Below are positions 1 to 54,643 of a stretch of DNA of 54,643 nucleotides, in pieces. Under the pieces are notes generated by a model. The model was not told the DNA's origin, made no database searches, and saw only the letters and a list, made by a program, of their open reading frames with translations. The translations under genes were made by a program, and so were the position numbers. The DNA is taken from the NCBI GenBank assembly GCA_022340565.1, contig JAJDNR010000153.1, forward strand, positions 1 to 54,643. Direction: 5' to 3'. This DNA comes from Desulfofustis sp. Lineage in GTDB: Bacteria > Desulfobacterota > Desulfobulbia > Desulfobulbales > Desulfocapsaceae. Numbering within the stretch: the stretch's first letter is position 1; each line of letters opens with the position of its first letter.

Positions 1-194
1 CCCCACCGGTCATTCGGGTCGCACCCGTCATCGAACTGGCCAAGCATGCAGGCCAGATTGAGATCGAGCACTTCACTGTCCACCCCGTTATCACGCAACG
101 TTCCGGCCAGTCTGGCAAGTCCGGCCGGAGGTTCGCAGGGCAGGGCGGCAGGCGGATTGACAAGCAGTATGCGTGGCGGTCTGGTCAAAATCAA
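1..194 (-). CDS. Partial B12-binding radical SAM-type protein (N-terminus only)
   Basis: The minus strand is open from a TTG at 194 to the window edge, about 64 codons, with a stop just upstream at 201-203. A GAGG at a suitable distance before the TTG could be its ribosome site. The reading begins with a beta-strand, then RILLVNPPAALPCEPPAGLA and a following stretch ending in VLDLNLACLLGQF. This order (ILLVNPP, a Pro-rich turn, PAGLARLAGTLR, then a strand with DLN) is what I know from the N-terminal cobalamin-binding domain of many B12-dependent radical SAM proteins. The radical SAM CxxxCxxC motif would lie outside the window, so the family is an inference. The gene diverges from the HIT gene, and the 160 bases between them should hold both promoters. 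Confidence 0.5.
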   Translation of the reverse strand, partial: MILTRPPRILLVNPPAALPCEPPAGLARLAGTLRDNGVDSEVLDLNLACMLGQFDDGCDPNDRW

Positions 195-357
195 GGCGCC
201 TCAGCGGTGATCTGTGTTCAACAGCAGTTCGGATTTCCCCGGAAATGATCGTGCAGATTAACAGCAGCCGCGAAATTGGACAAGAATTTGCACTTTCCAA
301 CACCTACTGACTGTTGTAAAAATATCGGAACGCCCACTTCAAGAAAGGAGACCCGTG

Positions 358-699
358 ATGAGCGACTGCCTGTTCTGTAAGATCATTAATGGAGACATTC
401 CGGCCGATACGATCTATGAAGACGATGAAGTCCTGGCATTCAGAGACATTGCCCCCCAGGCCCCGACCCATTTTCTGGTGATCCCCAAAAAGCACTACAA
501 CGACCTGGGCGAAATCGATGCCGACGATGACCGTCTGATCGGCAAGATCGTGCGCACCGGCGCTGAACTGGCGGCCAAGGAAGGGCTCGACAACGGTTAC
601 CGGGTTATTTTCAACAACGGCCCGGACGGCTGCCAGATCGTCTTCCACGTGCATATGCACATCCTCGGCGGCAGGAAGCTGAGAGGTCCCCTGGGATAG
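358..699 (+). CDS. hinT: HIT-family nucleotide hydrolase (HinT-like)
   Basis: A 113-residue protein of the histidine triad family, which hydrolyses nucleoside phosphoramidates and related adenylates in the cytoplasm. The N-terminus CLFCKIINGDIPADTIYEDD is the usual opening of HinT/PKCI proteins, and the active-site triad HVHMHILGG lies near the C-terminus, as expected. Length matches the family (110-120 residues). A GTG ATG pair begins at 355. I place the start at the ATG at 358 because AAGGAG at 345-350 is 7 bases away and homologues begin with MSDC or similar. The rmuC gene follows after 50 bases on the same strand, so it may be first in that operon. Confidence 0.93.
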   Translation: MSDCLFCKIINGDIPADTIYEDDEVLAFRDIAPQAPTHFLVIPKKHYNDLGEIDADDDRLIGKIVRTGAELAAKEGLDNGYRVIFNNGPDGCQIVFHVHMHILGGRKLRGPLG

Positions 700-749
700 C
701 CGGTTAATCAACCTCGGAGCCGCCATGGGCTCTGTTTCAGCTGATCTGA

Positions 750-2000
750 ATGAATTTTGGGGATACCCTGCACGCGCTCCTGAAACCGCTGGCCATCAGC
801 CAGTTCCTGCCCCTGCTGTGGGTCGGTCTCGGCATGCTGCTCTGCCTTTTCTTGATGATCCCGGCAGTCATCAGGTGGAAAGGACGCTACCGCGCGTTGC
901 TCGTCGAGCATCGCGCGTACCGGCAGCAGGTTGGGATTGAATCCCGCCTCAGGGAAGAACAGGCCGGTCAGATCCGCAAAGCCGGCGACGAGATGCGGCT
1001 GCAGTTCAGACAGCTCGCCCAGGAGATATTCGAGGAAAAAAGTATCAGCCTCACCCGCCAGAACAATGAGACGCTCGATTATCTGCTCGCACCGTACCGG
1101 GAGCAGCTGACCTCCTTCAGGAACCGGCTGGATACGATCTTTCTCGAAGAGTCGCGGGATCACTCAGCGCTGAAACAGGAACTCCTGCAGTTGCGGGATC
1201 TGAACCAGCGCATCAACGAGGAAGCCGCCCATCTGGCCCGGACCATATCCGGAGACAACAAACTCCAGGGAAGCTGGGGTGAACTGGTGCTGGAGCGGCT
1301 GCTCGAGCAGTCCGGTCTGCGCAGGGGGCATGAATACGAGACCCAATCGGGGTTCAGGGACGACCAGAACCGGCTGCTCAAACCGGACGTGATCCTCCAT
1401 CTTCCCGACCACAAGGACGTGGTGATCGACTCGAAGGTGTCGCTGGTGAGCTGGTCGCGCTACATCGGCGCGGACAATGACGAGCATCGAAGCGAGGCCC
1501 TGAGGGAGCATATCCGCTCGATCCGCAGCCACCTCCGGTCGCTGGGAAGAAAGGACTACAGCGCCCTCAGCTCCATCCGCACGCTTGATTTCGTGCTGAT
1601 GTTCATCCCCATGGATCAGGCCTTTACAGCGGCAATCCAGGAGGAACAGAAGCTGATCGATGAGATGTACGCGCGCAAAGTGATCATCGTTACCCCGACC
1701 ACCCTGTTGGCAACCCTGAAGATGGTCGCCTATTTCTGGCGCAATGAGAACCAGAGCCGCAACGCATTGGAAATAGCAGAACGCGCCGGCTCGCTCTATG
1801 ACAAACTGCGCGGTTTCGTCAAGGACATGGAAAAGCTCGGGGCGCAAATCGACAGTTGCAAAGATTCCTACGATAAGGCTATAAACAAGCTCAGCACCGG
1901 GCGAGGCAATCTGCTGTCGCAGGCCGCGCGGTTTCCGGAGCTGGGGGTCAAGGTGAGAGAAGAACTCGACAGCCAGATGGTCGAAAAATACGAAGCATAA
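750..2000 (+). CDS. rmuC: DNA recombination protein RmuC homologue
   Basis: A 416-residue RmuC-family protein. The family limits rearrangements at inverted repeats and has a PD-(D/E)XK nuclease-like core, although the biochemical role is not settled. An N-terminal membrane helix (about residues 18-40) is followed by a charged coiled-coil region to about residue 150. The conserved block NKLQGSWGELVLERLLEQSG comes next, then PDVILHLPDHKDVVIDSKVS, which carries the nuclease-like Asp and Asp-x-Lys. The C-terminal part has VTPTTLLATLKMVAYFWRNE, also typical. No good ribosome site precedes the ATG at 750. The MltF-like gene begins 14 bases after its stop, so the two are probably co-transcribed. Confidence 0.92.
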   Translation: MNFGDTLHALLKPLAISQFLPLLWVGLGMLLCLFLMIPAVIRWKGRYRALLVEHRAYRQQVGIESRLREEQAGQIRKAGDEMRLQFRQLAQEIFEEKSISLTRQNNETLDYLLAPYREQLTSFRNRLDTIFLEESRDHSALKQELLQLRDLNQRINEEAAHLARTISGDNKLQGSWGELVLERLLEQSGLRRGHEYETQSGFRDDQNRLLKPDVILHLPDHKDVVIDSKVSLVSWSRYIGADNDEHRSEALREHIRSIRSHLRSLGRKDYSALSSIRTLDFVLMFIPMDQAFTAAIQEEQKLIDEMYARKVIIVTPTTLLATLKMVAYFWRNENQSRNALEIAERAGSLYDKLRGFVKDMEKLGAQIDSCKDSYDKAINKLSTGRGNLLSQAARFPELGVKVREELDSQMVEKYEA

Positions 2001-2014
2001 GGGTAACATTTGTT

Positions 2015-3496
2015 ATGAACGCTCGATTAAAAATCGCTTTATTGTTTTCAGTCCTGGGCCTTTCATTTTTCAGCACAAGCACGGCCATCGCCGAGGAGCC
2101 GCAGGAGAACCAGGAGGCCATGGACTTCCGCCTGGTTCATCAGACTTTCAACGGCGACATCGATGAGATGGCAAAAAAACGGCTGATCAGAGTGCTGATC
2201 CCCTACTCAAAAACCTTTTTCTTCTTCGACGGAGCCGAGCCTCGCGGCGCCAGCTACGACCTGAGCAGGGAATTCGAGACCTTTATCAACGAGAAGTTCA
2301 AGACGAAAACCCTGAAGATCAATGTCCTCGCGATTCCAACCGCGAGAAAGAACCTGTTCCCGTATCTTGAACAGGGCCTGGGCGACATCGCCATCGGCAA
2401 CCTCACCATTACCGACGAGCGAACCCGCTCTGCCGCCTTCTCGGACCCCATAGCAAAAGATGTGAGCGAAATCCTCGTCAGCTCAGAGGGCGCCGACCCG
2501 GTCAACTCGATTTTCGACCTTGCCGGCAAGAAGGTGCACGCCCGCAGATCGAGCAGTTACTATGAGAGCCTCGCCAATCTGAACAAGACCCTGAAGTCGA
2601 TGAACAAGCCGGAGATCCAGATCATCGAGGCAAACGACAGCCTCGAAGACGAAGACCTTCTCGAGATGGTCAACGCCGGCCTGATCCGGTACATGGTGAT
2701 CGACAGCCACAAGGGCGAATTCTGGGCCCAGGTACTGGATAAGATCACGCTGCATCCGGACATAAAATTCCGCACCGGCGGCCAGATCGCCTGGGCAATG
2801 AGGAAAAACGCCCCGGGTCTGGCCAAATATGTCAACGAATTCGTTGCTCTGCACAAACAGGGAACGCTGCTCGGCAATATCCTGATCAAAAAGTACCTGA
2901 AAAACACCTCCTACATCGACGGCTCGATCTACAGCGAGCACCTGGAGCGATTCAAACTCACGGTCAGGATCTTCGAGAAATACGGCGCCCAGTACCGCTT
3001 CGATCATCTGATGCTTGCCGCCCTCGCCTACCAGGAGTCGAAACTCGACCAGAGTCTCAAAAGCCGCGTCGGCGCTGTCGGGGTCATGCAGATCCTCCCG
3101 TCTACTGCCAAGGACAAGAATGTCGGCATTCCCGACATCAAAGATCTCGACCCCAATATCCACGCCGGAACCAAGTATCTGCGCTTCATGGCGGACAGCT
3201 ATTTCGCAAACGAACCGGAGCTCGACGACCTCAACCGGACGCTGTTCTCGTTCGCCTCCTATAACGCAGGCCCCGCAAAGGTGGCAAGTCTCCGCAAGGA
3301 AGCCGCAGAGATGGGGCTGGACCCCAATGTCTGGTTCGCCAATGTCGAGGTGGTTGCCGCCAAGCGCATTGGCCGGGAAACCGTTCAGTATGTCAGCAAT
3401 ATCATGAAATATTACGTTGCCTACAAGCTGCTGGAAGATAAGATGGAGATCGAAGACCCGGTTCATCTGACCGCTTCCGGGAAAAAGAAAAAATAA
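2015..3496 (+). CDS. mltF: MltF-like membrane-associated lytic transglycosylase with binding-protein domain
   Basis: 493 residues with a signal peptide (hydrophobic residues 6-24). After it comes a periplasmic solute-binding domain of the SBP_bac_3 type (about 50-290, including GDIAIGNLTITDERTRSAAF) and then a lytic transglycosylase (SLT) domain (about 305-440). The SLT domain shows AYQESKLDQ, with the expected catalytic Glu at 341, then GVMQILPSTAKD and FASYNAGPAKV, all standard for family 1 transglycosylases that cleave peptidoglycan to anhydro-muropeptides. Domain order and length match MltF. It lies between rmuC and the acyl-ligase gene with short gaps. The sensory binding-protein domain is noteworthy because an amino-acid ABC transporter lies downstream, but no functional link is shown. 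Confidence 0.92.
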   Translation: MNARLKIALLFSVLGLSFFSTSTAIAEEPQENQEAMDFRLVHQTFNGDIDEMAKKRLIRVLIPYSKTFFFFDGAEPRGASYDLSREFETFINEKFKTKTLKINVLAIPTARKNLFPYLEQGLGDIAIGNLTITDERTRSAAFSDPIAKDVSEILVSSEGADPVNSIFDLAGKKVHARRSSSYYESLANLNKTLKSMNKPEIQIIEANDSLEDEDLLEMVNAGLIRYMVIDSHKGEFWAQVLDKITLHPDIKFRTGGQIAWAMRKNAPGLAKYVNEFVALHKQGTLLGNILIKKYLKNTSYIDGSIYSEHLERFKLTVRIFEKYGAQYRFDHLMLAALAYQESKLDQSLKSRVGAVGVMQILPSTAKDKNVGIPDIKDLDPNIHAGTKYLRFMADSYFANEPELDDLNRTLFSFASYNAGPAKVASLRKEAAEMGLDPNVWFANVEVVAAKRIGRETVQYVSNIMKYYVAYKLLEDKMEIEDPVHLTASGKKKK

Positions 3497-3547
3497 CGGT
3501 TGCCTGAAATATCGGGTTTCCGAGGTACCCGAGATGAGGAGGTCATT

Positions 3548-5080
3548 GTGCTGCTCCACCATCACTTTATCGACGTCGCCAAAACCTTCGGGGACAAGCT
3601 TGCGATCAATGATTTCACCACCAACCGGAAGCTGACCTACCACCGGACGCTGCTCGCATCGATCCTGCTCGCATCGATATTCAAGAAGTTTGACCGCGGT
3701 TTCATCGGCATCATGCTGCCCACGTCGGCAGGCTGCATCCTCGCCAAAATAGCAGCCTTGATGTGCGGCCGCACGCCGGTGATGATCAACTATTCCACCG
3801 GCGCCGACCAGAATGCCAGATACGCCCAGAAGAAATGCGGTTTCACCACCATCATCACGTCCAAGGCGCTGCTCGAAAAAATCGAGTGCCCGTATGTGGA
3901 CGGCATGGTCTATCTCGAAGATATCATGGAATCGTTGAGCGGCCTGCAGAAGCTCAAGGCCGCGCTCATCTCGAAACTGCCTGCGGCGGTGATTAAATTC
4001 ATCGTCCACAAGGGCAGGGAAACGGATGTGGCCGTCATTCTTTTTACCAGCGGCAGCGAGAAAGACCCCAAGGCGGTGCAGCTCAGTCATAAAAATATCA
4101 TGGCCAATATCGTCTCCTGCTCGCAATGCTTCGCGTTCAGCGCGGACGATGTATTCCTGTCGACGCTGCCGTACTTTCATGTGTTCGGACTGACCGTCAA
4201 TTTCTGGATACCGATCTACCACGGGGCCCGCATCCTGACCTATGCGAATCCGCTCGATTACCGCAAGATATGCGAAATCTGCAGGGACAACGGTGCCACC
4301 CTGCTGATCGGCACTCCAGCGTTTTTCTGGGGCTATCTGCGCAAATCGGAGAAGGGCGACTTTGCTTCCCTGCGCATCGCCCTAGTCGGCGCAGACAAGT
4401 GTCCGGAGCCACTGCGCGAGGCCTTTCAGGAGAAGCACGAGATGCCGTTGTACGAGGGCTACGGCGCCACCGAGTGCGCCCCCGTCATCTCCACCAATGT
4501 TCCCGAATTCAACCGCCCCGGCAGCGTCGGCAAGCCGATCCCGGGCGTCCAGGTGCGGATCGAGCATTACGCGACCGGTGAAGAATGTCCCCCGGGCGAA
4601 GACGGCAGGATTCTCGTCAAGGGCGACAATGTGATGATGGGCTATTACGACGATTTCGAACAGACCTCGCTGCATATGAGGGGCGGCTGGTACGACACCG
4701 GGGATATGGGCAACATAGACGATGACGGCTATCTCTGGCATGTCGGCCGGGTGAAGCGGTTCGTGAAGATCGGCGGCGAAATGGTGTCATTGGTCAAAAT
4801 CGAGTCGATCCTCGAAAAGCTCATTCCCGAGGATGTGCAGTGCTGCGTCGTGGAGATACCGGACTCCACCAAGGGAGCCCGTATCGTCGCAGTGACAACG
4901 CAGCAGATCGAAGAGAAACCGGTCCTCAAGAAATTGGCCGAGCAGTTGCCTAAAATCGCCTTGCCGAAGCAGTTCCTGGTCATCGAGGATGTACCGAAAA
5001 TGGGCAGCGGCAAACTGGATTTCCGCAGTCTGACCAACATCGTCAAGGAAATCTACGCCGACGACAAGAAGAAGAAATGA
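3548..5080 (+). CDS. AMP-forming acyl-CoA/acyl-ACP synthetase-like ligase
   Basis: A member of the ANL (AMP-binding) superfamily, which activates a carboxylic acid as an acyl-adenylate and passes it to CoA or an acyl-carrier protein. Visible motifs are the ATP-binding loop ILFTSGSEKDPKAVQLSH, the A5-type YEGYGATECAPVISTN, the hinge-region DTGDMGNIDDDGYLWHVGR, and the C-terminal MGSGKLDFRSL with the catalytic Lys. It resembles the synthetase half of Aas (acyl-ACP synthetase/acyl-glycerophosphoethanolamine acyltransferase) and has no acyltransferase domain. The frame is open from a TTG at 3500, but GAGGAGG at 3536-3542 sits 5 bases before the GTG at 3548, which I take as the start (510 residues). 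Its TGA overlaps the ATG of the next permease by 4 bases, so translation is probably coupled. A 14-base direct repeat at 3650-3678 encodes LLASILLASI. Confidence 0.85.
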   Translation: MLLHHHFIDVAKTFGDKLAINDFTTNRKLTYHRTLLASILLASIFKKFDRGFIGIMLPTSAGCILAKIAALMCGRTPVMINYSTGADQNARYAQKKCGFTTIITSKALLEKIECPYVDGMVYLEDIMESLSGLQKLKAALISKLPAAVIKFIVHKGRETDVAVILFTSGSEKDPKAVQLSHKNIMANIVSCSQCFAFSADDVFLSTLPYFHVFGLTVNFWIPIYHGARILTYANPLDYRKICEICRDNGATLLIGTPAFFWGYLRKSEKGDFASLRIALVGADKCPEPLREAFQEKHEMPLYEGYGATECAPVISTNVPEFNRPGSVGKPIPGVQVRIEHYATGEECPPGEDGRILVKGDNVMMGYYDDFEQTSLHMRGGWYDTGDMGNIDDDGYLWHVGRVKRFVKIGGEMVSLVKIESILEKLIPEDVQCCVVEIPDSTKGARIVAVTTQQIEEKPVLKKLAEQLPKIALPKQFLVIEDVPKMGSGKLDFRSLTNIVKEIYADDKKKK

Positions 5081-5898
5081 GTGGTGCGGCCGGTTTGAAA
5101 CCTGAGAAAACTTCAAACCGGGGGATGCTGCGTTCTCCTCTCGTCGATATCGTCCAGTTTCTGGTTCTGCTGCTGATCATCGGCTATCTCTTTTCACGCG
5201 GAGAGGCAAACCTCGGCTACAACTGGCAGTGGTACCAGGTCCCTCCCTTTATCATGAGAAGCGTCGATGGCGGGCTGCAGGCTGGACCGCTGCTGCTCGG
5301 CCTCGGCATCACCCTGAAAATTTCCGCAATCAGCCTGCTCTGCGCGTTTCCGATCGGGCTGATCACCGCGGTGCTGCGGCTGTCCGACCTGACCATGGGC
5401 AGATTCCTGGCCCGCGGCTACCTGGAGACCGTCCGCAACACCCCGCTGCTGATCCAGATCTTTTTTATCTACTTCGTCCTTGGTCCGGTTCTGGGACTCG
5501 ATCGTTTCCCCGCGGCGGTTCTGGCCCTGAGCCTCTTCGAAGGAGCTTACGCCTCGGAGATATTCAGGTCCGGTATCCTGTCGGTGGATCAGGGACAGAT
5601 CGAGGCAGCCGCCAGCCTCGGCCTCAGCAGATTCAATACCTTCAGGCTGATCGTGCTGCCCCAGGCCATTCGCACCATCCTGCCGCCGCTCACCAGCCAG
5701 GCGATCTCCCTGATCAAGGACTCGGCCCTGGTGTCGACCATCGCGATCTATGATTTGACCATGCAGGCCCAGGCCCTGATCTCCGAAACCTTTCTGACCT
5801 TCGAGATCTGGTTCACCGTTGCGATTCTCTACCTGGTGATTACAATTACTCTGTCTTTGTGCGTGGCATACCTCGAGAAACGGCTCAAACGCTATTGA
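5077..5898 (+). CDS. Polar amino-acid ABC transporter permease (HisM/GlnP family)
   Basis: 273-residue inner-membrane permease of the polar amino-acid uptake family. It has a membrane helix at about 24-42 and a BPD_transp_1 domain from about 65. Recognisable landmarks are RGYLETVRNTPLLIQIFFIY, the EAA loop region EAAASLGLSRFNTFRLIVLP followed by QAIRTILPPLTSQAISLIKD, and SALVSTIAIYDLTMQAQ. The EAA loop normally docks on the ATPase subunit. The gene overlaps the ligase gene by 4 bases (ATGA). It is followed by the binding protein and a second permease, so the two permeases probably form a heterodimer. No ATP-binding subunit gene is seen in the window. Confidence 0.93.
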   Translation: MSGAAGLKPEKTSNRGMLRSPLVDIVQFLVLLLIIGYLFSRGEANLGYNWQWYQVPPFIMRSVDGGLQAGPLLLGLGITLKISAISLLCAFPIGLITAVLRLSDLTMGRFLARGYLETVRNTPLLIQIFFIYFVLGPVLGLDRFPAAVLALSLFEGAYASEIFRSGILSVDQGQIEAAASLGLSRFNTFRLIVLPQAIRTILPPLTSQAISLIKDSALVSTIAIYDLTMQAQALISETFLTFEIWFTVAILYLVITITLSLCVAYLEKRLKRY

Positions 5899-5954
5899 TT
5901 TTTCACTCACTACCGGGTGCCAACACCCGCAATTCTTGTACGGGAGGAATAATA

Positions 5955-6779
5955 ATGATTCGCAGAGCTTTTCCCTGGCTGCTGGTTGCAGCTGTTATGT
6001 TCACCGCGGTGAGCGGCTTCAGCGCATCGATTCAGCAGGAACTCGCCCAGAACTCGGTCATCGAAACGATCCTGCAGCGCGGTGCGCTGAGGGTCGGCAT
6101 GGATACCTTTCAGCCCTGGGCGATGAAGGATAAGAACGGCGAATTCATCGGCTTCGAGATCGATGTCGCCCGGCGGCTCGCCGAAGACATGGGGGTCAAG
6201 GTCGAGTTCGTACCCACTGCCTGGTCGGGCATCATCCCGGCGCTTCTGACCGGTAAATTCGATGTCATTATCGGCGGCATGGGCATTCTGCCGAAACGGG
6301 CACTCAAAGTTAATTTCACCCAGCCGTACGATTACTCGGGCATGTCCATCGTCGCCCACAAGCAACTCGCCGCCGGCTATGCATCGCTCGAGGACTTCAA
6401 CAAGCCGGACGTCCAGATAGCCGTGAAGTTGGGAACCACGGCGGTCATCGCCGCAAAAAAATATCTGCCGAAGGCTACCCTGCGCATGTTCGAAAACGAG
6501 ACCCAGACCTATCAGGAACTGAGAAACGGCAAGGTCCATGCGGTGGTCGGCTCAGCGCCACGCCCCGCTTACGAGGCGCTGACATACAAGGACACGCTGT
6601 TTCTGCCGCTCAGCGGAACCTTCACCAAGGAACCGATCGGGTTCGCGCTGCGCAAAGGCGACCCGGATGCGCTGGCCTTCTTCAATTCCTGGATAACCGG
6701 AGTTTCGCTCGAGGGCTGGCTGCAGGAACGCCACGATTACTGGTTCGAAACCCGCGACTGGGCCGGTCAGGTAGAATAA
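5955..6779 (+). CDS. Periplasmic amino-acid-binding protein of the ABC transporter
   Basis: A 274-residue extracytoplasmic solute-binding protein of family 3. The signal peptide is MIRRAFPWLLVAAVMF plus a short Ala-rich tail ending near residue 22. The mature part opens with ETILQRGALRVGMDTFQPW and FIGFEIDVARRLAEDMGVK, which are classical for glutamine, arginine and similar amino-acid receptors. The central GGMGILPKRALKVNFTQPY segment and the CDS length fit the family. The frame extends upstream to 5859, but GGGAGG at 5942-5947 before the ATG at 5955 fixes the start. The exact substrate cannot be read from sequence. It sits between two permease genes. Confidence 0.93.
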   Translation: MIRRAFPWLLVAAVMFTAVSGFSASIQQELAQNSVIETILQRGALRVGMDTFQPWAMKDKNGEFIGFEIDVARRLAEDMGVKVEFVPTAWSGIIPALLTGKFDVIIGGMGILPKRALKVNFTQPYDYSGMSIVAHKQLAAGYASLEDFNKPDVQIAVKLGTTAVIAAKKYLPKATLRMFENETQTYQELRNGKVHAVVGSAPRPAYEALTYKDTLFLPLSGTFTKEPIGFALRKGDPDALAFFNSWITGVSLEGWLQERHDYWFETRDWAGQVE

Positions 6780-6829
6780 CCCGCCGGCAGGCGCTGCCCT
6801 TAGCGGGCGGAGTCTGCCACACCCCGACC

Positions 6830-7723
6830 ATGACCAAGGGATCCCCATACCGGTTCTGGCTGAACCTGCTTCTGGCCGGAACGGCTGCCGGATTCGTCGG
6901 CTTTATCATCTACCGGCTGGTTTTCGCGCTCAACTATAACTGGAACTGGTCGGTCATCCCCACCTATCTGGTGCGCTTCGACGAACAGGCCGGACGATGG
7001 GTGCCCAACATCCTGCTCGAAGGCCTGTTCACTACCCTCAAGCTGAGCGCATGGGGCATGTTGATGGCTGGCGTCATCGGCCTGATCATGGGCGTGATCC
7101 GGGTATCCAGGCGGCTGTTCTTCAGGCTTTCCTCGAGAACCTACGTGGAGCTGATCCGCAACACCCCGCCGCTGGTGCTCATATTCATTTTCTATTTCTT
7201 TGTCAGCGACCAGCTGCTGCCGGCACTCGGGGCGGAAGCGCTGGTCCGCAGCCTGCCCGCCGAAAGGTCGACGTGGCTGTCGGTTCTCACCACCACTCCG
7301 GATCTTTTCATCGCCTTTCTATCGGGGGTCATAACCATCGGCATCTTCCAGTCCGCCTATATTACCGAGATCGTCAGAGCCGGTATCGAAGCGATCGAAG
7401 AAGGACAGTGGGATGCCTCCAAAGCGCTCGGCTTCACCTATTTCCAGCAGCTGCGGCTGGTCATCCTGCCCCAGGCGCTGCGCATCATGCTGCCGCCGCT
7501 CGCAAATGAGTTCATCAACACCATAAAGTACTCGTCCATCGTGTCGATCATCTCGATCCAGGAACTGACCTTCCAGGGCCTGCAGGTCATGTCGTCAACC
7601 CAGGTCACCATCGAAGTCTGGCTGACGATCACGCTGATGTATCTGATCATCTGCCTGAGCCTCTCATTGTTCGTCAATTACCTTGAACGGCGCTTGAACC
7701 CCTTGACGCCGCGACCGGTATGA
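6830..7723 (+). CDS. Second polar amino-acid ABC transporter permease
   Basis: 297-residue permease paralogous to the one at 5077-5898. It has an N-terminal helix (about 9-30), the segment LKLSAWGMLMAGVIGLIMGV, YVELIRNTPPLVLIFIFYFF, and the EAA loop DASKALGFTYFQQLRLVILP then QALRIMLPPLANEFINTIKY. The family inserts in the inner membrane as a dimer. Having two different permeases with one receptor suggests a HisQM- or GltJK-type heterodimer. The ribosome site before the ATG at 6830 is weak, so translation may depend on the upstream genes. Its TGA overlaps the ATG of the MFS gene by 4 bases. Confidence 0.92.
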   Translation: MTKGSPYRFWLNLLLAGTAAGFVGFIIYRLVFALNYNWNWSVIPTYLVRFDEQAGRWVPNILLEGLFTTLKLSAWGMLMAGVIGLIMGVIRVSRRLFFRLSSRTYVELIRNTPPLVLIFIFYFFVSDQLLPALGAEALVRSLPAERSTWLSVLTTTPDLFIAFLSGVITIGIFQSAYITEIVRAGIEAIEEGQWDASKALGFTYFQQLRLVILPQALRIMLPPLANEFINTIKYSSIVSIISIQELTFQGLQVMSSTQVTIEVWLTITLMYLIICLSLSLFVNYLERRLNPLTPRPV

Positions 7724-9084
7724 TCTTGCAGAACACATCACCATTCGCCATCCCCAACATCAGGCTGTTCATCGCCTTCAGGGTATTTTTCAACGCCCGG
7801 TTCTACTATCCGATTTTCACAATCCTGTTCCTGGACTACGGGCTGACCATCGAACAGTTCTCGATTCTCAATACGGTGTGGGCGATCACCATCGTCTGCG
7901 CCGAGGTTCCATCCGGCGCCCTGGCCGATCTGCTCGGCCGCAAGCGGCTGCTGGTGCTGACCTCTGTGCTGATGATCGCCGAGATGTCGATCATCGCGCT
8001 GGTGCCGGTCACCGACATGACCGTGGTGTTCTGGGCGTTTCTGATCAACCGGGTGCTGAGCGGCCTCGCCGAGGCCATGGCGAGCGGCGCCGACGAGGCG
8101 ATCGCCTACGACTCCCTCATTGAGCAGGGAAGTTCTGACTCCTGGCCACAGGTGCTCAGCGTGCAGATGAGAATTTCATCGCTGGCCGGTGTCATTTCGG
8201 CGACACTGGGCGCCCTGGTGTATGATCCCGCCATCGTCAACCGCGTCGTATCATGGTTCGGGTTAGACGGCTCCCTGACCCAGCAGGACTGCATGCGTTA
8301 TCCCGTCTTTCTGACCCTGGTGCTGGCGTTCGCAGCCTTAGGGGCCGCCACCAGGTTTCAGGAAAACCAGAAGAGGCCTGGTTTCGAGGACGAGCCGGTA
8401 TCTTTGAAAACGATCGGGCATGCCGCCATGCTCACGCTGCATGCCGGCAGATGGATACTGAAAACCCCGTTTGCGCTGGCGATCATTCTGTTCGGCATGC
8501 TCTATGACCATATCCTGCGTCTGATCATTACGCTGACCAGCCAGTATTTCAGACAGATAGCACTGCCCGAAGCCTCTTTCGGCATTATCGCCGGTTGTTT
8601 CACGATGCTGGGGCTGTTCATCCCCAGGCTCGCCGAACTCATGGTCAACCGGTTCCGGCCGGTCCACAACGCGGCGTGGCTGGCCCTGCTGACCCTGCTG
8701 ACCCTGCTCAGCCTCATTCCGTTTATCCCCTATGCCGGCGTGCTGCCGATGGCGATGGTCATGGTCGGGCTGCTGCTCACCCGCTTCTTCACCAGCCATT
8801 ACCTGAACAGGATCACGCCGTCGAATCAGCGAGCCACGGTGTTGAGTTTCAAGGGACTCGCCTACAATCTGGCCTACGGGATAATCGGTATTCTCTTTGC
8901 GGCGTTGATCGCCCACCTGCGGCAGGGCCTGGCCGTCGCCAATCCCGACTGGACCGACCAGCTTGTCGGGAACGAGGCGTTCAGGCAGTCATTTCTGTGG
9001 ATGCCCTGGTATTTCCTGGTGCTGATCGGAGCCATTGCCTTTTTCAGCACCCGCATCATGAGAAAACTGAAAACCGAGCCATAA
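7720..9084 (+). CDS. MFS transporter
   Basis: 454-residue major facilitator superfamily protein with about 12 hydrophobic segments. The loop between helices 2 and 3 reads VPSGALADLLGRKRLLVLTS, matching the MFS signature G-x-x-x-D-x-x-G-R-K/R. The following YPIFTILFLDYGLTIEQF and SGLAEAMASGADEAIAYDSL segments look like the subgroup of putative drug or metabolite exporters found in many anaerobes. The substrate is unknown. A short in-frame repeat (LTLLTLL near 8686-8709) lies in one helix. It is the last gene of the run that starts at 358 or 750 and overlaps the permease by 4 bases. The next gene, on the other strand, converges on it. Confidence 0.88.
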   Translation: MILQNTSPFAIPNIRLFIAFRVFFNARFYYPIFTILFLDYGLTIEQFSILNTVWAITIVCAEVPSGALADLLGRKRLLVLTSVLMIAEMSIIALVPVTDMTVVFWAFLINRVLSGLAEAMASGADEAIAYDSLIEQGSSDSWPQVLSVQMRISSLAGVISATLGALVYDPAIVNRVVSWFGLDGSLTQQDCMRYPVFLTLVLAFAALGAATRFQENQKRPGFEDEPVSLKTIGHAAMLTLHAGRWILKTPFALAIILFGMLYDHILRLIITLTSQYFRQIALPEASFGIIAGCFTMLGLFIPRLAELMVNRFRPVHNAAWLALLTLLTLLSLIPFIPYAGVLPMAMVMVGLLLTRFFTSHYLNRITPSNQRATVLSFKGLAYNLAYGIIGILFAALIAHLRQGLAVANPDWTDQLVGNEAFRQSFLWMPWYFLVLIGAIAFFSTRIMRKLKTEP

Positions 9085-9203
9085 GACCTATCACTTCGGT
9101 TAAACCGTTGCATGATGCCACCATCTCGCCGATCGGCCAGCAACCGCCCTAACCTCAATTTCGGCATAGCTCCCCGCTTCGCAACCGGCCCGCGCTGGAG
9201 AGA

Positions 9204-10394
9204 TTACCGCATACGCCGGGCCCACACCGCATAGAGCGGGTCGGAAAAAAGCTCCTGGCCACCGTATCTGTCGTCTGAAGGTCTCGGATACCCCCGAATT
9301 GACTCGGACTGAATATCCGCGAAGCCGGGTTCGTTGATAAAGTAGCTGAGCAACAGTCCCTGCCGCTCAAACGGGTGCAGATCAGACCACCTGACGATCT
9401 GCTTGCCGGGAAACCACCGTTCCGAAACGACAGCTGCAAACAAGCCGCCGGGCACCAGGACCCTGGCAAGCTCCTTCATGATTTCGCGGGGCCGGCTCAG
9501 GTACTCGATGGACACGGTACACACGGCTGCATCGAAACTGCCGTCCTGATATGGCAGCACCGGCTGTCGGTTGAGATCATGCACCTTGAACTCTGTCAAA
9601 GCGCTGTTGCTCCGCATTTCCTCTTCGTTGAGCCCAAGTCCCGCGATGCTGCAGGATGAATGCGATGGCGAAATATGAGAGTGCCAGCTGCTCATCAGGT
9701 CCAGCACCCGCGCTCCCGGCTCGAGCAGACGTGCATAGAGCGAGCTGACATGAGCGCGGGCCGTGTCATCGAGATGATGCACCATTCTCGGATTCCTGTA
9801 GAACAAACGGTCGTCTTCTTCGTTTTCCCTTGGATACGGATAGCTGCCGTCTTCATAGATGCCGGAGGGGTTTAACGGAACCTGCATTCCGGGGCCGTTG
9901 CCGGTCAGTATCTCGGCAATATCCTGAACGGTTCCGCCTCGTTGTGGACCGATTTCCCGTGTCTCTTTGATCTCGGCGCCAATGCTCACGGGAACCCCTG
10001 CCAGGGGGTGGTTCAAGTCGACCACCACCGTCTCTTCGCTCACTTCCAGGAGTCTCATGGGGGTCAGGTTTTCCGGGAAAGAATTCAGTGGTCTCCAGGC
10101 GATACCCCGGGGATAGAACCGACCTGCCTGAAGCTCTACATTGGTTCCGTTAACCTGAGATCGAGGGAACGAAACGATCGAGCGCGGGGAATGCTCCGGG
10201 ACCAGAGATCCGGCGGCGAACGCCTGCTCGTATGTCTGTCCCGAAGCCATTTGCGGCAGGGCTTTGTCCATGCCGTCAGGCAAGATGTCCCGCCAGAAAT
10301 CCACTCTGCCGATATAATATCGGTCCCTGTGCCGGGCATAGGCGCTGCTCCAGCTCAAAGAGAACTCAATGGCGGCCAATTTACGGGTATCCAT
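9204..10394 (-). CDS. FKBP-like domain fused to a SAM-dependent methyltransferase
   Basis: A two-part cytoplasmic protein. With the ATG at 10394 it has 396 residues. The first half ends in a segment (about 121-145) with VVVDLNHPLAG, the flap-region signature of SlyD-type FKBP prolyl isomerases. The second half (about 200-396) is a class I methyltransferase with motif I in the variant form RVLDLMSSWHSHISP, then DGSFDAAVCTVSIEYLSRP and ELARVLVPGGLFAAVVSERW. The target is unknown. The frame stays open to 10592, but the first 66 codons look non-coding, and a well-placed AGGAGG there serves an ATG in another frame. The start is therefore uncertain: 10394 fits the apparent domain edge but has only a weak GGA upstream. 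The gene diverges from the FAD oxidoreductase. Confidence 0.75.
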   Translation of the reverse strand: MDTRKLAAIEFSLSWSSAYARHRDRYYIGRVDFWRDILPDGMDKALPQMASGQTYEQAFAAGSLVPEHSPRSIVSFPRSQVNGTNVELQAGRFYPRGIAWRPLNSFPENLTPMRLLEVSEETVVVDLNHPLAGVPVSIGAEIKETREIGPQRGGTVQDIAEILTGNGPGMQVPLNPSGIYEDGSYPYPRENEEDDRLFYRNPRMVHHLDDTARAHVSSLYARLLEPGARVLDLMSSWHSHISPSHSSCSIAGLGLNEEEMRSNSALTEFKVHDLNRQPVLPYQDGSFDAAVCTVSIEYLSRPREIMKELARVLVPGGLFAAVVSERWFPGKQIVRWSDLHPFERQGLLLSYFINEPGFADIQSESIRGYPRPSDDRYGGQELFSDPLYAVWARRMR

Positions 10395-10747
10395 GGCATA
10401 ATCCGGAAAAGATTGTGGGACGGGCACCGAACCCGGCCCCGGTTGGTCATGGTCGTTCACCTCCTGCATCATGCTGTCTGTGACAATAAGCAGCAATGAC
10501 GGCCCTGTCTTGATCGGAGGTGCAATGAGCGAGTCCGGAAGAAACCTGGTAACGAACCGATTTGCCGCCCATGGCAGGCTGTGCCGTTGCACTGCACCTC
10601 AGGTAATCGATCAGGGTTCCGGTAACCGGTAAATTTTTTATCTGCCGTTCTTTTACCGGTTGATCGTCTCTCTTTCCGTTCGTAAGGTAGTGTATACAGA
10701 CGATAGAGCAGATAGAGGCGAGTCATTCAACGGGGGTGGGTGAAGAC

Positions 10748-12013
10748 ATGCAGAACAAAACACCGTGTGAGGTCGTGATCATCGGTGCCGGAGTTTCCGG
10801 CCTGTCATGCGCCAGGGCACTCCACCGCAATGATATCTCTTTCACCATCCTGGAGCGATCCGCTCGACCAGGGGGTAGAATCAAGACCGATCAGATCGAT
10901 GGCTTTCAGTTGGACCACGGTTTCCAGGTCCTGCAGACAGGATATCCGGGGATCGGCGATTACCTGCGTCTCGATGACCTGCGCCTCAGCCCCTTCCCCG
11001 CCGGAGTGCGGATCCGGCATGCCGGCCGATTTCATGTCCTTGCCGACCCGCGCTGCCATTTCAAACATGCGGCCTCGACCATTGTTTCTCCGATCGGCAC
11101 TTGTCGTGACCGGATTCGAGTGCTCACCCTGGCCCGGGAAGTGAGCGCCAGATCGATGCAGGAAATTTTTGCGGAACCCGAGGAAACGGCCTCTGAATTT
11201 CTCCGCAGCCGGGGCTTTTCAGCGGATTTCATTTCGCGCTTCTTTACCCCTTTCTTGGCCGGCGCATGCCTCGACCAGAGCCTCCAGGTGTCATCCAGGG
11301 TTTTGAAATACGTGATGCGCCTGTTTACCACCGGCGCTGCGACGCTGCCTGCTGAAGGTATGGCGGCGATTGTAAGCCAGCTGGTTTCAGGCCTACCGGA
11401 AGGCTCGATACAGTACCAGCGCGAGGTGACACGCGTCGAGCCGGGGTCGGTGACCCTTGCCGGCGGGGAAATTATCGGGGCCGACAAGATTGTCCTAGCC
11501 GTCGCTGAAAGGGAGCTGGGAGCCGTGCTGACAGCCGCCAGCCCCCGTCCATCGGTCGGTGAAGCCTGCCTCTATTTCTCCGCTGACTGGCGGCCGCCTT
11601 TTCAAGAGCCATTCCTGATACTGAACGGAGATAACCGTGGTCCGATCAACAACATTGCCTTCCCAAGCCTGGTTTCGCGCACATACGCGCCGCCGGGTAA
11701 GACGCTGATCGCCATTGTGGTACTCGGTCAACAGTTCATCGGACGGGATGACCTCGAAGATCTCGTTCGCCTTCAATGCACTGAGTGGTTCGGTTCGGCG
11801 GTCTCCCAATGGCAGCATCTCAAGACCTACCGCATTCACCATGCGCTGCCGCTGCAGACCCCGCCGACGGCCAGCCCTTACCAGGCGGTGCTGCCCGGTC
11901 AGGCCGGCATCGTGGTATGCGGTGAGCATCACAGCCTGCCGGGGTTGCAGTGGGCGATGATGTCCGGTGCGAGGGCAGCTGAAACCATCATCAGGCCGTC
12001 GTCGGGCGACTGA
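10748..12013 (+). CDS. FAD-dependent amine-oxidase/phytoene-desaturase-like oxidoreductase
   Basis: A 421-residue flavoprotein. The N-terminus VVIIGAGVSGLSCARAL is a Rossmann dinucleotide-binding loop, followed by FTILERSARPGGRIKTD, the conserved Arg-Gly-Gly-Arg region of monoamine oxidases, protoporphyrinogen oxidases and carotenoid desaturases. The C-terminal IVVCGEHHSLPGLQWAMMSG is the usual FAD-closing motif (G-D/E-x-x-x-x-x-S-x-x-G-A-x-x-S-G). The substrate cannot be assigned. The frame also has a GTG at 10736, and I chose the ATG at 10748 because the family motif begins right after it. A split-barrel flavin protein follows 30 bases later and then a phosphotransferase-like gene, suggesting one three-gene operon. 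Confidence 0.85.
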   Translation: MQNKTPCEVVIIGAGVSGLSCARALHRNDISFTILERSARPGGRIKTDQIDGFQLDHGFQVLQTGYPGIGDYLRLDDLRLSPFPAGVRIRHAGRFHVLADPRCHFKHAASTIVSPIGTCRDRIRVLTLAREVSARSMQEIFAEPEETASEFLRSRGFSADFISRFFTPFLAGACLDQSLQVSSRVLKYVMRLFTTGAATLPAEGMAAIVSQLVSGLPEGSIQYQREVTRVEPGSVTLAGGEIIGADKIVLAVAERELGAVLTAASPRPSVGEACLYFSADWRPPFQEPFLILNGDNRGPINNIAFPSLVSRTYAPPGKTLIAIVVLGQQFIGRDDLEDLVRLQCTEWFGSAVSQWQHLKTYRIHHALPLQTPPTASPYQAVLPGQAGIVVCGEHHSLPGLQWAMMSGARAAETIIRPSSGD

Positions 12014-12043
12014 TCCGGGCGGCCGATCTATCAAAGAGGGAGT

Positions 12044-12517
12044 ATGAAGGATACCGATACGGTTCTCCACGAACGAATTAAGGCGCTGCTTTCAAGCCAG
12101 CCGCTTGCGGTCCTTTCGACCCAGCGGAACGGGCAGCCCTATTCGAGTCTTATGGCCTTTGCCTTCACCGATGATCTGCGGTCGCTGGTGGTGGCCACCG
12201 GAGCATCTACTCGCAAGCATCAGAACATCGTAATGGATTCGAGGGTTTCCCTGCTCGTTGACAACCGGTCGAATCGCGAGGAGGACTTTCATGCCGCCGC
12301 GGCGGTCACCATTCTTGGCACTGCTCGGCGGATAGATGCCGGTGAACGCGCCGTTCATGAACAACTCTATCTGAAACGGCATCCGTATCTGCAGCAATTC
12401 TGCCGCTCTCCCACCACCAACCTGTTTCAGATCAGTGTCAGTCACTATATCATGGTCACCCGGTTCCAGAGTGTCATGGAATATCATATCGCCGATGACA
12501 TCGATTTATTCTCCTGA
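12044..12517 (+). CDS. Pyridoxamine 5'-phosphate oxidase-like split-barrel protein
   Basis: 157 residues with the split beta-barrel fold used by PNPOx-like proteins to bind FMN, F420 or heme. Family features are the opening helix, the strand AVLSTQRNGQPYSSLMAFAF, then LVVATGASTRKHQNI, with the Lys-His-x-Asn region typical of the group, and RVSLLVDNRSN. It lacks the length (about 210 residues) and C-terminal domain of true PdxH. The start is supported by AGGGAG at 12036-12041 just before the ATG. The last 23 bases overlap the next gene if that gene starts at 12495, pointing to coupled translation. Its ligand and reaction are unknown. Confidence 0.85.
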   Translation: MKDTDTVLHERIKALLSSQPLAVLSTQRNGQPYSSLMAFAFTDDLRSLVVATGASTRKHQNIVMDSRVSLLVDNRSNREEDFHAAAAVTILGTARRIDAGERAVHEQLYLKRHPYLQQFCRSPTTNLFQISVSHYIMVTRFQSVMEYHIADDIDLFS

Positions 12518-14696
12518 AAACCTTCCGACGGACGGCCCTGCAAGTGTTGGCGGAAAAGGCCATGCCCTTCTTGCCATGCATGCGGGGGGTCTGCCCGTGC
12601 CGCCGCCGATCTGCATCAGCACCGGGGTCTACGACCGCTATGTGGATCACAACCGCCTCCGCGAACGCATCGGCCTGGAGTTGTACCGCAAGAATATCGA
12701 GGATATGCGCTGGGAAGAGATCTGGGATGCCAGTCTGCGCATACAGCATCTCTTCATGCAGGCAACGCTGCCGAAGCAACTGGAAGAGGAGATTCTCGAG
12801 GCCATAAGGCAAGTGTTCGGGAACCAGCCGCTGGCTATCCGATCGTCAGCTCCGGAGGAGGATGGAGCAGGAGGCTCTTTTGCCGGTTTGCACGAATCTT
12901 ATGTCAACGTCGTGGGCCAGCAGGATATTCTGAAGAAGATCAAGAAGGTGTGGGCTTCCCTTTGGTCGGACAGGGCCATACTGTATCGGCAGGAACTTCG
13001 ACTCGAGATATTGAGAAGCCGAATGGCGGTTGTCATCCAGCCGTTTGTTGCCGGTGACGTTTCGGGGGTACTCTTCACCCGCAGCCCCTTTGATGAAAGC
13101 CAGATGGTGCTCGAAGCGGTGCACGGCATCAATCAGGGCCTGGTCGATGGAGAGGTCGAGCCGGACCGCTGGCTTATCGACCGGAAAACCGGAAAAGTTG
13201 CCAAACATACCAGGCCTGAGCAGCGTGATCTCGTGCTGCTCGGCGGGGAGGCCGGCGGAGTCAGGCGAAGCCGGCTGGATCAGGACAGACGCAACAGCCC
13301 GCCGCTCGACACTCGCGCCATCGAAGAACTCGTGCAATTGGGAGTGGAGGTAGAACGGGTCTTCGGCGCCGGCCAGGATATCGAATGGACCTTTGTGCAG
13401 GGGAGCCCGGTCCTTCTTCAGTCTCGGCCCATTACCGCGGGCCGGGCCGGCGACGCTGCGGATAAGCGCTCCTGGTACCTCAGTCTGACCCGAAGCTATG
13501 ACAATCTCCTCAGCCTCCGGGAGCGGATTGCCTGCACCCTGATACCGCAGATGGATGACGATGCCGAGCACCTGTCGCAGCTGAACCTCGAGGAATTGAG
13601 CGACGCCGAGCTGGCCCTCGAAATCGAGCGGCGCTTCGATCTCAACGAAAAATGGACATCCGTCTACTGGAGCGACTTCATCCCCTTCGCACACGGGGTT
13701 CGGCTTTTTGGCGAAGTGTACAATGAAGTCGTCGAACCGCGAGACCCGTTCGAATTCGTTTCTCTGCTGTGCGGGCAGAAGATGCTCAGCACCAGGCGCA
13801 ACGAATTGCTTCTCAGGTGCGCCCGGATTGCCGCCAAGAGCGACCATATTCTCGAGCACCTCAAGCGCGGTGTGATTGATGGGATCGAGGACAGCGAGTT
13901 CCAGGCGAGCATTCACAGCCTCAGGCACCACTTCTCGACCGACGCTGCAGGAATCGGCGTTCCCGGCTCGGTGGGGGAAATCATTGCGGCAATGATCCTC
14001 CAATATACCTACCTGGAAAACGGATCAAGCAGGAAGCCCGGCAATGAACGCGAAGCCCTCGAGAAGGCGTTTCTGGACAAGGCGCGGCACACGCTTTCGA
14101 TGGAACCCGCGGAACTGCTCAGCCTCGCACGGGAGAGTTACCGGCTGCGCGATGACGACAATATCCATCTCGGCAGAATCGGCCAGGAATTGGAGCGTGC
14201 CGTGCGGCTCGCCCGGCAGAGGCTCCGCGCGGCGGGAAAAAGCGTTGGTGATACCCTGCCTGCAGCCGATCTCTGTCGTATGCTCCGGGGAAAGCTCGAC
14301 GTGGTAGAATGGCGCGGCGGCGAACCTGCGACGGCTCAGCCCCCGGGACGGGCCAGGGCACGGCAGCTGCAGGGACAGCCGGCGAGCAGGGGGATGGCGA
14401 CCGGCAGCGCCCGGGTTATCACTGTACCGGCGGACCTGTCGGCATTCAAGAAGGGAGAGGTACTGGTGATCGACTCGATCGATCCGACCATGACGTTTTT
14501 TGCTCCGCTGGCAGCGGCGATCGTCGAGCGCAGGGGCGGGATGCTCATTCACGGCGCGATCATCGCCCGCGAATACGGCATCCCCTGCGTTACCGGCGTG
14601 GTTGGCGCCACCGAGCTGATCCGCACCGGGGACCGCATCACCGTCGACGGCTATCTCGGTATCTGCACGCTCCAGAAGAAGAACTACAACAGCTAA
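12495..14696 (+). CDS. PEP-synthase/PPDK-like protein lacking the PEP-binding barrel
   Basis: A 733-residue protein with an N-terminal ATP-grasp domain of the pyruvate phosphate dikinase type (about 10-320). That domain includes GGKGHALLAMHAGGLPVPPP, LAIRSSAPEEDGAGGSFAGL and DIEWTFVQGSPVLLQSRPIT. A middle region of about 280 residues with little recognisable signature follows. The C-terminal swivelling phosphohistidine domain reads RGGMLIHGAIIAREYGIPCV, and the His is the usual phosphate carrier. The enolpyruvate barrel of PpsA or PpdK is absent. This order (ATP-grasp, unique middle, His domain) is also that of rifampin phosphotransferase, so phosphorylation of a small molecule is a reasonable guess but not shown. 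The frame is open from 12435; I prefer the ATG at 12495, where homology begins. Confidence 0.8.
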   Translation: MTSIYSPENLPTDGPASVGGKGHALLAMHAGGLPVPPPICISTGVYDRYVDHNRLRERIGLELYRKNIEDMRWEEIWDASLRIQHLFMQATLPKQLEEEILEAIRQVFGNQPLAIRSSAPEEDGAGGSFAGLHESYVNVVGQQDILKKIKKVWASLWSDRAILYRQELRLEILRSRMAVVIQPFVAGDVSGVLFTRSPFDESQMVLEAVHGINQGLVDGEVEPDRWLIDRKTGKVAKHTRPEQRDLVLLGGEAGGVRRSRLDQDRRNSPPLDTRAIEELVQLGVEVERVFGAGQDIEWTFVQGSPVLLQSRPITAGRAGDAADKRSWYLSLTRSYDNLLSLRERIACTLIPQMDDDAEHLSQLNLEELSDAELALEIERRFDLNEKWTSVYWSDFIPFAHGVRLFGEVYNEVVEPRDPFEFVSLLCGQKMLSTRRNELLLRCARIAAKSDHILEHLKRGVIDGIEDSEFQASIHSLRHHFSTDAAGIGVPGSVGEIIAAMILQYTYLENGSSRKPGNEREALEKAFLDKARHTLSMEPAELLSLARESYRLRDDDNIHLGRIGQELERAVRLARQRLRAAGKSVGDTLPAADLCRMLRGKLDVVEWRGGEPATAQPPGRARARQLQGQPASRGMATGSARVITVPADLSAFKKGEVLVIDSIDPTMTFFAPLAAAIVERRGGMLIHGAIIAREYGIPCVTGVVGATELIRTGDRITVDGYLGICTLQKKNYNS

Positions 14697-14901
14697 ACAG
14701 ACATCTGCAACGGGTGGAGCCTGGCGGTCAGACGCCGCTGGATTGCGCCGGCAGGCCCGCTTCCACGCCGGGCAGACCTGCAGCCCAGAGCGGCTGCAAG
14801 CTCAACGATATTGCCTGCCTGCACTTGATTTTGTTTGGTGCGCACCTATTTTTTTCGGTAGTGCCACCCCATACATTTTTCAAGACCAAAGGAGCGGTAT
14901 C

Positions 14902-15102
14902 ATGACGGATGAAAATTATCAGAATTTAGGCAGTTCGGAAGGCGGATATGAATCCATGGTCTGGGTTCGGGATAAGGACGGCAAGGAGTACGCATGCTAC
15001 CTTAAGGACATCAAGGGGATAAAAGCAAAAGAGGAACTCACCGAGGAAGAAAAAGCCAAATGCGTTGATGTGAGCACGATCATCGGCACTGAACGCTGGT
15101 AA
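14902..15102 (+). CDS. Small acidic protein of unknown function
   Basis: 66 residues. AAAGGAG at 14888-14894 precedes the ATG at a normal distance, so the gene is probably real. The protein is rich in Glu and Lys, has no membrane segment, and carries two Cys about 33 residues apart in the segments EYACYLKDIKG and KAKCVDVSTI. I do not recognise a family. The preceding 205 bases (14697-14901) show no gene. It converges on the glutaredoxin-FTR fusion, with a GC-rich inverted repeat between the two. It could be a small redox-linked or regulatory protein, but nothing in the sequence proves that. Confidence 0.6.
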   Translation: MTDENYQNLGSSEGGYESMVWVRDKDGKEYACYLKDIKGIKAKEELTEEEKAKCVDVSTIIGTERW

Positions 15103-15129
15103 GCGTTTTAAACACATCGATGCCAATCT

Positions 15130-15170
15130 GCCGGCCGGCCCAGGGTGCTAAAACCGATCGGCCGGCCGGC
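15130..15170. terminator. GC-rich inverted repeat between convergent genes
   Basis: An 11-base arm (15130-15140, GCCGGCCGGCC) pairs perfectly with 15160-15170 across a 19-base loop. It lies between the stop of the small gene at 15102 and the convergent Grx-FTR gene, whose last codons it overlaps. There is no U-run on either side, so it may act as a transcript-end stabiliser or a weak bidirectional terminator. Confidence 0.4.
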
Positions 15171-15723
15171 GTTCCGGCACCTCCAGGTGATCTACCTCAC
15201 CGGCATTCCAGGCGGGGCTCACATATAACTGACAAAAGCAGGCCCCATACTCCCTGACATCGGGTTCCCGATATACGCACGGACAGATGATATCACGGTC
15301 CTTTTCACGATCACCGGAAGCGAGCCGGCAGGGGCAGGACATATACCCGTAACGGTCTTTGTTTGTAAGCAGCGCGCGAAGAAGATCGAAGGTTCTTTCC
15401 CTGTCTTTATTGAACGGATAGCCCTTGGCTGTGTGTATTTTTTTAAGCGTTTCGTACAACTCGTCGACCTCGGTACGAATTCCAATTGCCTCTTTTATCT
15501 CTTGCGGTTTGAAGCCGACAATGACCGTGTCGTCCACCCGAACGGTCGGAAACGAGCATTGAGGATTGATCTTTTTGAGTTCATCTACCAGGTTCCCGCG
15601 CGCGTCATCCTCTAGCAGGTCGGCATCGACCGCCACATGTTTGACGCCGAGATCAGTGAGCATTTTTTTTATCGCCTGGCAATACGTGCAGGTGCTCAGG
15701 CTATAGAGCTTAACCGTTTTCAT
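15148..15723 (-). CDS. Glutaredoxin fused to ferredoxin:thioredoxin reductase catalytic chain
   Basis: 191-residue redox fusion. Residues 1-80 form a glutaredoxin/NrdH-like domain with the active site STCTYCQAIKKML (CxxC) and the cis-Pro region CSFPTVRVDD. Residues 105-180 match the catalytic beta chain of ferredoxin:thioredoxin reductase: a CPC, a second CPC and a CFC (usually CHC) hold a 4Fe-4S cluster and the redox disulfide. This probably passes electrons from ferredoxin to the attached glutaredoxin. The frame opens at 15756, but GAGGAG at 15733-15738 before the ATG at 15723 fits best. The His of the usual CHC is Phe here. It is last in a minus-strand series with UvsE, the selenoprotein and an antiporter. 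Confidence 0.85.
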   Translation of the reverse strand: MKTVKLYSLSTCTYCQAIKKMLTDLGVKHVAVDADLLEDDARGNLVDELKKINPQCSFPTVRVDDTVIVGFKPQEIKEAIGIRTEVDELYETLKKIHTAKGYPFNKDRERTFDLLRALLTNKDRYGYMSCPCRLASGDREKDRDIICPCVYREPDVREYGACFCQLYVSPAWNAGEVDHLEVPERRPADRF

Positions 15724-15858
15724 ATGACCGCACTCCTCGTTTTGCATGACATACACCGGCCACAGAACGCCGGCGCTCGATCATTTCTGATACCGAATGT
15801 ATGATGTTTTTCTCGCACAAGCCAGCCAAAACTGCCTGGCCAGCAGCTTCGGTTATGG

Positions 15859-16776
15859 TCATGCATCGCTGGCACGCAGACCGAAATGATCCATCAGCCG
15901 GACTACGGCAAGCTCCTTGGCCTTTGCCTCCACGTCGATCGTAGCGCGCAGCGGCAGCCAGATGCTGGGAACATCGACGGGATCGATATAATCGGCATGG
16001 GGGCGGAGGTTGTCTGCGTGCCATCCGTGCCGCGGCGAGCTGATGTGAAAATAGGGTTCCTGACCGCGTCCGACCCAGGTTTCCATGCACGCGGCGGTCG
16101 CCGCATCGACCGTCAGGCGGTCGGGCAGGCAGCGGTGGTGATGAACATCGTAGACAAACGGGATTTTCAGTCGGCGGCACAACGGCAGCAGATCGGCCGG
16201 GCTGTAGGTGAGGTCGTCGTTTTCCAGGGTCAATCGCTTCCGGACCCGTTTTGAAAGTAGTCTGAAATTCGACGCAAAGCGCTCCAACGCGGCCGTTTTA
16301 TCTCCATAGGCCCCGCCCCCGTGAATATTGATCACTTCGGCGCCGATCAATTCTGCGAGCATCCCCTGGTACTCGAGCTCTTCGATCGTCTTTTCAACAA
16401 CCCCGGTGCGGGGCGATGAAAGCACATTAAACTGGTCGGGGTGGAGACTGAGCCTGATGTCGTGTTCCCGCCGGTACCGGTTGATTCGTGACGACAGTGC
16501 CGCCACCTGGTCCGCTCCGGGCAGGTCGGCGACGCTATAGCCGACATCCGGATGAGTATATCTCGGAAAAAGAGGGGAAAGCACCCTGAAGGCCCGGATA
16601 TCTCTCGAATCGATCCATTTCAGTGCAGCCAGCAGACTGTTCAGGTTCTCGGTACAGAGTGCCGAGAGCTTTGCCAGTTGGGCCGGCCGATTCATTGACT
16701 CGAGATGTCTGGCGGTGGTCTGCGCGAAAGATACCGGCTGCTCCCTGAACATACAGCAGAGCCCGAATCTGAGCAT
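15859..16776 (-). CDS. uvsE: UV DNA damage endonuclease UvsE/UVDE
   Basis: 305-residue TIM-barrel endonuclease that nicks DNA 5' to UV photoproducts and some other lesions and uses divalent metals. Diagnostic stretches are RFGLCCMF at the N-terminus, RVLSPLFPRYTHPDVGY, RLSLHPDQFNVLSSP, the metal-ligand block EVINIHGGGAYGDKTAALER, LTLENDDLTYSPADLLPLCR and PFVYDVHHHRC. The His and Glu/Asp metal ligands are in place and the length is normal. GAGGAATAAG lies before the ATG. It starts 48 bases after the selenoprotein stop, so the two are likely co-transcribed, which suggests a light- or oxidant-stress group. Confidence 0.95.
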   Translation of the reverse strand: MLRFGLCCMFREQPVSFAQTTARHLESMNRPAQLAKLSALCTENLNSLLAALKWIDSRDIRAFRVLSPLFPRYTHPDVGYSVADLPGADQVAALSSRINRYRREHDIRLSLHPDQFNVLSSPRTGVVEKTIEELEYQGMLAELIGAEVINIHGGGAYGDKTAALERFASNFRLLSKRVRKRLTLENDDLTYSPADLLPLCRRLKIPFVYDVHHHRCLPDRLTVDAATAACMETWVGRGQEPYFHISSPRHGWHADNLRPHADYIDPVDVPSIWLPLRATIDVEAKAKELAVVRLMDHFGLRASDA

Positions 16777-16824
16777 GTTCTTATTCCTCGACGTGTTGAT
16801 TCTCTCGGCTCCGCCCCCTGGACA

Positions 16825-17340
16825 TCAGGAAGCGCCAAGCAATTGCTCGATCGACGGGTGATCTCCCGCCTTTCTGCTGCTGAAGCGAAACAGGAAGCGG
16901 CCAGCGGTATCGACTACCAAGGCCCCGCCTAGCTGCATGATATCTCCACGCACCGCTCCCGGGCGATAACCCGCCCGCAGTGCCCTGATCGCCCCGGTAA
17001 ACGGTTGCCAGCCGACGAGGCCCGCAATGCTATTCCCGAACCCGAGAAATGTAAAGGACTCAAGCGCTGGATCGGTAAGCAGCGTGCCGCCGTAGCCGGT
17101 TTGTTCCCGCAACCCGGGAAGCGCTGAAGGCTCGCTCGAACCAATAACAACGAGGTGGCGGTTGTTGCGGGCAAAATCGTTTTCGTGTGCGGCAAGCTCA
17201 GCAACCTGCTGACGACAGAACATTCATCCGAGATGTCTGACGAAAACGAGTACCGCGGTCTGCCGCTCCCACAGGCGACCCATCACCACCTGTTCACCAG
17301 ATTCGCTGAAAAGGGTGATGCTTTCAAAACTATCCTTCAT
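16825..17340 (-). CDS. Peroxiredoxin-like selenoprotein with in-frame UGA (UxxC active site)
   Basis: I read this as one 171-residue gene through a TGA at 17224-17226, giving selenocysteine at residue 39. The sequence runs QTAVLVFVRHLG, then U, then MFCRQQVAELAAHENDF. In the AhpC/TSA-like PRXL2 (SelU/SelL-like) family the same place reads RH-F-G-C-x-F-C-R, so U39 replaces the first Cys and C42 is the partner. Both halves continue one thioredoxin fold (LVVIGSSEPSALPG, then LLTDPALESFTFLGFG, then GGALVVDTAGRFLFRF), and no other reading is sensible. A SECIS-like hairpin begins 11 bases after the TGA. The start at 17340 has AGAGG upstream; a GGGAG-led ATG further upstream (near 17406) is possible. 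The function is probably thiol- or selenol-based peroxide or disulfide chemistry. It lies between the antiporter and uvsE. Confidence 0.88.
17198..17212 (-). promoter_or_regulatory. SECIS-like hairpin for the UGA at 17224-17226
   Basis: On the coding (minus) strand, 11 bases after the TGA, TCAGCA pairs perfectly with TGCTGA around a GGT loop. Bacterial SECIS elements bind SelB and need a short stem with a GGU-type apical loop about 16-37 bases after the UGA. Here the loop begins 17 bases after it, close to the classic fdhF spacing. Confidence 0.8.
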
Positions 17341-17484
17341 CGTTTTTGCCTCTTTGATTGCCTGGTTTTCATGACCGGAATCTGCTCCGCGCTCAAAGAT
17401 AAGCATTTTTCTCCCAGATTCATGCCGCTGGGCTACAAGACGCATGCCTTTCTGCCGCGTCTCGGCGTGCCGCCTCTACCGTAG

Positions 17485-19296
17485 TCAGATCGTGGGTGGC
17501 TGGAAGCCGAGATAGAGTATCCGCCAGCCGGCGTCGGCGGATGGAACCGCTTCGGCGCTGAAACAATGGGCTTTGTTTCGGGTATCGAACGCAAACAGCA
17601 TCACCGCTTCCCGCCCGCATTGTTCATGGAACTGACGCGGATCAAGTTTCTGATCGAGAGCAAAGAAGTGGAGCTCGGCTCCTTTTTCCAGCATCTGCAG
17701 AAGCATCTGGTAATCGATTCGGTTGCTGAAGAGGGTTTTGCCGAACAGTCGGGACGCACGCCTGAGCCTCCTCTCCGACTGGTTTTTGCCGTTTTCTCGG
17801 CGCGAACGAATCGAGTAGACATTGTCACGCTTGAAGACGCGGCGATAGGCAATCGTTGCTTCGATATTTTCATGCTCATCGGCCGAGAGCGCAAGCAGAC
17901 TTCCGAGCCCATATTCATCAAAATATCCCGCCTCGAATTCCTCGGGCAGCGTTTCCCGGTAGGTTGGTATGTGTTCCTTTTCGGCCTTCAGCCGGCGCCT
18001 GCGCGAACGATCCGCAAGCATCACCGCGATATCGGATTCCATAAACGCTCGCGCGATCGCGCGTGAAACGGGATTACTGGAGACAATCAGAAAACCGTCA
18101 CTGTCCGGCAGAGTCACCTTGAGGGCGCGTGCAATCGGGACGGCGGTGAGACTCTGCACGATGACCGTAAACATAATGACCGTAAACGTGAGCGGGACCA
18201 GGATTCTTGCCTCTCCGTAGCCATAAAGTTCCAGTTTGAGGGCAAACAGGGAAGCGATCGCGGCGGCGACGATTCCCCTTGGCGCGATCCATGCCATGAA
18301 GAGCCGCTCGGTTCTGCTCAGTGCAGACCCGTGCGTTGCAATCAATACACAGAGCGGTCTGGTCAGCAGTTGTATGACCGCACAGACAAGCACCGCCTTC
18401 CAGCCAAGCTGCATGACCTCGCCAATATCGATACGGGCGGCGAGTAGTACAAAAAGTACCGATATCAAGAGGATACTGAGGGTTTCCTTGAAGATGAGGA
18501 TATGTTTGAGGTCGACGCCCTGCATATTCGCCAGCAGCACGCCGAAAACCGTTACCGTCACCAGGCCTGATTCGGGCTGGAAGAAATCGGCCAGGGCAAA
18601 CGAGGCAAACACCATTGCGAGGGCACAGACGCTGTGAAGAAATTCAGGAATGAGGAAATGCTTGAGGCACATCCCGAACGCATAGCCGCTGATCAATCCG
18701 ATGGCTCCCCCGATGACCAGCAGTTCTATAAAGGTCACGAGGGTATGTCCGAGTGCGTCCCTTCCCCCTCCAATAACGATGAATTCGAAGACCAGGATGG
18801 CCAGTGATGCGCCAATGGGATCGATGACGATGCTTTCCCATCTGAGGATGTTGCCGATGGTGCTGAGCGGACGCACAGTGCGCAGAATCGGGGCCACCAC
18901 GGTCGGTCCGGAAACAACCATTATGGCCCCGAACAGCAGCGACACTTCCCAGGAGACATCGAACAGAACCCTGGTCGTTACTGAGATAATCAGCCACGTT
19001 ATGGCCATGCCAAAGGAGACCAGATTCCTCACGACTGCATGTAAGCCCCTGATTTCCCTTATTCTGAGGTTGAGACTTCCCTCAAAGAGAATGATTGCAA
19101 CAGATAACGAGACAAACGGTGAGAACAGGTCTCCAAGCAGCGCTTCCGGACGGACAATTCCCAGCAGAGGGCCGACCAGGATACCCGTGAACAGAAGAAA
19201 GAGAATAGGCGGGATTCGCAATCGCCAGGCGATCAACTGACAGATGGCACCGAACAGGAAGACGGCGGCGATAAGCGGCACTGGTTCAAAATGCAT
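17485..19296 (-). CDS. Sodium/proton (CPA1/NhaP-type) antiporter with cytoplasmic regulatory tail
   Basis: 603 residues. The first 390 carry about 12 membrane segments of the cation:proton antiporter family, with LFTGILVGPLLGIVRPE, VSLSVAIILFEGSLNLR and GAIMVVSGPTVVAPILR; APRGIVAAAIASLFAL is the usual region near the ion site. The tail (about 400-603) begins like a TrkA-N/RCK Rossmann unit (GFLIVSSNPVSRAIARAFME, VMLADRSRRRRLKAE) and probably regulates transport. The family moves Na+ or K+ against H+ across the inner membrane. I prefer the ATG at 19296; a GTG at 19326 is in frame. The selenoprotein gene follows 144 bases downstream. Confidence 0.88.
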   Translation of the reverse strand: MHFEPVPLIAAVFLFGAICQLIAWRLRIPPILFLLFTGILVGPLLGIVRPEALLGDLFSPFVSLSVAIILFEGSLNLRIREIRGLHAVVRNLVSFGMAITWLIISVTTRVLFDVSWEVSLLFGAIMVVSGPTVVAPILRTVRPLSTIGNILRWESIVIDPIGASLAILVFEFIVIGGGRDALGHTLVTFIELLVIGGAIGLISGYAFGMCLKHFLIPEFLHSVCALAMVFASFALADFFQPESGLVTVTVFGVLLANMQGVDLKHILIFKETLSILLISVLFVLLAARIDIGEVMQLGWKAVLVCAVIQLLTRPLCVLIATHGSALSRTERLFMAWIAPRGIVAAAIASLFALKLELYGYGEARILVPLTFTVIMFTVIVQSLTAVPIARALKVTLPDSDGFLIVSSNPVSRAIARAFMESDIAVMLADRSRRRRLKAEKEHIPTYRETLPEEFEAGYFDEYGLGSLLALSADEHENIEATIAYRRVFKRDNVYSIRSRRENGKNQSERRLRRASRLFGKTLFSNRIDYQMLLQMLEKGAELHFFALDQKLDPRQFHEQCGREAVMLFAFDTRNKAHCFSAEAVPSADAGWRILYLGFQPPTI

Positions 19297-19462
19297 ATCG
19301 GACGATCCGGCTGTAAGCCATGACACGGCTCAACCGCAGTTGGAGGCGGCCGTGCTGAAACGGAACAGGTCTCCTGCAACGGTAAAACATAAAAACGATA
19401 TGGCAATTTACCCCGTTCAAGAATATTCATTGCGCTCAAATCAACGCCGAATCCGATGCATC

Positions 19463-19630
19463 GCAGCACCGACCCTCATGCTGGGAAACCAAATCCTGCG
19501 GCTCAGCGGTGGAATGCACCGGCTCGAGATGCTCGAGTTCGCCGCGGCAGGGAGTCCGCTCTCCATTTTCGGCATCTTCTCTATGACCCTGATCGGGACC
19601 AAACTGCTCTCCGGGCAGGGCAGCATGGTG
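19463..19630 (+). pseudogene. Remnant of an SLC13/ArsB-type permease
   Basis: The plus frame here reads TLMLGNQILRLSGGM, then LEMLEFAAAGSPLSIFGIFS and LIGTKLL. This resembles the stretch after the NLIV loop in SLC13-type anion permeases (F-x-F-x-x-x-G-L-P-L, then a helix ending in GRRLLP). Neither a start nor the rest of a permease is present, and the frame closes at 19687. I read it as a decayed fragment of about 55 codons, a family guess from similarity alone. The rest of the gap between the antiporter and the gene ending at 19826 shows nothing else except the frameshifted tail discussed under that gene. Confidence 0.4.
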
Positions 19631-19825
19631 TGTCATGTATCACCGCGACAGAATCGGAAATCGAGGAGTGGATGGACCACGGCATAAACGTTGCCGAATT
19701 TTCAGCCTCACCGCGCGCGAACTTCCTTGAGCAATCGCTGATCGATCTCACGATGCATGGAGCCGTCAGATCCTATCAGCGGCAGCAATTCGCGCTGCAG
19801 GCAGAGCCATTCGGTCTGGTCTTGC

Positions 19826-21022
19826 TCAACCCCTGTCCGCCGCAACGAACACCCCGTTGGGCCAGCACGGAGCGTTGATCGGTTCGCCGAGATTGTACTG
19901 TATGAGCCTGTTTCTCGCCTCCAGCAGTTGACGCACGATGTCCGGTTCGGCCCGGGCGTAAGCATCATCGTCGGCGACCCGCTTGACGACGATGCCGAGC
20001 AGCTCGGTTATCGCATTGCCAACCGAGTTCTGACTGATGGTCACGATCAGCCGCCCGTCGTCGTCGCGGTAGATGAGCTGCTTGTAGGCGGGCTGCCAGC
20101 GAATCTCGTTGGCAAACGCCGGATCCTCGATCACCTGAAGGCGCAGCATGCGCGCTGCCTTGTGGAAATCGTCGCTGTACAACAGAATGTTCTCGATCTG
20201 GTCGGGATAGGCGGCATTTGCCGGAACCCGGGTGTCCTCCGATGCCACCAGCGAAAAGAAGGCGCGGTAGAAATCGAGAAATCCCCGCAGTACCAGATCG
20301 TACTCCTTCCAGAAGCGGCCGTCCTCGAGCGCATCGACCCCTCCCATGATTTCCCAGCTCGGCAGCCCCTGAGGGTAACCGGTTATCTTCAAGCGTCCCG
20401 AATCCGAGGTCAGCGGCCGCAGCACTTCGAGATCGAGAACTTTAAAAAAACGCAGGTACACATCGCTCAGATAATCGAGAAAAAGGCCGTTATGCCCGCT
20501 GTCGGTCAGGTTCGGGTCGTCGTGGGCAGCCAGCCTGGCTGAAGCGAGAAGGTTATTGTCGAACACCATGAAGTGGTTATGGATCATACGGATGGAAGGC
20601 ACCCCCGGCTTGTTCAGCGGCCAGGTCGCATCGAGGCTGGCTTCGCCGCAGAACACCAGATGCTTAACGGGATCGGGATACTTCTCGAGCATGTACTGCA
20701 ACACCACCTTGGTCATTCGGGAAAAGACGATATTTTCCTCGCGGGTGAGCTGGTCCCTGCGCACCGGGCGCCCCATGGGATCGAGCACCCGCTGGGAGGT
20801 GTCGAAGATGATGGAGGTGTCGAACAGGTTGGAATGACCGATGGCCTTGCGATAGAGGAGAAACCCCATGGGGTTGCGCAGCAGCCCGTTTTCCCGGGCC
20901 AGGTGCCTGAGATTGCACGGACTGTTGAAGAATTCAGTTGGAGCCACCCGGTCGGGGATGTCCAGGGGCAGTTTCCGGTGCGGCATAATCACTTCCCGCG
21001 GTGCGCTTGTATTCTGAGCCAT
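19826..21022 (-). CDS. Unknown conserved-looking protein with apparent C-terminal frameshift
   Basis: 398 residues as read, starting at an ATG preceded by GAGGGG. I do not recognise the family. It is soluble-looking, with no membrane helix. A motif IRMIHNHFMVFDNNLL near residue 145 has an HxHxx arrangement reminiscent of HIT-like nucleotidyltransferases, but this is weak. Good-looking coding sequence continues beyond the stop in another frame: after a run of four Gs (19830-19833) removal of one base gives VEQDQTEWLCLQRELLPL and on to a natural stop at 19708, lengthening the protein by about 40 residues. This may be a sequencing error, a real truncation or a programmed shift. Confidence 0.6.
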   Translation of the reverse strand: MAQNTSAPREVIMPHRKLPLDIPDRVAPTEFFNSPCNLRHLARENGLLRNPMGFLLYRKAIGHSNLFDTSIIFDTSQRVLDPMGRPVRRDQLTREENIVFSRMTKVVLQYMLEKYPDPVKHLVFCGEASLDATWPLNKPGVPSIRMIHNHFMVFDNNLLASARLAAHDDPNLTDSGHNGLFLDYLSDVYLRFFKVLDLEVLRPLTSDSGRLKITGYPQGLPSWEIMGGVDALEDGRFWKEYDLVLRGFLDFYRAFFSLVASEDTRVPANAAYPDQIENILLYSDDFHKAARMLRLQVIEDPAFANEIRWQPAYKQLIYRDDDGRLIVTISQNSVGNAITELLGIVVKRVADDDAYARAEPDIVRQLLEARNRLIQYNLGEPINAPCWPNGVFVAADRG

Positions 21023-21199
21023 GGCTGAATCCCCTCACTGCGTGTCGACCGGCATCCTGGGGGAGCCGGTTGGTTTATTTTTTTGAGAACTGAGCGCATT
21101 GCGATCCGGTGCCAACCAGACCCGGCAGATACCGTCAGTCACCCCTCTTCTGGAAATGGATACGGACCCTTTCTGTACCACCCATCAGTTTGTAATCAT

Positions 21200-21228
21200 T
21201 TCCGATTTTGAATCAAATATGCTATAGT
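21200..21228 (+). promoter_or_regulatory. Possible promoter of the potassium channel gene
   Basis: TATAGT at 21223-21228 makes a fair -10 box, in an AT-rich patch within GC-rich surroundings. The -35 (TTCCGA, 17 bases upstream) is weak. The channel gene starts 63 bases further on. Confidence 0.3.
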
Positions 21229-21291
21229 GCCGGAATGTGGGGACCGGCACAGCCATATCGCGATATATCCGGATAAAAGACCCGGCAGGAC

Positions 21292-22986
21292 ATGAAATTT
21301 CTCGTTACCCAGCTGCTCTATTTTACGCGGCATAAGACCACCAGGCGCAACTTTTTGACCTTGTGGAAGTTTTTCGCCTTCCTGCTGCTCATCATCTGCC
21401 TCTACTCGGTCCTGTTCCACGTACTGATGATGTACGAGAACCGGTATTACTCCTGGGTCACCGGATTTTACTGGACGATGACGGTGATGTCTACCCTCGG
21501 CTTCGGTGATATCACCTTCCATACCGACCTGGGCCTGCTCTTCACCATGCTGGTGCTCATCTCGGGCGTGCTGTTCCTGCTGATTATCCTGCCGTTCACC
21601 TTCATCCAGTTTTTCTATGCACCGTGGCTCGAAGCCCAGGAAAAAGCGCGGACCCCGCGGAGACTGCCCGATTCTACCCAGGGACACGTGATCATCACCA
21701 GCATCGATCCGATCTCGACCCGCCTCATCGAATATCTTACCCGTCAGGGCATCCCGTACTATGTGGTCACCGGCGACCCGCAGGAGGCCAGCAGTCTCCT
21801 GGACAAAGGATATCACGTGGTGGTCGGCGAACCGGACCGGCCTGAAACGTATCGCCACATTCAGGCGGACAAGGCGGCCCTGGTGGTGGTCACCAACGAC
21901 GACCTCAAATCGACCAATATATCCTTTACGATCAGGCAGGTCAGCGAGGACGTGCCGATCGTCACTAATGCCAACCACGAGCACTCGATCGATATTCTCG
22001 AATTTTCCGGCAACGTCAGCGTCTACGAATTCATGAAGATGCTCGGCGAATCCCTGAGCCGAAGGGCCTACGGCGTCGACCAGAGCGCCAACATCATCGG
22101 CAGGTTCGACGATCTGCTCATTTCCGAACTGCCGGTCAGGTATACCGAGCTGGAAGGCAAGACCCTGGCTGACGCGGGAATCCGTCAATCCACCGGCGTC
22201 ACCGTCATCGGCATGATGGAATCCGGCAGATTCAGCGCCCCGTCGCCAAGGACCGTCATCACCCCCAGCACCATTCTGATGCTGGCCGGATCCGCCAGCC
22301 AGCTGAGCAGATTCGTGGACACCTTTCCGCTCACCTATACCCAGGACCCGGACAAACCGCAGGTTCTGATCCTCGGCGGCGGCCGGGTCGGTCAGGTGGC
22401 CGCGCGCACTCTTGAAACATACGGCATCAGCTATCGCATCGTCGAAAAACGCGCCATCAAGGCAAGCGGAAGGGCCGGAGAATATACCACTATCGGTGAT
22501 GCCGCCGATATCAACACCCTCAAGGATGCAGGGATCGATCATGCGAAATCAGTCATCGTCACGACCCACAGCGACGATATGAATATCTATCTGAGCTTCT
22601 ACTGCAGACAGTTGCGGCCGGACATTCAGATCATCAGCCGCTCGATTCTGGAGCGCAACGTTAGCAAACTGCACATGGCCGGCGCTGACCAGGTGATGTC
22701 CTACTCGTCGCTCGGCGCCGGTACCATTTTCCAGCTGCTCAGGCCCAACGAGGTGTCGCTCTTTACGGAAGGGCTGATCGTTATGAACCGCAGGGCCGGG
22801 TCTGACCTTTCGGGCAAGACCATTATGCAGTCGGGAATTAGAGAACAAACCGGGTTCTCGATCATCGCCATCAGACGGCACGGCCGCCTTGCCATCAGTC
22901 CCGAGCCAGGCACGGTGATTGGCGAGGACGACGAACTGATCGTCATCGGCACCGCCGAAAACGAAAAATTGTTTGCGTCACTCTAG
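21292..22986 (+). CDS. Two-RCK potassium channel (GsuK/TrkA-domain type)
   Basis: 564 residues. Two membrane helices (about 25-50 and 80-107) flank a pore loop with the selectivity filter STLGFGD, typical of K+ channels with GFGD rather than GYGD. Two cytosolic RCK/TrkA modules follow: one from about 122 (HVIITSIDPISTRLIEYL), another from about 350 (VLILGGGRVGQVAARTLETY, a Rossmann loop that can bind NAD or other nucleotides). Each is followed by a TrkA-C-like segment (for example ELEGKTLADAGIRQSTGVTV). Domain order and size match the GsuK multi-ligand-gated channel known from Geobacter. It stands alone, with a 270-base gap upstream and a 335-base gap downstream. Confidence 0.9.
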   Translation: MKFLVTQLLYFTRHKTTRRNFLTLWKFFAFLLLIICLYSVLFHVLMMYENRYYSWVTGFYWTMTVMSTLGFGDITFHTDLGLLFTMLVLISGVLFLLIILPFTFIQFFYAPWLEAQEKARTPRRLPDSTQGHVIITSIDPISTRLIEYLTRQGIPYYVVTGDPQEASSLLDKGYHVVVGEPDRPETYRHIQADKAALVVVTNDDLKSTNISFTIRQVSEDVPIVTNANHEHSIDILEFSGNVSVYEFMKMLGESLSRRAYGVDQSANIIGRFDDLLISELPVRYTELEGKTLADAGIRQSTGVTVIGMMESGRFSAPSPRTVITPSTILMLAGSASQLSRFVDTFPLTYTQDPDKPQVLILGGGRVGQVAARTLETYGISYRIVEKRAIKASGRAGEYTTIGDAADINTLKDAGIDHAKSVIVTTHSDDMNIYLSFYCRQLRPDIQIISRSILERNVSKLHMAGADQVMSYSSLGAGTIFQLLRPNEVSLFTEGLIVMNRRAGSDLSGKTIMQSGIREQTGFSIIAIRRHGRLAISPEPGTVIGEDDELIVIGTAENEKLFASL

Positions 22987-23193
22987 CCTGTGTGACTTTT
23001 TCCGGCAGCAATCGAATACGCCGCCGGGACCTCGGAGGGCCGCCGGAGGGCGATACCGGGAACGCCGGGAGCCTGCGCATCTGACAGATTTATGTGACCT
23101 AATAACCGGCTCATCAACAGGTGGCGCGAACGTTGAGGGCACAAACACATCTGTCCCCTCGGTACCGTATCCCCACAGCCTAAGCAATCTGAG

Positions 23194-23236
23194 AACGGTC
23201 CAAGGTGACATCGGAATAGAGTCGGACCGTTATAAT
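23194..23236 (+). promoter_or_regulatory. Operator-like inverted repeat with TATAAT box before the MscS gene
   Basis: AACGGTCC at 23194-23201 is the exact inverse of GGACCGTT at 23224-23231, and a consensus TATAAT follows at 23231-23236. A GTGACA sits at 23205-23210, between the arms, but at 20 bases from the -10 it is too far to be a normal -35. The layout suggests a regulated start about 80 bases before the gene. The rest of the 335-base gap (22987-23321) holds no gene that I can see. Confidence 0.35.
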
Positions 23237-23321
23237 TGGTTGCGGATTCATGTCAGAATCTGCAATACTGCGATGCGATTGCAACACATCGCCGCTAACC
23301 CCCTAACCAGATGAGGTCGAT

Positions 23322-25589
23322 ATGAGAACCGTGCTTCTCGGTATTGTTCTGTTGACGACCACCGTGCTGACCGCGATGCCGGCGACCGGTGCTAAAGTCC
23401 CTGCCCATCCCGCCGCCGGTCAGAGCGCAGCGGACGCCGAGGTTGCGGCGGAAGCCGCCGCTCCCCCCCCTGCCATTGCAAAACCGGTGCCCATGGCACG
23501 GTGGCTGCATCTGCTCGATGCCGACAAGGAAACCTCCGGCACCAGTATCCTCTCCTATGCACCACAGGTTACCGGCGAGTTCGCCCGGATCCTCGAATCG
23601 ACAAGTGATGGGCAGAAAGGCATGGGATTTTTGGGCGTTCTGCTGCGTTCGCTCATCGCCATCGGGGCCGGCTGGCTGATCGTAAGGGGACTCCTGTTCA
23701 TTTTGAGCAAGCGCTTGAGCAGCTTTTCCTCAATGGTGCCGCCTGAACAGGGGCGGTCGAACGCCAGGCTGTGGGCAAAACTTCTGCAGATTTTGCCCCG
23801 CCTGATCGGGCTGCTGTTTTTCGGTGCTGCGGCGATCCTGGTATTTCTGCTCCTGGCCGGGAACATCGGGGTCAAGGGGCGAATGTTTTTTCAGATGCTG
23901 CTGGGGATCATTGTCATTTTCAGATTCTGCGCGCTGATCGGCCGGGTTGTCCTGTCGCCGGACGACCCCGAGCTCAGAGTGCTGAAACTGGATGAATCTC
24001 TGGTCAAACCGCTTTACCGGGCTTTCTATGTCTCCATCTCGGTCCTTCTGTCCGGTAAGCTGATCGTCAAGTTGTTTCAGGAGCTCGGCGCCACTCCGCA
24101 ATCGGTTGCCTGGGTGGCCATCATCCTCGGGTCGGCGGTTATCATGTTCTACATGTACCTGGTCTATACGCTCAAACAGCCCGTTGCCGACGCGCTGACC
24201 AGGCAGCTCAAAGAAACCGGCGGCAGCTGGCTGAAAATGCAGATGAGTGCGCGCTGGCATGGGTTTGCCCTCGGTTATCTGCTGCTGGTCTGGTTTTTCT
24301 GGATCGGCCAACTGCTGACCGGAGCAGGAGGCCAGAAAGGCACGTTCATGGGCAGTATGCTGATCATTCCGCTGTTTTTCGCGCTAAAATACAGCGGCAG
24401 ACTGCTGATAAATGCGACTATCGACGCTCTCAACCTCGGTTTTATCCCCGATGACGAATTCCCCGAAGGAACCGACGAAACGGTCAAAACGAAAGAGCGG
24501 GAGCAGATGAAGCGGAACATCGGGAACCGGGTGAGTGCAACGTTCACGATTGTCCTGACCCTGGTTCTGCTCACCTGGTTCCTGTCTCTATGGGGAATTC
24601 GGATCCCCTATGCGACCGAAGCGCTGAGAGCGGTCTTCGAGTCGCTGGTGGTGCTGGCCGTGGCGCTGATCGGCTGGCGTTTCGCCGATCGTTACATCAG
24701 CAATAAGCTGGCCGAGCTTGAGCCGGAGGCTGAGGCCACGGAGGAGGACTTCGATGATGAATTTGGAGGGGCGGCGCCCCGTGGCCGCAGTCGCACCCTG
24801 CTGCCGATGCTGCGCAAGGTGATCGGCACGGTCCTGGTGCTCATGGTGGCACTGACCACCTTGTCGGCCTTCGGCGTCAACATCGCGCCGCTGCTGGCCG
24901 GTGCCGGCGTCGTCGGCCTGGCGGTCGGCTTCGGGGCCCAGAAGCTGGTGCATGACATGCTTTCCGGCTTCTTCTTCCTGCTCGACGATGCCTTCAGGGT
25001 CGGCGAATATATCCAGGCCGGATCGATTAGAGGAACCGTCGAGGCGATCACGCTCAGAAACGTGATGCTCAGACATCACCTGGGCATGCTGCAGGTCGTC
25101 CCGCACAGCGACCTCGGTGCCGTTACCAACTACATGCGCGGCGGCATCGTCATCAAATTCCCGCTCGAATTCCCCTACGACACCGATATCGACAAGGTCC
25201 GCAGGATCATCAAGAAAGTCGGCGCCGCGATGATGGAAGACGAGGAATTGGGCGATGACTTCATCCAGCCGCTCAAATCTCAGGGAGTGTATGAGATAGC
25301 CAATTCGGTGATGGTCATCCGCGTCAAGTTCACCGCCAAGCCCGGCAAGCAGTTCGTTATCAAGCGGGAGGCGTTCAGGCGTCTCACCGAAGCCCTGAAC
25401 GCCAAAGGCATCTACTACGCGCACCGCAAAATCATCGTCGATTTCCCGGAAAGCGCAAAACTCGATTCGCTCAGCCCGGAAGCCAGGCAGAAAGTGCTGG
25501 AAGCCGGCGGCGCCGCGGCGCTGGCCGCGGATGCCGAGGAGCAGCAGAAAAAGCAGGAGGGCAAAGAGGCCGATCCGATGCAGGGCTGA
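23322..25589 (+). CDS. Large MscS-family mechanosensitive channel
   Basis: 755 residues with a signal peptide (1-24), a Pro/Ala-rich periplasmic segment, and multiple membrane helices from about 100 to 560. The MscS core is close to the C-terminus. The pore helix reads IAPLLAGAGVVGLAVGFGAQ followed by KLVHDMLSGFFFLLDDAFRVGEY. After it come the beta domain (GTVEAITLRNVMLRH) and the cytosolic alpha/beta part. It resembles the YbdG/YnaI or MscK class more than small MscS because of the extra membrane helices. These channels release solutes on hypo-osmotic shock. The C-terminal 25 residues are rich in Lys and Gln. It converges on pncA, with a hairpin between. Confidence 0.92.
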   Translation: MRTVLLGIVLLTTTVLTAMPATGAKVPAHPAAGQSAADAEVAAEAAAPPPAIAKPVPMARWLHLLDADKETSGTSILSYAPQVTGEFARILESTSDGQKGMGFLGVLLRSLIAIGAGWLIVRGLLFILSKRLSSFSSMVPPEQGRSNARLWAKLLQILPRLIGLLFFGAAAILVFLLLAGNIGVKGRMFFQMLLGIIVIFRFCALIGRVVLSPDDPELRVLKLDESLVKPLYRAFYVSISVLLSGKLIVKLFQELGATPQSVAWVAIILGSAVIMFYMYLVYTLKQPVADALTRQLKETGGSWLKMQMSARWHGFALGYLLLVWFFWIGQLLTGAGGQKGTFMGSMLIIPLFFALKYSGRLLINATIDALNLGFIPDDEFPEGTDETVKTKEREQMKRNIGNRVSATFTIVLTLVLLTWFLSLWGIRIPYATEALRAVFESLVVLAVALIGWRFADRYISNKLAELEPEAEATEEDFDDEFGGAAPRGRSRTLLPMLRKVIGTVLVLMVALTTLSAFGVNIAPLLAGAGVVGLAVGFGAQKLVHDMLSGFFFLLDDAFRVGEYIQAGSIRGTVEAITLRNVMLRHHLGMLQVVPHSDLGAVTNYMRGGIVIKFPLEFPYDTDIDKVRRIIKKVGAAMMEDEELGDDFIQPLKSQGVYEIANSVMVIRVKFTAKPGKQFVIKREAFRRLTEALNAKGIYYAHRKIIVDFPESAKLDSLSPEARQKVLEAGGAAALAADAEEQQKKQEGKEADPMQG

Positions 25590-25615
25590 TGTTGGGGGAC
25601 GGGCCCGGCCGGATG

Positions 25616-25642
25616 AACCCTTCACCTCGTCGCTGAAGGGTT
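25616..25642. terminator. Hairpin terminator between mscS-like gene and pncA
   Basis: AACCCTTCA (25616-25624) and TGAAGGGTT (25634-25642) form a perfect 9-base stem with a 9-base loop between two convergent genes. Only a short T run follows on the plus strand, so termination may be partial in either direction. Confidence 0.5.
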
Positions 25643-25732
25643 TCTGAGACCCCACCGAAGATGAGCGGGAACTCCTGCAGATCGCAAAGGCCGGTGCGCT
25701 GCACAAGAGCACCCCAGAAAGGTTCGTTCAGA

Positions 25733-26362
25733 TCAGCGTGAACACATCACCCCGGCTGCTTCCAACTCGCCGACGATGGCATCGGCTGCCGCCGGATCGA
25801 CCGCGCGAGTGCCGCTGAGCAGCACCCTGGTTCGATACCCCAGTGAGGCAGCATCGAGTGCGGTGAATTTGACGCAGTAGTCGAGGGCCAGGCCGACCAC
25901 ATCGACCGCCTCGATTCCGTATGACTGCAGCGCCTTGTGCAGGCCCGTGTCATGTTCCCGGGCATTGTCGAAGAACGCCGAGTAGGAGTCGACGGACTGA
26001 TGCCGGCCTTTTTTGATGATCAACGTTCTGGAGCCGCGTTCGGTGATCGATACGAGCGTCTCGAGCAGGGTTTCATGCAGTCTGGCGCCATGCTCGCCCT
26101 GGACGCAGTGATCAGGCCAGAAGACCTGCTCCAGCCCGTTCAAATCGCCGATATCGAACGGTTTCACGCCCTCGTGCACTGACGCGAATGAACCGTGATC
26201 GGGCGGATGCCAGTCCTGGGTCGCAACGATCAGCTCATACCGACCGCCTCCATTGATCAGATCGATCACTACGGGAATGACAGCCTCGCCGTCGGCCACC
26301 GCCAGGCTCCCGCCCGGCAGAAAATCGTACTGTACATCCACAACGATCAGCGCCCTGGTCAT
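25733..26362 (-). CDS. pncA: Nicotinamidase
   Basis: 209-residue isochorismatase-fold amidase converting nicotinamide to nicotinate and ammonia in NAD salvage. The catalytic triad is visible: Asp in VVDVQYDFLPGGSL, Lys in IIKKGRHQ, and Cys in VGLALDYCVKFTALDA. The metal-binding DWHPPDHGSF block carries the Asp and two His ligands. Length matches bacterial PncA. The start ATG overlaps the pncB stop by 4 bases (26359-26362), so both are translated from one transcript, pncB first. It supplies nicotinate to PncB, giving the two steps from nicotinamide to NaMN. Confidence 0.95.
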   Translation of the reverse strand: MTRALIVVDVQYDFLPGGSLAVADGEAVIPVVIDLINGGGRYELIVATQDWHPPDHGSFASVHEGVKPFDIGDLNGLEQVFWPDHCVQGEHGARLHETLLETLVSITERGSRTLIIKKGRHQSVDSYSAFFDNAREHDTGLHKALQSYGIEAVDVVGLALDYCVKFTALDAASLGYRTRVLLSGTRAVDPAAADAIVGELEAAGVMCSR

Positions 26363-27930
26363 GGTTCCTCCCCCGCTTCGTGCGGCTTGCCGCCCGGTGT
26401 GCCGCTGTTCTGATGAGCGGCTCCGATCCGCTGTTTGATGATTTCGAATTCGTGGCTCCGCATCGTCTCCCGATGCCTGAAGAGTTCCTGGGACAGGCCG
26501 GCGGGGTAGGCGTGGGGATTGTCGAACCTGAAAATCGCCCGATCGAAGGCCCTCAGGTTCTCAAACGTCCGCTCACGCATGGCGGCCAGCGCCTCCCGCT
26601 TGCCGACCCGCTCGCCGCCGGCAAAAAGCGGCTTCAGTAGCAACTGGATACGGAGGCCCTTGGCGGGGATCAGTTTGCGCTTCCAAGGGTCTTCAGGAGA
26701 TATGATGGTGATCACCCGGTCCTCTGTCGACGGCGGGTCCTCGATCAGGGTGTCGAAGATAACGTCGCCGACGTTGATGCCTTCCTGCGTCAGCCGGGCA
26801 ACGTCGAGGCTTCCCGGCAAGGACGTCTTTCCTGACTGCTCAGACAGTTTAATCCGCTCAACGGTCTCCCCGTTCCGGTTTTCGATGGCTGCCAGCTTAT
26901 ATACCCCGCCGAGTGCCGGTTCGTCGAAGGAGGTGGCCAGCTTGGTACCGACCCCCCACACGTTGATCGGCGCACCCTGTGATTTCAGACTGGTGATCAG
27001 CCGCTCATCCAGGTCGTTGGACGCCACGATCTTGGTGTCGTGAAACCCGTTCTCGTCGAGCAGTTTTCGGGCCCGGATAGACAGATAGGCGAGATCGCCG
27101 GAATCGAGGCGCACGCCCATCAGGTCTTCACCCCGCTCGCGCAGTTTCCGCCCCGCCTCGATTGCGTTTCTCACACCTTCCAGCGTGTCGTAGGTATCGA
27201 CGAGCAGCACCGAATTATGCGGAAATAGGTCGATATAGGCAGCAAAGGCCTGAGGTTCGCTGTCGAACGCCATGACCCAGCTGTGGGCATGAGTACCCCG
27301 GACCGGGATACCGAAGCGGGCTGCCGCAAGCACGTTGGAGGTCGCATCGACACCGCCGATATAGGCCGCCCTGCTGGCGGACAGCCCGCCGTCGAGCCCG
27401 TGGGCCCGTCGCAGCCCGAACTCGAGAACTTCGTCTCCACGCGCCGCCAGCCGCACCCGCGATGCCTTGGTGGCGATCAGCGTCTGAAAATTGATCAGGG
27501 TGAGCAGCGTCGTTTCGACCAGCTGAGCGTCCAGCAGCGGGGCACGGACCCGCATAATCGGCTCGTGCGGAAACATGATGGTGCCTTCCGGAACCGCCTC
27601 GATGGAGCCGCGGAATTTCCAGGTTGTGATATATTCCAGGAAATCCGGCTGAAACAGCGGTCTGCCGTCCCTGCCCGTCAACGACGACAGGAAGGCAATG
27701 TCCTCGGAATTGAAACGGTGGTTTTCCAGCCAGTCGCCAAAACTGTTCTGGCCGGCGGCAACCACATACCTGCCCCCGAACGGCGGACTCCGGTAGAACA
27801 TGTGAAAGACCGCCTGCCGTTCGGTCAGGCCGGCACAATAATAGCCCTGGGCCATGGTCAGCTGATACAGATCGGTCGCCAGCGCCAGCGATGTAAGCGG
27901 ATGACTGTCGGTGTCTGGTTGGTCGTTCAT
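26359..27930 (-). CDS. pncB: Nicotinate phosphoribosyltransferase
   Basis: 523 residues. The enzyme joins nicotinate and PRPP, with ATP hydrolysis, to nicotinate mononucleotide. Motifs match the long-form NAPRTase: ATDLYQLTMAQGYYCAG at the N-terminus, RRAHGLDGGLSASRAAYIGG, which includes the phosphohistidine-loop neighbourhood, GTHAHSWVMAF, and SGDLAYLSIRARKLLDENG. NVWGVGTKLATSFDEPALGG is the phosphate-binding segment. The start ATG at 27930 has a weak site (GGGACTG). Together with pncA it forms a compact two-gene NAD-salvage operon, and prmA lies 150 bases upstream on the same strand. Confidence 0.95.
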   Translation of the reverse strand: MNDQPDTDSHPLTSLALATDLYQLTMAQGYYCAGLTERQAVFHMFYRSPPFGGRYVVAAGQNSFGDWLENHRFNSEDIAFLSSLTGRDGRPLFQPDFLEYITTWKFRGSIEAVPEGTIMFPHEPIMRVRAPLLDAQLVETTLLTLINFQTLIATKASRVRLAARGDEVLEFGLRRAHGLDGGLSASRAAYIGGVDATSNVLAAARFGIPVRGTHAHSWVMAFDSEPQAFAAYIDLFPHNSVLLVDTYDTLEGVRNAIEAGRKLRERGEDLMGVRLDSGDLAYLSIRARKLLDENGFHDTKIVASNDLDERLITSLKSQGAPINVWGVGTKLATSFDEPALGGVYKLAAIENRNGETVERIKLSEQSGKTSLPGSLDVARLTQEGINVGDVIFDTLIEDPPSTEDRVITIISPEDPWKRKLIPAKGLRIQLLLKPLFAGGERVGKREALAAMRERTFENLRAFDRAIFRFDNPHAYPAGLSQELFRHRETMRSHEFEIIKQRIGAAHQNSGTPGGKPHEAGEEP

Positions 27931-28080
27931 GGTTCAGTCCCGTCCCCGGGCCCCCGTCTGCAGATGTTTACACCCTAATGCCTCTCAGCCGGTTTGGCAA
28001 AACGGGCGGCATCGGCAGCCCTGACCTGACCGTCATGGGTAACATGAGACGGCCTGCGAACCAGGGAGGCCTGGGGGAGG

Positions 28081-28914
28081 TTATCTGCCGTCTTTGGTGA
28101 TCGCCAGTATCGTATTCCAGATATTGTCGCTCAGCCAGCGTTTCAAAACAAGCACATCGAGCCTCGCCAGCATGCCCAGAATCGATTCCGCCTCGCGGTT
28201 CTGCAGGCCCGACAGCACCAGCCAGCGCTGATGCCTGAGATTCCCCGGCGTGAGGATATCGGCCAGCACCCGGTGGCCGATATTGGCTACTAGCAGGTCC
28301 GAAGGAAGCGACGCGAACGCTTCGGCACATCCGCATACCACCAGAACCGATTCGAGCTGGTTGAGTTTGCGGTTGTTTTCTGCGGTTCTGGCGGCCAGCA
28401 GGTTGTTGTCGATGGCCACGACCTGGCTGCAGTCAAGCTTGGCCGCTGCCAGGGCCAGCAGCCCGGTGCCGGTACCGAGGTCGATCATACGTTCGATTTT
28501 ACCTCCGGCACAGGCGATCTCCACGGCGGTCAGGCAGGCCAGCGTGGTCGGGTGGGTGCCGTTGCCGAACACCAGGCCGGGATCGAAACTCAGCGCAATT
28601 TCGCCGTCCGCCGGCACCCGTTTGAGCCACGGAGGATTGAGCAGGAATCTGCCGATCCTGACCGGGTCCGCAAAACCGCCCTGCCACTCTCCGTAAGTCA
28701 TCGCGAATCGTTGTTCGAGTTGGTATTGAGCATGGCATTCAAGGAACCGCCGGATTGAAAAATTGCTCGATCCCCTGAAGAACAGAAAGGCGTATCCGCC
28801 GTCCTGCCAGGTGCCGAGAAACCCCTCGGCAGCGATATTCACACCGGACAGATCCCCCTTCAGACAGTAGATCGTGAGTTCGGTGTCGGGCAGCAGTGGT
28901 TGGAGGGAAGACAT
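28081..28914 (-). CDS. prmA: Ribosomal protein L11 methyltransferase
   Basis: A SAM-dependent methyltransferase that trimethylates ribosomal protein L11. The diagnostic block reads PGLVFGNGTHPTTLACLTAV, followed by motif I MIDLGTGTGLLALAAAKLDC and VVAIDNNLLAARTAENNRKL. DLLVANIGHRVLADILTPGN replaces the usual NILA. The protein is about 277 residues from the ATG at 28914; the frame stays open to 28983, but those extra residues look non-coding. The region also contains the divergent start of the methyltransferase at 29065. The N-terminal domain is shorter than in E. coli PrmA. Confidence 0.82.
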   Translation of the reverse strand: MSSLQPLLPDTELTIYCLKGDLSGVNIAAEGFLGTWQDGGYAFLFFRGSSNFSIRRFLECHAQYQLEQRFAMTYGEWQGGFADPVRIGRFLLNPPWLKRVPADGEIALSFDPGLVFGNGTHPTTLACLTAVEIACAGGKIERMIDLGTGTGLLALAAAKLDCSQVVAIDNNLLAARTAENNRKLNQLESVLVVCGCAEAFASLPSDLLVANIGHRVLADILTPGNLRHQRWLVLSGLQNREAESILGMLARLDVLVLKRWLSDNIWNTILAITKDGR

Positions 28915-29064
28915 GGTCAGCGGATAATCATCATTTCTCGAATCGACGGCAGGGCTGTTCCGGAGGCCCGCTTTTCCTCGCATTTTTTACCAGTTTATTG
29001 CACAATGGACAATGAAATCTTAGTCTTGTCAGAGGCCTCTTTTTCAGTGACTTCAGCACCTTTG

Positions 29065-29697
29065 ATGATGTGGGACCAACGCTACAGCGAACCGGGCTTT
29101 GCCTACGGAACGAAACCCAACAATTTCCTCGTGGACGCGTCGACACGACTGCACCCCGCATCACGGATCCTCTGCCTTGCCGAGGGGGAGGGGCGCAACG
29201 CGGTCTACCTGGCCGGGCAGGGGCACCATGTCATCGCCGTGGACTCATCCGCGGTCGGCCTGCAGAAGGCGCGATCACTGGCAGCCGGGCACCGGGTTTC
29301 GATCGACACGGTGGTGGCCGATCTCAACGATTTCGTCATCGACCCCGGCGCCTACGGGGCAATTATATCGATCTTCTGCCACCTTCCGCCGGCGTTACGA
29401 AAAACCGTTCACAGGAACGTGTGCAGCGGCCTGGCGACGGGTGGATATTTTATCCTCGAAGGGTTCGCACAAAAACAGATGGACAACGATACCGGCGGCC
29501 CCCGCCATCCGGAGCTGCTGCTTGACCTGGAAGAACTGAAGCGGGAGCTTGCCCCGCTTGACTGTATCCACGCCGTCGAGACCGAGCGGGAGGTTCGCGA
29601 AGGCAGCTATCACTGCGGCCTCGGCGCCGTCGTTCAAATCATCGCCATCAAAACGGACAGCGAAGGTCAACACCAACATAGGAGAAATCCGCCATGA
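29065..29697 (+). CDS. Small class I SAM-dependent methyltransferase (TehB/tellurite-resistance-like)
   Basis: About 210 residues from MMWDQRYSEPGFAYGTKPNNF, the usual opening of the TehB/thiopurine-type methyltransferases. Motif I is RILCLAEGEGRNAVYLAGQG, then VIAVDSSAVGLQKA and the later FCHLPPALRKTVHRNV and GGYFILEGFA. The group methylates small soft nucleophiles in several bacteria, but the substrate here is not known. The start is unsure: ATG at 29065 or 29068 fits homology, though the frame is open to 28900. Its TGA overlaps the nfeD ATG by 4 bases, suggesting coupling. Confidence 0.82.
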   Translation: MMWDQRYSEPGFAYGTKPNNFLVDASTRLHPASRILCLAEGEGRNAVYLAGQGHHVIAVDSSAVGLQKARSLAAGHRVSIDTVVADLNDFVIDPGAYGAIISIFCHLPPALRKTVHRNVCSGLATGGYFILEGFAQKQMDNDTGGPRHPELLLDLEELKRELAPLDCIHAVETEREVREGSYHCGLGAVVQIIAIKTDSEGQHQHRRNPP

Positions 29698-30149
29698 GCA
29701 TAACCATCCTCTGGTATCACTGGCTGATACTGGGACTGCTGCTGATGCTCGGGGAGATGCTGGTCCCCAGCTTCACCCTGTTCTGGTTCGGGTTGGCGGC
29801 GCTGGCCGTCTCCGTTCTGCTTCTGGCCGTTCCAGAGCTCGGATTGACCCCGCAGCTGCTGGTCTGGGCAGGGGCGTCAATCGTGTTTACTGTACTGTGG
29901 TTCAAATTTTTCAAGCCGACCATGACTGACAAAACCAGGGCCGGCATTTCCAAGGAGGCCGTTGTCGGGGAGACCGGCATCGTGATCAGGGTGCCGCAGG
30001 ACGAGGTGCGGGGCACCGTCCGCTTCCCGATACCGCTGCTCGGCTCCGACGAGTGGGAATTCATCTGCCGGCAGGAGTGCCGGGTCGGAGACCGGGTCGA
30101 GGTGCTCGATGTATCCGGAAATACGCTGATCGTTCAGCCAAGAAACTGA
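29694..30149 (+). CDS. NfeD-family membrane protein (short form)
   Basis: 151 residues with two or three membrane helices in the first 75 (WLILGLLLMLGEMLVPSFTL, then FGLAALAVSVLLLAVPELGL), followed by an OB-fold domain (VGETGIVIRVPQDEVRGTVR to DVSGNTLIVQPRN). This is the short NfeD form without the serine protease domain. NfeD and stomatin-like SPFH genes are commonly paired, and here the SPFH gene starts 40 bases later. The pair is thought to organise membrane microdomains. The start is set by a 4-base overlap with the preceding methyltransferase. Confidence 0.9.
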   Translation: MSITILWYHWLILGLLLMLGEMLVPSFTLFWFGLAALAVSVLLLAVPELGLTPQLLVWAGASIVFTVLWFKFFKPTMTDKTRAGISKEAVVGETGIVIRVPQDEVRGTVRFPIPLLGSDEWEFICRQECRVGDRVEVLDVSGNTLIVQPRN

Positions 30150-30189
30150 TGTAATCACCTTTCCCGTACAGACTGGAGGCAAGACTATC

Positions 30190-31050
30190 ATGGATATCGG
30201 CGTGCTCTATGCAACCTTCATTTTCGTTCTGATTGTCGGCGTGACTCTGTTCAAGGGCGTCAAGATCGTTCCGCAGGGCTCCAAATGGGTCATTCAGCGG
30301 CTCGGCAAGTACCACTCGACGCTGGCGCCGGGACTCAACTTCATCATCCCCTATTTCGACCGGGTCGCCTACAAGGTGACCACCAAGGACATCGTGCTCG
30401 ATGTGCCGAGCCAGGAGGTGATCACCAAGGACAACGTGGTGATCATTGCCAACGCGGTGGCCTTCATCAACATCATGCATCCTGAAAAGGCCGTGTATGG
30501 CGTTGAAAATTACATCATCGCGATCCAGAACCTGGTGCAGACATCGCTGCGTTCGATCATCGGTGAAATGCAGCTCGACGATGCGCTGTCCAGCCGCGAC
30601 ACCATCAAGGCAACCCTCAAGGCGTCCATCTCGGACGACATCTCCGACTGGGGGATCACGCTTAAGACCGTGGAAATCCAGGATATCAACCCAAGCGATA
30701 CGATGCAGAAGGCGATGGAGGAGCAGGCCGCCGCCGAACGCCAGCGGCGGGCCACCGTGACCCGCGCCGACGGTGAGAAGCAGGCGGCGATCCTCGAGGC
30801 CGACGGACGGTTCGAAGCCTCCAAGCGCGACGCCCAGGCCAAGATCGTGCTGGCCGAGGCCAGTCAGCAGGCCATCGAGAAGGTCGCCCAGGCGATCAAG
30901 AACGAGGAGCTGCCGGTAATGTATTTGCTCGGAGAGAAATATATCGAGTCGATCAGGAGCATGGCCGCCGCCGAAAATGCCAAGACCGTCGTGCTGCCGG
31001 CCGATATCCCGGCAGCGGTACGCGGCATTATCGGCGGATTGAGCAAATAA
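30190..31050 (+). CDS. SPFH/stomatin-like membrane scaffold protein
   Basis: 286 residues. One N-terminal membrane helix (about 3-22) is followed by an SPFH (band 7) domain: GVKIVPQGSKWVIQRLGKYH, APGLNFIIPYFDRVAYKVTT and DVPSQEVITKDNVVIIANAV. After it comes an Ala/Glu/Gln-rich coiled coil (EQAAAERQRRATVTRADGEK to about 250). The E. coli homologue is QmcA (YbbK). These proteins oligomerise at the inner membrane. GGAGG precedes the ATG. It belongs with the nfeD gene just upstream, the standard NfeD/stomatin pair. Confidence 0.93.
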   Translation: MDIGVLYATFIFVLIVGVTLFKGVKIVPQGSKWVIQRLGKYHSTLAPGLNFIIPYFDRVAYKVTTKDIVLDVPSQEVITKDNVVIIANAVAFINIMHPEKAVYGVENYIIAIQNLVQTSLRSIIGEMQLDDALSSRDTIKATLKASISDDISDWGITLKTVEIQDINPSDTMQKAMEEQAAAERQRRATVTRADGEKQAAILEADGRFEASKRDAQAKIVLAEASQQAIEKVAQAIKNEELPVMYLLGEKYIESIRSMAAAENAKTVVLPADIPAAVRGIIGGLSK

Positions 31051-31062
31051 TCCGGCAGATTC

Positions 31063-32253
31063 ATGAATTTTTGTTATTTCCCCTCAGGGGCGGGCCCAAA
31101 AGCCTTGCTGCTCGGACTGCTGCTGTGTTTCGTCCCTTCCGATGCCGCCACCTCCGGCCCGATCATGCTCGGCCAGTCCTGTGCGTTGAGCGGCCCGGCC
31201 AAGAACCTGGGTATCGAGATGCGGGCCGGACTGCTCGCCGCCTTTGGTCATATCAACGACCGGGGCGGCATCGGCGGTCGGGAAGTCCGCTTGATCAGCC
31301 TCGACGACGGCTATGAGCCGGACAAGGCGGTCAGAAACACCTCCAAGCTGATCACCGAGGACGACGTGTTCCTGCTCATCGGCGAAGTCGGCACCCCGAC
31401 GTCGAAAGCGGTCATTCCGATCATCGAAGAATATCGGATCCCGTTCTTCGCTCCGTTTACCGGAGCCGAACTGCTGCGGGTGCCGTTCAGAAATTACGTG
31501 ATCAACGTGCGGGCGAGCTATTTCCAGGAAATGGAGACGATCGCTTCCTATCTGATCGATAGCCTGGGACTCGAGCGCATTTCCTGTTTCTACCAGAACG
31601 ACAGCTACGGATACGACGGCCTCGAGGGGATCGAACGGGCACTCGCCGGCCGCGGCATGCAGCTGGTCTCGAAAGCCAGCTACGAGCGCAACACCCTGGC
31701 GGTCATGGGCAGCCTGCGGCAAATTTACCGGGCGGACCCGCAGGCGGTGGTGCTGGTCGGCGCCTACACGGCCTGCGCCGAATTCATCAAGCTCAGCAAG
31801 ACCAAGGTGAGTCCCGATCTGACCTTCGGCAATATATCCTTTGTCGGTACCGAGAGCCTCCAGCGGGCGCTCGGTTCCTACGGGGCTGGCGTGATCGTCT
31901 CCCAGGTCGTACCGGATCCTCAGGAAGACTCCATCGAACTCATTCATGAATACCGGGAGTCGATGAAGCAGTATCAGCACGACGCACCGCTCAGCTTCAC
32001 CAGCCTCGAAGGCTACATCGCCGGAAAGCTCTTTGCCGCCATAGCTGAGGCCGTACCGGGGGAACTGAGCAGAGAGGCCTTCATCGATACCATGGAGAAA
32101 ACCGGCACCTTTGACCTCGGCGGCCTGGTCCTGCAGTTCGGCCCTGATGACCACCAGGGGCTCGACTCGATCATCCTGACCTCCATCTATCCGGAAATCA
32201 TCGATCTCGATGCCCCGCCCGGAGCGCCAGCCGCAGCTGCAGGAAGTAAATGA
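31063..32253 (+). CDS. Periplasmic binding protein (LivJ-like) paired with a histidine kinase
   Basis: 396 residues with a signal peptide (hydrophobic 12-24). The body matches the type I periplasmic fold of branched-chain amino-acid and amide receptors (Peripla_BP_6): GQSCALSGPAKNLGIEMRAG, then FGHINDRGGIGGREVRLISL, and DAPLSFTSLEGYIAGKLFAA. No permease or ATPase gene is near. Instead its stop overlaps the ATG of a Cache-domain histidine kinase by 4 bases, so it is likelier a sensor component that presents a ligand to the kinase than a transport receptor (inference). The tail of about 15 residues is Ala/Pro-rich. Confidence 0.88.
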   Translation: MNFCYFPSGAGPKALLLGLLLCFVPSDAATSGPIMLGQSCALSGPAKNLGIEMRAGLLAAFGHINDRGGIGGREVRLISLDDGYEPDKAVRNTSKLITEDDVFLLIGEVGTPTSKAVIPIIEEYRIPFFAPFTGAELLRVPFRNYVINVRASYFQEMETIASYLIDSLGLERISCFYQNDSYGYDGLEGIERALAGRGMQLVSKASYERNTLAVMGSLRQIYRADPQAVVLVGAYTACAEFIKLSKTKVSPDLTFGNISFVGTESLQRALGSYGAGVIVSQVVPDPQEDSIELIHEYRESMKQYQHDAPLSFTSLEGYIAGKLFAAIAEAVPGELSREAFIDTMEKTGTFDLGGLVLQFGPDDHQGLDSIILTSIYPEIIDLDAPPGAPAAAAGSK

Positions 32254-34709
32254 GCATGTTGTCGATTCGATACTGGGTCGAGAAGTTCAGGTCGCAGAAG
32301 ATTTCCCTGTCTGCTGCTCCGTTCTATGCGTCGCTGCTGGTCATTCTAGCGCTTGCCATTTTCATCGGCATCTTCTGGGCGATCAACGAGTATCAGGCCT
32401 ATCAGGAAAGCATCAAAAACATCGAGACCACCTACAATCATATGTACCAGGACCGGGTCAGGGAGGAGCTGGATAACGTCGTCGATTTCATCGAGTTCAC
32501 CCGCGACCAGGCGCACTTGGCGGTAGAATCGGAAATCAGGGAGCGAGTTCAGTCCGCCTACACGATCGCTGCTCACCTCTACGCGATGTACCGGGACCAG
32601 ATGGCAATGGAGACGATCAGGTCCATGGCCGTGGAAGTGCTCAGGCCGATCCGCTGGTACGGCGACCGGGGCTACTATTTCGCCGGCAGGGCCCTGACCG
32701 GCGAGATCGACCTGTTCGCCGACGAACCCCATTTCGAGGGTGGAACGACCCTGCCCACCCCGGATCCTTCAAGCAGCGTCGTGCGCGACATGATCGACAT
32801 CGTCCATGAGAAGGGAGCGGGAATCTACACCTATTCTCTCGTCAAGCCGGCGTTTCCGGATCAGGTCTTTTCGAAAATCTGTTTCGTAAAGTATTTCAAA
32901 CCGTTCGACTGGTTTCTCGGGGCGGGAATCTACGACAACGACACGGAACGCATGAACCAGGCGGACGCCCTGGCCCGGATCGACCAGATCCGCTTCGGCC
33001 AGGGGGGCGAAGTATTCATCTTCAAGGCCGATGGTACAATCATCTCCCACCCCAACCGGCAGCTGGTCGGCCGGTCGATCAGGACGCTTAGCGACGGTGC
33101 CGGGCAGCCGGTCGGCAAGAGACTCTTCGAGACCGGCAGCACGGCAGGGAGACAGGGGTTCATTGTCTACAAGGAGCGGGAAAGCGACCATGGCCAGCTG
33201 CAACAGAGACTCTGTTTCATCAAGGCTTATGACGAGTGGGGATGGGTCATCGGTGCCTCGATCTCGATGGCCGAAATGGAACAGCTGATCGTCGGCGCCA
33301 CCAAAACCTATCGGAGAATCTCGTTCAAGAACGTCTCCACCTTTATCTTTCTGTTTTCCATCGCGGTATCGCTGCTGCTCTTCATCGCCTATTACTACAC
33401 GACCAAGATCAAGCAGGGATTCAGTTTTTTCACCGATTTCTTCCGCCGCGCGGCCGCCGAGAATGTTAAGATCGACCGGCACGACCTGGCCTTCAGCGAG
33501 TTCGAAGACCTCGCCCTGCTGGCCAACGACATGGTCGACGACCGTATCCAGCAGGAAGCCCTGCTGCGCCGTGACGAACTGCGTCTCGATACGCTGCTCG
33601 AACTCGGACTGATGGACGCTTACTCGCTGAAGGACAAGTATGAATTCACGCTGCGCAGGATCGTCCAGATTACTCGTTCCGAACAGGGGTATCTGGCGCT
33701 GGTCAACAAGCCGCAGCGGCACGTGACGATCGTCTCGCACCAGACCGCCGACGGCACCCGGGTCCCCTATCCCAACAAGCGCAAGCTGTCAAGCAGCGTC
33801 GCCGGGGGCGGCCTGGCCGGCCAGGCGGTTGCCGCCAGAGAGGCGATCATCTGCAACGACTGCCGGAAGAACAACCGCGAGGAGCTGTACCCGTATCAGC
33901 GGCCGATCGCCCGGCATATCGATGTGCCCATCTACAACAGCGGCCAAATCGTGCTGGTGGCTGGCGTCTGCAACAACGCCAGCCGCTACGATCAGACCGA
34001 TGTGCGGCAGATGACCATGGTCCTGGAAGGCATGTGGCTGCATATCCTGAAAACCCGGTCGGAAAAGAAGATGGGCCGGCTGGAGCGACAGATCATCGCG
34101 GTCAGGGAGGCCGAGCGATCCAATATCGGCCGGGTCCTGCACGACGACCTCGGCTCCCATCTGAGCGGCGTCGAACTGCTCAGCAAGGCGCTGAAGCGAA
34201 ATCTGGAAAAGGAAAATCCGCAGCGCGCTGAGCAGCTCGAGTCGATCAGGGAACTGATCGTCGATGCCACCGAAAAGACCCGACGACTGGCTCGCGGCCT
34301 CTATCCCGTTCACATTATCGAAAGCGGTCTGGAAGCTGCAATCGAGGAGCTGGCAGTGGAGATAGAAACCCTGTCCGGGGTCATCTGCGATTTGTCGCTC
34401 AACGGCGAAGCCGAATACCTTGACAACAACATCGCCACCCACGTCTACTATATTGTCCGGGAGGCGGTTTTCAACGCTGCCCGGCACGGCCGACCGGACC
34501 ATATCGGCATCACCCTGCACTCCAGGGACGACCGGCTGTCGGTAAAGATCATTGACAACGGTAGCGGCTTTGATACCCTGTCGACAAGAAAAGGCATGGG
34601 ACTGCACACCATGGAGTACCGCGCCAAGGCCATCGGGGCTGATCTGGAGATAGAATCGAATCCCCACTCGGGCACGGTAATCTCTGTCACCCGCGACAGA
34701 ACGAACTGA
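32250..34709 (+). CDS. Hybrid-sensing histidine kinase with two Cache domains and GAF (NarX/LiaS type)
   Basis: 819 residues. A membrane helix at about 26-46 and another at about 365-388 enclose a periplasmic double sCache-like sensor (YYFAGRALTG and DWFLGAGIYDND in the first half, then GQGGEVFIFKADGTIISHPN and EWGWVIGASISMAEM). Inside the cell are a HAMP-like stretch, a GAF domain (about 455-600) and a HisKA_3 dimerisation domain with IGRVLHDDLGSHLSGVELLS, His631 being the phosphorylation site. The HATPase part carries VREAVFNAARHGRPDHIGIT and DNGSGFDT. It overlaps the binding-protein gene by 4 bases, and its stop TGA shares one base with the ATG of the response regulator. Confidence 0.93.
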   Translation: MSMLSIRYWVEKFRSQKISLSAAPFYASLLVILALAIFIGIFWAINEYQAYQESIKNIETTYNHMYQDRVREELDNVVDFIEFTRDQAHLAVESEIRERVQSAYTIAAHLYAMYRDQMAMETIRSMAVEVLRPIRWYGDRGYYFAGRALTGEIDLFADEPHFEGGTTLPTPDPSSSVVRDMIDIVHEKGAGIYTYSLVKPAFPDQVFSKICFVKYFKPFDWFLGAGIYDNDTERMNQADALARIDQIRFGQGGEVFIFKADGTIISHPNRQLVGRSIRTLSDGAGQPVGKRLFETGSTAGRQGFIVYKERESDHGQLQQRLCFIKAYDEWGWVIGASISMAEMEQLIVGATKTYRRISFKNVSTFIFLFSIAVSLLLFIAYYYTTKIKQGFSFFTDFFRRAAAENVKIDRHDLAFSEFEDLALLANDMVDDRIQQEALLRRDELRLDTLLELGLMDAYSLKDKYEFTLRRIVQITRSEQGYLALVNKPQRHVTIVSHQTADGTRVPYPNKRKLSSSVAGGGLAGQAVAAREAIICNDCRKNNREELYPYQRPIARHIDVPIYNSGQIVLVAGVCNNASRYDQTDVRQMTMVLEGMWLHILKTRSEKKMGRLERQIIAVREAERSNIGRVLHDDLGSHLSGVELLSKALKRNLEKENPQRAEQLESIRELIVDATEKTRRLARGLYPVHIIESGLEAAIEELAVEIETLSGVICDLSLNGEAEYLDNNIATHVYYIVREAVFNAARHGRPDHIGITLHSRDDRLSVKIIDNGSGFDTLSTRKGMGLHTMEYRAKAIGADLEIESNPHSGTVISVTRDRTN

Positions 34710-35371
34710 TGAAAAAGATACTGATAGTCGACGACCATCCGATTTTCAGGATGGGCATGCAGGAGCTGCTCAACCAGGAAGACGATCTGACGGTCTGCGG
34801 CGTTGCCGAGGATTTCGCCAGCGCCAGGAGATCATTGAGCGAAATGACGCCCGACCTGGCCATTATCGACATCTCGCTGGCCGAGGAAAACGGCCTCGAC
34901 CTGGTAAAGGAACTTGCCATGAAGTACAGCGGTCTGCCGGTGCTGGTGTTATCGCTGCACGATGAATCGGTGTGGGCCGAACGCGCGATCAGGGCCGGTG
35001 CCCGGGGCTACGTGATGAAAAAGGAGGCCTCGGAATCGGTCATTTCGGCGATCAGGAACATCCTCAGCGGCAAGATCCATGTCAGTCCCGACATGATGTC
35101 TCACCTGCTCGACAAATTCCAGGGCAACCCTGGCGCCCAGGGAGCACCCACGGTAGACCTGCTCACCGACCGGGAACTCGAGGTGTTCCGGCTGATCGGC
35201 TCCGGTCTGTCGACCCGGGAAATCGCCGAGCGGATGAAGCTCGGCATCAAGACCATCGGCACCTACCGCGACCGGATCAGGCAAAAGCTCTGCCTCAAGA
35301 GTGGCAGCGAGCTGACCCGGCACGCCGTGCTCTGGAAAGAGAACGAGCATTTCGGCAGGTCCGGCGGGTGA
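34709..35371 (+). CDS. NarL/LuxR-family response regulator
   Basis: 220 residues. The receiver domain (1-120) has the acidic pair DD at 8-9, phospho-acceptor Asp54 in DLAIIDIS and the conserved Lys in GYVMKKEASE. The C-terminal LuxR helix-turn-helix (about 150-210) reads LTDRELEVFRLIGSGLSTRE, then IAERMKLGIKTIGTYRDRIR. It is the obvious partner of the overlapping kinase and should bind DNA on phosphorylation. The regulated genes are not evident. The gene ends 10 bases before the convergent thiol-peroxidase-like gene, with no clear terminator between. Confidence 0.95.
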   Translation: MKKILIVDDHPIFRMGMQELLNQEDDLTVCGVAEDFASARRSLSEMTPDLAIIDISLAEENGLDLVKELAMKYSGLPVLVLSLHDESVWAERAIRAGARGYVMKKEASESVISAIRNILSGKIHVSPDMMSHLLDKFQGNPGAQGAPTVDLLTDRELEVFRLIGSGLSTREIAERMKLGIKTIGTYRDRIRQKLCLKSGSELTRHAVLWKENEHFGRSGG

Positions 35372-35381
35372 GCGGCGGCTG

Positions 35382-36002
35382 CTATTTCAGCTTTGCCAGC
35401 TGTTCTACCAAATACTCCAGCGGCGGCCGCACGTTTATGTCCGATACGTAGATGTCGCGTATGACGCCGTGCTTGTCGATAAATACCAGTGCCCGTTCGG
35501 AGGTGCCGTCGCTTCTGAGCAGGCCGTATGCTTCGGCAGTGGCGCCGTGCGGCCAGAAGTCGGACAATACCTCAAACCAGATGGTACCCATCTGACGGGT
35601 CCACGCGTACAATGTGGCGACGTTGTCGACGGTGATGCCGAGCAACACTGCATCGGCGTCGTCAAAATACCGCCGGGTAATCGCGTAACCGGGCCACTGA
35701 TCCGAACACACCGGTGTCCACGCGGCGGGAACGAAGGAAATCACGACGTTTTTCCTGCCCCTGTATGAACTCAAGCGGATCGATTTCCCCGAGATCGCTT
35801 TCAGTTCGAAATCGGGGGCAATGTCTCCGGGCGCTACCTTCAGGACGCTGTCGATCGGCTTGAGGTGGCCGGTATCGTAGATCGATTCGCTGAGATGCCG
35901 CTCCGCCGCGTGCAGATCGAAGGGCAGGGCCGACAGAATGAAAAGCGCCAGCAGAATCGTCCAGCCGCTTCCCCTGTTGCTAACGGCGGGCCGCATATTC
36001 AA
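35382..36002 (-). CDS. Exported peroxiredoxin (AhpC/TSA, AhpE/PrxQ-like)
   Basis: 206 residues, with a signal peptide (helix about 15-30 before a cleavage site near Ala32). The thioredoxin-fold body reads VAPGDIAPDFELKAISGKSI, then VVISFVPAAWTPVCSDQWPG, whose TPVC carries the peroxidatic Cys. The Prx signature is P-x-x-x-T-P/x-x-C. A resolving Cys is not obvious in the body, so it may be a 1-Cys enzyme using another thiol. It overlaps the start of the TlpA-like gene by 23 bases, so both are made from one minus-strand transcript. It probably detoxifies peroxide in the periplasm. Confidence 0.87.
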   Translation of the reverse strand: MNMRPAVSNRGSGWTILLALFILSALPFDLHAAERHLSESIYDTGHLKPIDSVLKVAPGDIAPDFELKAISGKSIRLSSYRGRKNVVISFVPAAWTPVCSDQWPGYAITRRYFDDADAVLLGITVDNVATLYAWTRQMGTIWFEVLSDFWPHGATAEAYGLLRSDGTSERALVFIDKHGVIRDIYVSDINVRPPLEYLVEQLAKLK

Positions 36003-36552
36003 TCAACTCCGCAAGAAAATCATCGGTGCTGTAAAATCCGCCCGACTGTCGCAGCACGATCACCCCCTTCTTTCCTTCATCGAAGCGGACGCCTATGAAT
36101 CCCGGCGTTCCCGCCCCGGACAGGGCCTTGTAGATGGACATGTCCTGGTCCGGGAAAAGCGGAAACTCGATGTCGAAGGTGTTTCTGAAATGGTCGACTT
36201 CGAACGGCGAGTTGGATGCCCCGATGCCGACGATCTTGATGTTCGGGCCGGCAGTTCCCAGCGCCTGCATCTTCTGATAGAGCTCATTGACGGCAGGGGC
36301 TTCCTCCTGGCAGAACGGGCAGTACATGCTGAACAATTCGATCAGCACGATATCGGCATCGATATCGGTGATCCTGAAGGTCTCGCCTTCGATGTTCTGT
36401 ACGCCCAGATAATTGGCATGGCCTGGTTCTTCCGGTATCGGCAGTTCGAAATCCGGCAGAAGTTCCATAACCCGGTCGGCGGGGAAGACCGGTCCGGCCG
36501 ACACCATGCCTAACATAAGAAACCCCAGAATCACCATCACTTTGCTGTGCAT
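35980..36552 (-). CDS. Periplasmic TlpA-family thioredoxin-like protein
   Basis: 190 residues with a signal peptide (about 1-24). The active site reads LIELFSMYCPFCQEEAPAVN, a CPFC redox motif, with a cis-Pro in GAGTPGFIGVRF. TlpA/ResA proteins reduce disulfides or help cytochrome assembly. The gene overlaps the peroxiredoxin downstream, suggesting that TlpA could supply electrons to the peroxiredoxin (inference). It starts at an ATG preceded by a weak GGGGG run, about 430 bases upstream of the formate dehydrogenase operon on the opposite strand. Confidence 0.87.
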   Translation of the reverse strand: MHSKVMVILGFLMLGMVSAGPVFPADRVMELLPDFELPIPEEPGHANYLGVQNIEGETFRITDIDADIVLIELFSMYCPFCQEEAPAVNELYQKMQALGTAGPNIKIVGIGASNSPFEVDHFRNTFDIEFPLFPDQDMSIYKALSGAGTPGFIGVRFDEGKKGVIVLRQSGGFYSTDDFLAELIEYAARR

Positions 36553-36982
36553 ATATCCCCCTTAAAGACCTGTCGATTTTGAACAGTTGAATGCGGCCGC
36601 AGCGCTGGTCAGTTGCCAAACCTAGCCTACTTGTTCTGCCTGGGCAAATCTAATTATCGGCCTATTCGCGGCCGTCCGTATCCATATCTGTAAGTATGTA
36701 TGGGCCGTTTTCAATCATAGTAACGGACTGCGCGCTGAATCCATGATCGCGTAAGCAAAATCCCTACATAAACTTGCGCACGCACCTTATCTCCACCCCT
36801 TATCCCTGCCTACGCGAAAAAAAGCATTGAGCCGATTTTTTTATGTCACTGCTTCATCTATTCTACAAATCTGGAAAGTCCTATCGGCATTGGCTTTTTG
36901 ACCCAATGCCGCGGTAATCACCATGTCGGTCGAGCACCTTGCAGACCGTATCATTTTTTAACCACACACCAGGAGGTGGAGG
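36553..36982. other. Intergenic region upstream of the formate dehydrogenase operon
   Basis: About 430 bases without a gene, AT-richer than neighbouring sequence. It should hold both divergent promoters. I found no convincing -24/-12 sigma-54 site or ModE-type box by eye. The one clear structure is the inverted repeat at 36885-36911, described separately. Confidence 0.5.
36885..36911 (+). promoter_or_regulatory. Perfect inverted repeat in the fdh leader
   Basis: CGGCATTGG (36885-36893) and CCAATGCCG (36903-36911) are perfect inverse copies around a 9-base loop with five Ts. They end about 70 bases before the first gene. This could be an operator for a dimeric regulator or an attenuator-like RNA hairpin; no U-run follows, so a full terminator is unlikely. 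Confidence 0.45.
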
Positions 36983-37174
36983 ATGGAAAAGGAGAAAAAG
37001 GAACGGCGCTCGTTTCTGAAGCACATCCTTGCCGGATCGGCAGTTTTGGCGGGCACGGCGGCCGCTGTCAAACCGGCCCGGGCAGGAACTTCGCAAACGG
37101 TCGACCAGAGTGGTGAGATACTCTACCACGAAAGCGAATCGTTCAAGAAGTATTACAAATCGTTACGTTCATAG
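36983..37174 (+). CDS. Small twin-arginine-signal protein of the formate dehydrogenase operon
   Basis: 63 residues with a twin-arginine leader at the N-terminus (KERRSFLKHILAGSAVLAG), matching S/T-R-R-x-F-L-K. The short remainder ends in GEILYHESESFKKYYKSLRS. The ribosome site GGAGGTGGAGG just before the ATG is very strong. Such small Tat-signal proteins precede the catalytic subunit in many formate dehydrogenase operons and are thought to help export or assembly, but the role is not established. It lies 37 bases before the fdhA start. Confidence 0.8.
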   Translation: MEKEKKERRSFLKHILAGSAVLAGTAAAVKPARAGTSQTVDQSGEILYHESESFKKYYKSLRS

Positions 37175-37211
37175 AGGTAAGGAACCGTTTCAGCAAAGGA
37201 GGCATGACAAC

Positions 37212-40007
37212 ATGGCCATTAGCAAACACAGAAAACCCGCTCCGGGTAAAACGGTGTCCAGCGGCCGGAGGGTTACGCTCAACCCGAAGGTAGCCAGGAG
37301 ATCGTTTCTGAAACTATCTGCTGCCACCGCGGCGTTGTCCGGTGCGGCAATGACCACCAAACTGACCGGCAAGGCGGTCGCGGCGGAAGCCACGCCGGCT
37401 TACAAAGACTCGGAAACCGTACGGACCATCTGCACGTATTGTGCGGTTGGGTGCGGAATCGAGGCAGAAGTTCAGAACGGCGTATGGGTTCGCCAGGAAG
37501 TGGCCGCCGACCACCCGGTTTCCCGCGGTGCGCATTGCTGTAAGGGTGCCGGCGCGATCGACATGGTGATCAGCGAAAAGCGGCTGAAGAACCCGATGAA
37601 ACGCGTCAACGGCAAATGGACCAACCTGACCTGGGACCAGGCCATCGACGAGATTACCGCCAAGCTCACCGAAATCCGCGATAACAACGGCCCCGACGCC
37701 CTGCATTTCAACGGCAGCGCCAAGGTATCCACCGAGATGGCCTATCTGCAGAGGAAATTTGCTGCCTTCTGGGGGTCCAACAACATCGATCACCAGGCCC
37801 GAATCTGACACTCCACAACGGTGGCAGGTGTCGCCAATACCTGGGGTTACGGAGCAATGACCAACAGCCTGAACGACATCAGGCATGCCAAATCAATGAT
37901 TTTCATCGGATCCAACGCAACCGAGGCGCATCCGGTTTCCATGCAGCACATTCTGCATGCGAAAGAGGTGAACAACGCCCCGCTCATCGTTGTCGATCCG
38001 CGCTTTACGAAGCTGGCCGCCAAGGCCACAGAATATGTACGGATCCGGCCCGGCACCGACTGTGCCTTCATGATGGGTCTAATCAATGAAATCATCGCCA
38101 ACGGCTGGGAGGACAAGGAATTCATCCGCACCCGCGTAGCCGGATACGAAGAAATGGTCGAGGTTGCCAAGCACTACACGCCGGAAGTGGTGGAGAACAT
38201 CACCGGCATTCCTGCCAAGCAGACCAGGCGGGTAGCGGACATTCTGGCCAAAAGCCGGCCCACCTCGCTGACCTGGTGCATGGGCGGCACCCAGCACCAT
38301 ATCGGCTCGTCGATAACTCGGTCCTTCTGTATCCTCCAGCTAGTCCTCGGCAACATGGGCAAATCGGGCGGCGGCACCAACATCTTCCGTGGCCACGACA
38401 ACGTCCAGGGCGCCACCGACATGTGCGTGCTGGCCGACAACCTGCCGGGCTACTACGGGCTCGCCGAGGGGTCCTGGAAGCACTGGTGCCGGGTCTGGGA
38501 CGTCGACTACGACTCTATCGCGTCCAGATTCGCCAGCAAGGAGTGGATGGAAAGCAAAGGCTTTTCGCTGGCCCGCTGGTATGAAGGCGTGCTTGGCGAG
38601 GAGAAGATTGAGTCGCCGTCGCCGATCAAAGCGATGATCCAGTGGGGCTGCGGTTCCAACTCCAATTCGCAGTACAACCGGGTGGTCAAGGCGCTGAACA
38701 TGCTCGACCTGCTGGTTGTCATCGATCCGTTCCCGACCATCGTTGCGGCCGTGACCAAGACCGACAATATCTACCTGCTGCCGAGCGCCAGCCAGTACGA
38801 GACCTCCGGCTCGGTTACCTCGACCTCCCGCCAGATCCAGTGGCGGTTCAAGGTGGTCGACCCGGTCTATGACTCCAAGGACGACTACGAGATCATGTCC
38901 CTGCTGGTCAGCAAGCTCGGGTTCGCCGACGAATTCTACAAGAATATCAAGGAAGTGCCTGAAGACATTACCCGGGAGATCAACAAGGGAACCCTGACCA
39001 TCGGCTACAACGGTCAGACGCCCGAGCGGATCAAGGCTCACATGGAAAACTGGCATACCTTCGATATCGACGACCTGCAGGCCAAGGGCGGTCCCTGCGA
39101 CGGCGACTACTATGGTATGCCGTGGCCATGCTGGACCACCGAGCACCCCGGCACCCCGATCCTCTACGACATCTCAAAACCGGTGGCCAAGGGCGGACTG
39201 CCGTTCAGGAACCGCTTCGGCGACGTCACCACCTATGTGATGACCGGCCGTGAAGAAGGTCAGCTGGCCGCCAAGGGGGTCTGCAACCCGGGCAGCGAGG
39301 TACAGGGAGGCTACTCCGAGTTCAAAGAGGTCGTTCCGGGAACTAACTGGAAGACGGATCTGTCACAGGAAACCATCAAAAACGCTATCAATCGCGGCAT
39401 GGCGCCGTTCGGCAACGCCCGGGCCCGCTGCGTGGTCTGGAACTTCCCCGATCAGGTGCCGATTCACCGTGAGCCGCTGCATTCGCCGCGGCCCGACCTG
39501 GTGGAGAAATACCCGACCTACGAGGACAAGGCCAACCATTTCAGGGTCGAAACCCGCTACAAGAGCGAGCAGAATCCCGACCTGGTCAAGCAGTATCCAT
39601 ACGTCCTCACCACCGGCCGCCAGGTCGAACACATGGGCGGCGGGGCCGAAACCAGGAGTTCCAAGTACCTCTCCGAGCTGCAGCCTGAGATGTACGTCGA
39701 AATCAATCCTCGACTGGCCAACGATCTCGGAATCCGCAAGGGCGACATGGTAATCGTCGAGTCTCCCGAGGGGGCAAAGATTACGGTCAAAGCCTTTATC
39801 ACCCCGCGTGTCGATGAAAAAACCATATTCCTGCCATTCCATTTTGCCGGCACCCTGATGGGCGAGTCCTACCTGAAGGACTACCCGGAAGGTCATGCAC
39901 CATATGTGCTCGGCGATCCCGGAAACACCGTGACGAACTATGGATATGACATCATCACACAGATCCAGGCCACCAAGGACGGTCTGTGTAAAGTGACCCG
40001 TGCGTAA
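37212..40007 (+). CDS. fdhA: Formate dehydrogenase catalytic subunit, selenocysteine-containing
   Basis: 931 residues when the TGA at 37806-37808 is read as selenocysteine (Sec199). The Tat signal is ARRSFLKLSAATAALSG. The first 4Fe-4S cluster site is CTYCAVGCG plus HCCKG. Around the TGA it reads NIDHQARI-U-HSTTVAGVANTWGYGAMTN, matching the Sec site of FdnG-type enzymes (U196 in E. coli FdnG). Downstream MGGTQHHIGSSITR, GNMGKSGGGTNIFRGHDNVQ and the C-terminal molybdopterin domain are normal. It oxidises formate to CO2 at a molybdenum or tungsten pterin. AGGAGG at 37197-37202 precedes the ATG at 37212. A SECIS-like hairpin follows the TGA. Naive calling would split the gene. Confidence 0.95.
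37820..37835 (+). promoter_or_regulatory. SECIS-like hairpin for the fdhA UGA
   Basis: Eleven bases after the TGA at 37806-37808, GGTGGC pairs with GTCGCC (two G-U wobbles) around an AGGT loop. The short stem with a GGU-containing tip, 17 bases after the UGA, fits a bacterial SECIS bound by SelB, much like the hairpin in the other selenoprotein of this window. Confidence 0.75.
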
Positions 40008-40031
40008 GCGGTCGACTGAGGAGGAATAACA

Positions 40032-40619
40032 ATGGCACGAATGAGATTTTTATGCGACACCGAACGCTGCATCGACTGCAGCGGGTGTGTGGTTGCCTGT
40101 AAGGAAGGCAATCATGTTCCGGTCGGCATCAACCGCCGCCGGGTCATAACGATGAAACAGGGCGAACCGGGAGAGAAGTCGCTGTCGATCGCCTGCATGC
40201 ACTGCTCGGATGCACCGTGCATCGCGGTCTGTCCGGTCGATGCAATTTATCAGCGGGACGACGGCATCGTCCTGGTAGACAAGAAGACCTGCATCGGCTG
40301 CGGCTACTGCTTCATGGCCTGCCCCTTCGGTGCACCGCAGTTTCCGAAAGGAAATGTGTTCGGGGCTCGCGGGGCAATGGACAAGTGCACCTTCTGCGCA
40401 GGAGGTCCCGAAGAGAACTTCGGCAAGGAAGAGACACAGCTTTACGGCCAGAACCGCATCGCCGAAGGCAAGGTTCCGCTGTGTGCGTCGATGTGCGCAA
40501 CCAAAGCGCTGCTGGCAGGCGATGGCAGCGTCGTTGCCGATGTCTATCGGGATCGGGTGTTCAAGCGCGGGTCCGGCGTCAATGCGTGGGGCTGGAGCAA
40601 GGCCTACGACAAAAGCTGA
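40032..40619 (+). CDS. fdhB: Formate dehydrogenase iron-sulfur subunit
   Basis: 195 residues with four 4Fe-4S binding sets: CIDCSGCVVAC, CMHCSDAPCIAVC, CIGCGYCFMAC and CTFC paired with the later CASMC. This passes electrons from FdhA to the membrane cytochrome. It lacks the C-terminal transmembrane helix found in E. coli FdnH, as in many shorter relatives. GAGGAGG precedes the ATG 25 bases after the fdhA stop. There is no Tat signal, so it probably hitchhikes with FdhA. Confidence 0.94.
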   Translation: MARMRFLCDTERCIDCSGCVVACKEGNHVPVGINRRRVITMKQGEPGEKSLSIACMHCSDAPCIAVCPVDAIYQRDDGIVLVDKKTCIGCGYCFMACPFGAPQFPKGNVFGARGAMDKCTFCAGGPEENFGKEETQLYGQNRIAEGKVPLCASMCATKALLAGDGSVVADVYRDRVFKRGSGVNAWGWSKAYDKS

Positions 40620-40690
40620 CATACGCATATCCTAAGGGCGGCCGGATCCGCAGTGGTTGATCCGGCTGCCAGATATTCAAGGAGGAACCT

Positions 40691-41569
40691 ATGCGCAGGC
40701 TTATAGCGTCCGGGGTTCTGATCATGATTGTATACGCGGTGGTGCTGGTAATTTCAACCGCGATTGCCGCGCCAACCTCGATGGACGGCCTCACCCGGTT
40801 ATTCTCCCCGGAATACTACGCTGAACTGTACGGGGGAATTACCGGAGACTGGCAGAAATACGGTGGTCCGTTCACGTATCTGACCAGCGACATCTTCTGG
40901 AAAATCTATCTCGGGATCATCTGCGTGGTTCCTGCGGTATTCTTTTTGCATTACATCGCGGTCGGACCCAAAGTTTTCAGCCATGAGGGCCCGCAGATCA
41001 GGTTTTTCAGCCGTTTTACGATTGTCATCCACTGGCTTGGAGCGATCGCCTTCGTGACCTGCGCGGTCAGCGGTCTGCTGATGATATTCGGCTCGTTCGT
41101 GGGCGGCGGCGGGTTCATCCGCTTCGCCCGCTATGCCCACATCGTCGCTGCTCTGGTCTTCGTGATACCGGGTATCATCATGTTTCTAACCTGGGTCAAG
41201 GACATGTTTCCAACCCTGTATGATATCAAATGGATCTTCATCCTGGGCGGTTACCTCAGCAAACAGAAAAAGCCCATACCGGCCGGCAAATACAACGCCG
41301 GCCAGAAAGCCTGGTTCTGGCTGTCCACGCTGGGAGGGCTGACCATGGCTGCGACCGGATATATCATCTGGGAGATGGGCATGGCGCTTGATACCGTGCG
41401 TATCTCGGCGATCATCCACAATATTCTGGGTATTGGTTTGATGGCTTTTTTGCTCACCCACATGTATATGTCGCTTTTTGCCATCAAGGGCGCTATCCAG
41501 AGCATGATCACCGGGTATAAATCCAAAGATGAGGTCGATCACTTGCACAGCAGGTACAAATACGAATAA
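40691..41569 (+). CDS. fdhC: Formate dehydrogenase cytochrome b subunit
   Basis: 292-residue membrane cytochrome b556-type gamma subunit. An N-terminal signal-like helix (6-27) is followed by helices at about 75-97, 110-135, 148-167, 208-228 and 238-258. Likely heme ligands are His in VIHWLGAI, RYAHIVAAL, AIIHNILGI and LLTHMYMS. The loop PAGKYNAGQKAWFW is conserved in the family. It takes electrons from FdhB to quinone, with the active site of FdhA on the periplasmic side. GGAGG before the ATG and a terminator just after the stop close the operon. Confidence 0.92.
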   Translation: MRRLIASGVLIMIVYAVVLVISTAIAAPTSMDGLTRLFSPEYYAELYGGITGDWQKYGGPFTYLTSDIFWKIYLGIICVVPAVFFLHYIAVGPKVFSHEGPQIRFFSRFTIVIHWLGAIAFVTCAVSGLLMIFGSFVGGGGFIRFARYAHIVAALVFVIPGIIMFLTWVKDMFPTLYDIKWIFILGGYLSKQKKPIPAGKYNAGQKAWFWLSTLGGLTMAATGYIIWEMGMALDTVRISAIIHNILGIGLMAFLLTHMYMSLFAIKGAIQSMITGYKSKDEVDHLHSRYKYE

Positions 41570-41607
41570 ACCACCACACTGCCGGATCTGCCGGCACCTC
41601 AGACCAG

Positions 41608-41644
41608 AAAGGGCGGGGACATAAATCTCCGTCCTTTTCTATTT
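41608..41644 (+). terminator. Rho-independent terminator of the fdh operon
   Basis: AAAGGGCGGGGA (41608-41619) pairs with TCTCCGTCCTTT (41626-41637), with two G-U wobbles, around CATAAA. The T-rich tract TTTTCTATTT follows. It is placed 38 bases after the fdhC stop. Confidence 0.85.
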
Positions 41645-41738
41645 GCCGCTTGCAAGCAGCATCGATATCTGGGACAGTACAGCCACGCAAACCGGACATC
41701 ACAAGCTCACCACACGACAGAAACCACGGAGCACAACT

Positions 41739-42632
41739 ATGGTCGATCATGCGGTAGCCGTTATCGGACTCGGATCGATGGGAATGGGAGCCGCCCGCTC
41801 GTGCATCAGGGCGGGACTTGAAACCTACGGGGTTGATATCAACCGCGACGCACTCGGTGTCTTGAAAGATGCCGGGGCGGCAGGCGTTTCAGAAAACTGC
41901 GGCGATTTTGCGGAACGGCTCGACTCGGTGGTGCTGCTGGTCATAAACGCACACCAGTGCAGGACAATCCTGTTCGACATGGGGCTGGCGGATCGTCTGC
42001 GACCGGGGACGGCGGTGATGGTTTCGGCGACGATGGCGGCGGACGACATCAGCGATATCGGTGCCCGGCTTGGGAACCGGCGGCTGATCGTGCTCGACGC
42101 ACCGGTCTCGGGCGGGGCCGCGAAGGCCGACGCCGGTGACATGACGGTCATGGCGGCCGGATCGGATGATGCCTTCAGCAGTCTTGCACCGGTGCTCGAG
42201 GCGGTCGCCGGCAAGGTGTACCGAGTCGGATCGCGGCTGGGCATGGGGGCGATGGTCAAGATCATCCACCAGCTGCTGGCCGGCGTGCACATCGCGGTCG
42301 GCGCCGAAGCGATGGCCATGGCCGCCAGAGCCGGGATTCCGCTCGAGGTGATGTACGAGGTGGTCACCAATGCCGCCGGCAACTCGTGGATGTTTGAAAA
42401 CCGCATGAAGCACGTTGTCGACGGGGACTACGCGCCCAAATCGATGGTCGACATCTTCGTGAAGGATTTGGGACTGGTCACCGACGCGGCCCAGTCGCTG
42501 AAGTTTCCGCTCTACCTCGGCTCCACCGCCTATCAGATGTTCACCGCCGCCAGCAACTCCGGGCACGGACAGGAGGACGACAGTGCCGTGATCAAGATCT
42601 TCGACGGCATTGATTTACCGGGAAACAGATAG
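41739..42632 (+). CDS. ltnD: 3-hydroxyisobutyrate/threonate-type dehydrogenase
   Basis: 297-residue beta-hydroxyacid dehydrogenase. The N-terminal Rossmann loop is VIGLGSMGMGAARSCIRAGL. The catalytic-region APVSGGAAKADAGDMTVMA and the active-site Lys in KIIHQLLAGVHIAVG are standard. The C-terminus ends with QDDSA-like GQEDDSAVIKIFDG. It looks closest to L-threonate 3-dehydrogenase or 2-hydroxy-3-oxopropionate reductase members, but the substrate is uncertain; no threonate kinase or decarboxylase gene is near. The frame extends to 41643, but CGGAG before the ATG at 41739 and homology set the start. Confidence 0.82.
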   Translation: MVDHAVAVIGLGSMGMGAARSCIRAGLETYGVDINRDALGVLKDAGAAGVSENCGDFAERLDSVVLLVINAHQCRTILFDMGLADRLRPGTAVMVSATMAADDISDIGARLGNRRLIVLDAPVSGGAAKADAGDMTVMAAGSDDAFSSLAPVLEAVAGKVYRVGSRLGMGAMVKIIHQLLAGVHIAVGAEAMAMAARAGIPLEVMYEVVTNAAGNSWMFENRMKHVVDGDYAPKSMVDIFVKDLGLVTDAAQSLKFPLYLGSTAYQMFTAASNSGHGQEDDSAVIKIFDGIDLPGNR

Positions 42633-42715
42633 GCAAACAGACCCTTGTCTCTTCGCCCAGAGTCGTTTAACATCATCTGGAATTCTTGATGAAAGCACTC
42701 TTCTAACCATCGATC

Positions 42716-43999
42716 ATGGCCACCGGAACATCACCGAAACCAGCATCGCTAACCGGCTTCATCCTGCATCTCCATCCGCGCACGGTGCCGGCCGATACCA
42801 TTCGCTTCACCCTGAGTTTCGGGCTGGGCGGCATGTCCGCGACCCTGTTCCTGATTCTGTTGTTTACCGGGATTCTTCAGCTTCTGAGTTATTCAGCCGC
42901 CGTCGATTCAGCCCATCAATCGATCATCGAGATGTACGCTGCCGGATCCCTGGCCGGCTTTGTCCGAAACATTCATCACTGGGCGGGAAATCTGCTCGTT
43001 ATCGTCTGTGTGCTGCATCTGCTGCGGGTCTACCTGACCGGTGCGGCCGACCGCACCCGGCGGCTGAACTGGCTGATCGGCATCTGCCTGCTGCTGCTCG
43101 TGCTGTTCGCCAATTTCACCGGCTACCTGCTGCCGTGGGATCAACTCGCCTACTGGGCGGTGACCATATTCACCAACATGGCCGGTTACGTGCCGCTGGT
43201 TGGAGCCTGGCTGAGCGAGGTGCTGCGCGGCGGCGGCGAGGTCGGCCCGACCACACTGGCCACGTTCTTCGCCATTCACGTGGGACTGGTTCCGTCGCTG
43301 ATGGTCATTCTGCTGATTTTTCATTTCTGGCTGATCCGCAAGGCGGGAGGCCTCGTCCGCGATCAGGACCTGCCGCTGGAGCGGATCTCCGCCATGCCTG
43401 CGCTGATTTCCCGGGAGGCGGCGGTCGGCCTCGGCCTCACCAGCCTGCTGTTGCTGTTCGCTGCCCTGGTCGATGCACCGCTGGCGGACATCGCCAACCC
43501 CGGCGAAAGCCCCAACCCGGCCAAGGCGGCCTGGTACTTCCTGGGCCTTCAGGAGCTGCTGCTGCACCTCCACCCGACCTTTGCGATCTGTATCATCCCG
43601 CTGCTGATGCTGGCCCTGCTGGCGCTGCTGCCCTTCATCACCGGCACCAATCTGCCCCCCGGCATCTGGTGTGGCGGCGATAACGGCTGGGCCCATGCGG
43701 CCGCTGCGTGGGGTATCGGGCTGGGCGCAGCGATTCCCCTGATCATGCTCGATGATCTGGTGTTGAAATCTGCCGATGGACCTGTTCGCGCCGTACCCTG
43801 GATCAGCCGTGGCCTGGTGCCGCTGGCGGCGATCGCAGCGGCGCTCTGGCTGGTCTACCGGCTGTTGCGCAGGCGCAGATCCTCCCGGCCGGAATCGGTA
43901 ATGATACTGGTGATGCTGATTTTCGGGATGCTCTGCGGGCTTACCGCTGCCGGTGTCTGGCTGCGTGGAGCAGGTATGGCGTTGACTCTGCCGCTTTAG
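42716..43999 (+). CDS. Cytochrome b of a Rieske/cytochrome b complex
   Basis: 427 residues with eight or nine membrane helices. Bis-His heme b ligands are in FVRNIHHWAGNLLVIVCVLH and FFAIHVGLVPSLMVILLIFH. Both the N- and C-terminal cytochrome b halves are in one chain. The Qo-site PEWY motif appears as PAKAAWYFLGLQELLLHLHP, so the normal Glu is replaced by Ala. Complexes of this type oxidise quinol and reduce a high-potential acceptor. There is no cytochrome c1 gene next to it; the Rieske protein follows 12 bases on, then a multiheme TPR cytochrome. No clear ribosome site is seen before the ATG. Confidence 0.9.
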   Translation: MATGTSPKPASLTGFILHLHPRTVPADTIRFTLSFGLGGMSATLFLILLFTGILQLLSYSAAVDSAHQSIIEMYAAGSLAGFVRNIHHWAGNLLVIVCVLHLLRVYLTGAADRTRRLNWLIGICLLLLVLFANFTGYLLPWDQLAYWAVTIFTNMAGYVPLVGAWLSEVLRGGGEVGPTTLATFFAIHVGLVPSLMVILLIFHFWLIRKAGGLVRDQDLPLERISAMPALISREAAVGLGLTSLLLLFAALVDAPLADIANPGESPNPAKAAWYFLGLQELLLHLHPTFAICIIPLLMLALLALLPFITGTNLPPGIWCGGDNGWAHAAAAWGIGLGAAIPLIMLDDLVLKSADGPVRAVPWISRGLVPLAAIAAALWLVYRLLRRRRSSRPESVMILVMLIFGMLCGLTAAGVWLRGAGMALTLPL

Positions 44000-44011
44000 C
44001 GGATCGAAACG

Positions 44012-44524
44012 ATGACGAGCGAAACCAATAGTGACCATCTGCCGGAAAAACCGCGGCGCCGGACCCTGCTCGGTTGGCTCTGGGCGCTGCTCGGTCTGCT
44101 CGCCTGCATAGAACTGGGCTGGCTGACCGGCTCGATACTGAAATCACGAAAACCCATCGCCGCCCGCCGACAGGGCAACCGCCTGATCGATGCAGGCCGT
44201 GTCGAGTCCTTCAGTCCGGGTGACGTGAAAGCGATCCCCGAAGCCATGGCCTATCTATCCCGGCTCGAGGACGGTAGTTTCATCGCCCTGTCGAAGACCT
44301 GTACGCATCTGGGGTGCACGGTACCCTGGGACCAGGTCAGACAGCGTTTCGTCTGCCCCTGCCATGGTTCGACCTTCGACCGGACCGGCAGCGTTCTCAC
44401 TGCGCCGGCGATCCGTCCACTGGACTATTACCCGGTGCGCATCGAAAACGGCCTGCTCCGCATCGACATCGCCACTCCGACCAGACGGGAAACCTTCGAT
44501 GCGTCCCAGACAACCCGGGTCTGA
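44012..44524 (+). CDS. Rieske 2Fe-2S protein of the cytochrome b complex
   Basis: 170 residues. An N-terminal RRTLLGWLWALLGLLA anchor helix resembles a twin-arginine signal. The Rieske domain has CTHLGCTVPWD and FVCPCHGSTFD, carrying the two Cys and two His ligands, and the end of the fold is GPLRPLDY-like IRPLDYYPVRIENG. It takes electrons from the Qo site of cytochrome b and hands them to a c-type heme. The start at 44012 is 12 bases after the cytochrome b stop, and the multiheme cytochrome start is 4 bases after its own stop. Confidence 0.93.
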   Translation: MTSETNSDHLPEKPRRRTLLGWLWALLGLLACIELGWLTGSILKSRKPIAARRQGNRLIDAGRVESFSPGDVKAIPEAMAYLSRLEDGSFIALSKTCTHLGCTVPWDQVRQRFVCPCHGSTFDRTGSVLTAPAIRPLDYYPVRIENGLLRIDIATPTRRETFDASQTTRV

Positions 44525-44528
44525 GCGT

Positions 44529-46862
44529 ATGGCCGGAACCGCCCATCAGCACGGCAGGCAGCCTCAGGCCGGCGGCCGCGAACGGTCCCCGGCAACGGTC
44601 TGGGAATCGGCGGCCCTGATCGCGCTGGCACTGATCCTTTGTACCCCGTTTCTCTACCTGCTGCGTTCCTCCCACTCTGTTCATCCCGAGCCCGTTTCCG
44701 AAAACAGTTTTATCGGCAGCGAAGCATGCGGGGCGTGCCACCAGCCCTCCTTCGACCAGTGGCAGAACTCCCATCACGATCTGGCCATGGACATCGCCAG
44801 CGAGGCAACGGTTCTCGGGGATTTTAACGACATCGCGTACACCGATCCTCACAATCAGGTGACCAGCCGCTTCTTCAGACAGGGCGACAAGTTCATGGTG
44901 GAAACCGAGGGCCCGGATGGAACCTTGCAAACCTTTGAAATCACCCACACCTTCGGAGTCTACCCGCTTCAGCAGTACCTCATCCCCTTTCCCGGCGGCC
45001 GGCTGCAGTGCCTCAACATCGCCTGGAATTCCCGGGACAACCGCTGGTACCGGGTGCCCCCTTACGACGTAAAGGGCACCGACGACTGGCTGCATTGGAC
45101 AAAAGGCGGACAGACCTGGAACGGGATGTGCGCCGAATGCCACTCCACCGACCTGGCCAAGAATTACGACATGGATACCGATACCTACCAGACTACCTGG
45201 TTCGAAATCGATGTCGGCTGCGAGGCCTGTCACGGTCCCGGGTCGAATCATGCCGAGTGGGCAAAAAAGCCGGCCATGGCCAGGAGCAGGATCGACAACG
45301 CAGGCCTTGTAGTCGACACGTCCGATATCTCCAGCAGCCGCTTCATCTCCATCTGCGCCCCCTGTCATTCCCGGCGCTACCAGCTCGGCGACAATCGTCA
45401 CCAGGCCGAAGACGTACTCGACACGATGGTTCCTTCCCTGCTCGAGGAAGGCCTCTACTACCCGGACGGGCAGATTCTCGAGGAAGTGTACGTGTACGGT
45501 TCGTATGCCCAGTCGAAGATGTTCAGGCACGACGTGCGCTGCAGCGACTGCCATGACGTGCACAGCCTGAAACTTCACAAGGAAGGTAACGACCTCTGCC
45601 TGCAATGCCACCGGGCAGCCGAATACGACCGCTACGAACATCATTTTCACCAACGCCAATTCGAAGGCAAACCGAGCGACGGGCACCTCTGCGTGAAGTG
45701 CCATATGCCGGCCCGCACCTACATGGGTGCCGACCACCGTCCCGACCACTCGATCCGCGTGCCCCGGCCCGATCTCAGCGAGTCGCTCGCCACCCCCAAC
45801 AGCTGTTCGACCGCCGGCTGCCATGCCGACAAGGCGCTTTCCTGGGTGACAGACCACTACAACCGCTGGTATGGCGCCTCCAAGAAACCCCATTACGGTG
45901 ACCTCATCGCCGCCGCCCGCGCGGCGGACCCGGACGCTGCCGAGGGGTTGCGGACTCTGGCCGGGGACGCGCTGTCGCCGGTGATCGTGCGTGCCACCGC
46001 CCTGTCTCTGCTCAGAAACTATCCCGGCCCGGCCACCACCGACGCGATGATCGCAGCCCTCGAGGATGACGACAGCCTGATCCGCCATACCGCCATCCGC
46101 GGGCTGCAGAACCTTGATCTACAGACCAGGCTGACCCATATCGCTCCGAAGCTCTACGATCGGGTCAAGGGGGTTCGCATCGAGGCCGCAGCGGCACTCG
46201 CATCGGTGCCGAAAACATCGCTGAAGGATGACGACGTCGAGGCTTTCGAAGCGGCGCTGCGGGAGTATCAAGCGGCGATGCGCTACAACGCCGACTTCGC
46301 CCCGCAGCGTTACAACCTCGGCAATCTCGCGGCAGCCCAGGGCGATAACGACAAGGCCATAGGTTATTACCAACAGGCGATCAAGATCGACGATCAGTTC
46401 TATCCGGCCAAGGTGAACCTGGCAATGCTGTTCAACCGCACCGGCAACAATGAAGCGGCGGCAAACCTGCTGCGCGAGGTGATCGCCGGTAACCCGCAGC
46501 TCCATGAGGCAGTCTATTCGCTCGGCCTGCTGCTCGCCGAAATGGGCAAACTTGAGGAGGCCGCAGAGCTGCTCGGCCGGGCCGCCGACTCCATGCCCGA
46601 ATACACCCGGCCGCGCTACAACCAGGCACTGGCCCTGCTCAAACTAAAACGCTACGAGGAAGGGGAGCAGGCGCTGCTCAAGGCCCTGGAGGTAGAGCCT
46701 GCGAATCGCGAATATTTCTCCACACTGGCCAACCTCTATCTGAGTTTCAACCTGATCGACCGCGCCCGAACTTTGGTCGAAACCACGCTTGAAAAGGTTC
46801 CTGATCACGCCGAGGCGCTTCAACTCCGTGACCTGATCCGGCAGAACAGGACTCCCCCTTGA
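44529..46862 (+). CDS. Multiheme c-type cytochrome with TPR and HEAT-like repeats
   Basis: 777 residues. One N-terminal membrane helix (about 27-46, ALIALALILCTPFLYLL) anchors the protein, followed by a periplasmic part with seven CxxCH heme sites (CGACH, CAECH, CEACH, CAPCH, CSDCH, CLQCH, CVKCH). A CxxxxCH site (CSTAGCH) gives a possible eighth heme. The second half (about 500-777) has HEAT-like repeats and then TPRs (for example FAPQRYNLGNLAAAQGDNDK and YYQQAIKID). The start is the ATG at 44529, although the frame is open to 44364 inside the Rieske gene. It is probably the electron acceptor of the Rieske/cytochrome b pair. Confidence 0.88.
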   Translation: MAGTAHQHGRQPQAGGRERSPATVWESAALIALALILCTPFLYLLRSSHSVHPEPVSENSFIGSEACGACHQPSFDQWQNSHHDLAMDIASEATVLGDFNDIAYTDPHNQVTSRFFRQGDKFMVETEGPDGTLQTFEITHTFGVYPLQQYLIPFPGGRLQCLNIAWNSRDNRWYRVPPYDVKGTDDWLHWTKGGQTWNGMCAECHSTDLAKNYDMDTDTYQTTWFEIDVGCEACHGPGSNHAEWAKKPAMARSRIDNAGLVVDTSDISSSRFISICAPCHSRRYQLGDNRHQAEDVLDTMVPSLLEEGLYYPDGQILEEVYVYGSYAQSKMFRHDVRCSDCHDVHSLKLHKEGNDLCLQCHRAAEYDRYEHHFHQRQFEGKPSDGHLCVKCHMPARTYMGADHRPDHSIRVPRPDLSESLATPNSCSTAGCHADKALSWVTDHYNRWYGASKKPHYGDLIAAARAADPDAAEGLRTLAGDALSPVIVRATALSLLRNYPGPATTDAMIAALEDDDSLIRHTAIRGLQNLDLQTRLTHIAPKLYDRVKGVRIEAAAALASVPKTSLKDDDVEAFEAALREYQAAMRYNADFAPQRYNLGNLAAAQGDNDKAIGYYQQAIKIDDQFYPAKVNLAMLFNRTGNNEAAANLLREVIAGNPQLHEAVYSLGLLLAEMGKLEEAAELLGRAADSMPEYTRPRYNQALALLKLKRYEEGEQALLKALEVEPANREYFSTLANLYLSFNLIDRARTLVETTLEKVPDHAEALQLRDLIRQNRTPP

Positions 46863-47087
46863 TCGGGTGGGGCATCCGCGGGGGACCGTTCCCGGCAGCT
46901 GCCGCCTGGCCCGCACACCCAGCAGCCATATCCGTGTTGCTGCGGCATGGAGTAAAAGCGGCCGGGTGTTTGCCTCCCCTGCGCTGAGAAATCTGCAAGA
47001 AAGATACGGCAATGTCCAATAAAACCGCTTAACATGAGCGGAATGATCGAGGCCGCTTTCTTAGCAAAGAGCAAAACAGGTAAACCC

Positions 47088-48242
47088 ATGATCTCCTGCA
47101 TCAGAACCTATCGTTTATCGCACCGGCTCGACGAACCCTTCGGCTTCTCGCAGTGGCACTACGATGTCAGAAACGCGTTGCTGGTTGAGGTGATCGACGA
47201 CTCGGGAGCCACCGGCTGGGGGGAGTGCTATGGTCCCTCGGAAGTCACCCAGAGTGCAGTCAACGCCTATTATGCGCCGCTGCTGATCGGCTGGGATCCA
47301 CTCCGCAACGAGGCCGCGTGGCAGCACTGCTGGCGGGCCGGCCTCGATTTTTCCCTCAAGGGGGTGATGATGGGGGCCATCTCCGGACTCGATATGGCGC
47401 TGCTCGACCTGAAGGGCAAACTGCTGGGGATTTCGGTATCGGAACTGCTGGGCGGCCGTGTCCGCAACCAGATAGACTGCTATGCCACCGGCATGTACTT
47501 CAGAGCGGCACCGGACCTGCAGCTGCTCGAGGTGATCGTCGACGAGGCCCGGGGATACGTGGAAAGCGGTTTCAGGGCGCTCAAGATCAAAATCGGCAGG
47601 AATATGATTTTCGACAGCCGGCTCATCGAGCTCATGCGAGCGACATTCCCGCAGGTCAAGCTGATGGCCGATTCCAACCATGCCTATGACCTGCCCGAAG
47701 CCACCGCAATCGGCCGGCTGCTCGACGAGTATGACTATACATGGTTCGAAGAACCGCTTTCTCCCTGTCATCCCGATAAATTCAGGCAGCTCGCCGACAA
47801 GATCGATGTGCCCATCGCCACCGGCGAATGCGAGCAGACCCGCTGGGGATTTCAGGACCTGCTCGCCCCCGGCGGCGTTCAGATCGCCCAGCCGGATCTG
47901 GCCTATTGCGGCGGCCCGACAGAAGCGGTCAAGATCAGGGCGATTGCTTCCTCTCTGGGCATCAACGTGATTCCCCATGCCTGGGGCACCATGCTCAACC
48001 TGGCCAGCGCTACCCACCTGCTCGCCACTACCTATGTGGAACCGGGGCGGGCGGACGTGACTCCGCCGGTGCTGGAGACCGACCGGTCGGAAAATCCGAT
48101 GCGGGATGAAATGTATCAACCCGGACTTGAGATCGTCGACGGCCGGGTTGCCGTGCCGACTCTGCCCGGACTCGGTGTCGAGCCCGACAAAAAGGCGATG
48201 CAGCGATTCTGCGCACAGCAGACTGAACGCGCCTGGAGGTAA
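47088..48242 (+). CDS. Enolase-superfamily sugar-acid dehydratase (MR/MLE subgroup)
   Basis: 384 residues. The mandelate-racemase/muconate-lactonizing fold has a capping domain (1-120) and a barrel. Catalytic landmarks are K-x-K in LKIKIGRNM, the metal Asp in LMADSNHAYD, metal Glu in WFEEPLSPCH, the third ligand in IATGECEQT and the His in IPHAWGTML. By genome context with the next gene it may dehydrate a galactonate-like acid to a 2-keto-3-deoxy sugar acid, although the subgroup has many substrates. The frame is open from 47034; I chose the ATG at 47088, which matches homologue ends but has a weak AGG site. Confidence 0.85.
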   Translation: MISCIRTYRLSHRLDEPFGFSQWHYDVRNALLVEVIDDSGATGWGECYGPSEVTQSAVNAYYAPLLIGWDPLRNEAAWQHCWRAGLDFSLKGVMMGAISGLDMALLDLKGKLLGISVSELLGGRVRNQIDCYATGMYFRAAPDLQLLEVIVDEARGYVESGFRALKIKIGRNMIFDSRLIELMRATFPQVKLMADSNHAYDLPEATAIGRLLDEYDYTWFEEPLSPCHPDKFRQLADKIDVPIATGECEQTRWGFQDLLAPGGVQIAQPDLAYCGGPTEAVKIRAIASSLGINVIPHAWGTMLNLASATHLLATTYVEPGRADVTPPVLETDRSENPMRDEMYQPGLEIVDGRVAVPTLPGLGVEPDKKAMQRFCAQQTERAWR

Positions 48243-48458
48243 GCAGAGAGAAGCCGAATCCGTCAGCTGAGCCAGATAGGCCAGCACCATTTTGGCAACC
48301 TCCCCTGAAAGCGGATCGGCAGATGGGAGACGGTCGGCAGGTTCTGGATCATCGACAGAAACCTGATCGAGGGCGAACGCTGGTCGGCAATCGGGTCCCG
48401 GGGCCGCACCGTCGGTAACGCCGCTGGTGAGATGACACGACACTAACGAGGACAGGCT

Positions 48459-49352
48459 ATGCTGCTGGCACTGGACTGGGGCACCACATCATTTCGCGCC
48501 TACCTTTTCGATTCAAAGAGAACGCTTGTCGAGACGAGATCGGCTGCCGCCGGTATCATGCAGGACAACGACGGGTTCGAGCAGGTCTATTACCGGCAGG
48601 TCGGAGACTGGCTGGGACAGCACCGGTCAATCCCGGTCATCGCTTCAGGTATGATCACCAGCAATCAGGGCTGGGTCGAAACTCCCTACTTGCCTTGCCC
48701 GGCAAGCCTGGAGGATCTGTCGAAAAACCTGACCAGGCATGAAACCTCGAAAGGCGATGTGATCTTTTTCGTATCGGGGGTCTGCCAGAACACGCCGACG
48801 CCCAACATCATGCGCGGAGAAGAGACGCAGATGGCCGGACTGAGGGGGTGCAGCGAGAGGACTGCAGTGCTGCCGGGCACCCATTCCAAATGGATCCGCA
48901 TGGAGGGCGACACCATTTGCTATTTCTCAACCTTCATGACCGGCGAGATCTTCGCGGTGCTGACCAGGCACACCATCCTCGGCCGGCTGCTGACCGACGG
49001 TTCCGACCCGAAAGGATTCACAAAAGGGGTAGAGGACGGCTTCTCCGGCCTGGATTCCGCCGGCGGAATCATGTCCAAGCTGTTCGGCGCCCGGGCCATG
49101 CCGCTGCTGGGTCAGATGAACCCGGACAGTATCAGAGACTATATTTCGGGACTGCTGCTGGGGACAGAAATTCAGGAAGCGGTGAAAAGCGGCTTCGGCA
49201 GCAATGTCGTACCGGTGATCTGCGGGTCCCCCGACCTGGTCGATCGATACCAGACCGCCATGTCCATCTGCGGTATTCAAACGAGCCGAGGAGAGGACGA
49301 ACTGGCTGCCCTCGGCCTTATGCGCATTGCGGCAGCCGCTGGTCTTGTCTGA
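48459..49352 (+). CDS. dgoK: 2-Dehydro-3-deoxygalactonokinase
   Basis: 297 residues of the ASKHA-fold DGOK family, which phosphorylates 2-keto-3-deoxygalactonate with ATP. The N-terminal phosphate loop is LALDWGTTSFRAYLFDSKRT. Other family stretches are PVIASGMITSNQGWVETPYL, CSERTAVLPGTHSKWIRMEG and FMTGEIFAVLTRHTILGRLL. GAGGA sits 8 bases before the ATG. The putative dehydratase is upstream by 216 bases, giving two consecutive steps of a galactonate route. No KDPGal aldolase gene is visible nearby. Confidence 0.93.
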   Translation: MLLALDWGTTSFRAYLFDSKRTLVETRSAAAGIMQDNDGFEQVYYRQVGDWLGQHRSIPVIASGMITSNQGWVETPYLPCPASLEDLSKNLTRHETSKGDVIFFVSGVCQNTPTPNIMRGEETQMAGLRGCSERTAVLPGTHSKWIRMEGDTICYFSTFMTGEIFAVLTRHTILGRLLTDGSDPKGFTKGVEDGFSGLDSAGGIMSKLFGARAMPLLGQMNPDSIRDYISGLLLGTEIQEAVKSGFGSNVVPVICGSPDLVDRYQTAMSICGIQTSRGEDELAALGLMRIAAAAGLV

Positions 49353-49433
49353 CTGGCTGGGAATCCATCGATGACCATGACCGGTGCACCGCTGGGGGCT
49401 TCCTGCTGCTTTGTATCGCCTTCCCTGCCAGAC

Positions 49434-49458
49434 CTGGCGGGGCACGCAGCCCCGCCAG
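49434..49458. terminator. Bidirectional hairpin between dgoK and hsp20 genes
   Basis: A perfect 10-base stem (CTGGCGGGGC with GCCCCGCCAG) around a 5-base loop lies between the convergent dgoK and Hsp20 genes. There is no long U-run, but its place and strength make it the likely common transcript end. Confidence 0.6.
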
Positions 49459-49477
49459 CTGTCTGCAGGTTTTGCCT

Positions 49478-49861
49478 TTAGCCTGCCTGAATTTTGACGG
49501 TTCGGGGCTTTGCAGCCTCCGACTTGGGAAGATGCAGGGCCAGGATCCCGTCTTTCAGTTCAGCGTTGACCTTGTTTACGTCGATACTCTGGGGCACGGA
49601 AAAGGCCCGCTGGTATTCGACATCGCCGAACTCTTCCCATTCAGCCGCACCGCCTCGGGTCAGCGATCGCACTCCTGACAGGGTCAGGGTACCGTTATCG
49701 ATATTGACGGTGATGTGGTCCTTTGTCACCCCAGGCATTTCTGCGTGCAGCAGAATTTCATCGTTGTTCTCGTAGATATCGACCACCGGAACAACCTGGC
49801 GCAGGTTTCTGGTCGACTCTACTGCACCTTTATCTTTTTTGGTCAGATCTTTGCCGTCCAT
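49478..49861 (-). CDS. Hsp20/alpha-crystallin small heat-shock protein
   Basis: 127 residues. The alpha-crystallin domain reads VPVVDIYENNDEILLHAEMP, then GVTKDHITVNIDNGTLTLSG, and ends in the beta-8 DGILALHLPKSEAAKPRTVK. These ATP-independent holdases keep unfolding proteins soluble in heat or other stress. The N-terminal arm is short. AAAGGAGG before the ATG at 49861 supports the start. It is downstream of a second Hsp20 with a 46-base gap, so both are probably one operon. Confidence 0.93.
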   Translation of the reverse strand: MDGKDLTKKDKGAVESTRNLRQVVPVVDIYENNDEILLHAEMPGVTKDHITVNIDNGTLTLSGVRSLTRGGAAEWEEFGDVEYQRAFSVPQSIDVNKVNAELKDGILALHLPKSEAAKPRTVKIQAG

Positions 49862-49907
49862 GGCGTCCTCCTTTTATCTATTACCTGTTCAATCCATTAC
49901 ATCCGCG

Positions 49908-50354
49908 TTATTTGATTGAGATCTGCCTCGGTTTGGCCGCTTCCGATTTTGGCAGCGCCAAGGTCAGCAGCCCGTCCCTGAGGGTCGCTGAGACTTTGCC
50001 CGAATCTACATCGGCGGGCAGGGTCAGGCTCCGGGTGAACGATTCTGAACCACGTTCGCCGCGGTGCACCCGGTACCCCTCAGGTACCTTGATCTCTCGC
50101 TTACCGCTGATTTCCAGGTAATTGCCCTGGATCTTCACGTTCAGATCCTCCTTGGACAATCCGGGAACTTCGGCAACCATCTCGAAATGATCACCCTTGT
50201 CATAGAGATTGGTTCGCGGGTAACCGGCAACCGATGACCAGCCCGGAGCATACCCCACCGACCGGTTGAATTCGTCGAAGAGCCTGTCGAAGCGGCCCCT
50301 GAACAATCCCATCGCGTCGAACATCCTGTCAATGTCACTTACCCTTGCAATCAT
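49908..50354 (-). CDS. Second Hsp20/alpha-crystallin protein
   Basis: 148 residues. The N-terminal arm is MIARVSDIDRMFDAMGLFRG with RFDRLFDEFNR, common in class-A small Hsps. The alpha-crystallin domain reads TNLYDKGDHFEMVAEVPGLS and NLEISGKRE-like YLEISGKREIKVPEGYRVHR, then GLLTLALPKSEAAKPRQI. The ATG at 50354 sits behind AGGAGG, although the frame runs to 50408. The paired heterologous Hsp20 genes probably form mixed oligomers. It diverges from the RHH-like gene across an AT-rich region. Confidence 0.93.
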   Translation of the reverse strand: MIARVSDIDRMFDAMGLFRGRFDRLFDEFNRSVGYAPGWSSVAGYPRTNLYDKGDHFEMVAEVPGLSKEDLNVKIQGNYLEISGKREIKVPEGYRVHRGERGSESFTRSLTLPADVDSGKVSATLRDGLLTLALPKSEAAKPRQISIK

Positions 50355-50419
50355 GGCTAACCTCCTGTGCTTCTCTGTTCGTTGCATGATAATGAGACAG
50401 CGTAACACCGCCTCACACT

Positions 50420-50534
50420 ATTACTTATTATTACTTTACCTGAATAGTAATTACCTTGGGTTTATTGTCAACAATGGGACTAAAAAATATTTTGTACATT
50501 AAATTACTATTGATTATTATATTGAAAAAGTAAT
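50420..50534. promoter_or_regulatory. Cluster of ATTACT/AGTAAT hexamers in the Hsp20/RHH intergenic region
   Basis: In strongly AT-rich sequence within GC-rich surroundings the hexamer ATTACT or its inverse AGTAAT occurs at 50420-50425, 50430-50435, 50446-50451, 50503-50508 and 50529-50534. The third overlaps a -10 box for the Hsp20 gene (minus strand). Short repeated half-sites are typical operators of ribbon-helix-helix proteins, and the gene starting at 50570 looks like one, so autoregulation is plausible. Confidence 0.5.
50444..50471 (-). promoter_or_regulatory. Probable sigma-70-type promoter for the Hsp20 genes
   Basis: On the minus strand TTGACA (50466-50471) is followed after 16 bases by TACTAT (50444-50449). 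This is 90 bases upstream of the ATG at 50354. The -10 overlaps an AGTAAT site, so a bound protein would block it. On the plus side TTGATT-18-TACTAT (50510-50539) or TTGAAA-17-TATTAT (50522-50550) could serve the RHH gene. Confidence 0.45.
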
Positions 50535-50569
50535 ACTATGGACTTATTATAGCTCCAGGAGGTTCAGCT

Positions 50570-51151
50570 ATGAAATCTGAAGATACCGGAGAATCCGGAA
50601 CTCTCGAAATAAGCGCCCAGCGGCTCAGAGGCAAGCAGTCAGTTCGGGCAACCTTCCGGCTGTCGGAGCAGATGATCGATCTACTCAAGGTCGCAGCGGC
50701 TCACCTGGAGGTCCAGCAGAAATCGCTGATCGACGAGCTGGTGCACAATCGCCGGACCCTGGACCGGGTTGCCGCCGAATCTCGGAATACCGAGCAGCAG
50801 GACCAGAAACGACGGCAGAAGACCTTCGTGGTCAGTAGAAATTCGCTGGCATTGCTCGACGATATCTCCGGCAAATACGATCTTTCCCGCGATTATCTGG
50901 TGGAACGCTGCATTGCCAGACTGATCCCGTTCGTTGATGCGGAACAGGAGAAACATGAGCAGCGGCGCCAGCTGATCAAGGACATCGATCGGCTTCTCGC
51001 CGAAGGCAAGAAGGTGCTGAAGAAGGCCAACGGCATGCTGGGACCCGATGATCGGTTCCGCATAAAACTCGAGACGATGATCAACCAGGCAGAACGCAAT
51101 ATCAAGGAGTTGAAGAAATCTGTAAGGGAACAGAAATCGCTGCTGTATTGA
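50570..51151 (+). CDS. Putative two-domain ribbon-helix-helix-like protein, unknown function
   Basis: 193 residues, not recognised as a named family. Two segments look alike in a ribbon-helix-helix way. The first (about 24-60) has a strand [20 protein letters not shown] followed by a helix; the second (about 85-120) reads [20 protein letters not shown] and [12 protein letters not shown] highly charged helical tail (Lys/Glu/Gln-rich, 130-193) follows. AGGAGG lies 7 bases before the ATG. It sits between divergent Hsp20 genes and a DnaJ gene that begins 46 bases after its stop, so it may regulate the heat-shock cluster. DNA binding is inferred only. Confidence 0.65.
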
Positions 51152-51197
51152 ATCTCCGGGATTGTCAATGGTCCCTCACGGGGACGCGGACGGAAGC

Positions 51198-52193
51198 ATG
51201 GAATATATCGACTATTATAAAGTACTGGGTGTTCCCAGAAATGCGACGCAGGAGGAAATCCGCCGCGCCTACCGGAAACGTGCGCGCAAATATCACCCGG
51301 ACGTCAATAAGGACGAAGGAGCCGAAGCCGAGTTCAAGCGCATCAATGAAGCCCACGAGGTGTTGAAGGATCCCCAAAAGAGAAAACGCTACGACGCCTA
51401 CGGCAAGGACTGGCAGCATGTCGCCAACCACGGCTCCGATGACTGGGAGCAGGTATTCAGGGGGAGCAGCGGCGGTTCCGCACAAACCAGAACCTTCCGG
51501 TTCGGCAGAGACGGCTCGTTCGCAGAAACCGGAGGATTCAGCGATTTCTTCAACAACCTGTTCGGCGGCGGTCATGCCCAGCACGGGCAAGATTTCCGCT
51601 CATTCAGCCGCAGCGGGCGTTCCCACGAAGCCAACCTCACCGTCACACTGCGCGACATCATCGACGGGGCGACCAAATCGATCTCGCTGCAGGCTCATGA
51701 CATGGATGGCTCCCGATCCGCCCGTCCGTCCTCGAAAACGCTCCAAGTCAAGCTGCCCAGAGGGGTAACGGAAGGTTCAGTGATCCGGCTGTCCGGCCAG
51801 GGCGAGCCGGGGTTCGGCGGCGGAGCACCCGGTGATCTCCACCTGCGCATTCATATAGCCGAAGACCCCAGGTTCACGGTGGACGGATACGATCTGCACA
51901 CCGTCGTCCATGTCGCACCGTGGGAGGCGGCACTCGGTGCAAAAATCACCGTGCAGACGGTGGACGGCTCGGTATCGCTGACCGTCCCGAAACGATCCCA
52001 GAACGGCAGGAAGCTGCGCATCCGGGGAAAAGGACTGCCAGGCAAGAACGGCCAGGCCGGCGACATCATCGTCGAACTGGAAGTCCGCATGCCGACGGTT
52101 CTGACTGAAGAGCAGGAGCGGCTGTTCGCAGAACTTTCCGCCAAATCAGACTTCGACCCGCGCCAGAGAGGAGGGCAGCGGGCTGCGGCTTAA
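51198..52193 (+). CDS. cbpA: DnaJ-like co-chaperone (CbpA type)
   Basis: 331 residues. The J-domain (1-70) has [20 protein letters not shown] and the HPD motif in [10 protein letters not shown], which activates DnaK. A Gly/Phe-rich stretch follows (to about 140), then two C-terminal substrate-binding beta domains; no CxxCxGxG zinc motif is present, so it is CbpA rather than DnaJ. It probably feeds unfolded clients held by the Hsp20 proteins to DnaK. The frame opens at 51162, and the ATG at 51198 matches the family start. It is in the same orientation as the RHH-like gene. Confidence 0.9.
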
Positions 52194-52268
52194 GGCGGAT
52201 TCAAGCAGCCGGCGAGCAGGGTTGGGATCACCGCGAACCCGGAAGGACAAGCGATCGGATCAGACCGG

Positions 52269-53333
52269 TCAGCCTCCCTCTTTCTCGTGGTCGAGCAGCG
52301 CCTGTTTGCGATCGATTCCCCATCGGTAGCCGCTGACCCCGCCATCCTTTGAGAGGATCCTATGGCAGGGGATCACCACCGCCAGTTTATTTGCCGCACA
52401 GGCTGAGGCCACCGCCCTGGCAGCGTTGCGGTTACCGATCTTTTCCGCGACCTCGGTGTAGCTCAAGGTTGTCCCCGGGGCAATCGTGCGGAGAACGTTC
52501 CAGACCTTCTGCTGGAACGCCGTTCCCTGAATATCGAGCGGCAGGTTGAAAGCGCTTCGAGGAGATTCTATCGATCTGACAACCTCTCCAAGCAGACGGG
52601 TAAAGCCGGGCCCGGCAGGTACAATCTGCGCCTTGGGAAACGAATCCTGGAGCTGGCGAGGCAATGATGCCGGGTCGTCACCGAATTCAATCGCGCAGAT
52701 TCCGCGATCTGTCGCGCCAACGATTGTCCAGCCGAGAAAACCCCGGGCGATTGCATAGGAGACGGTGATACCCGCTGCTCCGGCCCTGAACTCTCCGGGC
52801 CTCATCGAAAGTCGATCCTGGTTCCTGTTGTAGGGGCCGCTGCTGGAGGAATAGCCGGCATCATAGATCGCCTCGGTGACCGAATCCTTCGACCTCAGGC
52901 TGGCGCTCAGACGGCGGGCGCGAAGACTGGCGCCAAACTGTTTCGGAGTGACGCCGACGTATTTCTTGAACATCCGGTGAAAATGATAGGGGCTCAAACC
53001 CAGCGTCTCTGCCAGTTCCTTAAGTTTTGGAATCCGATCACTCTGGGCGATTACCCGGCAGGCACTGATCAGGTTCTTCTCCAGTTCCTCGTCGATGCTG
53101 ACGCCTCCGGGCCGGCACCTCATGCAGGGCCTGTAGCCCGCCGCCAGGGCCTCTGGACTGCTGGCGAAAAATATCACATGGTCACGGTTCGGGAGTCTGG
53201 ATGCGCAGCCCGGCCGACAGAATATGCCTGTTGTCTTTACCGCATAATAAAAGGCGCCGTCCGCCGACTTGTCTCTGTCGACTACCGCTTTCCAGCGACG
53301 TTCATCGGTGAGATATCGAGTTTGTGCTTTCAT
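52269..53333 (-). CDS. ada: Bifunctional Ada: DNA methylphosphotriester/O6-methylguanine methyltransferase and regulator
   Basis: 354 residues. The N-terminal zinc domain contains GIFCRPGCASRLP and YRPCMRCRPGG, with the Cys that takes a methyl from phosphotriesters. Next is an AraC-type helix-turn-helix (ETLGLSPYHFHRMFKKYVGV). The C-terminal O6-methylguanine domain has the acceptor Cys in VIPCHRILSKDGG. After methylation Ada activates its own and other repair genes. The frame runs to 53411, and I placed the start at the ATG at 53333, where MKAQTRYLTDERRWKAV begins and matches Ada N-termini. It converges on cbpA. Confidence 0.94.
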   Translation of the reverse strand: MKAQTRYLTDERRWKAVVDRDKSADGAFYYAVKTTGIFCRPGCASRLPNRDHVIFFASSPEALAAGYRPCMRCRPGGVSIDEELEKNLISACRVIAQSDRIPKLKELAETLGLSPYHFHRMFKKYVGVTPKQFGASLRARRLSASLRSKDSVTEAIYDAGYSSSSGPYNRNQDRLSMRPGEFRAGAAGITVSYAIARGFLGWTIVGATDRGICAIEFGDDPASLPRQLQDSFPKAQIVPAGPGFTRLLGEVVRSIESPRSAFNLPLDIQGTAFQQKVWNVLRTIAPGTTLSYTEVAEKIGNRNAARAVASACAANKLAVVIPCHRILSKDGGVSGYRWGIDRKQALLDHEKEGG

Positions 53334-53622
53334 GGGAGACCTTTGCCGGTTGAGTGTATCGTCAACATAGAACCTTTTGGCCGACGACACACTCCGATTC
53401 TTGCGCTGCAATTCGGATTTTCCCTGACGCTCTCAGGTGACAGACGGCACCCTTTGCCAGAACAGTGATCAAAAGAGACTGAATTTGTTTGCAGGAAACC
53501 ATAGCTGTCTTATCTTGCAAATGCACCCCAAAAAGCAAAGAATCTGTGAGGCACAGGCAGACAATACCGGGCATGGCGCCGGGTACCGCCTGCTTTTCCT
53601 TTCACCACGTCAGGAGGAACAC

Positions 53623-54123
53623 ATGAGTAACCTGGTCGTCATAACATTTGAAGATGAATCAACCGCTTTCGAGATGAGAGCAGAACTGGCCAAGCTTCAG
53701 AAAGAGTATCTGATCGAGATGGAAGATGCCGTGGTCGTCACCAAAAACGAAGAGGGCAAAATCAAGCTCCACCAGGCCGTCAACCTCACCGCAGCGGGTG
53801 CGGCGGGCGGAAGCTTCTGGGGCATGCTTATCGGCTTGATCTTTCTGAATCCGCTGGTCGGCGCGGCCGTGGGGGCGGCCGGCGGTGCCATATCGGGCGC
53901 TTTGAGCGATATCGGCATCAACGATAAGATGATGAAGGAAATGGCAGATTCCTTCAAACCGGGATGTTCAGCCTTGTTCGTGCTGGTAAAGAAAGCAACC
54001 CCCGACAAGGTGCTCGAGCGGCTCAACAAGTTCGCCGGCAAGGGCAAGGTGTTCAAGACATCCCTCGCCAAGGACAGCGAGGAAGCGCTGCGCAAGGTCA
54101 TCGAGAAAACCGAAATCGAGTAG
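53623..54123 (+). CDS. DUF1269 family membrane protein
   Basis: 166 residues. The opening NLVVITFEDESTAFEMRAEL and LAKLQKEYLIEMEDAVVVTK are typical of the DUF1269 family. A Gly/Ala-rich pair of hydrophobic segments (AGAAGGSFWGMLIGLIFLNP, VGAAVGAAGGAISGALSDIG) follows, and then GCSALFVLVKKATPDKVLERL. The function is unknown; it probably sits in the membrane. AGGAGG lies before the ATG at 53623, so the extra frame from 53437 is not used. It diverges from ada by about 290 bases. Stress-related roles have been proposed for the family, not shown here. Confidence 0.85.
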   Translation: MSNLVVITFEDESTAFEMRAELAKLQKEYLIEMEDAVVVTKNEEGKIKLHQAVNLTAAGAAGGSFWGMLIGLIFLNPLVGAAVGAAGGAISGALSDIGINDKMMKEMADSFKPGCSALFVLVKKATPDKVLERLNKFAGKGKVFKTSLAKDSEEALRKVIEKTEIE

Positions 54124-54643
54124 ACTGCTCACCCCCGCTCAAAGATGGTGCGGTCCGGGTCTTATCGGAAGGTCCCTCACGGCCCGTCGGCTTTGTGATC
54201 GGATCTGAACCGCACCGCACAGTCGAGAAGTGTGATCGAGCGCGCCCATACTCGCAGCCCGGCATCACCTAAATATCGGCGGCGGTTGCCCCGTGATTCA
54301 GAACCACCAGTCAGTGCCACACTCATGCCCAGTCTGATGTTCAGCTGCCATCTCGATCAAGACCGGCAAGCCTGAAAAGTCCACGAGCATAGGCTCAAAG
54401 CAGATCAGAATCGAAAACCCGAAGCCTCTGTCATCGCAGGAACCCCTATGATCTGCCCGCTAACCGTTAACAGGCGGGTATCGCACCTGTCTTAAGCTTC
54501 ACCACCTGCCAGCATCACCGCACAAGTGATATAGATGCTATAGACCTAACGGATTCCTTCCTGCCTATCCATTGGGATTAACTATTTGACTAATAGGTAG
54601 TTATTTGAAAAAGTGCTGGTCGAATGGCGACGCGCTGGTTGAT
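54124..54643. other. Gene-free stretch at the right edge of the window
   Basis: About 520 bases with no convincing gene. GGTGCGGT (54147-54154) is the exact inverse of ACCGCACC (54209-54216), across a 54-base interval, and CCCGC and GCGGG arms flank about 13 bases near 54457-54479; neither has a U-run. From 54540 the sequence turns AT-rich, and an ATG at 54624 begins an open frame to the edge (MATRWL...), without a ribosome site, so it could be the start of the next gene. Confidence 0.4.

Follow-up and report, generated by a model that had tools for sequence, protein, structure and literature searches.

The record of peroxiredoxin-like (Prx-like) selenoproteins with a UxxC active site goes back at least to 2005, when they were reported from the Sargasso Sea (PMC1088965), and they are also described in PMC2398784. 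A 2026 inventory of 119 selenoprotein families (PMC13188914) lists in its Table 1 the Prx-like thiol:disulfide oxidoreductases (PF00578, UxxC/UxxU) and a peroxiredoxin-like cd02970 (AhpC-TSA_2) selenoprotein entered with UxxS only; NF040769, the NCBIfam profile of SelL-related redox proteins, is not named there. SelL, the selenoprotein L of fish and invertebrates, carries two Sec residues in a UxxU motif (PMC3316567). The closest solved structure is that of human prostamide/prostaglandin F synthase (PGFS, or PRXL2B), a eukaryotic protein that uses Cys only and whose prostaglandin and prostamide substrates are not expected in the bacterium discussed here. Desulfobulbia, the class to which this bacterium belongs, is rich in selenoproteins, with 22 to 46 selenoprotein genes in three tabulated genomes (PMC12013277).

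The window, which is the whole 54,643-nucleotide stretch of Desulfofustis sp. DNA that was analysed, holds on its minus strand a gene of this kind together with the following features.

16825–17340, minus strand: SelL-related/PRXL2-like selenoprotein gene of 171 codons, counting the UGA as Sec39
17224–17226, minus strand: Sec codon UGA, whose residue U39 opens the UxxC active site and aligns with Sec or Cys of relatives and with C44 of human PGFS
17215–17217, minus strand: codon TGT for Cys42, which closes the UxxC pair and aligns with C47 of human PGFS
17198–17212, minus strand: proposed bacterial SECIS hairpin UCAGCA-GGU-UGCUGA, loop at 17206–17204, proposed from synonymous-site conservation and window-wide frequency
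16825–17223, minus strand: shortened 132-aa ORF of the ORF list, as a standard gene caller would give it, with its ATG directly 3' of the Sec UGA
15859–16776, minus strand: UvdE-type UV endonuclease, next gene downstream, which adjoins the Sec homologue in L037 too
15148–15756, minus strand: glutaredoxin/ferredoxin-thioredoxin-reductase beta fusion, candidate redox partner

From its ATG at 17340 to a terminal TGA at 16827–16825 the gene forms a single frame, interrupted only by the TGA at 17226–17224, and reading this UGA as U gives a protein of 171 residues (MKDSFES...FVRHLGUMFCRQQVAEL...). The preliminary description had seen two minus-strand frames parted by that TGA alone and had predicted that automatic calling would split the gene; both observations hold, as the frame reads through and the ORF list gives the 132-aa part alone, leaving the active-site Sec outside.

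The fold and the family are consistent with one another. The protein scores 34.7 bits against the Pfam AhpC-TSA_2/PRXL2 family (PF13911), above the gathering cut-off of 27, and 109.3 bits against NF040769, below the curated cut-off of 120, as do four further members of its clade (103–114 bits, all below 120). Sec-containing sister subfamilies from the same order exceed this cut-off (L041, 198 bits; L040, 186; L036, 168), and all 22 members of sequence set A1 match NF040769 along their length. The window clade departs from the profile in its motif, U-x-[FIL]-C-RQQVAEL instead of ULPC, and from the sister subfamilies in a SECIS that lies 8 nt nearer the UGA. With this subfamily the SelL-related selenoproteins come to include a clade slightly under the curated profile cut-off. 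The earlier PRXL2/SelL-like label is therefore apt in the sense of SelL-related, a Prx-like kinship carried by the NCBIfam name and by a Sec in the active-site pair, but not in the sense of SelL proper, since the window protein and its clade have UxxC and not the UxxU diselenide pair.

An AlphaFold2 model built from the window protein and 53 Cys relatives (pLDDT 93) places U39 directly before a helix spanning residues 40–51, a predicted thioredoxin fold in which the redox pair opens the first active-site helix. Human PGFS is the best solved relative both by sequence (9us9, E 5.7e-10) and by fold: a Foldseek search with the model ranked first the entry 9usa (TM-score 0.82, 24% identity), a C44S/C47S mutant of PGFS in which the serines fall opposite U39 and C42 in the alignment, so that the C44-x-x-C47 pair of PGFS matches U39-x-x-C42. 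In the Prx-like selenoproteins of the inventory, too, Sec leads the redox pair of a Prx-like thioredoxin fold, and the cd02970 form is set apart by its table description, being UxxS where the window protein is UxxC. The preliminary description placed the UxxC variant in a little-studied family, which the 2005 report of Prx-like UxxC selenoproteins corrects. The gene is a further member of an already known kind of selenium enzyme, its subfamily falling slightly outside the curated profile, and it brings no new mechanism.

The in-frame UGA and the hairpin that follows it

Homologues of the protein occur in 54 of 258 genomes of the same class, nearly all with exactly one in-frame TGA, and in every Sec homologue read out this TGA occupies the identical codon with the frame open on both sides. 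Relatives from other phyla, more than 70 of which were inspected, have Cys at the position of Sec39. A Cys-pattern scan of named genomes returned 422 Cys relatives from Planctomycetota, Chloroflexota, Armatimonadota, Bacteroidota, Myxococcota and other phyla; the pattern of this second, alignment-based scan demanded Cys, so that Cys relatives were all it could return and it shows Cys forms to be common but says nothing on other forms. A first scan of the named genomes, with the single window protein as query, gave no match, and neither did a plasmid search. Across a 54-row alignment R35, H36, G38, C/U39, C42 and R43 are invariant, and Cys42 is also invariant across sequence sets A1 and A5. The alignment proposed in the preliminary description, which had placed the UGA at the first active-site Cys (RHLG-U-MFCR), thus finds Sec (as TGA) or Cys exactly there, the arrangement expected of a bacterial selenoprotein. 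Because about 50 other genomes carry the same TGA, a sequencing error is excluded. By this comparison, the insertion of Sec at residue 39 is strongly supported.

A 6-bp stem closing a GGU loop (UCAGCA-GGU-UGCUGA) starts exactly 11 nt 3' of the TGA, at 17212–17198, just as had been described. Its frequency was assessed on both strands of the window by counting TGAs followed, after 10–14 nt, by a perfect stem of at least 6 bp with a 3–5 nt loop containing GGU; seven of 1885 TGAs (0.37%) pass, and both proposed Sec codons (17226, minus strand, and 37806, plus strand) are among the seven. The hairpin after the Sec UGA is more than chance. The second of these codons belongs to a formate dehydrogenase gene, the clear second selenoprotein that the preliminary description had placed on the same fragment, whose hairpin has the same 11-nt offset and the same GGU.

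37212–40007, plus strand: molybdopterin formate dehydrogenase of FdhA type, the window's second selenoprotein, with 37212 as a proposed start
37806–37808, plus strand: in-frame UGA, the fdhA Sec codon (U)
37820–37835, plus strand: SECIS-like fdhA hairpin GGUGGC-AGGU-GUCGCC, 11 nt after the UGA

This FdhA also has a Tat-like RRSFLK signal.

Support for the hairpin comes from synonymous sites. Among 18 Sec homologues of the window clade, synonymous choice along the gene is mostly what codon usage predicts, and six codons after the second Cys, coinciding with the proposed hairpin, are nearly frozen: R43 is CGU in 17 of 18 (z 18.6), Q44 and Q45 are CAG in 18 of 18, V46 is GUU in 14 of 17 (z 7), A47 is GCU in 18 of 18 (z 21) and E48 is GAA in 14 of 16 (z 5). 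The largest departures outside these codons are at G38 (z 5.8) and G67 (z 3.6). A Cys homologue from the same order (L034) reads AGG CAG CAG GCA GGC at the site, without the hairpin sequence. Its protein has the same sequence as L077, which belongs to a Desulfobulbus MAG (Desulfobulbaceae, Thermodesulfobacteriota), and by this match Desulfobulbales is the most likely source of the window. Pair counts within the window clade carry little information, since four of the six stem pairs never vary. Folding energy was set aside as evidence: the minimum free energy fold prefers an overlapping GCAGGUU/AGCUUGC stem, and its z-score against shuffles is near zero. There is thus a hairpin just 3' of the UGA with G in its apical loop, though without support from the minimum free energy fold, and the earlier SECIS proposal is sustained by synonymous freezing and by covariation in sister subfamilies (see below), but not by covariation in its own clade or by folding energy. 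A UxxS relative from elsewhere in the phylum (L182, genome G610, 1474–2073), close to the window clade in the tree, has a stem whose outer pair is compensated from U-A to G-C, and is probably the UxxS form of the literature.

Selenocysteine machinery and other readings of the UGA

The weakest point of this account is the genome itself. In the genome bin, 94% complete at 3.3 Mb in 225 contigs, profile searches for selA, selB and selD found no true match, nor did a search with a close SelA protein as query. A tRNA-Sec gene (selC, L013) lies at the extreme end of contig C204 and is cut by the contig end; its 84 nt differ by one base from the tRNA-SeC(UCA) of the same-genus genome G156, itself confirmed by ARAGORN, before the contig stops. 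The other tRNA-Sec candidates in the genome were Trp, Ser, Tyr, Leu and Met tRNAs. The claim in the preliminary description that the machinery must exist thus has partial support, from the truncated selC and from sel genes in the same genus, whereas the bin lacks selA, selB and selD.

This pattern admits the reading that the species has lost its Sec machinery, so that the UGA is now a stop and the gene a decaying, shortened relic, a reading for which the missing selA, selB and selD speak directly. Against it, the frame is intact on both sides of the UGA, the SECIS codons are unchanged, the fdhA gene of the same window also retains its UGA and hairpin, and selC is present, though cut by the contig end. 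The assembly, moreover, has comparable gaps: of EF-Tu, an essential gene, there are just short initial or final fragments, the final ones beginning at contig base 2, so that assembly gaps did swallow essential genes. Within the order, in G130 (L212) and the same-genus G159 (L217), selA adjoins an rRNA operon, divergent from the 16S rRNA gene, and rRNA genes are a usual assembly break point. Many relatives have a selA match that starts no more than about 900 nt from a contig end, and the rRNA neighbourhood may explain why selA is often near contig ends or absent from bins.

Sel genes are otherwise common among relatives. Within the genus, selA occurs in G156, G157 and G159, selB in G158, selC in G156 and G159, and selD, itself with an in-frame TGA, in all four other genomes; class-wide, selB is above cut-off in 215 of 258 genomes and selA in 213 of 258. 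With selC truncated, EF-Tu in pieces, selA near rRNA operons and sel genes in the genus, the absence from the bin is likelier to reflect incomplete assembly than true loss, and decay of the gene is improbable. The absence remains the main weakness, since the missing genes are not all neighbours: in G156 selA is not beside selC but on a different contig, so one lost contig cannot explain all of them. Four genomes assembled in one or two contigs (G115, G119, G128 and G129) have selB and no recognisable selA, and three of them (G119, G128 and G129) also have homologues with an in-frame TGA; in these, either assembly has masked or damaged selA, or the organisms make Sec in another way.

Reading of the UGA by other means, whether by a suppressor tRNA, by a code in which UGA is Trp or Cys, or by leaky read-through, is known elsewhere and could hold the frame open. 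It sits poorly with an in-frame UGA that always falls at the Cys/Sec catalytic site, with genes that also terminate in UGA (the selenoprotein gene itself at 16827–16825), with a tRNA-Sec(UCA) in this genome and in same-genus relatives and with the frozen synonymous codons 3' of the UGA, and is scarcely credible. A division into two genes, with an upstream ORF of 38 aa and a protein of 132 aa restarting at the ATG directly after the TGA, is as hard to credit, for although TGAATG permits termination-reinitiation and the 132-aa ORF is on the ORF list, most relatives have GTN, CTN or other codons than ATG after the TGA, and the split would take away the active-site residue kept by Cys homologues. 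The gene is very probably a genuine selenoprotein of the PRXL2 branch, in which Sec39 would be inserted by SelB and tRNA-Sec at the hairpin to form a redox-active U39/C42 pair.

Two hairpin positions and the history of the Sec site

The sister clade with the ULPC motif, together with L036, L038 and L039, has another hairpin with an AGUU loop, 8 nt further from the UGA (the GGU loop lies 17 nt and the AGUU loop 25 nt after it). Here covariation is informative: 95.8% of cells are paired, 31 cells are changed on both sides, none of 500 shuffles scored as high, and slid controls were far lower. Sister Sec subfamilies in which this AGUU-loop hairpin covaries include L036, L038–L046, L193 and L195–L200. 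In L036 either hairpin could form, so that this sequence is a possible intermediate between the two SECIS positions.

A tree of 109 proteins, built with the trait residue masked, requires at least five Sec/Cys changes, three of them forced by well-supported branches, and in an 80-protein tree from which the longest branches were removed a single Sec clade was rejected (p-AU 2.2e-5). In these trees Cys sampling is biased by the search pattern, which required the second Cys to be preceded by F, I or L and so under-sampled the Cys relatives of the ULPC clade, and gain and loss of Sec are indistinguishable. It is tentatively proposed, at somewhat short of even confidence, that one site acquired Sec, or exchanged it with Cys, on several occasions and that a SECIS was built at either of two places, two non-homologous signals recoding the same UGA. 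The window protein (L001) is only 39–43% identical to homologues from its own genus (L027, L028 and L030), is not grouped with them in the tree, and may be a paralogue or horizontally acquired.

Proposed function and significance

Comparison with relatives supports the position of Sec, the fold, the UxxC pair and the recoding signal, and on this basis a catalytic cycle can be suggested. SelB with tRNA-Sec(UCA) would bind the GGU-loop hairpin 11 nt after the UGA and direct Sec into position 39, where the U39-x-x-C42 pair would stand at the point where the first helix in the Prx-like fold begins. From this fold and the known chemistry of UxxC and CxxC pairs, Sec39 would act as the attacking selenolate, reducing a peroxide or a disulfide-type substrate, and would then form a selenenyl-sulfide with Cys42 as the resolving residue, which a thioredoxin- or glutaredoxin-type donor would reduce to reset the enzyme. 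Two genes downstream of the selenoprotein gene, on the same strand, a glutaredoxin is fused to the catalytic chain of a ferredoxin-thioredoxin reductase. This protein (15148–15756) is a possible electron donor; UvdE stands between the two genes, and strand and gene order are what would suggest an operon. The putative role of the selenoprotein is most likely to protect its anaerobic host from oxidants.

What is new here is the subfamily, the repeated switching between Sec and Cys, and the presence of two SECIS positions within one family. A gene that standard calling cuts short is now corrected, and since its clade lies below the NF040769 cut-off, such genes would also escape notice elsewhere in Desulfobulbales. 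The family, in which Sec and Cys have switched several times and the SECIS takes two positions, opens the gain and movement of recoding signals to study.
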